A DNA stretch of 64,000 bases from positions 992,001-1,056,000 of the forward strand of contig OX422204.1 in assembly GCA_949130485.1 (NCBI GenBank), written 5' to 3'. Shown here in pieces: positions 1 to 64,000 of the stretch (within the stretch, counting starts at the first letter, position 1; each line of letters starts with the position of its first letter). The stretch is from Agelas oroides (taxonomy: Eukaryota > Porifera > Demospongiae > Agelasida > Agelasidae). A program made the translations under genes and the position numbers. Below the pieces are notes generated by a model. The model was not told where the DNA came from. It searched no databases and saw only the letters and a list, made by a program, of their open reading frames with translations.

Positions 1-13
1 TAGCTGGTCTCAC

Positions 14-453
14 CTCTGTCTCAATATCTCAGGAGACTCCTGATCGTCAGTGACACTCACACTGTCCAGAGGTTGTGCAGCAAGGTGTTCTCCTATGTGT
101 GTATAGTTTGTTTGATATCAAAATGTAAACTGCTGTACTTGACTTGATCTTCCATATACCACGCACGTAGTTCAAGCTCTACTGCGGATTCAACACGCTC
201 CCGGAGCAATCTTTCCTTCTCTCTGAAAAGTGAGGCAAATGTGACCAATAAAAAGTATTCCAATTATATTAGATCTCATTAACCTTTTCAGTGCAACCAT
301 TGTGGGTAACTGGAGGCCAGATTCCTGCTCTTTCGCCCTCCCTGCGTTGATGCTGCAGTGCACAGCAATCCTCATCAGCTCTCGCGCTGCTGCTTGGATA
401 TTTTGCAGAACATTTCTGCTCGAATCCCCCACAGCCTCCTCCTCGTCCGCCAT
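14..453 (-). CDS. Unrecognised protein, N-terminal part (cut by window edge)
   Basis: I do not recognise this protein. Three exons fit: 284..453, 160..222 and 14..61 (reading right to left), joined in frame, with a good donor at 13-12 showing that the gene continues past the left edge. The start is the ATG at 453, which opens MADEEEAVGDSS, an acidic N-terminus. The visible ~94 residues are hydrophilic and predicted helical, ending in a charged stretch with the motif REKERLLRERVESAVELELR, which suggests a coiled coil. No catalytic motif or membrane segment is visible. The gene is head-to-head with CKS1 across 160 bp, so the two may share a promoter. Function cannot be assigned from this fragment; the exon structure is well supported by phase, the identity is not. 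Confidence 0.7.
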
Positions 454-613
454 TTTGCAATTCCGCGGAATGTATATGGGCGGAGTTTTGTGAATCAACC
501 AATCAGATAACGTCGTTATTGTTTAAATTTTACAAGGCGGGCAACGCGGGAGAGAGGAAGAGTTTTTTCGAGTTGTGGCTATCTACCTTATACTCTGCTG
601 TTGCGCTGTCAAG
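454..613. promoter_or_regulatory. Divergent promoter, edge gene / CKS1
   Basis: 160 bp between two start codons on opposite strands. A CCAAT box (499-503) lies in CCAATCAG, followed by an AT-rich TTTAAA (522-527) and a GGCGGGCAA stretch (537-544). A CCAAT box with a TTTRAA-like and an E2F-like element is the layout known for cell-cycle promoters, which would suit CKS1. The motifs are seen; their use is inference. Confidence 0.5.
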
Positions 614-1081
614 ATGTCGGTGAAAAATATATACTACTCTGACAAGTATTTTGACGATCAGTATGAATACAGGTGAGTTAAAGTGCATATGTGTCATTTG
701 CCGCGTGTTCTGTATCCTCCCAGCATGTTTGAACGTATTGGGTGGCTGAGCCCCGCATACTGCCATTCTATTTGTATCATGAACGCTTCAACATCTGCCT
801 ACACTCACATTCACATCTCATTTTGACATCACTGCCTCTTCTCACCATAACACCTCATCTCTCTCTCCCACCCCCCTCCACACATGCACAGACATGTCAT
901 GCTTCCCAAGGAGATAGCCAAACTGGTGCCTAGGGGTCGTCTCATGTCCGAAAAGGAGTGGCGTGGAATAGGTGTGCAGCAGTCACCAGGGTGGGTACAC
1001 TACATGATCCACAAGCCGGAGCCACACATCCTGCTGTTCAGAAGAGCCGTCACACGACAGGCTGCCCCCCAAATGATGTGA
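614..1081 (+). CDS. CKS1: Cyclin-dependent kinase regulatory subunit CKS1
   Basis: CKS proteins bind the C-lobe of cyclin-dependent kinases and a phosphothreonine on substrates, promoting multisite phosphorylation, and act with SCF-Skp2 in p27 turnover. Exons 614..672 and 892..1081 give 82 residues, close to the usual 79-90. Conserved blocks are [15 protein letters not shown] in exon 1 and [32 protein letters not shown] and ILLFRR in exon 2, covering the anion-binding site and the hinge HxPEPH that controls strand exchange. The splice falls at the same place in the protein as the exon-encoded EYR/HVMLP junction would predict (phase 2). The C-terminus has a short extension after LFRRAV. The gene is divergent from the edge gene and convergent with RPL30. 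Identification is essentially certain. Confidence 0.97.
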
Positions 1082-1609
1082 CCTTCAATGAATAACAAAC
1101 ACACCAAAAACATCACAACTGCCTCAGATTATGTTTTATGTAGCAGAATGCCGTGCTGAATTGGCCTTGGCTGAGTGATTGATTCTTGATCCATCATGCA
1201 GTTGTATGTGTGTGTGTTGTACATTTGACTTGTGCTGTGTGTGATGTCTGTGTGGCAACTGTTTCTCAACCTCAACCGTCAACTGTCACCAAGCCATGAC
1301 AAGTTGCTTGTGCATTCTGGGAATGACACTAGTGGACATGTAGAAACTTGTGGCACCAGTCAGGTCACCAGAATGCATGCAGTGAAGCTGTCCCTGTGTA
1401 TATAATTCTTATTTAGTCCCATGTTCTCGATCCATTCCCACCCCCTTCAATTGAGGGTGGAGGCAACCACTGGCACAAACTGCTTTCATTAAAACTGTCT
1501 TGCAGGCTACATATCCACACTGAGATGTGGCTTGCAAGACAAGCACTGGAAAAGATAAAAGATTTTCTCCTTTTTTGGTGGAAATATCATACTGTACATT
1601 CAATCCAGT
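1082..1609. other. Intergenic, CKS1 and RPL30 tail-to-tail
   Basis: Holds the two 3' untranslated regions. An ATTAAA at 1488-1493 on the plus strand could be the CKS1 poly(A) signal, giving a UTR of about 400 nt. No further gene or repeat is visible. Confidence 0.5.
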
Positions 1610-2178
1610 TCAACTCTCCTTTGCCTGCTGGTCTGATGGTACGGTTCTGATGATGTCAGAATCCCCCGGATCAATTATTGATAATGTGCTAACTCTAAAA
1701 TATTTCCCACAGGCCGTTCCAAGATCAACGTTGTCCCCTGAATAGTAGTGAACCCCTGTCTTGGCCAACATAGCATAATACTCCACCTCACTCTTCCTGC
1801 ATGGGGAAAGCAAAGAGATAATTCCCATCCGTGATCCCTCTCTCCCTCTTTACTCTCTCTTACCGAAGTGGTGGGGCATTGTTGGCAAGGATGACAAGCT
1901 TTGCTTTCCCAAGTCGAAGAGACTTGAGAGTAGAGCGATATCCAAGCTGATACTTGCCACTCTTCATCACAAGGGCGAGGCGAGTGTTGATACTCTCCAT
2001 CGCCTTTTTCTGTGTGTGTGTGTGTGAGGGGTGGGGGTAATCAGTCAAACCTTGAACCATGTGAAAGATTTTGTCACCAAGTCTTTTATTGTCTGTGAGA
2101 AGACAGCTTAGGAATCAAGTACAAACACTGCTGTACCAACTCAACATACAATACCTGTTTAGTAGAGCCTGGAGCCAT
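1610..2178 (-). CDS. RPL30: 60S ribosomal protein L30 (eL30)
   Basis: A large-subunit ribosomal protein of the L7Ae/L30e fold that binds kink-turn RNA. Exons 2155..2178, 1864..2009 and 1610..1796 encode 118 residues (human has 115). Diagnostic segments are [54 protein letters not shown] and [12 protein letters not shown]-like [12 protein letters not shown], then [11 protein letters not shown]. The start at 2178 gives a tiny first exon (MAPGSTKQ), a common ribosomal-protein gene layout that allows promoter and intron elements close to the start. The gene is head-to-head with KRTCAP2 across 293 bp. Confidence 0.97.
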
Positions 2179-2471
2179 CTCAGCAATCACTGTACTACCT
2201 GTGGGAGGTTACAGGACATCATAGCACCATAGGAACTAATCACCACCCTACATACGGTGGATATTAATCCCTCACACAAATATAATCTCAGATGGCACCA
2301 TGTTAACTACCACACACTTTTCTTTATCTCCAAACAGAGGCGAAAGCTCACAGTGGCAGGATCACCATAAGGACACGTGCTTTAAAAGGAAGAGCACTTT
2401 CACGCATGCGCAGAAATTGACCTTTGACCCTCACATGCAAAACACTGTGCTTTGACGTCTTTGTGTTGAAG
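2179..2471. promoter_or_regulatory. Divergent promoter, RPL30 / KRTCAP2
   Basis: 293 bp between opposed start codons. It holds TTTCACGCATGCGCAG at 2398-2413, whose core GCATGCGCA resembles the NRF1 site. The same 16-mer occurs in the RPS6 promoter (30401-30416). In both cases it lies about 45-75 bp upstream of the plus-strand start codon. Confidence 0.6.
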
Positions 2472-3416
2472 ATGGGTAAGTTTTTAGCTCTTTATGTGCA
2501 TATAGGAATTCTTCCTTGCTATTCTGATGTTACTAACGCGCTGTACTCTACTGTGTGTCGTGTCTCCCCTATGGTGATGTCTCCAATGTCGTGTTTGTGC
2601 TGTCCCTCCAGTGCTACCAACCTCCTACTCGGGGCTGTGCGCAGCGGCCCTGGCTGTGTTGACATTTGCAGCCATGCAAGTGTTCAGAGACGAACTGGGA
2701 ACAGAGGGAAAGATGAGCATCCTGGGAGGCTTCATCGGGTCTTGGTTCTTTATCTTTGTGCTGACGGTGAGGGAGGGAGAATGAGGGGGGGAGGATGAGG
2801 GAGGTGGGGGTGGTGTTGTGAAGGCAGACTGACACAAGCCTGGCTTTGTGAGACAAGTGGGGTAGGGAGAAGGAGGTGGGAGGAGACCCAGTTTCCCAAT
2901 GTCTGGTTGGTCAGTCTGTTAACCAGTTACTGTTTGTATTCACACAGGCGACTGGTAACTTTTTCACTCTGTTTATCGGACATTCCTACCAGACCAAGCT
3001 ATTTCCTGAAGGTACACCTGAAATGAATTATTGTTAGACTGTACCCTTTGTCTGCATGTGGCTCAAGCTTCTTGGTCAGAGCTCAACATGTTGATGTATT
3101 TCAACTCGCTAGTGTTCTTCTGTCTCCTGGCCGCCATGGCAGTCTCAGCACTGGTGCACAGAGTCTCTGCCACCACTTGGTAAGTGTGTGTAATGAATGC
3201 ACTCTCTATACAGGTGTTAATTGCCACCCCCCTCCCACACACACACACACCCTCCACAGCTTGCTGTTTTCCCTGGTAGCCCTCTATTTTCTGAACAAGA
3301 TCTCCCGCTCCACCTACAGTTTCACTGTACCCACCACCCCCAGCAAACCCGGCGTAGCCTCCCGTGGAGCACATGGCAAGTCCCCCTCTGGCAAGGGCAA
3401 GGGCAAACACGGATGA
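2472..3416 (+). CDS. KRTCAP2: KRTCAP2-like subunit of the oligosaccharyltransferase complex
   Basis: KRTCAP2 is a small membrane subunit of the STT3A-type oligosaccharyltransferase, needed for co-translational N-glycosylation at the translocon in the ER. Five exons (2472..2475, 2612..2766, 2948..3011, 3080..3179, 3260..3416) give 159 residues, against 136 in human. The family pattern is clear: N-terminal helix, GHSYQTKLFPE matching the family's GFQAKIFPE, a central hydrophobic helix, then LVALYFLNKISRSTY, matching YYINKISS. Four membrane helices are visible. The C-terminal tail is longer than usual and rich in Gly, Ser and Lys (GKSPSGKGKGKHG), a typical cytosolic basic tail. Exon 1 codes only ATGG, so the start rests on frame continuity and the donor GTAAG. 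Confidence 0.93.
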
Positions 3417-3807
3417 ACAGTCACCAACACTAGGAATCAAAATACTTCACTCATTAGTGACATGTTTTAAATTTGGCTCACGGTGTTGCCATGGCAACAA
3501 CATGGTAATCTGATTGGTTGTTACTATGGTAATTTAACCACTGCAAAACAGCAGGTGTACCTGTGTATTTACCACCATATTGTAGCATAGGGTGCAAATA
3601 CTTCACCCATCTTTCATCGTATGGCAGGCAAGGACACAAGAAGCTGCCCTGAGAACAAGGCTTATTTGTGTTCTGCTGTAACCTAAATATCTCCATACTG
3701 TGCACTATGGAAAGGATTGTACACAACTTGAGGTAGGTACAAGCACACAAACATACTACACACTGCTTTGTAGGGTGGTGGGGAGTTGAGGGATTAATTT
3801 AGCTGGG
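3417..3807. other. Intergenic, KRTCAP2 and LRR-GPCR tail-to-tail
   Basis: 391 bp of 3' untranslated sequence between convergent genes. It has a short direct repeat of GCAACAAC/TGGTAA-type sequence near 3487-3535; no gene seen. Confidence 0.4.
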
Positions 3808-4482
3808 TCATACTTCTGTGTAGCCTTCAGCAACCTGATATGCAGAGTTTTTGTATCCAATTTCTCCACTCTTCCGATCTCCCTTCACCCTCCTTCCCTG
3901 TGCATGCTGCACCTGGTTCAACATGGCCAGGGGGACAGGGTTGGTATGTGGGTAACCAAGATATGAGTCCACATAGTTAATGTTCATCTCGTCAACCAGT
4001 CTTGTAGGTGAGCGGCGAAACTTGTGGAGTGACGAGCGACTGTTTTGATTTGAGCTTGGAAAGCTGGAAGAGTTGTGTTTGAAGTTAGTCAGCTTGGCTT
4101 TCAGGATTGGGTCATCTCGACACAGGATAGCGCTACGAATCCTTCCCTTGCCCAACCCATTTGTGATAAAGAAGTAGAGGCTACAGAGGAAGGCAAGCAT
4201 GCCAGTGACGATCAGGAGATGGTCTGAAGTGTCTTGCGCTGTTGGAGTGAAGAATTGACACAGGATAGTTGCAAAGTAGAACACAAGATTGCCCAGGAGG
4301 GAGACCAGTTGCCTGAAGGCAGACGAGTCAACCGTGTAGTCGCTGCACTTGAGTAGAACCATGCTACCCAGGATCAGTGTGACAGCAGTGAGCGTCACAA
4401 AACCAGAGATGTAGGTGAAGTAGTTGGGGAAGAGGGCACCCTCAAACCAGCAGCTACCCGAGGGTGTGCATGTGTGTGTGTG

Positions 4483-4518
<36 letters not shown>

Positions 4519-7500
4519 CAAGTGCATGTGTTGAGGGTATATGAGCACCATAGAAATGCTCTCTGTTGAGAGGAGAAGGTGTGCATGGTGTCTCTCTGTC
4601 TGACTAGGATTACTCACGTGTCTGGTTGTTCTGGGAATGTTCCGTATCGCACTCCACCGTACACTGCCACTGGGATCCCAGGAATAGCTGAACAGTGGAG
4701 TGGAAGCGTGTCATGGCTCGCATCAGACACACATACTCACACTGTCACTCCATCACATCCTCACTCACCAATGCAGAAGGCCGCGAAGGGTGCAATCAGC
4801 CACTCTTTCTCGTACCACATTCTTCGAAACACTCGTATCACCATCAGCACCGGGTACACACACAGCCATGCCAGCGCCAACAAGATGAGGTAGTGTTGTG
4901 TGACACCCAGTGAGTAGCAGAGGGCCTGCATCCCCCTCGGAGCCTCAAACGAGATTGCCGTGACAGCCAGGGAGAATCCTTGGGAGACAGACAGAGCAAC
5001 GAGACACTGCATGGTGGGTGTGGTGCGGAGATGTCTACATGTGCGTGGGGATGAAGGAGAGATGCAATAAATGTACCTCATTTCCCAGCTCTTAGCCCAG
5101 GAGAGAGCAGGGGAATTGAGGGTTTATGCCCATATGACGCTTACTGCACTGATCTGTACTGGTGGTTGTGCAGCTAACAGGTTAAGAAGCACTGTACTAA
5201 CTTGTGTACAAGGATTGTGAAGGCAACAGTGAGGTAGGAGGGAGCTGTGAGGCTGCAGAACACATAGAACAGCACGCGGGAGATGTAAGGAAGGCCATCT
5301 GAGGGTTCTCCTGGGATCTAAGAGAGGGGAAGAAAGAAGAGGATGAGGGTGGGGAGGGGAAGGAGCAGCTGTTAAGGCAGATGTCAACAGGAAAGTCCCA
5401 TTCAGACTCACGTCTATGACTGAGAATGTGCCCTCGTCCAGACACTGGCACCGGAAGGTGCTCCCCCCACTGTAGATGAGCTGACATCCCTCTGTCTGCC
5501 AACCACCGCCACCACCTTGGAGGAGGGAGGACGGGAGGGAAGGAGAGTGAAAGGGCAGGAGGGAGAAGAGGCAAGTGTTAGATACTTACAGTTCAAAGTA
5601 TTATTCCATCTTGCACATAGCACACTGTCTCCTGGTCTGGTCTGTAAGTGTGTGGGTGTGTGTGTGTTGTGGGGGGAGGGGATGCATGTGTGTGTGTGTG
5701 TGTGTGTGTGTTGTGGGGAGGTGGGGGGAGGGGATGCATGTGTGAACATTAGATAGTATGGGTGAGAGCCTGGTAATATTATGCACACAACACTAGTCGT
5801 ACCTGCACATTGTGTGAGGTTTGGGGAGGGGATGCATGTGTGTGTGTGTGTTGTGGGGAGGTGGGGGGAGGGGATGCACACAACACTAGTCGTACCTGCA
5901 CATTGTTGAACGTCAGTGTGAAGACTTCTTCTCCGTCCACCTTGTGTGTCACACTAATCACAGGAGTCACCACCTCCCCACCCTTCACCCCCTCACCACC
6001 CTCCCTCGTGTACCCTGTTGAGGGTGTGGTCAGGGTGGGAGGGTTGTTGCAGGCACCTTCATTGAATAAGTCTGTTCCTTCATACACTGTCACCTAGCAG
6101 GACATAAAAACTCTCTTTTGGTCAAATTGCTTCCAAATGTCATTTTGCCATACATGAATTGACCACAGGATTGTATAAACATAGTGCAGTATGTCAGAAA
6201 ACTGACCAATCAGATTGCAGAACTATCTCACCTGAATGATGTCTCCCTTGGGTGCTCCATTCACATCCACCTCCACATCTCCTCCATTCCCCCCACCCTC
6301 CCCTATCACCACCCCCACCCTCCCACCATTCAGACGTATGGTAGCCAGAATGTGGGTGTGGTTTGTGTCAGGAATGTAGGCTCCACCCACCGCCAGACCG
6401 GAGAAGGCCAGGACCAGCTGTGTGTCGTTGGCACTCAGGGCATCCAATAGGATTGTGTCAATTAGGTCACGTAGTCTGTGTGTGTGTGTGTGTGTGTGCA
6501 TGTGTGCGTGTGTGTGTGTAGCTAAAGTAGTATGGATGGTGAAAGAAGTATAGTGGTACCTGTGTGTGAGGGCAGTGTTGTTGCTGAGGATGGAACCACT
6601 AGAGTTCAGCATTGTGTTGAGGGCTACCAATGTATTGTTTATAACCTGCAAAGGGGGGGAAGAGGGAGGGTGGGAAGGGAGGGAAAACGGGAGAATGGGA
6701 GAGAGGGGGTGGGGAGAAGAGCAGAGGGAAGAGAAGGTGGTGGGGAGAAGAGCAGAGGGAAGAGAAGGTAAAATTATCGTGGATCTGTACACATAGAACG
6801 CAATTATATTCCAAATATGAGCAATTAGGAGCTGGATGTCCAGTGAATACCGGCTGTACACACAGGAATGTGCTCATAGTGATATTCACGATGCAGGAGG
6901 GCATTCAGTGACATTCACAGTGACATTCACAGCTGGTAGGCTGAGCTTAAAGCCACACACATGCACCATAACAGGAAACCATATATAGGCTGAGAACTCC
7001 ATTGGCAAGGAGCTAACCTGGATATTGGAGCCACTGGTATCCACAAGCTGTGTTGCTATGTCAGTGAGAGTCTGTAGCTCCTGCAGTGTGAGGGGGGAGG
7101 AGGGAGGAAGAGAGGCCAGCAGAAAGGAGATTTCAACACTGGTCACCATAGTGATCTCGTTCTGAGGGTGGGGGGAGAGGGAGAGAAAGGAGGGAGGGGA
7201 GGAGGGAGAGAAAGGAGGGAGGAGGGAGGGGAGGAGTCATGTGACAATATCAGACTACATCCTCTCAGGCACTGTGGTGGCTTACATGTAATATGTACCT
7301 GGCTGATTTGTGTGAGCAGCTGTGTAGTCTGTGCTGTCATACACTCTCCATCCTCTACCTCCCCCCACAACCCTGAAGCCATACACACTCTGGTGGCCAC
7401 TTGTTCCAAGGGACCGTACGGACATGTGACCGATGCATTGTTACCAGCATGTGTTGTCGGCCAATCAAAGTAGCCCTTTAAGGTCAGGGTGGTTTGGGAA

Positions 7501-9353
7501 CTGCAGGGACGTGCAGGAGGGGGTGGGGTGGGAGTGGGGATAACCCTGCTCGTTGGTGAGATGGCAGGAGAGGAGGTAATTTGGAAGGAGGTTGTTGGTA
7601 GAATGGTGGTAGTGGTGATTTGGAAGGAGGATGTTGGTAGAATGGTGGTAGTGGTGATTTGGAAGGAGGATGTTGGTAGAATGGTGGTAGTGGGTACTGG
7701 GTGTGTGAGTGTGGGAGAGGAGATGGTGGGTGGATGTGGGGTGGGGGAAGGAAAGAGGGGAGAGGAGAGAAAGAGATGAGAATGAAAACATCAGCCCTTG
7801 CAGTGCCAAGAGCATCAAGGACAGGTATATACCTTCAACGGGAATGTCCAGGTCCCTGACAAGGGTACTGTTGGTACACCTGACTTGGTTGCCATCAGTA
7901 ACCAGTCCCGACTGGACTAGCTGGAACAATACAGTGATGTTGTCGTCATTACAGTCCCAGAGATTGGAGTGCAGGGTGCTAGGGAAGGGGAATTTAGGGA
8001 GGGGATGATTTAAAAGAACACGGGCTAACATGAAATGCATGTGGGCATGTACATTCGTTCCCTTACATGGTGGTGAGAGCCGGCAGGTCTGTGACGAGGG
8101 AGGGAGGAATGATTGACAGCCGGTTACCACCCAGTCTCCTGTCAGAGTAGGGTAGAGTGTAGGTACAAGTCAGTCACTCACACAAGAAAGCAATCAAATT
8201 GACTTACAGTGTAGTGAGGTTGTTTAGTCCGAGGAGAGAGGAAGGAGGGAGGGAGGAGAGGGCATTATTGCTCAGATCTCTGCAGCAAAAAACAAATGCA
8301 AAGAGAGCTACTTCAGTAGCTGCTTCCTTGGATCTCCTAGCATTCCACGACACTACCCCTCCCATATACACACACCACTGCACTTACAACTCTTGCAAGC
8401 TTTGTAATGGTTGAAACAACGCAACTGGAAGTGGCGATCTTAGGCCATTGCTGCTCAGGTTGCTGTGGTGAGGGGGGGAAGGAGGGGAGGAAGAGGGGGA
8501 GGAAGGAGGGGAGAGTGGTCACACATAGCTACTACTGATCATGACAGCCAGTATCTGCAGCTCACAGGGTTTGTAAGTTGGTCAGTCCATTGAATGAGCC
8601 ACTGAAGAGCTGAAGAGGCGCATTTGATGACAAATTTCTGCAGTAAAGATAGTGGCTTCTATAGTTAGTTATACTCTCACAACTGAAGTGGGGAGATGTG
8701 AATGCATTCAAGACAGCTGATACTCAACTGACAACTGCATGAGATGAAGATCAACTGACAACTGCATGAGGTAGAGAGAGATGTAGACTTACAATGTTAT
8801 CACAAAGTCACCGTTAATGAATGAGTTCGGGTCAATTTCCGTAAGTCTCTCTACAGAACCAAGATTCCTATATGAGAACAGAAGAGAGAATTATAGATAC
8901 TGTGAGACTGAAAGCCACACTCTAGATCTCCCATGCAGGACTACCATACAGTCATACACTCTCCCATGCAGCACTACCATACACTCTCCCATGCAGCACT
9001 ACCATACACTCTCCCATGCAGCACTACCATACACTCTCCCATTCAGCACTACCATACACTCTCCCATGCAGCACTATACCATACGGCATACACTCTCCCA
9101 TGCAGCACTACCATACACTCTCCCATGCAGCACTACTATACACTCTCCCATCTAAAGATAGTGTGCAAGGGTTCATGCCTTCCTGGATCTCTACGACTCA
9201 CTGATTTGGGTTTCCGTCGCAGATGGTCGTAGGTCTCAGGCATATGCAGTTCTGTGCGCATTGTCCGGCGACAAGCGGAAGAGCGACGATGAGTAGTACC
9301 GCCACTCCGTAAAGCCGTACAAGTGTAGATTTAGTTCGGAGACGAACAGGCAT
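3808..9353 (-). CDS. LRR-containing adhesion-type GPCR (LRR-HormR-GAIN/GPS-7TM)
   Basis: A surface receptor resembling the ADGRA group. Eighteen exons keep frame throughout (5' to 3'): 9202..9353, 8793..8867, 8566..8637, 8388..8462, 8208..8279, 8067..8138, 7833..7978, 7299..7696, 7018..7161, 6560..6645, 6232..6475, 5896..6093, 5590..5641, 5412..5515, 5202..5317, 4769..5034, 4618..4687, 3808..4453, giving 995 residues. Order: signal peptide and Cys-rich LRR cap (1-50); five LRRs, one per 72/75-nt phase-2 exon (51-172); LRR C-cap (173-221); Thr-rich linker with 13-residue repeats; hormone-receptor motif with ATRVCMASGLWGEVEDGEC (about 293-340); GAIN-like region ending in a GPS (590-630); seven helices (about 640-880), TM3 Cys and the ECL2 CWF present; cytosolic tail. 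The GPS has its Cys/Trp frame (CARWN, WQTEGC, CQC) but CQCLDEGTF replaces CxCxHLT. An Ig domain, usual in ADGRA, is absent. The exact orthologue is unknown. Confidence 0.9.
5787..5905 (-). repeat. Duplicated exon-12 end with splice donor, in the GPCR gene
   Basis: The end of GPCR exon 12 with its donor (AATGTGCAG|GTACGACTAGTG) occurs twice, with donors after 5896 and after 5803. Using the downstream donor adds 93 nt, 31 codons with no stop, just before the GPS. Confidence 0.75.
7576..7694 (-). repeat. 39-bp coding repeat, three copies
   Basis: Three near-perfect 39-bp units inside GPCR exon 8 encode TTTTILPTSSFQI repeats, a Thr/Ser-rich stalk likely to be O-glycosylated. The period is a multiple of three, so copy changes keep frame. 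Confidence 0.85.
8935..9152. repeat. 25-bp minisatellite in GPCR intron 1
   Basis: About eight units of CATGCAGCACTACCATACAC plus CTCTC, with one interrupted copy near 9076-9090. Non-coding, between exons 1 and 2 of the GPCR gene. Confidence 0.85.
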
Positions 9354-9588
9354 GCTTCCAATAGCTCGTATGGCTACACCGCAGCGGTTGTACTGGTTGT
9401 AACTGCAGTGTGTGGGTGGGGCAGGGCTCGCCAGATAGGTGGGCGTGGCTCACCGGGTAGGTGGGCGTGGCTGAAAAGCTGAAGCCACACCCAATGCGCA
9501 TACGCCCAGCTTTGATCTGGCTTCAGATAGACTAGTGTTTGGAATGTGACTGCATTTTTAGTGGGCTAGAAATCTGGTGGAGGCGAGT
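9354..9588. promoter_or_regulatory. Divergent promoter, LRR-GPCR / syntaxin
   Basis: 235 bp between start codons, with a GTGGGCGTGGCT pair (around 9438-9472, direct repeat of a GC-box-like element) and CCAATGCGCATACGCCC near 9491-9507. Function inferred from position only. Confidence 0.4.
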
Positions 9589-12574
9589 ATGGAGGCATAT
9601 GAGGCGGATCCTAACTTCAAGAGTCGCTACCGCGAGACGGAGAGAAGAGCGTTCGGAGACGCATCGATAGAAGTAGCCGAACAGCAGGACACGGAACGGG
9701 TGAGGACTGCAGTGATTTATTTTGTTGGGCGACCCTTAGTAGTGCGATATCGAGTGCGAGATTCGGTGACAGATCACATTACAACAATAGGGTACTTGCT
9801 AGACAGAAAATGCATGCAAGCCGCGAGCTACACATTCAAACCCACAAAAAGGCACATTTGAATGCTTTAAAAACCAGGGTTTACAGTTGCAGTTAAATTA
9901 ATTATGGGATTAAAGCTTGTGATAGCCCATGCTAACACCAACGTAATTTGTCAGCCACACAGTAGCAACATATGCCCTCTCCCCCATCACCCTCTCCCCA
10001 TCACCCTCTCCCCCATCACCCTCTCCCATCACCCTCCTATTTCCCAGGTAATCCAGTCTTTGGACAATGACCTGACCACATTCCGTAACTGCATTGAGAC
10101 CATTGGGACTACCCATGACGACTCAGAGAATCGCCGCGAACTGAGGAGGTTGCAATCTGTCATCAAACGCAAGATCACCGACTCCGAGAACAAACTAAAG
10201 GAGGACAGGGGAAAGTATGTAACTCACTCTTTACCATGCACCATGGCTTTGTATCATGCCCTCCTCCCCACCCCCTCCTCCTAACCCCTTCTTCACCACA
10301 CTACAGCTTTTGAACTACACAATCATTAGCCTATTTTAGCATTCTGTGGTTTGGCACTTGATCCAGAGTTTCATTCAGGCACCTATTCATTATATAGGAG
10401 AACAGTGTCACTGCAGTGGGAATCACCACTGCAGGACAGCAATGTCACTGAGTTAGCTTCCATCCCCCCTTCTCTCTCTCTTTCCCTCTCTTTCCTCCTC
10501 CCTCCCCCCCCCCCCCCCCCTCCCTCCCTCCCTCCCTCCCTCTCTCCCTCCCTCTCTCCTTCCTCTCTCCTCCCTCCCTCCCTCCCTCCCTCCCTCCCTC
10601 CCTCCCTCCCTCCCTCCCTCCCTCCCTCCCTCCCTCCCTCCCTCCCTCCCTCCCTCCCTCCCTCCCTCCCTCCCTCCTTCCCTCCCTCCCTCCCTCCTTC
10701 CCTCTCTCCTTCCTCTCTCCTTCCCTCCCCCTTTTTCCCAGACATCAGGACCGAACAGCAAAAATGCAATTTGGTAAGATGTCAAGATCGCTGGGTGAGA
10801 AAGTGTCCACGTTTAAGCAACTGTTGGAGCAAGACAAGAGAGCAGAGGAACTGTACCAGAGCAGGGTCAATACTCCAGGTAAGAGACAAACTGGCTCCAT
10901 CTTACTGCCGAGAGACGACACGGCTTCAGATGGTTGCCTAGCAACAACATAGCTCCATTCTGTTGCCTAGTAACAACAATATTTAGCATTTTTTTGAGTA
11001 TTGAAAGTGTAATGCAATATCTTGCCAATGAATGCCTTTCAGTGAAACTTGTGGCCAAGTGACAAAAGTATTCACCTGTGGACCAGTCCCATCTGGTGCC
11101 TTGTTTCCCCCTCCTCAGGAACCAGAGCTGGAAAAGCACCTTACCTTTTATGGCCCATTTACTTCAAGTTCAGAGTTCAGTAGATTATGTAACTTACAAA
11201 CTGACTCTGCACTGTCAAAACTTATTAAGTGAGTAGTGTTAGGGTCTATTGTGCTTCTTTACCACAAACTAATGTGTGTGGTCTGTTAGATCACTGTGTG
11301 TTGAGCCTCATGTTTGGGAGTGAAGTCGTAGTCTGGCAGAGCCCACAAGTACACCATGCTGTTCCACCTGGAGAGCCTGCCTTATTTGGCTGTAGCTATA
11401 GTCTGATGTATGCAGCTCTAACACACACACAGAGTGTTGTGGGTCAGTGAGCCACGACACCCCTGAACAGTTGTTGCTGTACATGTTAACAAGTGTATCA
11501 GATGTATCGCAAGTGTTGGATGTGTCATTCAGTCCTTGCAACTATCTGCACATGATATGTCTTGTTGAGAGAGGGTGGAGGGAGGCCAACACCAACATGA
11601 TATGTCTTGTTGAGAGAGGGTGGAGGGAGGCCAACACCAACATGCTTTGCTTGATTAGTCTGGACAAGCGTTTATTACATTCCAGTTGAAGAAGATTGCA
11701 AATTATAGTTATTAGTACAAGTGTGCAGGTTTCCTGATAGCACATTCCTAATTTGGCTTCATAATCACTGACATTTCTGCTTTGCATAGACAACATTTTG
11801 CATGGAAATCACTGTACCCCCCTCCCACACACCCTCACACATATACACACACTTACTAGCCTTCACAGAGGAGGAATCCACGGACTATGGAGGAAGGGCC
11901 CAACCTCAAAGGCAGATGCAGGCTCGGGTTGGCATGAGTGAGCTTGACCAGAGAGAGAGAGAGGCACAAGAGTTACATGAACTGGAGAGGTTTGTGAAGA
12001 GGGAGGGAGGAGAGGGAGGGAGGAGAGGGAGGGAGGAGAGGGAGGGAGGAGAGGGAGGGAGGAGAGGGAAAAGAGTGCCTGTCTTATTATATACCATGGT
12101 TGATCTGCCCCTGGTCTCTTCTCCCCCTACACACAGGGACATTGTGGATCTTCGTGAAATCCAGCATGATATTGCTGTGATCGTAGAAGAGCAGGGAGAA
12201 GGCGTTGACAGAATAGGTAGGGAGGGAAGAGAAGAGGGTGTGGTGAGAGAGGATGTGATCTTACAAGATGGACTTATATTACTCTCTCTCCTCCTCAGAC
12301 AAGAATGTTACTGTTGCTCAAGTCAGGGTGGAGCATGGAACTAAGCAGACAGCACAGGTACGTGACTTACCAGACACACACACACACTATACCCCTCTCC
12401 CTCCCCCTCCACACACCCACACACACTCACACACATCCATCCCCACAGGCTGTTGTGCTCCAAAGTAAGAAACGCAAACTGACCTGTATCATAGTTTCTG
12501 TGCTGGTCACGATCGGTGTAGTTATCCTGATTGTTGCCATTGTCCTCATGGCTGTGCTGATACCACGGTCTTAG
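9589..12574 (+). CDS. STX12: Syntaxin-7/12-type endosomal Qa-SNARE
   Basis: A tail-anchored Qa-SNARE for endosome and lysosome fusion. Seven exons (9589..9699, 10048..10214, 10742..10878, 11869..11989, 12137..12216, 12299..12357, 12449..12574) give 266 residues, the usual length for syntaxins 7 and 12. An N-terminal Habc bundle spans about 35-140 (VIQSLDNDLTTFRNCIETIG, then LQSVIKRKITDSENKLKED). The SNARE motif (about 165-225) contains DIVDLREIQHDIAVIVEEQG with the zero-layer Gln, then a 17-20 residue hydrophobic anchor (CIIVSVLVTIGVVILIVAIV) ending ~6 residues before the stop. The ATG at 9589 was chosen because the upstream in-frame codons lack an ATG. Family is certain; whether it is STX7 or STX12 cannot be told, so the symbol is approximate. 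Confidence 0.92.
10463..10735. repeat. CCCT-type polypyrimidine tract in syntaxin intron 2
   Basis: About 270 bp of (CCCT)n with a run of C at 10507-10520 and TTCC variants; low-complexity, strand-asymmetric. It continues to the intron-2 acceptor, so it doubles as a very long polypyrimidine tract. Confidence 0.9.
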
Positions 12575-13059
12575 AACTATGGCTGGAACTAGCGAGTGGC
12601 TGCATACTTGCATTTATATTTTTTAGATATAGTCCTTTTCATAATGGAGGTTGTCAATTGAATCGTGAATGTTTTGTGTATATGTAGTGGATGCGACTAT
12701 TGCAGTGTGCCTCATGTACTGTATGTACCATTGTAGCACTGTACACTATTGTAGCATGCACCTTGATTCTGCACCATGTCCCATAATAGAGCTATATTTC
12801 TTGTCCAATACTGGAGTGTACCTTGTTGATATGTAGCATGTAAGTGGTAATTACAGCATGAACCACATTGGCCTGCACATTACCCAATTGTCATAAGTTG
12901 GTGTAAAGTGAGACTATCAAAACAGGAAAAAAGGAAATCTCCACACGAGTTTGTTATAATGTGAAATCCATAAAAAAAAAAGTGGCTACTTACAAGTACA
13001 GTGCATGGTTTAAATATTACACAACACAGGATTCCTGGTGTATAATTAGAAGTCACCGT
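12575..13059. other. Intergenic, syntaxin and hnRNP K tail-to-tail
   Basis: 485 bp of AT-rich 3' untranslated sequence with repeated GTAGCAC/GTAGCATG words (12720-12845) and an A10 run near 12973. No gene found. Confidence 0.4.
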
Positions 13060-16000
13060 CTAGACATTGTGGAACTGTCTCACACTGCAGGGAGAAGGTG
13101 AGGTCAGAAGATGGAAATGACGCATCTCAAAGCTCTAATCCTATTGGTCAATATCTTGTACACAAACATATGCACTGGTAGTTGAGCACAAAGATGGAAC
13201 CAGACCTGTTTTGCATTAGTTGCTGTGCAAACTGGATACCATTGGGGGTGCCAACGATGGTAATGATCCGCTCCATGCTGCCTGGTTTTGGGTCGTTGAT
13301 GGAAATATCACAGGAGGATTGGGCCCTATTTGTAGAGGAGGAGAGTAACTGATGGGTAGAGTTAGGGTCAAAGGTTAACATACTTTATCTGCTGAAGTTG
13401 GCTTCCTCCTGGTCCAAGAATGGCATTGGCATACTGGGTAGGGGGGGAGAGGTGCGTGAGAAAAAAGAGAGGAAGGAAAGGAGAAAGGGAAAAGGAACAA
13501 GAGGGGGAAGAGAAAAGAGGAGAGGGGAAAGGGAGAAGAAAAGGTGGAAAGTACAACTTCTCAAATAAGTGCTCAAATGTAAAGGGCAGCAGACCAGGCA
13601 ACATGTACCTCGTTTGGGATGGTGACCTGCTGTGTTTGGGTGGATCCAGGGTGCTGCCCAGGTTGCTGGAATAGTTGCTGCTGTGGTGGTGGGTTGGTCT
13701 GTGAGGGCATCAGCTGACTGGGGGGCCCGTACATAGGAGGGGCATTAGAGGAGGGAGCTGTGGAGATGAAAACAAACAGTAGAACGAGTCTCACAATGAA
13801 GGAGGGAGGGGGCCTCACCTGCCATGAGGTTGGCTGGACCAGGTGGAGGTCCCTGGGAGGGAGGAGGCTGTGACGCAGTATAGCCGACTGATGGCTGCTG
13901 GCTGACACCATACCCCACAGCACCTTGGCTAGAGTAGCCACCCTGGGGAGAGAAGAGGAGACGGTGGGTCTACCTGTCTGAGAGTGTGCTCTAATTAGAG
14001 CTATTACACTCACTTGTGATTGTGGTGGAAAGTGCTGTGAGGGGGAAGGGTGTGAGGAGGAGGGGTGTCCGGAGGGATGGGGAGGCATACCTGGACTATC
14101 ATAGGGCATGTGGCCAGAACTAGAGTCAAGCAAAGAGCAACTGAAGTCATAAACACGAGTGGTAGTGACACACACACACAATTAGAATTAGGAGAACAGG
14201 TGGAGGACAGTCTAGGTACCTTGGATGTCCACCCCCACTACCACCTCTGTGGCCTCCTCTTCCACCACGCCCTCCTCCTCGCTGGGGAGACCACTGACCA
14301 CCATTGAACCCCTGCACAAAGAATCATGAAGAAACCACGTCCACACATGCCACACCACGAGAGCTAACAACACATGCAAACATGACAAAGCACTTGTGAA
14401 TGCAAACACCATTGCTGTCTCACCCCTCGTCCACCTCTCCCTCTTCCTCCTCCTCCTCCTCCTCCTCGAAAGCCACCTGATTGTCCTCCTCCCCCACGCC
14501 CTCCTCTCCTCATACCCTGGTCTCCTTGTGAAGGACCATCTGTTGGCATAAAGTGGGGAGTACCAGGCTCGTAGAGGAAGATGGGCTCACGAGGTTCCTT
14601 CTGAGAGTGTGGGGAGACAGAAGAGTGTGGGTAAGGGACATCATATACAGGGTCTCCTTCACATACATGACACACACGTCAACCATGTGTACTCAGTCTC
14701 CCCACGCACAGACGTACCTTGCTGATGTCATCCAAGAAGCGATGGACACATTCCATGATCTGGTCTACCGTACCCATCAGCTGGATACTGCGCTCATTCG
14801 AGTTTGGCATCGGTTCACTGAAGATCTTGATCGTTGCCTTGGTACGCTGAGGGAAGGTGAAGGGGGGGGGGGGGGAGAGGCACAGAGATAAGTAATGTTG
14901 AAAACCATACTCATCACACATAGAATCTGCCAATGCACATGCATTCTGGTGCATATCTTCCTTGAAGGAAGGAATTGTACTGTTAGTTCTCTTACCGCCC
15001 GAAGTTCTTTGATCTTGGCTCCTCCTGTTCCAATAATGGTTCCCATGAACGGCTGAGGAATGAGCACTTGAACCTCCATCACAGCGTCATGAGAGGGATG
15101 GCCGCGATGGGAGCTGGACTGGAGAGAGAGGAGTAGAGCAGAGAGGGTGCATGTGGCAAGGAAAGTTTAACACATACACCTGCAAACTACAATGTAGGGA
15201 TCAGTAGCAAGGTCAAGCTATGTGAAAACAATCTTGGAATTCATTCTCTAAATTCTTGTATCTCCAGGCACGTACCCCTTCTCCCAGCTTGGGCAGCACG
15301 TCTCCGAGCACACTTACACAGTTCTCAATCACCCCCATTATAGTCATCACTCTGGTAACAAAACAAGGCCACAGAACGTCAGCACAAGGTCTCTGCACAT
15401 CAATTGTCACACCTGTACACACACTTAGGCTTATGTCTTCAGTGTTGTAACAAAATTATGAAATCCTATTGACATTATGGAGGAATGGATCGACTTCAAT
15501 TCTATGAGAAATTTATGTGCACTGTGAAGTACAGGATAGGATGGACAATACTGAGACCATGCCAAACATACGGTTGAACTGGGTAAAATGCTAGAAATTG
15601 GAACTAGACGGAGAGGGTTGGGGCCTGACAACATACCGCTCGGTCGCCCCTGGTGAATCGGGGAGAACGACTTGACAATCATACTGGAGGTGGGAGGGGC
15701 ACGGATGGAGGAGGGGACAGGGAAGGGAGGGGCACGGATGGAGGAGGGGACAGGAAGGGAGGGCAGAATTTGGCAACAAAATGGATAAGTTAAAGCCTAG
15801 CAACATGCTAATATTACAGTTCAAATAAGACAATGATATATGGAACACGGGATGCTGTGTCAATCCTGCATATAGGGGAGAAAAACAAAACTGGGAGGAG
15901 GGGAGGGCGGGGCACTGCAGGGGAAATATAGCTATACAGGTAACATTCAAAAGCATTTGACGTTAGGAGACAAACTCTAAGAATACATGTCCTGCACATA

Positions 16001-16575
16001 GGGCTATGAGTGGCCTAAACCATGCATGCATCAAGGACACACGTGAACCAGTCATGTGACGTACTTGTTTCCTCAGGCGCTTGATGTTCTCTCCTCCCTA
16101 GAGAATAAAACAAGGTTTCAAGACTGAAAGCAGCCACACACACACACACACACACAACATAAACCATACAACTGCAGCTCTACAATTATCCATGTGACTC
16201 CACTGCCTTTCCTTTCTCCCACCTTTCCAATGATGCCGCCTGCATCTTGGTTTCTGACGAGAATCCTGAGGGTAGCAGGAGGTACCTCTGTCAGGTCTGG
16301 CTCTTCCCCCATCCTCCGTCGCTTGAACCCATCCTCCTCAGGAGGGAGCCCCTGGTCAGAGGGGCGCTTGCGACCTGAGCAGGGGAAGAATGATCTGTAA
16401 TTATTTAAAAGTGGGAGGTGTGATTGAAAAGATAATAGCAGTCACGCTGATAGAATATCCCTCCACCTAACTCTTCGTCTGTTGGCAGCAACTCACTCAT
16501 GTAGGAAGGTTCTCCGCCTGGGTAGCCTCCCCCGCCGCCGCCACCAGGATAACCACGGTCATAGTAGTCAGCCAT
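13060..16575 (-). CDS. HNRNPK: Heterogeneous nuclear ribonucleoprotein K
   Basis: An RNA- and ssDNA-binding protein acting in splicing, mRNA stability, translation and transcription. Fifteen exons: 16497..16575, 16223..16374, 16065..16097, 15637..15683, 15276..15351, 14996..15118, 14718..14846, 14424..14600, 14220..14311, 14014..14119, 13819..13942, 13609..13757, 13384..13433, 13206..13325, 13060..13084; 493 residues. KH1 at about 60-125 (ILVRNQDAGGIIGK|GGENIKRLR), KH2 at 143-208 (VLIPQPFMGTIIGTGGAKIK), an RGG/Gly-rich region at 235-300, a Pro/Gln/Ser-rich linker, then KH3 at 420-490 (VTIPNEYANAILGPGGSQLQ). The N-terminal GRKRPSD-like SRKRPSD and FKRRRM match the bipartite nuclear signal of hnRNP K. 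The final 25-nt exon gives QNSVRQFHNV, matching the family's QNSVKQYSGKFF end, which settles the last splice. KH2 has GTGG where many KH loops have GKGG. Confidence 0.95.
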
Positions 16576-16733
16576 TTTTAATATCTCTCCTCGATCTAGC
16601 CGCACGTTGTCACAAAGAAGTGATTTGATTGGTGAACCCAAACTCGAGCCACTCTGGCCACACCCACAAGCACGTTCGCTATTAGCATATTAGCCACACC
16701 CCCACAATCACACCTTTGTGCCTTTGCAGAATT
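16576..16733. promoter_or_regulatory. Divergent promoter, hnRNP K / ADPGK
   Basis: 158 bp between start codons. A CCAAT box on the minus strand (GATTGGTGAA, 16625-16634) and two GCCACACCC GC/CACCC elements (16657-16666, 16691-16700) are visible. Confidence 0.45.
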
Positions 16734-18732
16734 ATGCTGTCCCGGCAGACAACTTTGGGGCTGTTTCTCATTGCAGTGGCTCTGCTGTACGAGTTCTTCT
16801 GTCCCCAGTCTTTCAGGCAGGACAGCCCGGGGCAGGTGCTAGTGGCGGAGCTGGCGGGGGTATGGGAGAGGGAAATCCAACGGCCGAGCCACACGCCACA
16901 AAGGATTGCAGTGGGGTACGTGAAGTGGTAGGAGGAGGAGGGTCCTGCATGGACTGTCAGCCTCTTCATTTTCAGACCTCTCTGAAACCTCTGGCCCCTT
17001 GTATATAATCTTGTGAGCCGGAGTGTGTGGCCTGCGAGCCTACTTCAGTGGAGTATATTCTGGTGGAGACCTCCTCCTAGATAGACTCTTTCCCCCCTCC
17101 CTCCCTGCAGTGTCAACTCGAACCTGGACCTGATAGTCTCTGCCACTGACCTCCTGAAGGCGCTGCATGTCTCCCCCGGTGCTGCCATGACACACCCCCA
17201 TCTCTCCTCTGTTGAAGATCTGCAGGAGCTGGTCTCTTACTCAATGCAGCACTGTGCTGGCACGGAGCGGTTCTTCACCAGCCAAGAGGTGTTTGAGCAG
17301 ACGGTGCAAGCTGCCACCACTGTGAACCATAAGGTTGGTCAAACCCAGGGGACGTAGCCGAGTGGGATGGAGCCCTGGTGTAGATGCAAAACTTATCATA
17401 ACCAAATTTTATCTCTCCTCTTCTCCCTCCCCCCTCATCCTTCTCTATCCTCACAGTACCATATTGGTGGTAATGCTGCGTTGATTGCTGAAACTATTCA
17501 GCAGAGTGAACCAAATGCGCAGGTCAGATATGAGATTTGTGGGACGCTACTTCTTTGGTACTATACTGGTAGCTGTGTGTCGGCTGGTAGCATGATTAAC
17601 CCCATGTCGCTACCCTCATCCATTGTCTCCCATATTAAGTGTGTGCTTCGGAGCCTCATTCCTATGCTTCTCCTCAGCTTTTTGTATAAAAGCTGGGAGG
17701 AACCTGGGAACGAAGCTACACACCGTTACCATGACAACCACTCCTCCCCGTGACCAGGTTCTTCTTGTTGGCCCCATTGGCAACAAGCTGAGAGGACTGC
17801 TTCATCCAAAAATAAGGACACCCACCTTCACGCCAGAGAGCCAAGATGAGGTGCACATGATCTTAGAGTACCCTCCGGAGGAGAGGTGGGGAAGTGTCAG
17901 ATCATCCTGCGCCAACAGGGTCATTTATTCTCACGACATGTCCAACTCAAAACTGGTGGCTTTGGAGGACTTTGAGAGAATCCAGAGAACCTTCCAGCCA
18001 GACCTGGTCGTGTTGTCTGGAGCCCACCTTCTGGACGGTCAGCCGCAGGAAGTCTGGATGTCTAGACTGCAGGACATTGCTGCACTGCTGGACTCCATAC
18101 CGTCCAACACACTTGTACACTGGGAACTAGCTACAGTCGGAAATTTGCAATACTTTTTTCATTTGGCCGATACTATGTTCCCACGAATCGATTCTCTTGG
18201 ACTGAATGAACAAGAACTGGTATCAGTAGCAAAGGCTGCCAATGCTAGTTTTGATTTTGATGCAATTCCTTCCAAACCAAATATTCAAACCGTCTCTGAC
18301 ATTCTCCACTGGCTCGTGCAAAGCTATGGAGCAGAAGGGAGGGAGAACTCCCGATTAACAAGAGTTCACTTCCACTCCCTGACTTTCCACATGATTGCTA
18401 CCACCAGACAAGGCCCATGGAAGAACAGCCGAATGAGTGTGTTGGCTGGAGCGAGAGCTGCAGGGCTACAGGCCTGTGCCATGCCACGCTTTGAACCTGC
18501 CAAGTTTGAGCTGCGAATGCCTCTCGAGTTCACATTGTCTGACACAAATCCGATCCTCTCTCGGGCCAAGACCCGCTTCTCCCCTGTCAATCCAGCAGTG
18601 GAGTGGCAGAGAGAGGAGGTGGAATATTTCCTCAGTCCTGTGCTAGTGTGCAAGCAGCCTCCACGGACTGTAGGACTAGGAGATGCCATCTCTGCCCATG
18701 GACTCTTGTACTCCACGTTTAGAGCAAAGTAA
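16734..18732 (+). CDS. ADPGK: ADP-dependent glucokinase
   Basis: Phosphorylates glucose using ADP rather than ATP; in animals it is an ER-associated protein of the ribokinase-like fold. Exons 16734..16915, 17111..17333, 17457..17522 and 17758..18732 give 481 residues (human 497). The N-terminus is an uncleaved-type hydrophobic anchor, LGLFLIAVALLYEFF. Family blocks: VGVNSNLDLIVSATDLLKAL, HIGGNAALIAE, LLVGPIGNKL, ILEYPPEERWG, NRVIYSHDMSN, FQPDLVVLSGAHLLDGQ, SLGLNEQEL, then the catalytic VGLGDAISAHG, where the Asp of the GxGD motif is the base. Nothing essential is missing. The large last exon carries two-thirds of the protein. Intron 3 (17523-17757) holds an imperfect copy of the dispersed palindromic element. 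Confidence 0.96.
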
Positions 18733-18954
18733 GTATGTGTGTAGGTAGAAGTCCTTTTCCAAACTCGTTGTATTGTTTATATACAACATCATGTGTAATA
18801 TATTTTGCATTAGACTACGAACTGTATGCAAAAGAAAACAATAAGCACTCTAACCATCATTCGTGTCGTTGTCATATTCTTATTACGGACACAACATCAA
18901 TGACGTCAACATGCACTCAACCGAAGCCATGGAAATGAGATAATGATGGACAAT

Positions 18955-19033
18955 GTGACGGGTTCATAGTGGGGTGAACAATGCTACCATCATGTGACGG
19001 GTTCATAGTGGGGTGAACAATGCTACCATCATT
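18955..19033 (-). repeat. 39-bp direct duplication over the LigB-like stop codon
   Basis: Two 39-bp copies (18955-18993 and 18994-19032) cover the last 11-12 codons and stop of the LigB-like gene. The second copy lies downstream of the stop, in the 3' UTR. The unit is 13 codons long. Confidence 0.8.
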
Positions 19034-22000
19034 CCATAGTAACTGGGGTGGTAGTTTGCAAGCAACTTTGGAGACCATGACCGCAGCCCCCTGCAAGTGC
19101 GGGAGGAGGGGACAGTACTGTCACATACAGTCAGGTGACACATGGCTGGCGGGTCTACTCACGCTGCCTGCAGGAGGCCGTGGAGCATCACCAGTCCTGT
19201 GTACCCACAGGAGAGCGCCCTGTCCACATACTCGGCAGCAGTCTCAAGGAGGACAGCTGTGTTCAGTGTGCTAGCCCACTCACCACACGCCTGCAAGTGA
19301 CAACGTTGACAAGACTACCTAACATGAGCGATAACACATTGAGAGCTTTTCTACACATATAGTAAGCCCTGGTAAAGAAACCAGGACTATTCTCAGCCCT
19401 GGTAAAGAAACCAGGGCTATTCTCAGCCCTGGTAAAGAAACCAGGACTATTCTCGGCCCTGGTAAAGAAACCAGGGCTATTCTCGGCCCTGGTAAAGAAA
19501 CCAGGACTATTCTCAGCCCTGGTAAAGAAACCATGACTATTCTCAGCCCTGGTAAAGAAACCAGGGCTATTCTCATCCCTGGTAAAGAAACCAGGGCTAT
19601 TCTCATCCCTGGTAAAGAAACCAGGGCTATTCTCAGCCCTGGTAAAGAAACCAGGGCTATTCTCAGCCCTGGTAAAGAAACCAGGGCTATTCTCAGCCCT
19701 GGTAAAGAAACCAGGGCTATTCTCAGCCCTGGTAAAGAAACCATGGCTATTCTCAGCCCTGGTAAAGAAACCAGGGCTATTCTCATCCCTGGTAAAGAAA
19801 CCAGGACTATTCTCATCCCTGGTAAAGAAACCAGGGCTATTCTCATCCCTGGTAAAGAAACCAGGGCTATTCTCATCCCTGGTAAAGAAACAAGGGCTAT
19901 TCTCAGCCCTGGTAAAGAAACCAGGACTATTCTCAGCCCTGGTAAAGAAACCAGGACTATTCTCGGCCCTGGTAAAGAAACCAGGGCTATTCTCGGCCCT
20001 GGTAAAGAAACCAGGGCTATTCTCGGCCCTGGTAAAGAAACCAGGGCTATTCTCGGCCCTGGTAAAGAAACCAGGGTTATTCTCGGCCCTGGTAAAGAAA
20101 CCAGGGTTATTCTCGGCCCTGGTAAAGAAACCAGGGCTATTCTCGGCCCTGGTAAAGAAACCAGGGCTATTCTCATCCCTGGTAAAGAAACCAGGGCTAT
20201 TCTCATCCCTGGTAAAGAAACAAGGGCTATTCTCAGCCCTGGTAAAGAAACCAGGACTATTCTCAGCCCTGGTAAAGAAACCAGGACTATTCTCAGCCCT
20301 GGTAAAGAAACCAGGACTATTCTCAGCCCTGGTAAAGAAACCAGGACTATTCTCAGCCCTGGTAAAGAAACCAGGACTATTCTCAGCCCTGGTAAAGAAA
20401 CCAGGACTATTCTCAGCCCTGGTAACGAAACCAGGACTATTCTCAGCCCTGGTAAAGAAACCAGGACTATTCTCATCCCTGGTAAAGAAACCAGGACTAT
20501 TCTCAGCCCTGGTAAAGAAACCAGGGCTATTCTCAGCCCTGGTAAAGAAACCAGGACTATTCTCAGCCCTGGTAAAGAAACCATGGCTATTCTCAGCCCT
20601 GGTAAAGAAACCAGGACTATTCTCAGCCCTGGTAAAGAAACCAGGACTATTCTCAGCCCTGGTAAAGAAACCAGGACTATTCTCAGCCCTGGTAAAGAAA
20701 CCAGGACTATTCTCAGCCCTGGTAAAGAAACCAGGGCTATTCTCAGCCCTGGTAAAGAAACCAGGACTATTCTCAGCCCTGGTAAAGAAACCAGGACTAT
20801 TCTCAGCCCTGGTAAAGAAACCAGGACTATTCTCAGCCCTGGTAAAGAAACCAGGACTATTCTCAGCCCTGGTAAAGAAACCAGGGCTATTCTCAGCCCT
20901 GGTAAAGAAACCAGGACTATTCTCAGCCCTGGTAAAGAAACCAGGACTATTCTCAGCCCTGGTAAAGAAACCAGGACTATTCTCAGCCCTGGTAAAGAAA
21001 CCAGGACTATTCTCAGCCCTGGTAAAGAAACCAGGACTATTCTCAGCCCTGGTAAAGAAACCAGGGCTATTCTCAGCCCTGGTAAAGAAACCAGGACTAT
21101 TCTCAGCCCTGGTAAAGAAACCAGGACTATTCTCAGCCCTGGTAAAGAAACCAGGACTATTCTCAGCCCTGGTAAAGAAACCAGGACTATTCTCAGCCCT
21201 GGTAAAGAAACCAGGACTATTCTCAGCCCTGGTAAAGAAACCATGGCTATTCTCGGCCCTGGTAAAGAAACCAGGACTATTCTCAGCCCTGGTAAAGAAA
21301 CCAGGGCTATTCTCGGCCCTGGTAAAGAAACCAGGGCTATTCTCATCCCTGCTGTGAAACCCTCACCTTGTCAAATGGTTCTGATGCATTGGAGTAGCCA
21401 TACGGTCCAGACGCCAGGTGGGTGTGAGCCAAGTCTGCACTGATCACCACTACCACCTTCTCAGGAAGGGACTCCAGATGGGCATACAATGACGCCCCTA
21501 TAATCAAATAAGTATTTAGGAAGGATTAGCCTTGTTCCCAGCCCTCCACCACAGCTACTGTTACTTGCAGTGGTGAGGAGGTATGCTGCTAACAACCTAC
21601 ATAAAGTAGCTGTATAGACTGTGAATGAGTTTAGATTTACATGTCTGTTGCCATGGTAACATGGCCACACTCACCCAATGCGAGGAGCTCTGGCACCATT
21701 GACACACTGTCAGTGTATCGTCTGCTAGGCTGGGAGATGATCATGATTTGGGAGTGTGAGAGGAGGGAGGGGGTGAGGAAATGGAGGGGAATCACCTCTC
21801 CCCACCCCAGGGGGAAAGGCTCTGCACCCTCTGGGGCAGCTGCAGGAGGTCCATAGGCTGCCAGACCAGACACATTGGCTCCCAGGGACTGTGTGAGGAC
21901 ATCAATATATCACATCACAAATGTCCAACATTGTTTTAGCAGGCAGTGCATATCTGGCTTCTGTGCCCAGCCCATACAATACCAGTCTATGCCATTGTGA

Positions 22001-22664
22001 CCTGGAGCTTGTGAACCACTTCGAGTGATTTGTTTGCATCCATCGCAACCGAGATGTTGTAGCAGCATGGAGGACAGACACAGTTGTCAGTGTCTGCCCA
22101 GCCAAATCCCTGCAGGGAGGGTAGGGAGGGTGAAGGAGAGGGGAGGGGGAGAGTTGAAGAGGGAGGATGAAGGAGAGGGAGGGGAGAGTTGAATCATGCA
22201 TGGGAGTTGCTGACAGTATCTGTCAGTACCTCTGGGTTGAGGTAGAACATGAACTGGGAGAGGTCTGCAACCCCATGTGGCGTGCTCAGCAGGAGAAGAT
22301 CAGGCCCTAGCTCTGCAATGGCCATCCCAACCTCCTGACATGCACCGTGCACAGCCCAGGCTTGCCACAGTGATGTAGCATTGGTTGTGTTGAAGTAAGT
22401 TGGATCCAGTGCTATCCCTCCTGTGCATGTGTGCGTAATAGGGTGCCGTGTGCGTGAAGTAAATAATAAGACCACTACTTCCGGTCAAAGGATCAAATAC
22501 AGCTTTCTGATTGGTCTATTTTAGTATAGGCGTGGTAAGTACGTCAGCCCCACCCCCTGGGCCCAGCTCTCACCATGTGGCATGACAGACGCTGCCACCA
22601 CTTTCGCGTCTACTCCTCTTGCCCAACATTCAGCCAACAGCAGGACCAGAAACGCAAGAGCCAT
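19003..22664 (-). CDS. Secreted LigB-like (class III extradiol dioxygenase fold) protein
   Basis: Resembles the LigB/MEMO superfamily, whose enzymatic members use a non-haem metal held by His and Glu to open aromatic rings. Seven exons: 22574..22664, 22230..22420, 22002..22109, 21675..21888, 21367..21497, 19163..19290, 19003..19117; 325 residues. Signal peptide MALAFLVLLLAECWA, then VMPHGGIALDP, with the N-terminal PHGG His; LLLLSTPHG; the CVCPPCC cluster in the NCVCPPCCYN segment; VIPLHFL; VVVVISADLAHTHLASGPYG; GFTGFVMLHG-type GYTGLVMLHG; and NYHPSYYGMMVALF near the end. The Cys cluster and signal peptide suggest an extracellular or luminal product. Metal ligands are proposed by motif only. 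Intron 5 contains a 2-kb minisatellite. An upstream in-frame ATG at 22718 is possible. Similar proteins are mostly bacterial or archaeal as far as I know, so horizontal origin is worth testing. Confidence 0.75.
19366..21350. repeat. 30-bp minisatellite, about 66 units, in LigB-like intron 5
   Basis: Roughly 66 head-to-tail 30-bp units with no length change across 1.98 kb. Each unit carries a 7-bp inverted repeat, CCCTGGT then ACCAGGG (or ACCAGGA), around a 6-nt loop. Variation is almost confined to three positions (G/A after CCAGG, and AG, GG or AT before CCCTGG). Because 30 is a multiple of 3, both strands are open for over 600 codons; these are not genes. Confidence 0.95.
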
Positions 22665-22766
22665 GGTCAATACGCTAGCGCCAGGCACCCGCCAGCCTCT
22701 GTCGTGTCCCGTTCCCATACCACGCAGTTGGAATGCAACAACGGTACCACAAATGGATGAAGAACT
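22665..22766. promoter_or_regulatory. Divergent promoter, LigB-like / SWEET
   Basis: Only 102 bp separate the two start codons, the tightest head-to-head pair in the window. No strong motif seen; transcription starts must overlap or lie in the opposing gene's 5' exon. Confidence 0.45.
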
Positions 22767-24104
22767 ATGACTATGCTTTTGTTGCCTATCATGGAGCTAC
22801 TGCTAGACGTGAGGCTGGTCTCTGCCGTGGCGATCGTGTCCACCATCGGAGTGTTCTCCACCGGGATGTAAGTTTGGTGGGTCTTGATGGTAGACCATTG
22901 CCAATGATTTCTGACTTTACCTCACACAGTTTGACATGCCGCAAGATCCACGCCAGTAAGAGTGTTGGTGTGGTCCCGCACATCCCTTTTGTGGCTGCAT
23001 TCATTAAGTGAGAGCGAACCCTCCTCACATTGTGCATGTACCACACACTCACCCTCACATCACACCCCTCCCCGCCTCCCCAGCTGTACCCTGTGGATGA
23101 CGTATGGCTGCCTCAAGCCTGACAACATGGTACTGTTCGTGAACCTGATCGGAGACATCCTGCAATTGTTCTATATCTTGGTCTACCAAACGTACGCTGA
23201 GGATAAGGTATATATCCCTTTTACCATAACTCTTCAGTTTTTCATACTCTCCCAGACTTACTATTTCCTTCCCCTCCCTCCCTTCCCCTCCCTCCTCCCT
23301 TCCCCTTCCTCCCTCCCTTCCTCCCTTCCCCTCTCTCCCTCCCTTCCCCTCCCTCCCTCCCTATCCCTTCCTCCCTTCCCCTCCCTCCCTCCCTCCCTCC
23401 CCCTCTCTCCTTCCCTTCCCCTCCCTCCCTCCCTCCCTTCCCCTCTCTCCTTCCCTTCCCCTCCCTCCCTCCCTATCCCTTCCTCCCTTCCCCTCTCTCC
23501 CTCCCTCCCTCCCTCCCTTCCCCTCTCTCCCTCCCTTCTCCTCCCCTCCCTCCCTCCCTTTCCCTCCCTCCTACACAGTATGGTATCCGAAGAGACTTTG
23601 CCATAGCTGTGGCGATCGTGTTACCCATTGCCCTCTACTATTCAATCTTTGTCAGTGAAATGTCCACCATATTAACACAGCTGGGAATCATTTGCAACTT
23701 TTTCACAATCTGCTTCTTTGCCTCCCCCCTTTCAACAATGGTGAGTCCTTCCTTTCCCTTCTCCCCTTCTGTCCCCCTCCTCCTTACTCCTTTCTCTCTC
23801 ACTCCCTTCTCTTCTTTAATCTCCCCTCTCCCTCTCTCTTCTCACTCTTCATCTCCCTCCTCTCCTTCCCCATCCTCCCCCTCCCCCTCCTCACCCTCCC
23901 TCTCCCACTCCTTCCCAGGCTCAAGTGATACGCTCCAAGAGTACAGACACCATGTCCTTCCCACTTTCCCTCATGTCGGCCGTCTGCACTGCATCCTGGA
24001 CTATGTACGGTGTACTTGTGAAAGACATATACATTCAGGTTGGCTGCTCACAGAAAACACAAATTGAGTGTTGATATTATGCCATCTTCTCCCATACTCC
24101 CTCC

Positions 24105-24138
<34 letters not shown>

Positions 24139-24250
24139 CACACAGTTCCCAAACATTATTGGGTTATTGTTAACACTGGTACAGCTCTCACTGTTTGCCA
24201 TCTACCGACAGAAGAAGAACATTGTCTCTCTGGAAACGCCCATGGTCTAA
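22767..24250 (+). CDS. SWEET1: SWEET sugar transporter (MtN3/saliva family)
   Basis: SWEETs are seven-helix uniporters moving mono- or disaccharides down their gradient; animals usually have one. Exons 22767..22867, 22930..23007, 23084..23207, 23579..23740, 23919..24038 and 24146..24250 give 229 residues (human 221). Two triple-helix MtN3 units are linked by a single helix. Unit 1 contains IGVFSTGILTCRKIHASKSV, then VVPHIPFVAAFINCTLWMTY, the conserved Asn and Trp around the pore. Unit 2 has ICNFFTICFFASPLSTMAQV, then SFPLSLMSAVCTASWTMYGV with the PLS and Trp signature. The tail is short (RQKKNIVSLETPMV). Start chosen at the first ATG after an upstream in-frame stop; 22773 is an alternative. 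It is head-to-head with the LigB-like gene across 102 bp. Confidence 0.94.
23265..23575. repeat. CCCT/CCTTCCC tract in SWEET intron 3
   Basis: About 310 bp of imperfect CCCTCCCTTCC repeats running into the intron acceptor. Confidence 0.9.
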
Positions 24251-24360
24251 GCAGAACATCCATATACATAATGGCTACCAGTCTAACATGCAGTGTGTTT
24301 GGCCCATGCTGTAGCCTTGTAATAATCAAACACTCTCTCACAGCAGTAGACCTCATGTAT

Positions 24361-25892
24361 TCAATAGTGTTTTCTGAATGAGTGTCTGTTTAGCTCGGGG
24401 TGGCAAGAGTGCGGTCTGAATGGCACCATGCCTCCGATCTTTGCCGGTATGGCTGCCGAGCCCGCTCTCCCCTTGGCCCTTCCAGACTCTGCACGCGTTG
24501 TGGGAGCACTCAAGGGACGGCCGCTGTCCTCACATGAACTGTCTGACGTCTCGTCTAGTCCCATGGCCACACCCAGGTCTGCCCGGGATCTTGCCTGGAC
24601 CACCACCTTCACCTGCACAAAAGACAAACAAGTATCACAGTCATGCTGACACACGTACAAAGTTTGACGGTTCACCACCGAGTTCACCACCGAGTTCACC
24701 ACCGAGACACTCCAAATCTTATATTCCTCACTTCTAGTCATTAGCATGCTTTGTTCACCTCCCCCTTCTCATCCCGCCACGTACCTTCTCCTTGAAGGTG
24801 TTGAGCGTCTTCCTCTGGCTTCTCTCAACGGAGCTGCGGTACTGACTGTACTCTTCTGTCTTGAGTAGGAGGCGGTGCCGGAGTGCTGTGTTCTCCTGCA
24901 GCAGTGTGTCAATGCGACTTCTGTAGTGGTCCTCAACTGTGTGCACCTGGGAGGGGTGGGGTGGGGAGGAGGAAAGTGTGTATGTGTGTGTGGGAGGACA
25001 ATGTGTGTGGAGTGTCTTGGATATTGATATGAGTGGGTCAAGTATCAACATGCAGACCTTGTCTTGAAAGTCTCTCTCAAATACTTCCAGGTTGCGTTGC
25101 TATATAAGAGAAAGAACACATGAACATTCTGAGGTTCCCTGGCTAGCTCATCATCTCACCGTCTCCAGCAGTTGAGCCTCAGTGCTAACTTGAAGAGTAT
25201 GAGCCTCTTGTGCTGTCTCTTCCAACTCAGAGATCTCACATTCCAGTTTCTGCAAGGAGGAGGGGGAGAATCATACAATCCCTTCCTTCCTCCCCTCTTC
25301 CCTCTCCTCACCTTGATCTGTTTCTTGTTGTGAGTTAGTTCATCTTCCAACTTGGCAAAATTAGAGCATTGAGACAACAAGCCCTGTCAATAGGAGACGG
25401 GTGGAGGGAGGGAAGAGAGAGAGGGGGGGGAGGGGGGGGGGGGGGGGGGGGGGGGGGGAAGGGAGGGAGAAGGAGAGAGAGGGGGGGGGGGGGGTAGGGG
25501 AGATAGGTGGAGGGAGAGACATGTATGACATTGTTATACAAGGGAATCCCACACTGCTCCCCTCCCACACCATCCCCACACCCTCCCCTTCTCTCCCCAC
25601 TCCCCACCCACACCCTCCCACTCTACCTCATTCTCTAACTTCAGTTCTTCTTCCTTCTCCTTCATCTCCCTCTCCAAGGTGACCCTCAGTTCTAAGAGCC
25701 GAGATTCTGCCTCCGCATGCAGTGACTCTGTCAGCTTCTGCAGCTCAGTCGATTGCAGATCAGACAACTCTTGCTGTGTGTGGGGCAGAGAGTGTGAGGA
25801 GGGAGGGTGTGAGGAGGGAAGGTGTGAAGAGGGAGGGTGTGAGGAGGGAGGGTGTGAGGGATGGAGATCTGCATGGTACATCAACACCACTG

Positions 25893-25930
<38 letters not shown>

Positions 25931-27895
25931 CTCTTTCTTTCAGCCTCTCCTCTGCATCTGAAATCAGATCTGCCTGAAACGGAAGGTGAGGAGAGCTCAT
26001 TCCATCCACAGTAGTAGCGACACTCTTGTCAGCAATGACAACAGTCCTTCACTCACCTTCGTCCTCTCCATTAACTCCGTTGTAAACTCCAGCTCTCCTC
26101 TGAGTCGGGCTGAACACAGAGGGACGTCGACAGAGGGAGGGGAGAGGAGGAGGGAGGAAGGAGAGAGGAGGGGGGAGGGAAAGGAGAGAGGAGGGGGAGG
26201 GAGAGGAGAGAGGAGGGGGAGGGAGAGGAGGGGGAGGGAGAGGAGAGACTGCATGAGCACATGTAACAACACATCAGCAAGAAGATGTGTCTGTGTGAGG
26301 GGCAGGAGACCAAATCATCGACTTACAAATTTCAGCAGACATCTTTGACTCCAATGCAAGGAGCTAGAGGATCAAAAGTAGAAGCAGTGAGTCAATTTGT
26401 GGTGTGTGTGTGTGTGTGTGTACCTCCTCGCTGTGTTTCTCCTGCAGAATCTTCGTCTCTCGCTCATGCCTCTCCTGCTGGTTGCTAGCACAAGAGAGAT
26501 TGGTCCTTACCATATATGGCAGTACAAAGGTCACTAACAGCCAGGCACCAACCAACCTGAGGTCAATCTGGTGGGCTTTGGCAATGTGTTTCTTCTCCTT
26601 TTCAAACTCGTCTTGAAGCTGAAGAGTGTACATGGGGGTATATAGTAGCGCTCCCTCACCTCCCTCCCCCACCCACAGCACATGCACACACCCACCTCCT
26701 CTATGTGTTGCTGGTGATCTTCCTTCTCTTGCTGCAGTCGAACACTGACATCTGCTATCTCTCTTTGTAGCAACTGCTGCATACGCACACTACATACAGT
26801 GGAGAGGGTTACCAATGTGTGTGTGTGTGTGTGTGTGTGTGTGTCACACACCTTTCTTCCAGGGACCGGAGGACTGACACATCTGGAGGAGAGCCTTGTC
26901 TGTGTTGTATGCATGAAGTGAAAATTTGACTGTAAAAGTTAGTGTTACATCTTCACCATGATTTGAAGCCTTGCCTGCTGGGTTCAGATTGCACCACATC
27001 CTGGAGGAGAGGAGGGGACAGGGGAGGGGAGGGGGAGTGGAGGGGAGGGGGAGGGGAGGGGAGAGAGGGAAGGGGGAGGAAAGTTGACAGTGGGGGAGGG
27101 GGAGGGGAAGGGGGGAGGAAAGAGGGGGAGGAAAGAGGGGGGGACAGGGGAGGAAAGGGGGAAGGGGAGAGAGGGGGGAGGGGGGAGGGGGAAGGGGAGA
27201 GAGGGGGAAGGGATCAGTGCTGATGTGTTAGTCGTCTTCATCTGCCTGAATCAAACCTTGTTCTTGTCTCCAAAGAAAGCAGCTGTGTTAATGTTCATGA
27301 GCACATTGGTAGGTGTTCGGCAGAGAGTGTAGCCGGGAGTTTCAATGACAGCAATCGACTGGTGTGTGTGTGTGTGAGGGAGAGAGGGGGAGGGGTGGTG
27401 GATGTATGTCACCATACACTAGGCGAAGACATGCTAGGACCCTCACCGTGTGTCTCTGTCTGCTGCTAATGGTGGTCACACCAGCCTGTCTGCGTCTGTG
27501 AAGGGAAGACAACATGGCTGCTCATGCAGGTAAGGCAGGGCATGTGTTGCAGTGACCTTACTGCCAGAGAGAAAGAGAGAGAGAGAGAAGAAATGAACCA
27601 CTTACTTGGCATTCTGCTGTCTTCTTCCACTGACACTACGAACCCTGCAGAACACAGACATGCAACTCCATAAGTTCATGTACCCTGCTACCCTCCCTAC
27701 CCACCCTCAGCTCACAACACCCTCCCTACTCACCCTCCCTCAGCTCACACCACCCTCCCTACCCACCATCCCTCACCTCCTCTGAGTTGACTTTTTCCTA
27801 GCTATCAGCAGCTTTCTCCCGGCATCAGGGGAGGAGGGAGCAGACCTGGTGGTGAAAGCATGCAAGGCAAGCTCGGGCAATGACTGAGAATCCAT
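24361..27895 (-). CDS. Coiled-coil protein, unassigned
   Basis: I do not recognise the family. Eighteen exons keep frame: 27777..27895, 27606..27644, 27447..27495, 27257..27358, 26975..27000, 26852..26899, 26696..26789, 26557..26618, 26424..26484, 26327..26363, 26057..26109, 25929..25973, 25627..25773, 25312..25383, 25160..25249, 25058..25099, 24785..24946, 24361..24612; 499 residues. The N-terminal ~140 residues are basic and Ser/Arg-rich (RKLLIARKKSTQRR, RSVSGRRQQNAKRRQAG), then comes a possible docking segment (NVLMNINTAAFFGDKNK). Residues about 165-410 are nearly continuous heptads (LLQREIADVSVRLQQEKED, LRVTLEREMKEKEEELKLEN). The tail is Ser/Pro/Arg-rich. Such layouts are common in centrosome and cilium proteins, but that is a guess. 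The fifth exon needs a GC donor (CAG|GCAAGG), the least certain step. It runs tail-to-tail with SWEET (110 bp apart). Confidence 0.8.
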
Positions 27896-28521
27896 TACAC
27901 TTTACAGCACCGCCCGAAAACTCTCACCTATAGGCCTGCGATCAATTAACACGTATACAGATGTGCGACTTTATTGCTTAGCACCCACAGCACCTTACGG
28001 TCCAGCCCCACCCCCTCACACAATGCAGACATGCAGCCCTGCCCTCTCTACCACGCTGAGCGGTGGTCTACACACCTTGTCCTGGGATTGCTCCCATCCC
28101 TTGCACGCGTCTCCTGCCCCCTTCCTGGCGCCAGTGGCTCCCTGACGCTCACCGAGGGCAAAGAGACGGACTTAATGACACGGGTAGTCATGCCTCCGCT
28201 GACAGCTCAAGTCCAGCAGGGGCCATATAACTCTTGGTTAGTATTGCAACCATATTCACACAGTCTAGAAGCGAGCACCATGAATTAAAGTAACGGGCCA
28301 TGCACTGGTAAGGGGAGGGGTCCTCCTCCCCTCACCATCTCTCTCTGCCCCTGCCCCGGCCAACGTTAGTTCAAAGGTGGTACATACCTGAAAGATGGTT
28401 CATGGTATATACAAAATCAGAGGTCAAAAGTCCATGTACAGTGAAGGTCTGAACAGTGGTAATGTGTTGGTGGTCATGATATGAGAAAATATAGACTGAC
28501 ATATGAATTAAAAATAAGCTG
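27896..28521. other. Intergenic, coiled-coil gene start to LRRC61-like end
   Basis: Both neighbours are on the minus strand. An AATAAA (minus strand, 27970-27975) probably ends the LRRC61-like mRNA, whose 3' UTR would then be about 550 nt. A short minus-strand ATG frame at 28183-28145 reads MTTRVIKSVSLPS up to a perfect donor GTGAGC; it could be an upstream exon of the coiled-coil gene, but no join was proven. Confidence 0.4.
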
Positions 28522-30345
28522 TCATGTTTGTGTGAGTCCTTTCTTCAGTGTGGCAATATGCCTCTGTGTACGCTCACTCATCTCGCTACACTCAGACAGC
28601 AGCTCTGAGGGAGGGAAAGGAAAAAGGACGGGGGAGAGGTACAAAAAGGGTCAAAGAGGAGAGGGAGGAGGTAGTGATTAGTTTTCTACTTCAAGTTTTC
28701 AGCATAGGACCTCAAGTCTTACTTGTGATTACTTCATCTGCTCTCTCATCAGTGAGCGAAAAATCTGCCAAAGGATCGTCCAGTGTTTCTGTAAGACACC
28801 ACAGAACATGCGTCACAGAATACTGCAGTAGATCACACACTTGACGCACATACTCACCAGGGCTTGAGTTTCCAACACGTACTTCATCCTCACCACAAAC
28901 ATTAGCATGCTCCCCATCCAGCTCCTTACAGCTAGAGGGTTTCAGTAAAACACAGTATATAACAATATACTACAGTACACCACAGTATACTACAGTATAT
29001 CACAGTATACCACAATATACTACAGTACACCACAATATACTACAGTATATCACAGTATACCACAGTATACCACAGTACACCACAGTATACTACAGTATAC
29101 CACAGTACACCACAGTATACTACAGTATATCACAGTATACTACAGTACACCACAATATACTACAGTACACCACAATATACTACAGTATATCACAGTATAC
29201 CACAGTATACCAAGTATACTACAGTATACTACAGTACACCACAGTATACTACAGTATATCACAGTATACCACAGTAAAATACTGTCTGCCACGGTACTAG
29301 TAAATTTATGCCACCATTCCATGCCATAACACACCTGGAATAAAACTCAGACCCTGGTCCCGAGACCTTCTCGCCATCCAACCATATCAGTAGAGGGAAA
29401 GTGTCTTGCACGAATGCTTCATAGGAGGCAATTGAGCACACCGGGTTGGTCAGTTTGGTGCCGGGAAGTTTCAGGGAGAGGTTCTTCAAATGAACCAGAC
29501 CAGCTAGGGGTAACAGTGATTCTAGCCTGTGGATGTATGTGTGTGAGTTGGTGGGGGTACACAAGTAGTTGAGCATTGTGTGTGTAGCCACATTCCGAGG
29601 CCTTCCCACTGCCCTGGTTTTGACTTTTGATTGCTTGTAAGTGAGAGCTATTGCAAACCAAACAATGGAGCAGCCTGGGAATGAGATGAAAGTGTGTGCG
29701 TCTGTTGTGGTGGGATTGAGAGAAGGAACCTCTTGTGTGCAGCAAAAACCAAGACAAGTCACTCACTGTGGCAAATGGTTTCCGGGTAAGTCAAGTCTTC
29801 TTAACACTTCAAGCCTTTCAAGTCCATCTGTAAAGTATAAACAAGAAATGGTTGAAAATGAAGCACACTAAGGTGTTTTGAACTGACTCTTGCTCCAGTT
29901 GTCATATGAAAGTCACCTGACCTAGGCTAGCAATCTGATTGGCTGAGAGGTCGAGTTGTTCCAAGTTAGTGAGGGATCCCAGTGCAGTGGCTGAGGTGAG
30001 ATCGTTGCAGGAGAGGTTGAGAATCCTTAACTGTGAGCATTTTGGTAGGCTGCCCACTGAGTGAAGACCTGGTTGGTAAGGGCCATGGAAGAGGAGGAGA
30101 AGCAGGAGTCGTCTCACAAAGCAAGCCTGTGGCTTTCATGTAGTAAGTGGCTAGGTACACACACATGGAGAGGGTGTATACCTCTGTCAGAAAGGTCCAG
30201 GAAGAGGATGGTCTCCACATCAAAGGCACCTCCCTCCCTCTTCAATCCCTCCTCTGAAACTGGGGAAGGTGGGAGGAGAGGGAGAGGTTAGCCCCCAAGG
30301 CCTGTAGAAAGACTACTGCGTACCTAAATCCATACGCTCCACCAT
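28522..30345 (-). CDS. LRRC61: LRRC61-like leucine-rich repeat protein
   Basis: A small cytosolic LRR protein of the SDS22/LRRC61 type; its role is poorly known. Eight exons: 30324..30345, 30182..30259, 29922..30068, 29767..29827, 29335..29526, 28858..28931, 28723..28788, 28522..28604; 240 residues (human about 259). After an N-terminal GGAFDVETILFLDLSDRGL come four LRRs, e.g. CSQLRILNLSCNDLTSATAL, LTNLEQLDLSANQIASLG and LEVLRRLDLPGNHL. The cap is diagnostic: LPGTKLTNPVCSIASYEAFV, then LLIWLDGEKVSGPGSEFY, matching the family's LSNPLCANPSYWAAV and IDGERVIGRGSEFY. The C-terminal tail is acidic then basic and ends in QRHIATLKKGLTQT. It is head-to-head with RPS6 over 113 bp. Intron 5 contains an AT-rich tandem repeat. 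Confidence 0.85.
28955..29277. repeat. TATAC/TACAGT tandem repeat in LRRC61-like intron 5
   Basis: About 320 bp built of roughly 10-bp words (CACAGTATAC, TACAGTATAT, CACAATATAC) in irregular order; the source of several spurious open frames. Confidence 0.9.
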
Positions 30346-30458
30346 TAAGCTCACGGATGTGCATCATTTAGAGATGTAAACAATCACCGCGCCACGTGTG
30401 TTTCACGCATGCGCAGTAGGTCTCCTTTCTTTTCAATGTCCACGTTGGATGAGGGAGG
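30346..30458. promoter_or_regulatory. Divergent promoter, LRRC61-like / RPS6
   Basis: 113 bp between start codons, containing an E-box CACGTG (30393-30398) and TTTCACGCATGCGCAG (30401-30416), identical to the element in the RPL30 / KRTCAP2 promoter. A pyrimidine run CTCCTTTCTTTTC (30422-30434) next to the RPS6 start could be the 5' TOP sequence of the RPS6 mRNA. Confidence 0.65.
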
Positions 30459-31678
30459 ATGAAGGTAAGCAATCCGCCTTAATCGCCGTTGCGGTATTCT
30501 CTGCTGCAGCAGCGTTGCTACTAATGATAGCCATGTTCTATTTTGTTCTCTCTGTTTGCAGCTTAATGTTGCTTATCCAGCCACGGGCTGTCAAAAGTTG
30601 ATAGAAATAGACGACGAACTCAGGGTGTAAGTGTTTGCACGCTGCTGTATGACTACAGTGCTACATACCGCGCAATGGTGTAAGGAGTGGTTAGAATTAG
30701 TTGATGTTTTATCTTGTGTTCATCCAGTCGTCCGTTTTATGACAAGAGGATATCGGCCGAAGTTAGTGCAGACTTCTTGGGAGATGAATGGAAGGTAAGG
30801 GACTTGCACTTGTGTTGTGAAGTTACTTTTTGAGCTCTTCTGTATATGCACACAAGTACAGGTATGTAGGGTACATACACTTGCTTTTGCATCTGGTACC
30901 CTAACATATTTGAACATATCTCTCCTCCCGCACTGTGTATACACATACACTGTCTTGCGTGTGTACTTCCCTTACCACATACATACAATGCACAGTATAT
31001 CCCCCTCACTAAACACATATACACATATATGCATACATATTTTCTTTCCCCTTTCTCATTACACACCCCCCACACACGCAGGGTTATGTTGTGAGAATAA
31101 CAGGAGGGAATGACAAGCAAGGCTTCCCCATGAAGCAAGGCGTGCTGACCAATGGTCGTGTCAAGTTACTGCTATCCAAGGGCCACAGCTGTTTCCGTCC
31201 AAGACGCAAAGGTCAACGAAGACGGAAGTCTGTACGGGGCTGTATTGTAGACAGCAACCTGAGTGTACTAAACCTTGTCATTGTGAAGAAAGGAGATGAG
31301 GAGATTCCCGGACTCACCGACACCACCATTCCCCGGAGACTCGGTCCAAAGCGTGTAGGCAAGATTCGTAAGCTATACAACCTCAGTAAAGAAGACGATG
31401 TACGGCAGTACATCATCAAACGACCGCTGCCACAAAAGGAGGGAAAGCCACAGCGATTCAAAGCGCCAAAGATCCAACGCCTCATAACACCAGTCCGTCT
31501 GCAGCGTAAGCGTCACTTGCTAGCTCTGAAACGCAAGTGGGGAGAGAAGTCTCGTGCTGAGGCCTCTGAGTACGCGAAGCTGCTTGCACGGCGGGCAAAG
31601 GAGGCACGGGAGAAGAGGCAAGAGCTGCATATGAAGAGAAGACTGACTAGCAAAAAGTCGTCCACCTCTAGCCAATAG
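30459..31678 (+). CDS. RPS6: 40S ribosomal protein S6 (eS6)
   Basis: Small-subunit ribosomal protein whose C-terminal serines are phosphorylated by S6 kinase downstream of TOR. Exons 30459..30464, 30562..30626, 30728..30794 and 31082..31678 give 244 residues (human 249). Conserved segments: [115 protein letters not shown]. The tail [20 protein letters not shown] keeps a Ser cluster after RRLTSKK, a shortened form of the RRLSSLRAS kinase site. Whether TOR signalling reaches it here cannot be told from DNA. A two-codon first exon (ATGAAG) is typical for RPS6. Confidence 0.97.
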
Positions 31679-31874
31679 GAACTGCTAGGGTGACATTTGA
31701 ATAATAAGAATTTGTCAAAAACGTTTGACTGTGATTTTGTTGTACTATATATGTGCTTGTGCTGCTGGCCAATGTGGGGTGTGGGTATCGTTTTAAGAGC
31801 TAGGTAACATGCATGCTTCAATTTTGGATTGTGGGCTACATGTAGTATAAAGACATAAGGAAAAAAGTATTAAA

Positions 31875-32105
31875 AATGTAAGAAGATGTAGGGATGGCAT
31901 GCCAAGAAGTATGCAAACAACGTAGGGATGATACGATAGTGAAGGTAAATTTGCAAAGCCTCATCCCTGCATTGTTTTCACACTAGTTTGCAACTAATGT
32001 AAAAAGATGTAGGGATAGGGCTTTGTAAATTTACCTTCAACTATTATATCATCCCTACCTTGTTTGCATACTTTTTGGCATGCCATCCCTACATCTTTTT
32101 ACATT
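31875..32105. mobile_element. Inverted-repeat (MITE-like) element after RPS6
   Basis: 231 bp with two arms of about 86 bp in opposite orientation, roughly 93% alike. The left arm starts AATGTAAGAAGATGTAGGGA and the right arm is its complement ending TACATT. The ~58-bp centre holds another copy of the arm tip. No coding capacity. It reads as a foldback or MITE copy; a target-site duplication is not clear. Confidence 0.85.
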
Positions 32106-32729
32106 GCTTTTCTTATGTCTTGTTTCTGTACTTATGTTAATCTCAGTTACAGTTAGACCTAAGTCTATATAAGAAGAATATTTCTTTCAAGTGTAACCAC
32201 AACCCCAGAACTTGAAATGGCATTGACAATTTAGTAGTGGTTCCAAGCATGTAATAACTTTGCCACTGATGAAGGCCAACCACATGCCAAAAATCTGGGA
32301 GTGCCCTGGGAACGAGGCTAGACAGCCTGGTCAGATATATACTTCAATTTGATTGGTCTGACTTATGCTTCAATCGGATTGGGCTGACTTATACATCAAT
32401 CTGATTGGTTGGTGTAAAACATCTGGCGGGCATCCGGGGGGTAAACCTGGGCACGACACGCTCGTTCTTTCTGATCGGGTTTTGTGGTTCTTTGGATTTT
32501 CTCTCTGCGCGGACATTGTGGTCTCTCCCTCGAGTTTGTTTATCCCTCATTCTTGCTTGGAGTTCATCTTGAAGACGGCAAGACGCGTCCAACCTTCTCG
32601 TCTGGCACGGCAGCAACGCCAGCAGCACTGAACGCCAGCAGCGCCCCCCTTGCGCCGTAAGTGCACTAGACCAGCTTTTAGCGTACTACTATCGGTGTAC
32701 TAGCTACTGTAACTATCTGTGGTGGCTGA

Positions 32730-32805
32730 CTAGTCTCACGCGGCCATACAAAGGATGTTTGGCCATGGATAATATAGTATCCATGGTTTGGCCACGCGAG
32801 ACTAG
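32730..32805. repeat. Nested hairpin element
   Basis: Outer arms CTAGTCTCACGCGGCCA and TGGCCACGCGAGACTAG pair with two mismatches. An inner perfect-looking stem CCATGGATA / TATCCATGG lies between. Small palindromic element, possibly a non-autonomous transposon remnant. Confidence 0.75.
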
Positions 32806-33049
32806 CTATGCCTAGTTACGCTTTTGAATTTAAATTTCCCGCGGTTTTGCTATGACCTGCATGTTGTGTGTATTGTGTGGAGTGTGGGATGAGAGGGGTG
32901 GGTGTAGGAGGTTGCAAGTGGTGGGTGCATGTTGGAAGAGTGAGGGGAACTTCTAATGTTGCTTCTGTGACTTCCACAATCTATTTGTAGTGGTCTTGCT
33001 GACATTATTGTATCAAATGTCAAATGCTGTTGATTTCTCATGTGGGAGG

Positions 33050-33232
33050 GTGGTGAATGCCTGAGAGTGTGTGGACATGACATGGGAAGTAGGTGACTGC
33101 CTGAGAGTGTGGACATGACATGGAAGGTAGGTGACTGCCTGAGAGTGTGTGGACATGACATGAGAGGTAGGTGACTGCCTGAGAGTGTGGACATGACATG
33201 AGAGGTAGGTAACTGCCTGAGAGTGTCTACCG
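33050..33232. repeat. About 38-bp tandem repeat, nearly five units
   Basis: Units read TGACTGCCTGAGAGTGTGTG then GACATGACATGGGAGGTAGG with small length changes. It lies in the 3' flank of DENND4, possibly in its 3' UTR. Confidence 0.85.
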
Positions 33233-33400
33233 ACTCTCTGATATGCATGTACAATATAGTGCACATCAGATATATATATCTAGTTTGTTGCTATTCAGAA
33301 TGTATAAAGCAGTATAAATAGTAGATTGTGGACAAATGGAATTTTTAAACCAACAAATTTCAGTCTGACAGTAGCTGCTATCTGTCCAGCTGAAGAGTTG

Positions 33401-34502
33401 CTAGCTGACTTGGAGACAGCCAAACTCTCTCCGGCATTGCAGAGCTCGTGGTGAGGGGCAATAGTCATCAAGGCGCAAGAGGACGGAGAATTCTCGCGGA
33501 AGACGCTGGACATTCTGCAGATACTCACGTTCAAACAGATCTGGTGGAGTGTGTACTTGATGTGATGTATTGTGGATTACTAGTAGTGTGCAAGTAGTGT
33601 GATATGGAATATACTGTGCAAGCTAGAAACCGTGATAATGTGCCTACCAATATCAATGTTCCCATCTGATAGCACAGACTTGAGGAAGAGGATCTCCCTG
33701 TACACACTCCGTGACAAAAGCCCCGCCCCTTCCTCCCCGACCCCTTGTTTCCTCCTGTCCTCCAGTAGACTGTTGAGAACAGTGAGAAAGTCGCCACATT
33801 GTGTGCGTGCTACCAGTGACTGTAGCTGACTACACGGCGTGAGTACATAGGAGGGGAAGGAGAGGAGAGGGGAAGAGGAGAGGAAGAGGGAAGAGGAGAT
33901 TATAAAGGCAGTCTATTATCTCTTGCACATGAGGCTTACGATTCTGAGTCCCTCCTTGTGAGCTGGGGGTTGGGGGGAAGCTGCATTGTTCTGGGAACTG
34001 CAGAGAAACAATACACAATAGTCCACACACCTATCCACATGACCACCACATGGCTGTCATGTGACCATCACATGACTGTCACATGACCACCACATGACCA
34101 TCACATGACCGTCACAAGACTGTCACATGACCACCACATGACCATCACAATGCCTACCTTTGCCCAGCCAGACGAGGTAGAGAGGGTTTCTTACACCAGG
34201 AAAACAGGAGTCCCACAGCAGTTCCACCTTCATCTGAACATAATGCTGACAGAGGAGGGGGGAAGAGAGAGGAGAGGGAAAGAGAGAGGAGGGGGGAAGA
34301 GAGAGGAGAGGGGAGGTAAGTAGAACAAACTGTTGTGCCAAAGTGCTAACACAGCAATGTGTTATGCCTCCCACACTGTTAGCTAGCTTACCTTCCTGAG
34401 CTCCTGGTTGCCTCTGGTGAGGCTCCAGAGAGGAAGGAGGGGGAGGTATGTCGGCAGCTGCAGACGAGAGAAATACCACACCAGATTCCAGTACATGATG
34501 GG

Positions 34503-34571
<69 letters not shown>

Positions 34572-37500
34572 ACCAGTCCTTCCCTCAAATCTCACTTGTA
34601 CACACAAATTCTTTCTCCTCTACCCTCCCTCACCTGTCCCTAACAAGCTCCTCCTTCTCCAGCCCTCTCCCACCCTCCTGTGTGATGAAGGACTCCACCT
34701 CCTTCCTTAGCACCACGGGGCTCAGGTAGGGGACCACCAGTGGACGAAAACTCTCCGTACAATAACGAGGCTAAGTGGAGGAAAGGGAGGGACATCCATT
34801 CTTACACACATGTAGTTCTGTGCTGAGCATGGTACGCTTGTAGAAAGCGAGGGACACCTCAAGGTCATTCAGTATAGTTCCATGTCCCCAGGCTCTCCCG
34901 TACATAAGTATCATAACTTGTAAAAAAAATCTTTGCATGCTGCAAGCGACTAAAATCTGGGCGGGAGCTGTACAACTAGGTACACATGGGAACAAGAAGG
35001 AAAACATGATTGTAAACGAGTGAATCTTACGGTCTTCTCTCTCCTCTGTGATGCCTCACTCCCTCCTTCCCCTTCCATCTTCAATTCCACAGTGGGGGGC
35101 ATGGGAGGAGGCTGGTAGGGGACAGGGGCACTAGAGGATCGCCTGTGACCTCTTACTTTCATCCGAGCAATATAGCTACTGACACCAGCATCGGGCTCAT
35201 CATCCTGTCCTTTGCCTGGAGAGACGGCAGCAACTGTCGATATCGGCAAGGAACGTGTCTGGGATTGGGGGGATGGGTTGGCTATAGAATCCCCCCTGTT
35301 GAGTTCTGAGACCACAATCTTAACGCTGGCGGGTTGCTCTTCAGATGCTGAACCAGTGTTCGAGTTTTCCACCTTGTCAGATTCGCTAGAAGTTCTTGAG
35401 GGAGCGACTAACAACCTGGCTGGGAGCGGTGACTCCACATCATTCCAGTCTTGGTTGCTTATAACAGGACCATTGTTTCTCTGCACGTCTGCACTATTGT
35501 CTAGCTTCCTCTGGTTTGCCAGTCGCCTGTGGAGGGGGTCGGTGCGAGGAGGGGTGAACAGGAGACCAGGGGGGTACTCCAATTTGGCTCCATCTATTGT
35601 GTCAAAACCTGTAGGACTGGGACTGCCCCGCCCCTCACCCACTACCGAGTTCTGGGTGGGCAGGGCCTGTGACTGTATCCCCTTTTGAGAGTTGTGGTCG
35701 ATATTGCCGGTATTCTTCATTATATTTGCCTTCCTCCTGTCCCATGTACTGCTCTTGCTAGGGGTGAACGGTCCGTCCATTTCCTCATCATCTTCCTCTA
35801 TGACATCTTTCTGTTGTTGCTGTTTCATCTTGTTCTCAGAGTAAGGAAGAGTCTGTGATTGTGACATGATGGGATGGTGTGACAGTGGGATGGTGTGATG
35901 TGGGATGGTGTGACGGTGGGATGGTGTGATGGTGGGAGGTGTGATGGTGGGATGGTGTGACAGTGGGATGGTGGGAGGTGAAGGTTGTCGTAAACATATC
36001 TCTCTTGATTTCCTCATTGCAAAATCAAAGAGGAGGAAAGGAAGAAGATGGAGAGGAAGATGGGGAGAGGAGGAGGAGCGAAAAAGGAGAGTAGGGAATA
36101 GAGATGGGAAAAGGGAGAGAAAAGATGAAGAAGAAGTGGAGAAGGAGGTCTACCTGTTTGGTAGTGATAGTCAGAGAAGCCACCAGCCGGGTCTGGCAGT
36201 AGGGACAAGTCGTTTTGTAGTCTGCGTCGCTGCTACTCCAGTTGGCCATGATCACCTCATCATAGAGTAGGCTCTTGCAGGAGGGGCACTGCGAACACGA
36301 GGTCAGCTCCACATGGAGCTGGGGAGCCTCCGAGTCACGCACGTGCACCACCCTACAGGCAGGCAGCAACAACAGAGGAGTCAAGGGAGCATCAAGATCA
36401 CACAGACTGCAAGTATATTCTGAACTAGCCTTGTTCCCAATTCCGTCTGAAAAGTCTGAGTCTGGGAATGAGGCTAAATCTGAACACTCAATATACACCA
36501 CATCACATGACATCACATGACATCACATGACATCACAAGACATCACATGATATCACATGAGCTCACACGACATCACATGAGCTCTATAAAAGCTGTATAC
36601 CTGCTTAACCTCCGGACCTTGGTTGAGCCCTGCTCCCCAGAGCTGTACTGCCACACCCCCCTTGCCAGCCTCTCCTCTCCTCCCCCTCCCTCCTCCTCCA
36701 CCCACCGGGGGGATTTCTCTGCCATGTATGAAGAGTCTCCTCTTACGACATAGTCTCCTCCCCCCATCACCATCCCCGTGGAGAGCTTGTACACCTTCCC
36801 ATAATGGAGTGAACCACCAGACACCTAACGATGGGGGGGGGGGGGGGGGGATATGTATGATAACTCTTCTCCCATCACCCTCCACCTGTCTATCCTCCAC
36901 TTCCCTCCTCGTCATACCTTTCTCTTCAATGGGTACAGCTTTCCCCCTGAGCCATTGCCCTCCTCATCCTCCACACCAACGTCCAAAGCACTGATTGATT
37001 TGCGACTGGAGATCGACGCACTTCGTGTTATCAAGCTAAAATCAGGCTCCCCCATTGTGTCATGGCTACGATGGTTGTTGTGGCTATGAACCTTGAGAAG
37101 GTAGAAGCATGCGTAGATGACAATCTTGAGAATTCGCCAGTTATGCTTGTTGCTCGGCCATTTCCCCTCAATCACCGTCTTGTTGTAGAAACCGTAGGTG
37201 ACTGCGTTAGGTTGGATCCCAGCTTTGATCATCTCGTGGTAGACCCGGACTGCGAGGGCTGGTCGTCCTAACTTCACACACTGTTCCATGAGGACACGGT
37301 AACAGACCTAAGAGAGAGAGGGGAGAGGAGGAGAGAGAGGAAGAGAGGGGAGAGAGGAGGGGGTGATGGGAGAGGGGAGAAGAGAGGGGGTGGAACTAAA
37401 GTGGTACCCAAATGCACACACCACACACACCTCATCACTGGGCAGAGCTTGTTTCTTCCTCATGTCCTCGAGTAGGTTCAGTGCCTGAGAGAGAACACCA

Positions 37501-39787
37501 ATCTTGTTCCAGTGTGTGGAGAGATGGGAGGGGAGCAGCACATACCTGGGGGAGGGAGAGAGAGATGGTGAGAGGGAGAGAGAGATGGTGAGAGGGAAGA
37601 GGGATGGGAGAAGGAGGGAGGGAAGTTGAAAAATAAAAAAAATGAAGCTCATCTAATGTGGAAGAGGAAGTACAGTACCAGAGGCTGCAAATGTGAGAGA
37701 GAAGACACTTGGACCACAGGTCGTCGTTCCTCTGGGCTCTCTCCAGTGTCTAGTGGAGGAGGGATGGTGTGGAGGGATGAGGGGTAAGGGTGTGTGATGA
37801 GTGAGGAGGTGTGGGGACTTACCTGTATGTCCTTGTTCTTCTCGGCCAGCGTCCTCCGGGCCACCATGGGGGAGCCCGGGAGGATAGACCAAGTGGAAGA
37901 ACTCCGCACCATCAGGTGACTTTGTGAGTCAAAGAGATGGGCATCCAGCTGCGGAAACACCTGGTAGCTGAGAGGAGAGAGGGAGGGAGGAAGAGAGGAG
38001 GGGGGGAGGAAGAGAGGGAGAGTGAGAGAGAAGGCCGAGGATAAGAGTGGTGTCTACTTGTCTGTGTCGGTGTGTTCTATGGTGTCACAGTCACAGGTAA
38101 AGTACCTGTATGTCTTTCCCTTGGGCAGTTTGCTGTTGTTGGGTGGAACAGCGACCACTGTCGGGAGGTCGGAACGACTGTGTGGAGAAAAGGTACACAA
38201 TGGTCTCTTGTACTTTGGACTTTGCCCTCTGAACTCACCGGGTGACGTCTGCTCCAACATCCAATAGTTTAGCAGAGGGGTCTGACAGCACCTGGAGGGA
38301 TAATGATATTTATAGCTCACATATGTACTAAAACAGGACTATTCTATGGAGGTGACCGTTTTCACATGCAGACAGACAGACAGACAGATAGACAGACAGA
38401 TAGACGGACAGACAGACAGACAGACAGATGGGCATACCTTCTCAGTACACTCGTCAAAGAAGGCCAGTGCTGTGCTCTGGGCATGTGCAAACGATCGCTG
38501 CTCGATGAAAGCGTTGAAGATCTGCGTGTCAAAGAAGTAGGAGAAGAACGGCCCCTCAGCTGCTGGACAGTGCTTTAGGAAGAGCTGGTGATCAAAGAGG
38601 TGAGAGGCGTCACGAGAACGCTCACAAGGAGCGGAGAGAAGTGGCTTAAGACACATCCTGGAGGTGAGGGAAGGAGGAGGAGGGGGAGGAGGAGGGAGAG
38701 GGGGAGAGGGGGAGGGGGAGGGAGAGGAGAGTAGAGGAAGAAGGAGAGGGGGAGGAAGGGAGGGGGAGGACAATACAGCGCAAATGAAAGTTTACATCAA
38801 ACTTCAGAAGAGGCTGTGTATGATGGTGTGTCTGTGAGAGGGTCACGAACCTGTATTGTCTGAGAATGGTGGCATGGAAATGGAGGAAAGCTTCTCTTAT
38901 CTCCACGTCAACCGTCTCCTGGGGAACGAGAGGGAACGAAACAACTGGCTAATGTAACCACTACAACAGTATTGCGTTCAGTTGACCACTTGCCAGACGC
39001 TACTAGACGTATTTCTTACTAGGTTTGTCTCCCTGTACTCCATGGGGGCTACCTGGACAGCAAAGTCAAACCCTGGGTCCAAGCCTTGTGCAGTGGAGGA
39101 GGGGGGGGGGAGGAGGAGGAGGGGGGGGGAGGAAGGAGAGCAAAGGAGGGGGGGAGAGGAGGAAGGAGAGAGGAGGGTGGGGGGGGGAGGAAGGAGAGCG
39201 AAGGAGGGGAGAGGAGGAAGGAGAGAGGAGGAGGGGGGAGAGGAGAAGGAGAGAGGAGGGTGGGGGGGGGAGGAAGGAGAGCGAAGGAGGGGAGAGGAGG
39301 AAGGAGAGAGGAGGAGGGGGGAGAGGAGGAAGGAAGGGGGGAGGAAGAGGGAAGGGGGAATATGTTGGTATACATAGGGGATGTGTCTGTGGCTACTCAA
39401 GTACCTGCTACTTTAGCAGACAGGACGTTGAGTGCTTGTTTGAGAATCTTCTGGGGTTTCTGCAGAGAAGAACGAGGAGAGAGAGAGATAAAGGGGCAGG
39501 AAGGGAAGGAGGGATGAAAGGGAGCATCGGGTAGAGGGCAGAAGAGAAGAGGCGGGAAGGAAGAGAAGGGAAAGGAAAGAGAGGGGGGACGCACAGAGGG
39601 AAGGGGCCTCTTCTCCAGAAGGTGCTTTGCCTCTTTGCTCCTACACAAATAAAGATAAGAACATCTTCTTCACAGCACGCCCTCTTCCTCAGCTGTGGAT
39701 CACTCACAGTGTGATGAGATTGGCGTCAAGGTCTACCACACACACCTCCACTGGCTTCTCAAACACATCAAAATACTGGCTGTCGAT

Positions 39788-39822
<35 letters not shown>

Positions 39823-42800
39823 CTACTTTCACCTTTGCATATGGCCGCCCTCTCTGCCCTCTCTCCCCTCTCTCCCTCCTCTCCTTTCCCCCTCTCTCCC
39901 CCCTCCACACCTTCCTTACCCCCTCCCTCCTCTCTCCTCCCCCCACACCCTCACCTATGATGAAGGGTACGGGTGCCTGTAGATAGCTGGAGAAGGCGAG
40001 GGGGCACATGGGGATGTACGTACACTGCCAGGAGAAGGGGAAGAGGATGGATCGGAGTGCCTCTCCAACACAGGTGAGGAGGGCTCGACGAGAGGAGTGG
40101 AGGACCACCTTCTGTTCCAGGAGGAGGAGAGAGAGCAGTGTGAGACAGTTGTCTGTGTCCAGGGAGCAGAGGAGAGACCAGTGGGTAGAGACACTGTGAG
40201 GGGTGAGGAAGAGGGGGGGGTGAAGAGGAGGGAGAGAGGGAAAAGGAGGGAGAGAGGGAAAAGGAGGGAGAGAGGGAAAAGGAGGGAGGAGCGGATGGAG
40301 AGAGCAGTGATGTTAACCTCAACTCCCCTCTCCCCCTCCACACACACACACACCCCACACTCTCCCCCCTCCACACACACACACACCCCACACTCTCCCC
40401 CCTCCACACACACACACACCCCACACTCTTCACCTGAGGGGTAGTGGTGTCTGTACAGGCAGTGAGAACACAATGTGCACACTACCAATCATCATGAGTA
40501 CCCTCGGCCTCTCCATGGTCGGGAAGGGAACGTCCAACATCAAGTTACTAATGTACCTGCAAACAGAACAGTGATTACATTCAGTGACATCACAGTGGCT
40601 GCTTGTCCCACCTCTCAATGGGGAGGTGTAGATTGGAGGAGATGGAGAGGCGGTAGAGGGCGGAGAGGAAGGATTTGAAGGATGAGAAGAATGGCCAGTG
40701 GGAGAGAACACAGATGCACTTGTTCATATGCAGCACATCCTGTCAGCAGGGTAGAGGTGGAGGGGGGTGGAGGGGGGTGGAGGGGGGTGGAGGGGGGTGG
40801 AGGGAGGTGGAGGGAGTGGAGGAGTGGAAGGGGACATAGGTGTGTAGGTCTAAGAGGAGCAATTGTGGGCTCTATTTTCCTTCCCCTTCTTCTACCTTTT
40901 CACTGACGCTGAGAGCTTTTCTCATTTCTGGTAGACCACTGTGCTCTGTCACCTGCTCATAAAACATGACTGCTGCTCCGTACATCTGTGGAGGGAGGGA
41001 GGGAGGGAGGAAGGACAAGGAAGAGGGGGAGGAGAAAGGAAGAGGAGATTATTACTGCACAAAGACAAGGTTGCTGATCGGCTTACACACTGTCCCTTAG
41101 CGTTGGTGAGAGCAAAGGTAGAGAATGTTGGGAGGGGGAAGGAGGCACGGCGGTCCCAGTGTTCGATGGAGACTCCAAACGGGAGGCAGAAGAGGGGGAC
41201 ACTCGGGGGGAGGGGAAACTCAGAGTAGTCCTTCATTGGGTACCTGATGATGGGAGGGAGGGAGGGAGGAAAGAAGGAAAGGAGGGAGGAAGGAGGGAGG
41301 AAGGAGGGAGGAAGGAGGGAAGGCAAGAGGGAGGGAGGGAGGAAGGAAGGAAAGGAAAGGAGGGAGAGAGAAGAGGGAGGGAAGGAGGAAAGGCAAGACA
41401 GAGGAAGGAAGGAGAGAGAAAGGAGGGAAGGGAGAAAGGAGGGAGGGAGGAAGATAATATTATTCAAACGTACCACACCTCACAGGCCCAGACCTGCTGA
41501 TGAGCTCAGGGGTGTAAGAGGTTGCCGGGGGATGCACAATGCTGGTACGGAAACAGAGAAAGAGGGAGGGGCCCATTAGTCCCTTGTTGAGGTCCAGTTG
41601 GAGCAGCTTGTAGCCCGGGGGTGGCTCCTCGCCCTACGGGGGGGGGGGGGGGGGGAACAAACATTTATGGTACTCTAGCATTTCACCCCTCCCTTTCCCT
41701 CCTCCCCTCCTCTTTCCCTCCCCCACCTTGCTGGGAATGATGACACACAGCCCTGTGATGGCAGTGTTATGGCCGTACAGAACTCCTTTCTTGAAGGTGA
41801 GGAAGGTGGGTGTCCCTCCCTGGTTCAGGTCAGCCGGTCGGCCACCAACTGAGAAGGCCAGTGTCTCATGGCCAGGGGGAGGGGAGCGGTTCTGATTGGC
41901 ATAGAACACACTGTAAGAGTGTGGGGTGCAGGGGTGGTAAGTGGGAGGGAGTGGTTTGTGTGTATGTGTGGGGGGGGGGGGGAGGGGGATTGTCTACTGC
42001 TTTGGTACACAATACGACCTTTAACCTCACACTACCGTACACACGTCACCTGATTTCAGTGATGGGCGGTTTGTCTCTGGCCTGCTGGTAGCACAGGTGG
42101 ACACCGCTGCTGAACAGACTACCAGCATTCAAATTACCACTGTGGCCACTGGGTGTGGTCTCAATACAGCTGGAGGGATGTGTGTGTATGTGTGTGGGCA
42201 ATCAATGAACCACATCCCCTGAATAAAAGGTAGGCCCAGACGTTATGCAAGAGTCACCCACTGTGCACAGTTTTACAGTCAGTTTCCTGTTCACTGGTTC
42301 CTCGGTGACCCCACAGACATTGAGCTCAGCGTTCAGCGCTAAGCGAGTGTAACAATCTATTGTGTACTTAATGGACTCTGCCCTTGGCAGTTTCCAAGCT
42401 GTATTTCCCCATAAGCAAGTCACCATACAAGTACAAGCAAATCTGAAGTACACTGGTAGAACACGTTTTGTCTTGCACATACATACACTATATTCCTCGT
42501 TACACTACAAGCATGACACAAGTATCCATTCAGCCAATTAAGTGTTAAAGCAGTGTTGCTATGGCAACTACAAGAGCTGTACTACAGTAATCAATGTTTG
42601 TACACTTGTAATTAAGGATGTATACATACACGTGGACGTAAACGTAAACATGTATCTACGTATAGAGAGAATGAGAGGGAGAATATCTTCATATACAAAC
42701 CTACTGATCCAGATCCTATCCCCGCGACCCCTCCCTCACCTGTATCCCTTGGGAGGACTCTCATACCGCGAGAACACAACAGCAATATCAGTGATGGGGT

Positions 42801-42918
42801 TGGTACTCGTCTGTGGGAGGTCCACATCTTCAGAGGGAAACTGCTCGAACCGAGTAAGGTTTTGTCCAACCCCAACCACCACAAAGTAGTCAGCAAGACG
42901 TTCTGGACGTCCCTCCAT
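33401..42918 (-). CDS. DENND4: DENN domain protein of the DENND4 family (Rab10 GEF)
   Basis: DENND4 proteins are exchange factors for Rab10. Thirty exons in frame, 1,560 residues: 42740..42918, 42050..42169, 41727..41910, 41494..41633, 41087..41243, 40896..40985, 40612..40739, 40434..40556, 39955..40193, 39708..39789, 39595..39640, 39405..39459, 39020..39084, 38851..38918, 38438..38657, 38239..38291, 38106..38177, 37823..37967, 37679..37749, 37431..37545, 36918..37307, 36601..36824, 36154..36352, 35031..35852, 34634..34770, 34392..34503, 34158..34245, 33940..33980, 33648..33825, 33401..33540. MABP (about 40-205), three DENN parts (210-650; [47 protein letters not shown]), PPR-like repeats (735-835; [20 protein letters not shown]), a CPSC/CPYC zinc-ribbon-like pair (about 1018-1040), a long Ser/Pro linker and conserved C-terminus ([16 protein letters not shown]). 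Human DENND4A is about 1,860; the linker is shorter. Exon 33940..33980 could start upstream. Confidence 0.92.
34505..34569. repeat. (GT)n microsatellite in DENND4 intron
   Basis: About 32 uninterrupted GT dinucleotides next to an exon acceptor (on the minus strand, a CA run right before the acceptor). Confidence 0.95.
36426..36476. mobile_element. 51-bp palindromic element (TAGCCT...AGGCTA), DENND4 intron
   Basis: Ends TAGCCTTGTTCCCA and TGGGAATGAGGCTA are inverted repeats around a ~23-bp centre. Same family as 46779-46823 and 62705-62755. Confidence 0.75.
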
Positions 42919-43225
42919 CTCAGACAGCTGGCATCAGATGATCTGAAAGCTATCCAAATAGAGTGAAATTGATAGGATGACCCTTCCAGACAAAGAGGAT
43001 CACTCCATAAACGTATCATACTTCATAGGAGTTGATGTGGGAGATCATAAACACAAAACGTTTTATTTGATCGACTCACAGCTCTTGGAGAGGTCTTGGC
43101 TGCTTGCAGACTCATCCACTGCACGAGTGAACCCCCCCAATCATCACAAAGGAGGCGGGGCCGGACAATCTACATGACGTCACAAACAATTGTATGACGT
43201 CACTTGCATGACGTAACAACCAAAC
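42919..43225. promoter_or_regulatory. Divergent promoter, DENND4 / NDUFS7, with CRE cluster
   Basis: Two perfect TGACGTCA palindromes (43175-43182, 43195-43202) and one TGACGTAA (43209-43216), within 50 bp of the NDUFS7 ATG. A GGAGGCGGGGCC GC box lies at 43151-43162. CREB/ATF regulation is inferred from these sites. Confidence 0.7.
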
Positions 43226-44648
<1,423 letters not shown>

Positions 44649-45298
44649 CGCCAGCCGATTTGTCTCTGTGTACGTATGTATATTCAGTGTCTGTTATTAC
44701 ACCAGTGAATGTTCAGTATATGCTTATTTGTTTGTATCATTTGCTGAGTATGCAAATTATTTAACAGTTGTTGTCACAATGTCTGTTATTGTGGGACATG
44801 TCTCTGACCAGTCACATTACAGCTAGTGAGTGACAGCTCCATCTCTGCAGGAGCACATGTTACTAGAGCGCATAAGAACGGGCAGCTAGAGTAAGAGCGT
44901 GTAACTATGTAAAATTCCAAACCGGGCGGAATTTACTGCCAGTACTAAAAATAGTAACATGTATGTGCAGCTGCACATAGACTATATAAGCCTTTGTTGC
45001 TAAGCACGTGACCGAGTGTTCTATTTTTAGTACGTACAGTTCAATAATTTTGCCCAGACTATAGGCTTCTATTGGAGTTACACGCTCTTACTCAAGCTGC
45101 CTGTTCTTATGCGCTTTTGAACAAGGAGATAGTTAGGTCAGTCTTGGCTGGAGGGGTTAGTTAGACACCGAGTTCAAGGTGACTTACAGCCCTTGCACTG
45201 ACCAATCATATTAAGAGCATTTCATCACAGCAAAAGCACCAAACAAAACAATTGTGTGGGTAGTGTATACACATGGACTGCACTACACAATACAGCCA
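44649..45298. other. Intergenic, NDUFS7 and small unknown gene tail-to-tail
   Basis: 650 bp, mostly occupied by the inverted-repeat element at 44865-45117. No gene found. Confidence 0.45.
44865..45117. mobile_element. Inverted-repeat (MITE-like) element
   Basis: About 253 bp. Ends of about 42 bp are inverted repeats (AGAGCGCATAAGAACGGGCA on the left, its near complement TGCCTGTTCTTATGCGCTTT on the right). A second inner pair (GTACTAAAAATAG / TTTTTAGTAC) suggests a nested fold. Non-coding. Confidence 0.85.
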
Positions 45299-46303
45299 CT
45301 ATAAATCAACTGGACTATCATCATCTGATTCTGTTCTGGGAACTTTCCGGTCTCTGCCACCCTGCTGTTCTGTGTGCATGTGACCTCGCTTTAGAGAGAT
45401 CTGAAGTGGAGAGTACAGAATAAGCAGCTAAGCATTGACCAATCAGAGAGCCCCTCCCTCCTTTTCCAGCTACTGTGAGCTATTACTATTGGCTAGCCTT
45501 TGCATGTAACCTGTTCAACTCCTTCCCCCCCTTCCCTGGATCCCCCCCCCCCCCCCATATGTGAGGTTAGTGGACTTACTCTTCGTTTTCTTGACGCTTC
45601 TTTCTCCATTTCTCTTAGTAGTAAACTCTGTGTGTCGGTGACTATCACTGGATCAGGGAGGAAAGCAGCACTGTAAGTAAATACCAGGCTAGGGGGAAAG
45701 CCCTGAAACTTTGGTGTGGCTGGTATGTTAAGAGAAACAGCAATTCCTCAGGACTTCCACTGGAACGCATTAACAGGTGATGTATATGCAAACAACATCT
45801 TCAACAATGCACCCTCAAAATCCTACCAGTGACATGCAATTAACCCCTCATGCCTGTCTGGACTCTTCACCCTATCTAAAAGCTCTGGAGCCCGCCCAGA
45901 TGTCAACCCACACACAACCAGTGCATGTGATGGCGTACCTTGTGCATTCTCATCCTTGTCTCCAGATTTCAAGCGAATGTAGTTCCTCACGGAACAGTTC
46001 TAGGGAGGTAGCATGGAAGCACCACGTAAATGAGCCACTGACATTATCTACGAGAGACTTCAGACTGCACACCAGCTCTAGTAAAGCCAGCAGGCTGGTT
46101 TTACTAGAGAGAGAGACTTCAGACTGCACACCAGCTCTAGTAAAGCCAGCAGGCTGGTTTTACTAGAGAGAGAGACTTCAGACTGCACACCAGCTCTAGT
46201 AAAGTTTTACTGATTGTATTCTAGTACTTACCCTAAAACAGCCTTGGGAAAATCTGGAGAAGTTGTCTTTATCGTGAATGGGAAGATCTTTCAGAATATC
46301 CAT
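45299..46303 (-). CDS. Small basic protein, unrecognised
   Basis: I do not recognise it. Five exons (46232..46303, 45939..45999, 45827..45884, 45580..45670, 45299..45388) give 123 residues with all junctions in frame and good GT-AG sites. It opens MDILKDLPIHDKDNFSRFSQ, has a Cys-bearing middle (GCFRNCSVRNYIRLKSG, LIACHCAAFLPDPV), a short helix (LLLREMEKEASRKRRRGH) and an acidic end (PRTESDDDSPVDL). The SRKRRRGH and DRKVPRTE stretches look like nuclear-localisation signals. No signal peptide or membrane helix. Five correct junctions are hard to get by chance, so the gene is probably real. It lies 312 bp upstream of the ACSBG 3' end on the same strand. Confidence 0.7.
46054..46205. repeat. 59-bp tandem repeat with internal palindrome
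   Basis: About 2.6 units in intron 1 of the small unknown gene. Each full unit holds CTAGTAAAGCCAGC then GCTGGTTTTACTAG, a 14-bp inverted repeat with one mismatch. Confidence 0.85.
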
Positions 46304-46615
46304 GCTCCCGCCGCACACAGCAGCCGTTGGTGGGTACCTCAGGCTCCTGGCCTTTTTTGTTTATGGTCTGTGACGCAATGATCGCCGCTAGCGCTGTGCC
46401 ACGCCCACGTTAGTGGTCACGTGACCATAAACCGCCTGGGCAGCCCCACCCACTTTCATGTGGAGATACTGAACTTGCCCTACATTATTATACTGGAAAG
46501 CATGATTGTATATATGCTAAACCAGATATTGTGGTGCTTCCAATTTGATCTACATACCGTCTTCATATATAGCTACACATAAATACAACAGCTCCTTGAA
46601 TACATGGACACAGAG
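46304..46615. promoter_or_regulatory. Upstream region of small unknown gene, with CLEAR-like site
   Basis: Contains TGGTCACGTGACCA (46414-46427), a perfect 14-bp palindrome with a CACGTG E-box core in GTCACGTGAC, the sequence bound by TFEB/USF-type bHLH-zip factors. About 110 bp upstream of the start codon. The rest is ACSBG 3' UTR and flanking DNA. Confidence 0.5.
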
Positions 46616-49600
46616 CTAGCCACTGTAGAAAGAGTCGATACAGTCAGCATATTTTAGCATAACGTCCTTTCGTTTCATCTTTAGCGTGGGTGCTGGAGGG
46701 AGAGGAAGGAGGATGTGCAATGATAAGAGCCTCTTTTGTGCAAGCAGTGAAAATATGAAAATTCACTTCAGGCTGATTCAGCCTCGTACCCAGGCCATTT
46801 CCATCTGGCCTGGGAATGAGGCACAGACTTACTGAGTTCTCCACTTGCAATAGAAAAGTCTCTTTCCAGAATCGACCACTTTGCAATCTGCAAATGTAAG
46901 CAACAATGTAACCACATCCTACTACACACACACACACACACATGCACACACACACACACACCTTCTGTGCTCTTGAGAGCGCTCTCTTGTTGACGTTGTC
47001 CATCCCCTTCTGGATCATTTTCAGCACCTTGTGGTCCCCGGCCCCTCCACCTCCCTTCAAGATCTCACTTACAGTCAGGGAATGACTACCCACCCGCTGG
47101 CATGCTGCCACGGCAACTGGAGTCAGCTGGTCTGTCGGAAGGCCTGTCCGGTCATCCACATCCACCTAGGCAGCCAAGAGAAGTTTGAACACTTGTGTAT
47201 GTACTCTCTTTCTTAATGTTGGCTACATAATGCAATACACCTGAAGGCTGTGGAGGAGCTTAAGAATGTAACATATGGAACTTAATATGTTGTCTATACA
47301 GTGTATCAGTTAGTTTGTAATGATTTTTCATTTATGTATACTGTTAAACCACCTTATAGCCATCTGCATGCTGCTTATCTGAGTGTGTATTTTGCTACAG
47401 GTGGTTCTTTTCACTCAATAGCCTTCTCCTCCCATGTTTTCGTTGTCACCTCTACATTTCCTGTACATCTCCATCCTCCTGTCTGTTGTGGTATAGCTCA
47501 CACCATTTGTCATCATACTTTTCATCATGTGTTCTGTTTTGTATATAAGTAGGCACACTTACTTTCTGGACAGATTCTCTTGCTATTGCTCGCACCAAAT
47601 AATAACTATTTTGCACCGTTTACTGTTTGCGCCGAACGGCGAGTTGATTTGTGAGCCACACTGAGGTGCTGTGGAGGAGCTTAAGAATGAGGTGCTGTGG
47701 AGGAGCTTAAGAATGAGGTGCTGTGGAGGAGCTTAAGAATGAGGTGCTGTGGAGGAGCTTAAGAACGAGGTGCTGTGGAGGAGCTTAAGAACGAGGTGCT
47801 GTGGAGGAGCTTAAGAACGAGGTGCTGTGGAGGAGCTTAAGAACGAGGTGCTGTGGAGGAGCTTAAGAACGTGGTGCTGTGGAGGAGCTTAAGAATGAGG
47901 TGCTGTGGAGGAGCTTAAGAATGAGGTGCTGTGGAGGAGCTTAAGAATGAGGTGCTGTGGAGGAGCTTAAGAATGAGGTGCTGTGGAGGAGCTTAAGAAT
48001 GAGGTGCTGTGGAGGAGCTTAAGAATGAGGTGCTGTGGAGGAGCTTAAGAATGAGGTGCTGTGGAGGAGCTTAAGAATGAGGTGCTGTGGAGGAGCTTAA
48101 GAATGAGGTGCTGTGGAGGAGCTTAAGAATGAGGTGCTGTGGAGGAGCTTAAGAATGAGGTGCTGTGGAGGAGCTTAAGAATGAGGTGCTGTGGAGGAGC
48201 TTAAGAATGAGGTGCTGTGGAGGAGCTTAAGAATGAGGTGCTGTGGAGGAGCCTAAGAATGAGGTGCTGTGGCTGGTACCTTCAGTGTGAGGAGGCAGGA
48301 GAGGAACTTCTGTCTGTCTCCGATCACCATGGCGTTGGACACAATGGGCAGCTCGTGTTTGATGCGATTCTCAATGGGAACAGGGGCAACCTTCTCTCCA
48401 CTGGATGTGATGATCAGCTCCTTCTTGCGACCCGTGATAAAAAGAAACCCTTCCTGTAAATGTGTGTGTGTGCATGTGTGTGTGTGTGTGCGTGTGTGTG
48501 TGCGTGTGTGTGCGTGTGTGTGTGTGTGTGTAAGTCAATTGCTTTAACTAACCATTTCAAGAAATGTTGTGCCCTAAGTGACAGCACCACATGATCTGGC
48601 CATAAAGCACTGCGACCCTCTCACCTTATTGATCTTCCCAATGTCACCAGATCTTAGCCAGCCCTCGTCATTGAGTACTAGCCTGGTGGTCTCCGGGTGG
48701 TTGAGGTAGCCCATGAAGACATGACGACCCCGGATTAGGATCTGAGAGACAGACAGACAGATGAACACAGCAGACAGACAGATAGATGAACACAGCAGAC
48801 AGACAGACAGACAGACAGACAGATGAACAGACTGAAGACACAGCAGACAGGCAGGCAGACCTCTCCGTTCCCGTCCTCGTCAGGGTCCTCAATCATCAGG
48901 TCCATTCCTTCGGTTGGCTTCCCACTGGCTCGAAACCGGATCTGGTCTACTGTTGTGACAGTAGTGGGGCCTGTGAGGGGGTGAGGGAGTGAGGGGATGA
49001 GGGAGTGAGGGGGTGGGAGGTGAGGGAGTAGGGAAGGGACCAGGAGTGGTGTGTCACTACCCACCTGAACATTCACTGAGGCCATAGAGCTCATGCAGGG
49101 AGATATTGACACTCATAAAGTATGTCAGGGTGTCCTCTGCTAGGGGGGCAGCCCCACTCAGGGGGAAGTGGCAGCGGTCCAGACCCAGCGCTTGCCGGAC
49201 CTTCTTAAAGAACACGAGATTGGCCAGCGTCCAGCCAAATGGTGTGCCTGAGCCACTGTGAGACGGAAAAGAATGTACAAATGCATACATACAACTATTC
49301 GACTAGTTAGTCCACTAGCTGGCGTACCCCATCTGCCGACGGTAGTTTCCTTTCAGCCCGACTCCCTTGGCCCAGGAGGCAATCTTGGCCTTTAGACCTC
49401 GTGTGTTTCTGGCCACCGCTTGCATGCTCTCAGCAATCTTCTCCCACACCCTATGAATGTGTGACAGGTAGTGTGTATGATAGTGTGGCATTAGATCGTG
49501 TGACGTCCATATGACAGGCACATGTACATGGCGGTGTACCAGGTTGGTAGTTTGCATAATAAAGTTGCTGATTCAAACCAACCAATCAAAATTGCACTTG

Positions 49601-52600
49601 TCCTTAGTAAATCTGATTGGTTAATTTCAATTTACGGTAGATCTGTCAGTCATGTCATGTGACTGACAGGAGACAGTCGGCTGTGAGCGGTACCTTGGCA
49701 CTCCGAGGAAGATGGTAGGGTGGACCTCCTTCATTGTCTGGAGGAGGGAACCTTTGAGGGCGTCTGGTTGAGCAAACCAGCAGGTGCTGGCAGACCCCAT
49801 GGTGGTGTAGATGTCTAGCAGTTGTGTAGCAATGTGGCTCAGAGGAAGGTAACTGACAATGTGTTCCTCACCCATCGTGCAGCGGGTCTCGTGCATTGAA
49901 CGACGACACATCCACGTCAACTGGTGGGGAGGACAAGCGTGAATGGAGAGAAGGAGAGAGAGGGTGAGGGGGGGTGAGAAGGAGAGAGAAGGTGAGGGGG
50001 GGGTGAGAAGGAGAGAGAGGGTGAGGGGGGGGTGAGAAGGAGAGAGAGGGTGAGGGGGGGGGGGGTGAGAAGGAGAGAAAGGGTGAGGGGGGGTGAGAAG
50101 GAGAGAGAGGGTGAGGGGGGTGAGAAGGAGAGAGAGGGTGAGGGGGGGGGGTGAGAAGGAGAGAGAGGGTGAGGGGGGGGGGGTGAGAAGGAGAGAGAGG
50201 GTGAGGGGGATGAGAAGGAGAGAGAATAGAGTTAGGAGGGAGAGAAGACAGGACAAGTTAGCCTGGTAAGGAAGGTGGGGGAAGAAAGTTAATGCTGAGT
50301 GTAGCGCCTCACATTATCATGGCTGAGCATCACTCCCTTCGGCACTCCAGAGGTTCCAGACTGGAGGAGAAAACAACACTCTGACAATGCTCTCCGTGTT
50401 TCTACTGTCGACTACATTTGCTGCACATTAACCCAGCAATCTATTCCAAGCTGACAGACGGTATACCCATCAGGTGCTACTTACTGTGTAGATGATCTAT
50501 TCCAAGCTGACAGACGGTATACCCATCAGGTGCTACTTACTGTGTAGATGATCTATTCCAAGCTGACAGACGGTATACCCATCAGGTGCTACTTACTGTG
50601 TAGATGATCTATTCCAAGCTGACAGACGGTATACCCATCAGGTGCTACTTACTGTGTAGATGATCTATTCCAAGCTGACAGACGGTATACCCATCAGGTG
50701 CTACTTACTGTGTAGATGATCTATTCCAAGCTGACAGACGGTATACCCATCAGGTGCTACTTACTGTGTAGATGATCTATTCCAAGCTGACAGACGGTAT
50801 ACCCATCAGGTGCTACTTACTGTGTAGATGATGGAGCAGCATTTGTTTGCCTGTATCTCTGCCTTTCTCTCCTGCAGCTTCGTGTCGGGAGTTCGCATCC
50901 CTAGCATCATGAAGTGTTTCCACTGGAGGTGCAAGGGGAAAACCCTGGTAATTAGTATGATTGTGTTGTAGTTTCATAATCAAAGTGTTGTAATATGTTT
51001 TGACATGTCCAGGTTTGCGTTGTTAGGGAGTGGGGTGAGGCTAAGGCTAAACTAGAAGTCAAAGAAAGAGCCTTTGATGGCAATCCTGGCCATCACTGCC
51101 ATCACTGCCATCATCAACATGGTCTCATCAACTCACGTCCATCACAGAGTCCTCCTGCTCAACCAGCTCCTTGGTGTACTGCACAATGGCCTTCAATTCG
51201 GGCAATTGGTCTCTGATCTATAGAGTGAGGAAGAAGGGAGTGGAGTGAGAGAGGAAGAAGGGAGTGGAGGGAGTGAGGAAGAAGGGAGTGGAATGAGAGT
51301 GAGGAGGAAGGGAGCGGAGAGAGTGAGGAGGAAGTGAGGGAGTGAGGAGGAAGGGAGTGGAGGGAGGAGGAAGGGAGTGGAGGGAGGAGGAGGAGGGAGG
51401 GAGGGAGGGAGGGAGGGAGATACTATGGAGGGGGGGGGGGGGGGGGCACTAGTGCTGAAGCTCACTGTACCTGCAGTATTTTGTTTAGCTGTGATTCGTT
51501 CTCCACAATGATAATGTTGGCCTTACAGTTCTGTGCTATGGTACAGCATGTATCAGGCGTACTCGTCAGGTAGAGCCCCACCGGCATACCACTGAGTGTG
51601 TGAGTGTGTGAGGGTGAGTGTGTGAGGATGAGTGTGAGGGTGTGTGTGAGGGTGTGTGAAGGTGTGTGAGGGTGAGTGTGTGAGGGTGAGTGTGTGAGGG
51701 TGAGTGTGAGGGTGATGTGTGAGGGTGAGTGTGAGGGTGTGTGTGAGGGTGTGTGAAGGTGTGTGAGGGTGAGTGTGTGAGGGTGAGTGTGTGAGGGTGA
51801 GTGTGAGGGTGATGTGTGAGGGTGAGTGTGAGGATGTGTGTGAGGGTGTGTGTGTGAGGGTGTGTGAGAGTGAGTGTGTGAGGGTGATGTGTGAGGGTGT
51901 GTGTGTGAGGGTGTGTGTGTGAGTGTGTGAGGGTGAGTGTGAGGGTGAGTGTGTGAGGGTAAGTGTGTGAGGGTGAGTGTGTGTAACATTCCTGGGCCTC
52001 TGCCTACTTCAAGCAATAGAAAGGGACTGGGAATGAGGCTATATGTGTGTGGATGGGAGAGAGGGGGAGGGGGAGGGAGGGGAGGGGGGGAGGCTATCTC
52101 ACAGTACCAATGGTCTCACCAGGCCATGATCGCAGCAAAGTATGAGATGTGCCACTCGGGAGCGTTGAACCCCAGGATACAGACACTGTGGTACGGCTCC
52201 AGTCCAAGCTGGAGGGGAAACAAATCACAATGGAGTGGGTCAGAGTGGAGCAGGAAGACCTCCGTCAGCAGTGGAGCAGGAAGACCTCCATGCTGAGGGG
52301 ACAGGTCATTGTTGGTTTATCCTGATAAAACGACTAGACTAGAAGTGATGCAGACACTAGCTCTCTAGACTAGATGTGATGCAGACACTAGCTCTCTAGA
52401 CTAGATGTGATGCAGACACTAGCTCTCTAGAGAGTTGCTGAATTGTGGACATCAATGGACCAATCCTTTCACTCAGAAATGATGTCATGTTATGTGAAGC
52501 CAATTAGTCACTTCCTCCATCCTCTGAGAATGCTTCAAGTATGTGTACACAACAGCATTATTGGCTGCCAGCCTTCCTGCCAGGAGGCCACCAGCCCAGC

Positions 52601-54316
52601 TGTCTATGTTTACTGCAAGTGACAGAGAGCATGGCAGCACCTGGGAACAAGATGGCACCAACCCTTGAACCAAAGTGGGACCCCTGCCAAAGACAGCTCA
52701 CCTGTTGAGCTACTGAATCATTCAGCAGTCATTCTAACTATGTCAACACTCTTGTGATAGCTTGTGATGTTAGGTTACAATATGTGCATGCAACAGCATT
52801 GTTGGTGCTGACAACCTTCCTGGAAGGAAATGAGGCCATTTACTAGCTCAGCTGTTTAGGAACTAGGTCAGGATATGCCAATAGCCTCGAGACTTGGCTG
52901 TGTCAACCAAAGGGGAGTTCTTCCACAATACTATACTCACCAACAGTGTTTGTTTACAGAACGAAGTGCAAACACACGCCCAGCCACCCACTCTTATCAG
53001 AGAGAGGCTTGATAAGCAGTGGTCTCATGAACCTCTCACACATGTCCATACAACACTTTGCTGTCTACCGACCTAGCTCTCACGTACCCTCACACACTCT
53101 CACATACCATCACACACCCTCACACACCCTCCACACCTCACACATCCTCATACACCCTCACACCCTCACACACCTTCACACACCTTCACACACCTCACAC
53201 ACCTCACACACCCTCACACACCCTCACACACCCTCACACACCTCAATCATGGCTTTTGCAGCAATAATACAATCGTCACGGTACTTCTTGTACGTCCATT
53301 TCTTCCACTCTCCAAGTCTCTTCACTGCCAGCGCCACATGCTCCCCGTACCCAGTCACAATGCGATCAAACATTTCCAGAACGGTTTCTGCAGGTTCTGC
53401 ACCCTCACCTGACTCCTTGTACCGGATCTTGACAGCACAGTCTGGTCTGTCTGTCCACCACTCTGAATGCAACCTGACAGAGGGGTGTGTGTGTGTGTGT
53501 TGGGGGGGGGGGGGGAGGGAGAGAAAGAGAGGGAGAGAGTGAGGGGAAATACCAGGAGCTGGTTGATGCAGGGAAGGCCAGTGGGTTCACTATTAATAGC
53601 TTTTTGACAGGTCTGGCAACCTAGGCCCCCTGCTGTTTTGTACTATCGCACATACAAGATGATTTCACTACACGTGAGAGAGAGGGAAGGAGTTGCTTCC
53701 TTCTTCCAGCAACACAATGCAGTCAGCGCATGAGTTGTCAGCAATGGCATTCTGGGTGTGGACTATTATATGATGATGTGTCTGCTGGAAGTGTATTATC
53801 GTACACCATGTATTGTGAGAGCCAAAGGACTTCCATATTTGGTCAGAAATCTCTCCTTTTGAGGTCAAAGAGCATGAGAAAATGTGGGGAAGCGAGGGAG
53901 AAAAGAGAAGGGGGGAGAGGAGAGGAGAAGAGTGAAAGGAGGAAGAGGAAGGGGCCCACCAGCTCATTTAGGTGGGGAAGCAAGGGAGAAAAGAGAGGGG
54001 GGGAGAGGAGAGGAGAAGAGTGAAAGGAGGAAGAGGGAGGGGCCCACCGGCTCTTTTGCTGTGGTTCAGAGCCATCCCGATTAATGTCTGCAGAGCGATC
54101 GAAGATGTCGCGTGCAACTTCAGACTCTGTTCCAAGGTCAAGGTTCTGTCCCTCCAAAGTCTTTCTGATCTCGTATGAGTCGATGCTCAGCTCACTAGGC
54201 ACTGAACCGATGGAGACCTCAGAGGCTTCCAGCACAACACTGACCTTTGCAGTGGGGTCATCAGAAGTGTCTAGCAGATGGTTGCCATTGGTTGCACCCT
54301 CATTAGACTCCGCCAT
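46616..54316 (-). CDS. ACSBG: Long-chain acyl-CoA synthetase, bubblegum type
   Basis: Activates long and very-long-chain fatty acids to CoA thioesters through an acyl-adenylate. Sixteen exons: 54048..54316, 53242..53473, 52120..52208, 51471..51591, 51137..51217, 50821..50922, 50313..50360, 49694..49920, 49328..49450, 49065..49255, 48861..48970, 48625..48741, 48280..48453, 46962..47165, 46833..46887, 46616..46692; 739 residues (human ACSBG1 724). AMP-binding P-loop [20 protein letters not shown] (about 295-314); [26 protein letters not shown]; the adenylate-sealing [32 protein letters not shown] with the hinge Arg/Lys; and the C-terminal [20 protein letters not shown] with the catalytic Lys region. 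The N-terminal ~95 residues are acidic and unlike other regions, as in bubblegum proteins. No signal peptide; likely cytosolic or peripheral. The introns are unusually rich in minisatellites. Confidence 0.95.
46779..46823. mobile_element. Palindromic element, ACSBG intron 15
   Basis: GCCTCGTACCCAGGCCA (46781-46797) and TGGCCTGGGAATGAGGC (46806-46822) pair with two mismatches, leaving an 8-bp loop. It ends 10 bp from the exon-15 donor. Same family as 36426-36476. Confidence 0.8.
47660..48260. repeat. 26-bp minisatellite, about 23 units, ACSBG intron 13
   Basis: Units are AGGAGCTTAAGAATGAGGTG plus CTGTGG; a block of GAACGAGG variants sits in units 4-8. A diverged single copy lies at 47248-47267, which may be the seed. 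Confidence 0.9.
50438..50834 (-). repeat. 56-bp tandem repeat, seven units, each with the exon-6 splice donor
   Basis: Each 56-bp unit ends with the last 12 nt of ACSBG exon 6 and its donor (ATCATCTACACA|GTAAGTAG). Seven identical donors result; the one abutting the exon gives the correct frame and the next runs into a stop within six codons. Confidence 0.9.
51592..52000. repeat. GTGTGAGGGTGA minisatellite, ACSBG intron 3
   Basis: About 400 bp of imperfect TGTGAGGGTGAGTGTGAGGG units up to the exon-4 acceptor, with longer blocks repeated (51640-51720 and 51728-51812). Confidence 0.9.
53090..53242. repeat. CACACACCCT repeat at exon-2 donor, ACSBG
   Basis: About 15 units of CTCACACACC. On the coding strand it begins right at the exon-2 donor (GAG|GTGTGTGAGG). 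Confidence 0.85.
53879..54050 (-). repeat. About 90-bp duplication carrying ACSBG exon-1 donor
   Basis: Two copies of a purine-rich block ending GGGCCCACCRGCTC (near 53955-53968 and 54040-54053). The inner copy duplicates the CCG|GTGGGCC donor of exon 1 as CTG|GTGGGCC. Confidence 0.7.
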
Positions 54317-54934
54317 ACTCTTTTACTGTAATACAAAAAATTAATAGTATTGCTAAACACTTTTACATGACACCACCGGTACGTGTGTACAGCGATGTGT
54401 GTACAGCGATGTGTGCACGGCTATAACTCCCCACGGAATCAATTTAGTGCAGGTTGGCTGCACACACACCAGGGATGCTAGGTCAGACTACACACTACAG
54501 TGCTTCTAACACGGTACCACACGCAGACAAGGGGGAGGAAGGGTAATCATGAAGTAGCGATACACGTGGTTATGACTTTGCGAGCTGCAGGAACGAGACA
54601 TCCTCGCACTGTGCTACTGTAATAAAACTCTGCCGACAATGATACGCTAATGAAATAAATCTGGTCACGAACAACGGTGGTACTGACATAACTAGCATAC
54701 AATCCACGCTAGAATACTGCAACTCACTCTCTCGCTTCTTTCGCAGTCACCTTCTCAACTGCCAAGAATTACTTTCGTACGGCCACGCCCATTTTTCGGA
54801 AATTACTACTACTCAACAGCATACCCGCACCCATACGACAGTCTGTAATGCTCTAACGGAAGCTGCTGTCTAGTTGCCAAGATACAGTAAAGTGTGTGTT
54901 TGGTTATGCATCTACTTGGCTCCCACCGGAGGCC
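54317..54934. promoter_or_regulatory. Divergent region, ACSBG / ANAPC11
   Basis: 618 bp between start codons. It has a short direct repeat GTGTGTACAGCGATGT (54385-54412) and E-box-like ACACGTGG at 54562-54569. No other gene seen. Confidence 0.4.
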
Positions 54935-55389
54935 ATGAAAGTAAAGGTCAAAAGTTGGACAGCTGTGGCCGTTTGGAAGTGGGTGGCAAACGATGAGACA
55001 GAGTGTGGAATCTGCCGTCTCCCATTTGATGGATGCTGCCCTGACTGTCGGCTGCCAGGAGATGACTGCCCCCTAGGTGGGTAAGATGCTTGGACTCCCA
55101 AACCGTTTCTATTATCTATGGTGCTACAAAGCTGCACACACAATTCCTAATTGGGTGAAATTGTTTCAACACTTGAGAATATCATGTGACTGTTGTTGAA
55201 GGTCGTATGGCTATATAATAACCCTCTTCCCCTCAACACATGGCATGCATATGGTGCACTCTCCCACCCGCAGTGTCTGGCCAGTGTCATCACAGTTTCC
55301 ACATGCACTGTATTCTGAAGTGGCTGGCGGCTCAACATGAGCAACAGCAATGTCCCATGTGCAGACAGGACTGGCAGTTCAGTGATTAA
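54935..55389 (+). CDS. ANAPC11: Anaphase-promoting complex subunit 11 (RING-H2)
   Basis: Catalytic RING subunit of the APC/C ubiquitin ligase; it binds the cullin ANAPC2 and recruits E2 enzymes to ubiquitinate cyclin B and securin. Exons 54935..55076 and 55274..55389 give 85 residues (human 84). It begins [20 protein letters not shown]. All zinc ligands of the extended RING are visible: [33 protein letters not shown] and CPMCRQDW, including the third zinc site specific to ANAPC11. The phase-1 splice joins CPL to VSGQC. The gene is convergent with the beta-helix receptor, 81 bp apart. Confidence 0.97.
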
Positions 55390-55470
55390 CTAGCTAGCTA
55401 ACATTCATATCATGTATTCACAACAACATTTAGTATTCATAATGAAACAATTCTGTACAGACAAGAGTTG

Positions 55471-58400
55471 CTAGTTTTCTTGTGAGTCAGGAGCACTGAT
55501 GACAGATACAGTATACTTGCCTTTCTTCCGCACATCAACTCTGACACTACAACTTTCCTGCATCTGCTGACTTGAGGCAGGCTCTGTTGCGGGCCGTGCC
55601 AAGCTTGACTTCTTCCGTCCCTTCTGTGCAACTCGCTTGAACCACGACGCAGGGGCTCCTAATTTAGTACTGCTCTGGATGTCTGTTTCTGGTTCTGTGT
55701 AGGAAGTAGACTCGTCACTGGAAAATATCAAGGGCTCCCTCTCCAGATTTGGTGAATTGCTTCCAGCTGGTCGTGTAGACCACGACATTTGGGTTTGGGA
55801 AGACAAGAATGATAGTGACGTAGAGGAACGCCTTCCCTTACAGTAATTGTAAACCAGTGTCATTAATTTCAGTGCACAAAGCCCTGCAAAGTAGACCACT
55901 GGTGTCAGGACCAGGATATGGACTGCTAGGAGGCGATAGATCTTTGCATCTCCCAACACAACGTTTGCAGTGGAGCCATTAAAAAGGCTGTAGATTGCCA
56001 AATCTGCTAGGAAGACAGTATCAAGTATGTTCAGCCACTTGCTGTGATAGGGTTGGACAGCAGTGTGGATGACTAAGACTAGAATGGAGAGAATCTGCAG
56101 AAAGAAGATGCCTCCAAATTCCCCCAAGTCAATCAGTGAAAATATAAACACAAACTGTCGGCAGACGAGGTAGTAGCCGGCAAACCAACGATACTTGGTC
56201 TTATAGCATGCCTGGTATTCATCAAGGAATGGTTTAATGCGTGTTAGGTTGACTCGAGGTATGCGTGCAAGGCAGGGCGAGAAGAGCAGCATGAAGAGGA
56301 AAGGAATGACAATGAGTACCTGTATAAAGATGGCTACTAAAGCATAAGGGAGATGGCCAGAGGGGTGAAAGTATGGAATGGTTGGTTCAATCTTCACATA
56401 AACACCAAAGACATTCTCAAACCTGATGAAGTTTAAGATTGAGAGAGAAGTTTCAGTCAGGGAGGTAAAGGAGAGGTAGAGCAAGATGCAAAGAGCTCTC
56501 ACACCATAGTTCTGTTTCGAGATGGTTGCAAACCTAGGCCAGCAGCGTGTGACACCAATGATGAGCAGCATTACAATGGAGATAAAGAGTGGATGGATAT
56601 AACGCAGGATCGAGTGCTGAATGTTGTTCAACCCAGGTGCAAAACACTTTTCAATGAGCCCCAAGAAGCGTGGTTCCACTTGTATGAAGCCACCAAATGT
56701 GTACAACACCAACGTAAGGGAGGGATAGGTGTTGTTGGTGAGGTAGGGAAGCACACCGTAGTAGTAGATGAGACAGTAAAGATGACCGGAGCCGAGACGA
56801 AGTTTGAGCTTCAGCACGAGAAGTAGAGCCAAAACTAGTACTGTCCAAAACACCAACAGTAAGAAGACAAGCAAGATTGTGTTTCCTGCATTGCAGCTGT
56901 TTTCAGGGACACACTCGAGGGCATCAAAAGTGAACTGGAAGCCAGGTTTGCAGCTGGAGCACATGATACCTCCACGGTTTGAGTCACAAAGTTTGTCTGG
57001 ATCAAACTTTGGGAGCTTGCAGAATGACTGGAAGACCTCGTTACAAGGCTCAGTTGGACAGTCACCATTGGAGTAGTCACAGAGGTTGTTTGGACAGTTG
57101 GCAATGGTTGAAGTGTTGTGGGCTGGCCCAAACCAGTAGCCATACTTGATGCAAGTGATACCATGGTCGAATCCACAGTAGACCTGTTCAGCCCCGAAAC
57201 ACTCACACCTGTGTGTCTCCTTACTGTACACATAGCCCACAGGACAGGACGTAATGTTCAAGTGCAGATATCCGACTGTCGAAGGAACTGTATTAGTCAG
57301 CAGCACCAGAACAGCATCATTAACCTCATCACTATCTTCTGGACCAATGATATTAAAAGGTGTCGAGATTCTGGTATTGTTTAAAGTAATCAACTTCTGG
57401 CCTATAAGATCCAGATCATCACTTGTGTTACACTGCAGATTAACACATTACACAAATGCCAGCAGATACTGTATCATTCAGTTTAAGAATAATTTTCTGT
57501 CATCTATGGATCAAAATGTTACAGTAAACTTCCTGAATAATTCTGCAGCTGTATCAGGACAAGCGATATACCTCAGCACCCCTGGTGGCTGCTATATAGA
57601 CAGCAACCATTCTCTGCCCTTCATGGATAAAAGTATCTACCACTATGAGAGTGATGATCCAAAGAAAACCCAGATCACTACTCCACCAAGCCAAATTGAG
57701 TTTGGGCCACCTGCTGAGAATCAAGATGGCATCTATACCACACAGGTGACTCTAGGACAGGCTTTTGAGATAAATCCAGTCTCCAAAGATGTCTTTGGCC
57801 AGCCCACTCAAGGCTCGGCTGTCCTTTCCTTGAGATAAGGGATGGAGTAAGCGGAGAATATTGCTCCACCCGCCAGAAACGCCCTATTACTGTCAAAGGT
57901 CAGGTTCAGGTTTGGGCTGAGGGTGACCCAGGCAATACCCGCGAGGTGAATCGCACCTCCACTGATGCCCACATTCTCCTGAAAAAGAACATCTCCCCTC
58001 ATGAGCACTGTAGTTGAGCTTACAACTAGTGCACTCCCATGGTTTTGTATAAAGGTATTTGCACCATTCAGAATCAATGGAATATCCTCGGTGTATACTG
58101 CTCCTAACCCATAGATCGTTGACTTATCTATATCCATGAATATTCTGTTTCCTTCAAAGAGGCAATCAGTAATCGTAACACTTGTTGGAAAGCCTCCGAC
58201 CTCACTGTACCAGGCACTCATGACGATCGCTGCACCAGATGTGTCGACATGGTTATCTGTAAAATTTGTCCCTGTGATGGTCAGGTGGCTATCTTCACTC
58301 TCAATATTGGCTACCTGCCTGGTACTGATGTAGGAAATAGCTCCTGCCGATTTAGCTTTGTTGCTGTTAAACACACAGTCTGTTATACAGTATGAATTAT

Positions 58401-59490
58401 TCTTCTCCTCTGTGCCAAATCCAGAATAGTTAGTGGGCGGGAAAAAGCCAAATCGGAGTCCACCACCTGTCAGGGCTTGGTTTGCTGTGAATGAAGACTC
58501 AGATACGCTGACAGTATTCGAGCTTGAATCATCCCCTATCCCTACCTCCATCCCACCTCCCCAGAGGGCATGATTGTCAGTGAAATTACAGTTTGTGACT
58601 TGAAATGTGTTCAGTGTAGCCCTTCCTGTCAGCCTGATTGACAAACCACCACCGTGAGCCAGAGTTCTGTGTTCCTTATATGACAGTATTGCCTCTGTTC
58701 GAGACAACTCTGGAGAGACTGTATTGTTGTTTAGGTAGAAAGTGCAATTCTCAATAGTGTAACTGCTGTAAGACGTGAAGCTGTTGGGTTGGACAGGGGA
58801 GTCACAGGTAGTAAAATTCCCACAGAAAGTTTTTTCAATGTAGATGCCTACACTTTTGTTGTAGCAAGAATCAGTGGAGCAAGAGAAGAACAGTGTGTTG
58901 TTGAAAAACAGAGAGTCCTTGATCACGACTTCACCGCCTATATCATACATGCTGATTCCTGATCCTCGATCAGATGTGAACAAACACATGTGGACTGTTA
59001 AATTCATGGAATGGTAGAAGAACAAGGCAGAGGATACAGCTGGGAATGTCTCGTTCACACTTGGGTTAAAAGCTGTGGTTTTGTGAAGTATCGAACACCC
59101 TTGAAAAGCAACATTCTCGATGCAGACATTATCAACCTCTTCAAAAGCAATCCCGGCACCAAAGTCACACAACAAGACCTGCTGCTCAACAGAGGCACCA
59201 AGGATCACAAGTCCAGTTCTCTGTGAAACATGTATAGGCTTCAACACACGGAGGTTGTTGGTACTGTAATTCAGTCTCACTACCGTATTGTCATCAAGTT
59301 GGTTGTTCTGTAGCGCATACTCCAGTGTAAGACATGGGACAGCAGCGTCCAGGCAGCCCATTGTATCATTACCTGTGTCACTCACTGTCAATGTGTGGTC
59401 AGTGGGGACCACACTGCATGCTGACTGCTGGGAGGATGAGACTGGAAACACCACCATGAACAGTAGCAGCAGAACCCACGGGCTGGCCAT
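55471..59490 (-). CDS. Intronless beta-helix, multi-pass membrane protein (with inverted internal segment)
   Basis: No named family recognised. Signal peptide MASPWVLLLLFMVVFPVSSS (ATG at 59490), then a ~550-residue right-handed beta-helix-like ectodomain: repeated NCNFTDNHALWGGGMEV, FTANQALTGGGLRFG and FNSNKAKSAGAIS blocks, like polymorphic-outer-membrane and pectin-lyase-fold repeats, with many N-glycosylation sites. Next come Cys-rich EGF-like modules (CPVGYVYSKETHRCECFG, CDYSNGDCPTEPC, CSSCKPGF) and nine or ten membrane helices (e.g. TILLVFLLLVFWTVLVLALL), then a Ser-rich cytosolic tail. As it stands the frame runs 59490 to 57833, breaks, and resumes from 57435 to 55471. The 397 bp between are in the opposite orientation; read the other way they join in frame at both ends, giving 1,340 codons including the stop. 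The gene is either disrupted by an inversion or misassembled. Likely role, a surface receptor, is inference. Confidence 0.8.
57436..57832 (+). other. Inverted 397-bp segment inside the beta-helix gene
   Basis: Read on the plus strand this codes a stretch that belongs in the middle of the minus-strand protein: NVTVNFLNNSAAVSGQAIYL, IEFGPPAENQDGIYTTQVTL and FGQPTQGSAVLSL, matching the end of a beta-helix domain. Left junction at CTG|CAG (57435/57436), right at TTG|AGA (57832/57833). Lengths 1658 + 397 + 1965 sum to 4020, divisible by three. Confidence 0.85.
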
Positions 59491-60230
59491 TATGATCACC
59501 TTAAGTGAACACTGCAGGATTGGTGTGTACAAGAAACGGTGTCATAGTGTACAGTGTCCCCCCCCCCCCCAGCTGCTGTTGTCAGGTCCATGCATGACCC
59601 AACTGCCAGTTGCAGTACTATCAAGAGAATGCACGAGGGGACATAATTCGCTGGTGAATATGCGGGGGAGGATAGTGGGCTCACTGGTGAATAAATTATG
59701 TCCGGGGAGGACATTATTCACTCGAACAATGGCAGAATGGATAACTCTCAAGAAAGCCAGCCCAGCAGTTGAAAGGGTATTTCATTCAATACAGCTACCT
59801 CTTTCTGTCTACCTACATATCCATCCACCGGGTCTGGCTTTGCGAGGCTACCACTGGCCATGCTACATGCGGCTTGACATCTCAGCATACAAGCTTACCT
59901 CACCGTCTGTCCGTTAGCGCGATCGACTCTGAGTTATGTGAGGGTGGGGCTGCTGAAGACAACTACCACGTAGATGTTTACAGCTTCATAAGCTTAGGTA
60001 TGAGAATTGGGTGCTGATACGCTCATTCGTTGGGGAACTCCCCTTCGTTGCGGGGTTCATAGTTCATGGTTCATAGCTGCCCGGACCGGCCGCCCCTGGC
60101 TGCATGGTGGCGCGGCCAAGTTCGAATACAGACTCGATCACTCACTGTGAACCATGACGACTCTAAATGCTACTACTGGATTGTAGTCGACTGTGAATTC
60201 TATAATCAGCTGAGCTCAGTATTGATCGAT
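59491..60230. promoter_or_regulatory. Divergent region, beta-helix receptor / CARD protein, with kappaB-like site
   Basis: 740 bp between start codons. GGGGAACTCCCC (60032-60043) fits the GGGRNWYYCC NF-kappaB consensus and is a full palindrome, ~190 bp upstream of the CARD start codon. A direct repeat GGTTCATAG/AGTTCATGGTTCATAG follows (60054-60077). A second in-frame ATG at 60066 would extend the CARD protein by 55 residues. Confidence 0.5.
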
Positions 60231-61835
60231 ATGTCGGGGCATAACGATATTGCGAACGCATTGCGTGAGCACCGCAGTGAAATATCTTGCAGCCTCAATC
60301 CATCTCAACTCTGGTCTCATATGTGTGTCGCAGATTTAGTACAGCCAACCCAGTATGAAGATGTCAAGGACCTGTCTAGGAGTAGGCAGGTGGAATTTCT
60401 CCTCGATGTAGTTGAGAAGAAGGGTAAAGCCCGTGAAGGTGCCTATCTGGACTTTCTTCACTGTCTGGAGACTGCCAAGGAACACCTTGGTCATGCTTAC
60501 GCTGCCTCGCTACTAAGTGGGCGACCATTTGCTTCACAAACCGACATCAATACTTCCGCGATGTTGAAACAGAAAATACAGAAGAGTATGTCAGCTATGA
60601 TGAACATTAATACGCATGCCTTGGTACCTTTTCTGATACGAAACCATCTTCTGACTTCTGACGAAGTGGAGATCTTTTCGAATAAAACAACAACAGATCA
60701 AGAAAAGAATAACATTCTTTTTGGTCGGCTTGAAACGAAAGGACCCACTGCACACTTGCTCTTTGCAAGTTGTTTACAAGAAGAGAAGGATCACCCCACC
60801 CACCAGCAGTTGCTTTGTCTGATCTCTAGTGATGTCGATGATGATGAAGATGAGGTGGAAGAAGACAACGGAGTCAGGATTCTAAGAAAGCGCAAGGCTT
60901 TAGAGGATGTGGTTCTTCCTGCAGTCAAAGTAACAAGACGAGACCCAGGCCAAGTAAAAGCTCATGGTGCACTCACCTCACAGTTTTATTACGACAAAGT
61001 AAAGGAGATTCGTAGACTCCACTATTTTGCACAGTGGGAAGCGGTGGAGAAGATTGTAGATGAGTGCAGACAATCTGGTGACCAGGAACTTTACATTGCT
61101 GTCATGTTGAGGAACTGCTCAGGGTATGTCACTCGTAAGCAGACGGATATCGTCAAGAGTGCAGTTGCAAAAGCATACAGGCTGTTAGATGAGGTTGACA
61201 ATGACAATGGAGTAGTTCTTAGAAGCAGGTGTGAGTGGATGTTAGCCAAGATGTACCGTTACATGAACAACAGTGAGGAAGCACAGACACATGTCGAAAC
61301 TGCCTTGTCAATCCATTTTCGATATAATGTCCAGCCGGGTGAAGACACGGCCCTCAGTAACTACTGTCAAGCTTGCATCCTCTTGGAATCTATTGCCAAG
61401 AACTGGTGCCCTCGAGAAATAGATTATGCAAGAAAGTGTCTCAAGACAGCGACTGACCATGCTGTCCTTGGTGATTATGGACTGTACGTCTCTCACCATC
61501 ACATCCGTCTTGCACGGTTGTGCCTCCATTCTTCCCAACACCAGGCTGGCACTTGCACTGATCCAAGCTTACTTAAAGAAGCTGGAAATGCTCTGAAAGG
61601 AGTAGACGAGGATATTCTGGCCCCTAGAACAAGTTGCCTCTTCTACCTCACCAAGTCAGATCTCTACCGAAACATGAAGAGGAGTATTGAAGCTAAAAAG
61701 TATGCTGAAATGGCACACGAGATTGCTAAGAGCAACAGCTTCAAAACTGAACTCCACTCAGCCAAACAGAGGCTTCAAGTTCTTGAAATCACAGAACAAG
61801 ATTCGAATCCAGCTGAAACACTGCAGGTCGTCTAA
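60231..61835 (+). CDS. Tandem-CARD protein with helical-repeat tail
   Basis: Intronless, 534 residues from the ATG at 60231, chosen because the first domain begins at once. CARD-like domain 1 (about 5-100): ALREHRSEISCSLNPSQLWS, RSRQVEFLLDVVEKKGKA, YLDFLHCLETAKEHLGHAYA, close in pattern to CARD9/BCL10-type CARDs. CARD-like domain 2 (about 107-200): NTHALVPFLIRNHLLTSDEV, EKNNILFGRLETKGPTAH, weaker. An acidic linker (DVDDDEDEVEEDNG) and a basic RILRKRKALED follow. The C-terminal ~270 residues are all-helical TPR-like pairs (e.g. RCEWMLAKMYRYMNNSEEAQ). No nuclease, NACHT or protease motif is seen. CARD proteins assemble into signalling filaments in innate immunity and apoptosis; a role as adaptor is inference. 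It is head-to-head with the beta-helix receptor. Confidence 0.82.
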   Translation: MSGHNDIANALREHRSEISCSLNPSQLWSHMCVADLVQPTQYEDVKDLSRSRQVEFLLDVVEKKGKAREGAYLDFLHCLETAKEHLGHAYAASLLSGRPFASQTDINTSAMLKQKIQKSMSAMMNINTHALVPFLIRNHLLTSDEVEIFSNKTTTDQEKNNILFGRLETKGPTAHLLFASCLQEEKDHPTHQQLLCLISSDVDDDEDEVEEDNGVRILRKRKALEDVVLPAVKVTRRDPGQVKAHGALTSQFYYDKVKEIRRLHYFAQWEAVEKIVDECRQSGDQELYIAVMLRNCSGYVTRKQTDIVKSAVAKAYRLLDEVDNDNGVVLRSRCEWMLAKMYRYMNNSEEAQTHVETALSIHFRYNVQPGEDTALSNYCQACILLESIAKNWCPREIDYARKCLKTATDHAVLGDYGLYVSHHHIRLARLCLHSSQHQAGTCTDPSLLKEAGNALKGVDEDILAPRTSCLFYLTKSDLYRNMKRSIEAKKYAEMAHEIAKSNSFKTELHSAKQRLQVLEITEQDSNPAETLQVV

Positions 61836-62165
61836 AACACTATACCATGGAGCCAACTGTGCATGTAACAGCTCTCGATCCATTCTGGAAAACACCGCCC
61901 CCAGATAATTATTACTCTATGGCAGCCTCCACATTTCCACCTCCTGCCAATCCTCTTCACAAACAACACTTTGGGCCATTAATAAAGGTTTTGTAAACTA
62001 TGACAAGAGTTCAATCTGTAGACACAACATCCTGCTAGTGAACCTGGGTCATATCAAATGTGGAATCAGCTGTTTCAGCAATACAAAACAAAACTACAAA
62101 CTTGACTAATACTAGCAATCAAACTGCAGTAGTATTAGTAATCCATGTTTGATGGTCCAAGTTCA
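61836..62165. other. Intergenic, CARD protein and P450 tail-to-tail
   Basis: 330 bp. AATAAA at 61981-61986 is a good poly(A) signal for the CARD gene, 146 nt after its stop. No gene found. Confidence 0.6.
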
Positions 62166-64000
62166 CTATTCCCTGGCCCTCACGTAAAGAAGAATGTCCT
62201 CCTTGGGCTCGGTGACAAGCCCATGAACTTGCTCCACGTGTTGCCCCTCCACGGGAACAAAAACGAAACGATGAAGGAGAATGGAAACAAAGATGGTCAC
62301 CTCAAAGTAGGAGAACAGGTAGCCAGGGCACTTTCGAGGGCTGTTGGTGCCAAACGGACAGAAATCTGCACCCCTACGAGCATGGGGGTTGCCAGGAGCA
62401 AAGTGGTCTGGGTCAAACCTGTGCAGGAGGGAAGAGTATTGTATTATCTGTTTTAATGGCATATCTGTGAATGTGTGTGTCACGCACTTGTAAACATCTT
62501 CCCACTGTGTCTCATTCTTCAGGGACACTCCAAGGGCATGGATGATGGGAGTGTTAGCAGGCACGGTGTATCCATCCACCACTATGTCCTTATCAGAGTA
62601 GCGTGCAGCATATGGTCCCAACGTACTCATACGCAGGGTCTCATCCATTACCTGCCGCATGTAGCTGTGTGTGTGTGTGTGTGTTTTCATATTATGTCAC
62701 AATATAGCCTCGTCCCCAGGTTCTGATTTTTTGAACGGGCCTGGGGACGAGTCTAGTCAAAATACTGTGCATCTCATCAACACTAAAGGAGTTGCACTGA
62801 CGTGTTGGGGTTGAGAGCGTATTTCTTGAGTTTCTCCCCACACTCTCCTCCCACCTCTGCTTCCACCTCCTCCACTAGCTTCTCCTGCACTGCAGGATGC
62901 TTAGCAAGGTACCAGAACAGCCAGGTCATGAAATAGCCCGAGGTATGAAACCCCCCCACCATGAAGGCTAGACCATCAGAAATAATCTGGGGGAGGAGAC
63001 AAAGGTGAGTCGGTGACCCTGGGTTTTATGCACAAACAATGAAAACAACTCCAACACTGAAACTTGCAATTGCATGCTCTGCAAAAAGAAACAATTTCCC
63101 ACTTTCAACTAACCTGTTCTTCAGGCACTCCAGACTGTAGGAGGGCATCAATGAATGGCAGCTCTTCCGCACCTTTTCCCTCTCTTCTTGCCTGGACAAT
63201 CCTCAGGATTATGTCCTTTATACGCTGCAGGTTACGTTGGAATTCTGCCTCACGTTCACCGTCAGGTTCAGGGGGACCGTGGGCAATTCGCTCCTGGGGA
63301 GGGGGTAAGTGTGGAAGGAGACATAGCATCAACTTTGCTCTTAGTCACCTCCTCCTTCCTCTCTCTTCCCTCCATCCCCATCCTCCCTCTCCTTCCCTCT
63401 CTCTTCTTTTCATTCCTGTCCTCCCTCTCCCCCCTCACTCACTCTCCCCTCACCTCCATCTCCCTCCAACATTTGTGGTAGCAATCTGCCAATTTCTCCA
63501 CCTCCTCGGTTCCCTCAAACACATCCCCCAGGCAGGAGCGACAGATACCTCGGATCGTCATTGGGAACGCTTCCTTCACAATGTGCACCTTCTCATCAGC
63601 AGCAAAGCCCGACCAGCGATCCTCTGTCTCTTGAGCGATCTTCACAAAGTGAGGGAAATAAGACTGAAGGTCTTTCCCCTTCAGCGTGCTGTACAGCCAC
63701 TGTCTCCGCTGGAGCCAGTCCTCGTCATTGGCATACTGGATACTAGCCGGTCCAATCAGGGCCTCAAAACCTTTGAAGAGCTCCTCTGTTTGTGTGAGTG
63801 TGAGGTGGCACGCGTATTGAATTACTATGAAATGAAGACCACTTTCTTACTAACTCCCACCCCCCTTCTGAACTTGAATAAGAACACAACGATCAGTTCA
63901 GCCAGTAGACTAGTTTGGTTCCCAGACCCTTCCTACAGTATGTTGTCTGACCGATGATACAATCTTATGGGCACACCCCACACACCTGGTCTGTTGTACA
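62166..64000 (-). CDS. CYP20A1: Cytochrome P450, CYP20-like, C-terminal part (cut by window edge)
   Basis: Haem-thiolate mono-oxygenase family; CYP20A1 is an orphan P450 without a settled substrate. Exons visible: 63986..>64000, 63454..63785, 63114..63293, 62802..62986, 62488..62664, 62166..62418. About 380 C-terminal residues. The I-helix is GLAFMVGGFHTSGYFMTW, with His-Thr-Ser replacing the usual AGxDTT. The K-helix ExxR is MDETLRM; the Cys-ligand loop is FCPFGTNSPRKCPGYLFSYF, in which the F-x-x-G-x-x-x-R-x-C-P-G pattern is complete. C-terminal VEGQHVEQVHGLVTEPKEDI resembles the CYP20A1 end (VEGQ, LVTSSREEAW), hence the name; sequence identity beyond this was not computed. The N-terminal membrane anchor lies outside the window. 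Confidence 0.8.
62705..62755. mobile_element. 51-bp palindromic element (TAGCCT...GTCTA), P450 intron
   Basis: TAGCCTCGTCCCCAGG and CCTGGGGACGAGTCTA are inverted repeats with one mismatch, around a ~19-bp centre. Same size and ends as 36426-36476. Confidence 0.85.

Follow-up and report, generated by a model that had tools for sequence, protein, structure and literature searches.

The window analysed here is a 64-kb stretch (C22:992001-1056000) of a 259-Mb assembly of 141 contigs, and the genome-wide searches described below cover that assembly. The genome is eukaryotic and, judging by its gene content, probably that of a sponge-like animal. It contains a gene on the minus strand that runs from an ATG at 59490 to a TAG stop at 55473-55471 and is interrupted by approximately 390 bp coding on the plus strand. 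The features of the locus, with the basis for each, are as follows.

57833..59490, minus strand: 5' part of the gene, covering about residues 1-552: a start resembling a signal peptide, then the beta-helix rungs (ORF, Pfam and hydropathy)
57436..57832, plus strand: inverted segment, encoding the last part of the beta-helix and what follows it, with edges probably at 57436-57450 and 57830-57836 (paralog HMM)
55471..57435, minus strand: 3' part of the gene, with a Cys-rich stretch, about five to six hydrophobic stretches and a polar tail, ending in the TAG at 55473-55471 (open frame and paralog alignment)
57808..57810, minus strand: first in-frame stop of the gene as assembled (translation)
57424..57447, no strand: near-palindrome of 24 bp at the left edge (arms matching at 10/12 positions)
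57254..57838, plus strand: incidental 194-codon ORF produced by the flip, beginning in the antisense of the 3' part (ORF list and translation)

As assembled, the minus-strand reading from the ATG at 59490 comprises 560 codons and ends at a stop at 57810-57808, so that the whole protein is not encoded. An earlier note on this DNA had the minus frame stopping at 57833, whereas the first stop actually lies about 23 nt beyond that presumed break. The same note had proposed that the frame resumes at 57435 and that the 397 bp in between code on the plus strand, and here it was right: reversing approximately 57436-57832 restores an uninterrupted ORF of 1,339 codons. From 59490 to 55471 the three parts total 4,020 nt including the TAG, divisible by three as had been stated, and the rebuilt frame contains no other stop or frameshift across 4,017 nt. 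The reverse-complemented segment corresponds to the missing part, the flanks are in place and no extra copy was detected, which is the configuration of a balanced microinversion. The presence of the flip in this assembly is well supported.

In the 5' part, Pfam recognizes Beta_helix (9.6e-09, 35.5 bits against a cut-off of 25.9) and a Chlam_PMP repeat (1.1e-05), and the only hydrophobic stretch in the 560-codon reading is residues 1-19. The hydrophobic stretches of the 3' part were assigned from hydropathy alone; its sole Pfam match, DUF7630, falls under the cut-off of that family (E 0.032). The plus-frame translation of 57254-57835 gave no Pfam matches. Next to the gene, on the opposite strand, lies a gene with a CARD domain (60066-61835, plus strand; Pfam 2.4e-12), and at about 54930-55390 on the plus strand there is a coding sequence that we take, by eye, to be a RING-type zinc finger resembling the APC11 subunit.

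The interrupted gene belongs to a large family in this genome. Four spanning queries returned at least 108, 71, 125 and 86 matches, which were pooled in full and joined where they lay within 2 kb, giving at least 209 family-like loci; these counts are lower bounds because only the best candidates were scored. Many of the loci are single open frames of approximately 1,200-1,900 codons and are therefore apparently intronless, and several lie in tandem clusters, for example on C13, C17, C1 and C4. Among 20 loci that were fetched, 14 have ATG frames of more than 1,150 codons; the remaining six (L046-L051), picked for their short listed open frames, have none above 700. A few matches from two of the family queries contain stops, and a family-like remnant on the minus strand of another contig (G000:C1:31796653-31797581), with 10 stops in its 3' match, is apparently a decayed copy. 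Of five paralogs scanned with Pfam, three gave the Chlam_PMP repeat, two gave Beta_helix (one above the cut-off) and two gave no match; because Pfam misses some paralogs, the beta-helix label for part of the family rests on homology. A profile of the paralogs' membrane half found no match among solved structures at E values up to 1, and literature searches on the receptor family returned nothing to the point.

The earlier note had also made its reading depend on homology between the segment and the corresponding part of related proteins. That homology was found. An HMM was built from 13 paralog segments, omitting both the row from the window and L038, the latter because it is nearly the same as L039, and was searched against all six-frame stretches of at least 20 residues across the 64 kb. 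It matches the plus frame alone, at 57236-57835 (E 5.1e-20), and the runner-up in the window has an E value of 1.4. Four residues that are invariant in the 14-row alignment (C12, N35, C52 and G107) are all present in the row from the window. Judged from this alignment, the segment is conserved family sequence rather than an alternative version or cassette. A chance antisense ORF was rejected on the strength of the HMM match and the rarity of open antisense blocks: among 16,779 antisense blocks of 396 bp from 14 intact paralogs, 81 are open in the same-register frame and 124 in any antisense frame. The flipped protein is 35% identical to its best paralog, L032, over 1,275 columns and 31% identical to L033 over 1,351, and it is colinear with both on a single strand, nearly full length and across both joins (tblastn; MAFFT alignment of the joins).

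Among the matches listed, 208 of the 209 loci have all their matches on one strand, and the sole locus with matches on both strands is the gene described here. Matches at 140 loci, this gene included, span at least 850 bp; those at the other 69 are too short, so a small flip could be missed there. By tblastn, no flip was found among the 20 fetched loci, some of which aligned only partly (one over 119 columns).

The position of the edges is less sharply defined. The segment does join in frame at both breakpoints, as the earlier note had it, but this does not fix its exact ends: in-frame joining permits hundreds of breakpoint pairs, 652 being open in one grid and 559 in another. With an HMM of 14 paralogs, the edges 57436/57832 score 231.9 bits (rank 10) and the best edges, 57447-57449/57834-57836, score 235.8, compared with 134.9 for the unflipped sequence. 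When the HMM is built from the two closest paralogs alone, edges near 57447-57450 score 173.4-175.5 bits, 57436/57832 scores 170.2 and the unflipped sequence 106.8. In pairwise comparisons, 57436/57832 is preferred by eight of the 14 paralogs (by 14 points for L032) and 57448/57835 by the other six (by 30 points for L033 and 20 for L043). Since the HMM and pairwise scores conflict, the edges are left at 57436-57450 and 57830-57836; they appear uncertain by about 12 bp, which would put the segment at about 384-397 bp.

This latitude affects how the sequences at the breaks are to be read. The CTGCAG palindrome in which the left break had been placed exists and forms the centre of the 24-bp near-palindrome at 57424-57447, in which the left edge lies, within the same uncertainty of about 12 bp. 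Half of the near-palindrome lies between the two choices of left edge, and with the alternative edges it would predate the flip. Across the window, 11 of 63,960 positions have arms that match as well or better. Folded as a single strand, the near-palindrome is predicted to form a hairpin of -3.7 kcal/mol (z -1.24, weak), and hairpin folding is weak at both edges (z -1.24 and -0.37). With edges at 57436/57832, each break in the un-inverted sequence would be preceded by a copy of a short direct repeat (10/12; chance 0.0024, the register being allowed some freedom), and a gapped comparison of 30 bp per break gives a P value of 0.057 when assessed across the window and 0.007 when confined to the gene. 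Because this evidence is mixed and depends on the choice of edges, the direct repeat is not built upon.

The homology, the colinearity and the gain in HMM score on flipping make it probable that one gene of this large receptor-like family, whose proteins combine a beta-helix with a multi-pass membrane part, has recently undergone a real microinversion spanning about 384-397 bp. Either an ordinary mutation of recent date or a fault of assembly most likely accounts for the flip. In the latter, an artefact of assembly or library, the genome would be un-inverted and the reference wrong over about 390 bp; we regard this as possible but rather unlikely. An intact rebuilt frame is exactly what an un-inverted genome predicts, and a human long-read survey describes five sites that are inverted in all samples, which it ascribes to an inverted reference or possible assembly error (PMC12350158). 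At the present locus, however, the region has a single match in the genome, there are no inverted repeats above chance at its edges to mislead an assembler, and none of the other family-like loci located has matches on two strands, so that nothing points to a common fault of the assembly. In general, assemblers seldom turn round unique sequence a few hundred bases long, which also counts against an artefact.

If the microinversion is real, the organism's DNA would carry the flip, and the sequences at its joins bear on how it may have arisen. The joins have 0-2 bp of microhomology, with a maximum of 2 bp at each of four edge pairs tested, the exact edges being uncertain; because at least 2 bp is found in 15.5% of 20,000 random segments, 2 bp is no evidence in itself. 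Within 60 bp of the edges, no inverted repeats were found above chance (the best ungapped score, 7, is equalled by 58% of 300 random pairs). Little microhomology and inverted repeats no better than chance fit joins made without homology. Two breaks, or two template switches, would have turned the segment round, the left of them at near-palindromic sequence, and the ends would have been joined through 0-2 bp of microhomology; we infer either the rejoining of two breaks the wrong way round or a template switch during replication. Inversion mediated by repeats or by a recombinase is not supported, the inverted repeats at the edges being within chance. Gene conversion from an inverted paralog was likewise rejected: a DNA search of the assembly, which skips very common words, returned one match to the segment, in one orientation, and the closest of the 20 fetched paralogs is the 35% identical L032.

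The proposed event resembles known inversions in part. In the human survey, the median length among 257 simple balanced inversions is 1,565 bp, and 45 of these are bordered by inverted repeats, so that most are without them (PMC12350158). Those inversions measure hundreds of bases to a few kilobases, as does the segment described here, but they were called and genotyped from reads (PMC12350158), whereas here only one assembled orientation is known. Human-chimpanzee microinversions measure 17-33 nt, each has inverted repeats of 3-75 nt on its flanks, and one lies in an exon, though not in its coding segment (PMC8755829). They share with the present case a small, clean and balanced form; in contrast, this segment is about 390 bp long, has 0-2 bp at its joins and lies inside coding sequence. 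Short-range template switches in great apes also produce a neighbouring stretch in reverse complement, but there the longest copied fragment is 128 nt and length is kept in 5.5% of events (PMC7954356), compared with about 390 bp and an apparently preserved length here.

The earlier note had offered two interpretations, an assembly error and a real inversion acting as an allele switch. An inversion in the assembly stands, but the idea of a switch gains no support, given inverted repeats no better than chance, one DNA match to the segment and one locus in 209 with matches on both strands. Such a switch in orientation, or a selected inversion polymorphism, would toggle the product between a membrane receptor and a secreted ectodomain. 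In its favour, the product as assembled has a signal-peptide-like start and ends ahead of any hydrophobic membrane stretch, and there is a near-palindrome at one edge; the right edge has no counterpart (arms matching at 3/12 positions, at most 6 within 10 bp), no other locus located has matches on both strands, and the flipped piece is family sequence of the conserved kind, not an alternative cassette. We consider this reading extremely unlikely. The same slight weight is given to a version in which populations would keep both orientations, one encoding the membrane receptor and the other a secreted beta-helix ectodomain that might serve as a soluble decoy; the near-palindrome at the left edge would be what causes the flip to happen repeatedly. 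Bacterial segments inverted by recombinases are bounded by inverted repeats that the recombinase uses; they also present an inverted coding piece, but bounding repeats of this kind are not above chance here. None of the tests made lends support to a programmed or built-in switch.

For a recent microinversion, age may be approached through decay. Assuming ratios of indels to substitutions of 0.05-0.2 and no selection on the copy after it was flipped, a lesion is expected in 95% of neutral copies by 0.4-1.0% divergence, depending on the indel rate assumed. As the rebuilt frame has no other lesion, the flip is recent, or is a segregating allele, or is absent from the organism as an artefact; a clean frame is equally expected if the genome itself is un-inverted. 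An old inversion after which the gene has lived on as two, one for a secreted beta-helix protein and the other for a membrane protein, is very unlikely. It could draw on the 3' part, where a 497-codon ATG frame opens on the minus strand at 56964, but this frame begins inside the Cys-rich stretch with no signal-like start (by eye), and the plus-strand piece, which would be useless in such an arrangement, is still stop-free and keeps the family-invariant residues.

If the recent microinversion is real, the flipped gene would yield a beta-helix fragment of 560 codons that has no membrane part and is probably secreted. The allele would then be null or nearly so, and it may be heterozygous or confined to the individual sequenced; from the sequence, the receptor would be lost and a secreted remnant is possible. 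The case is new, and the kind of mutation, a microinversion, is already known. A real flip would represent a clearly readable coding microinversion caught before decay within a large receptor-like family, and would recommend looking for strand-flipped pieces before concluding that a gene is absent or split; should the flip prove an artefact, the finding corrects the reference. Its importance would be much greater only if both orientations turn up in nature.

Elsewhere in the window, two open frames overlap on opposite strands (19319-21346, minus, 675 codons; 19533-21443, plus, 636 codons), neither with a Pfam match at E 0.001. Close by, at 17623-18732 on the plus strand, lies a frame resembling ADP-dependent glucokinase/phosphofructokinase (Pfam 5.1e-88).
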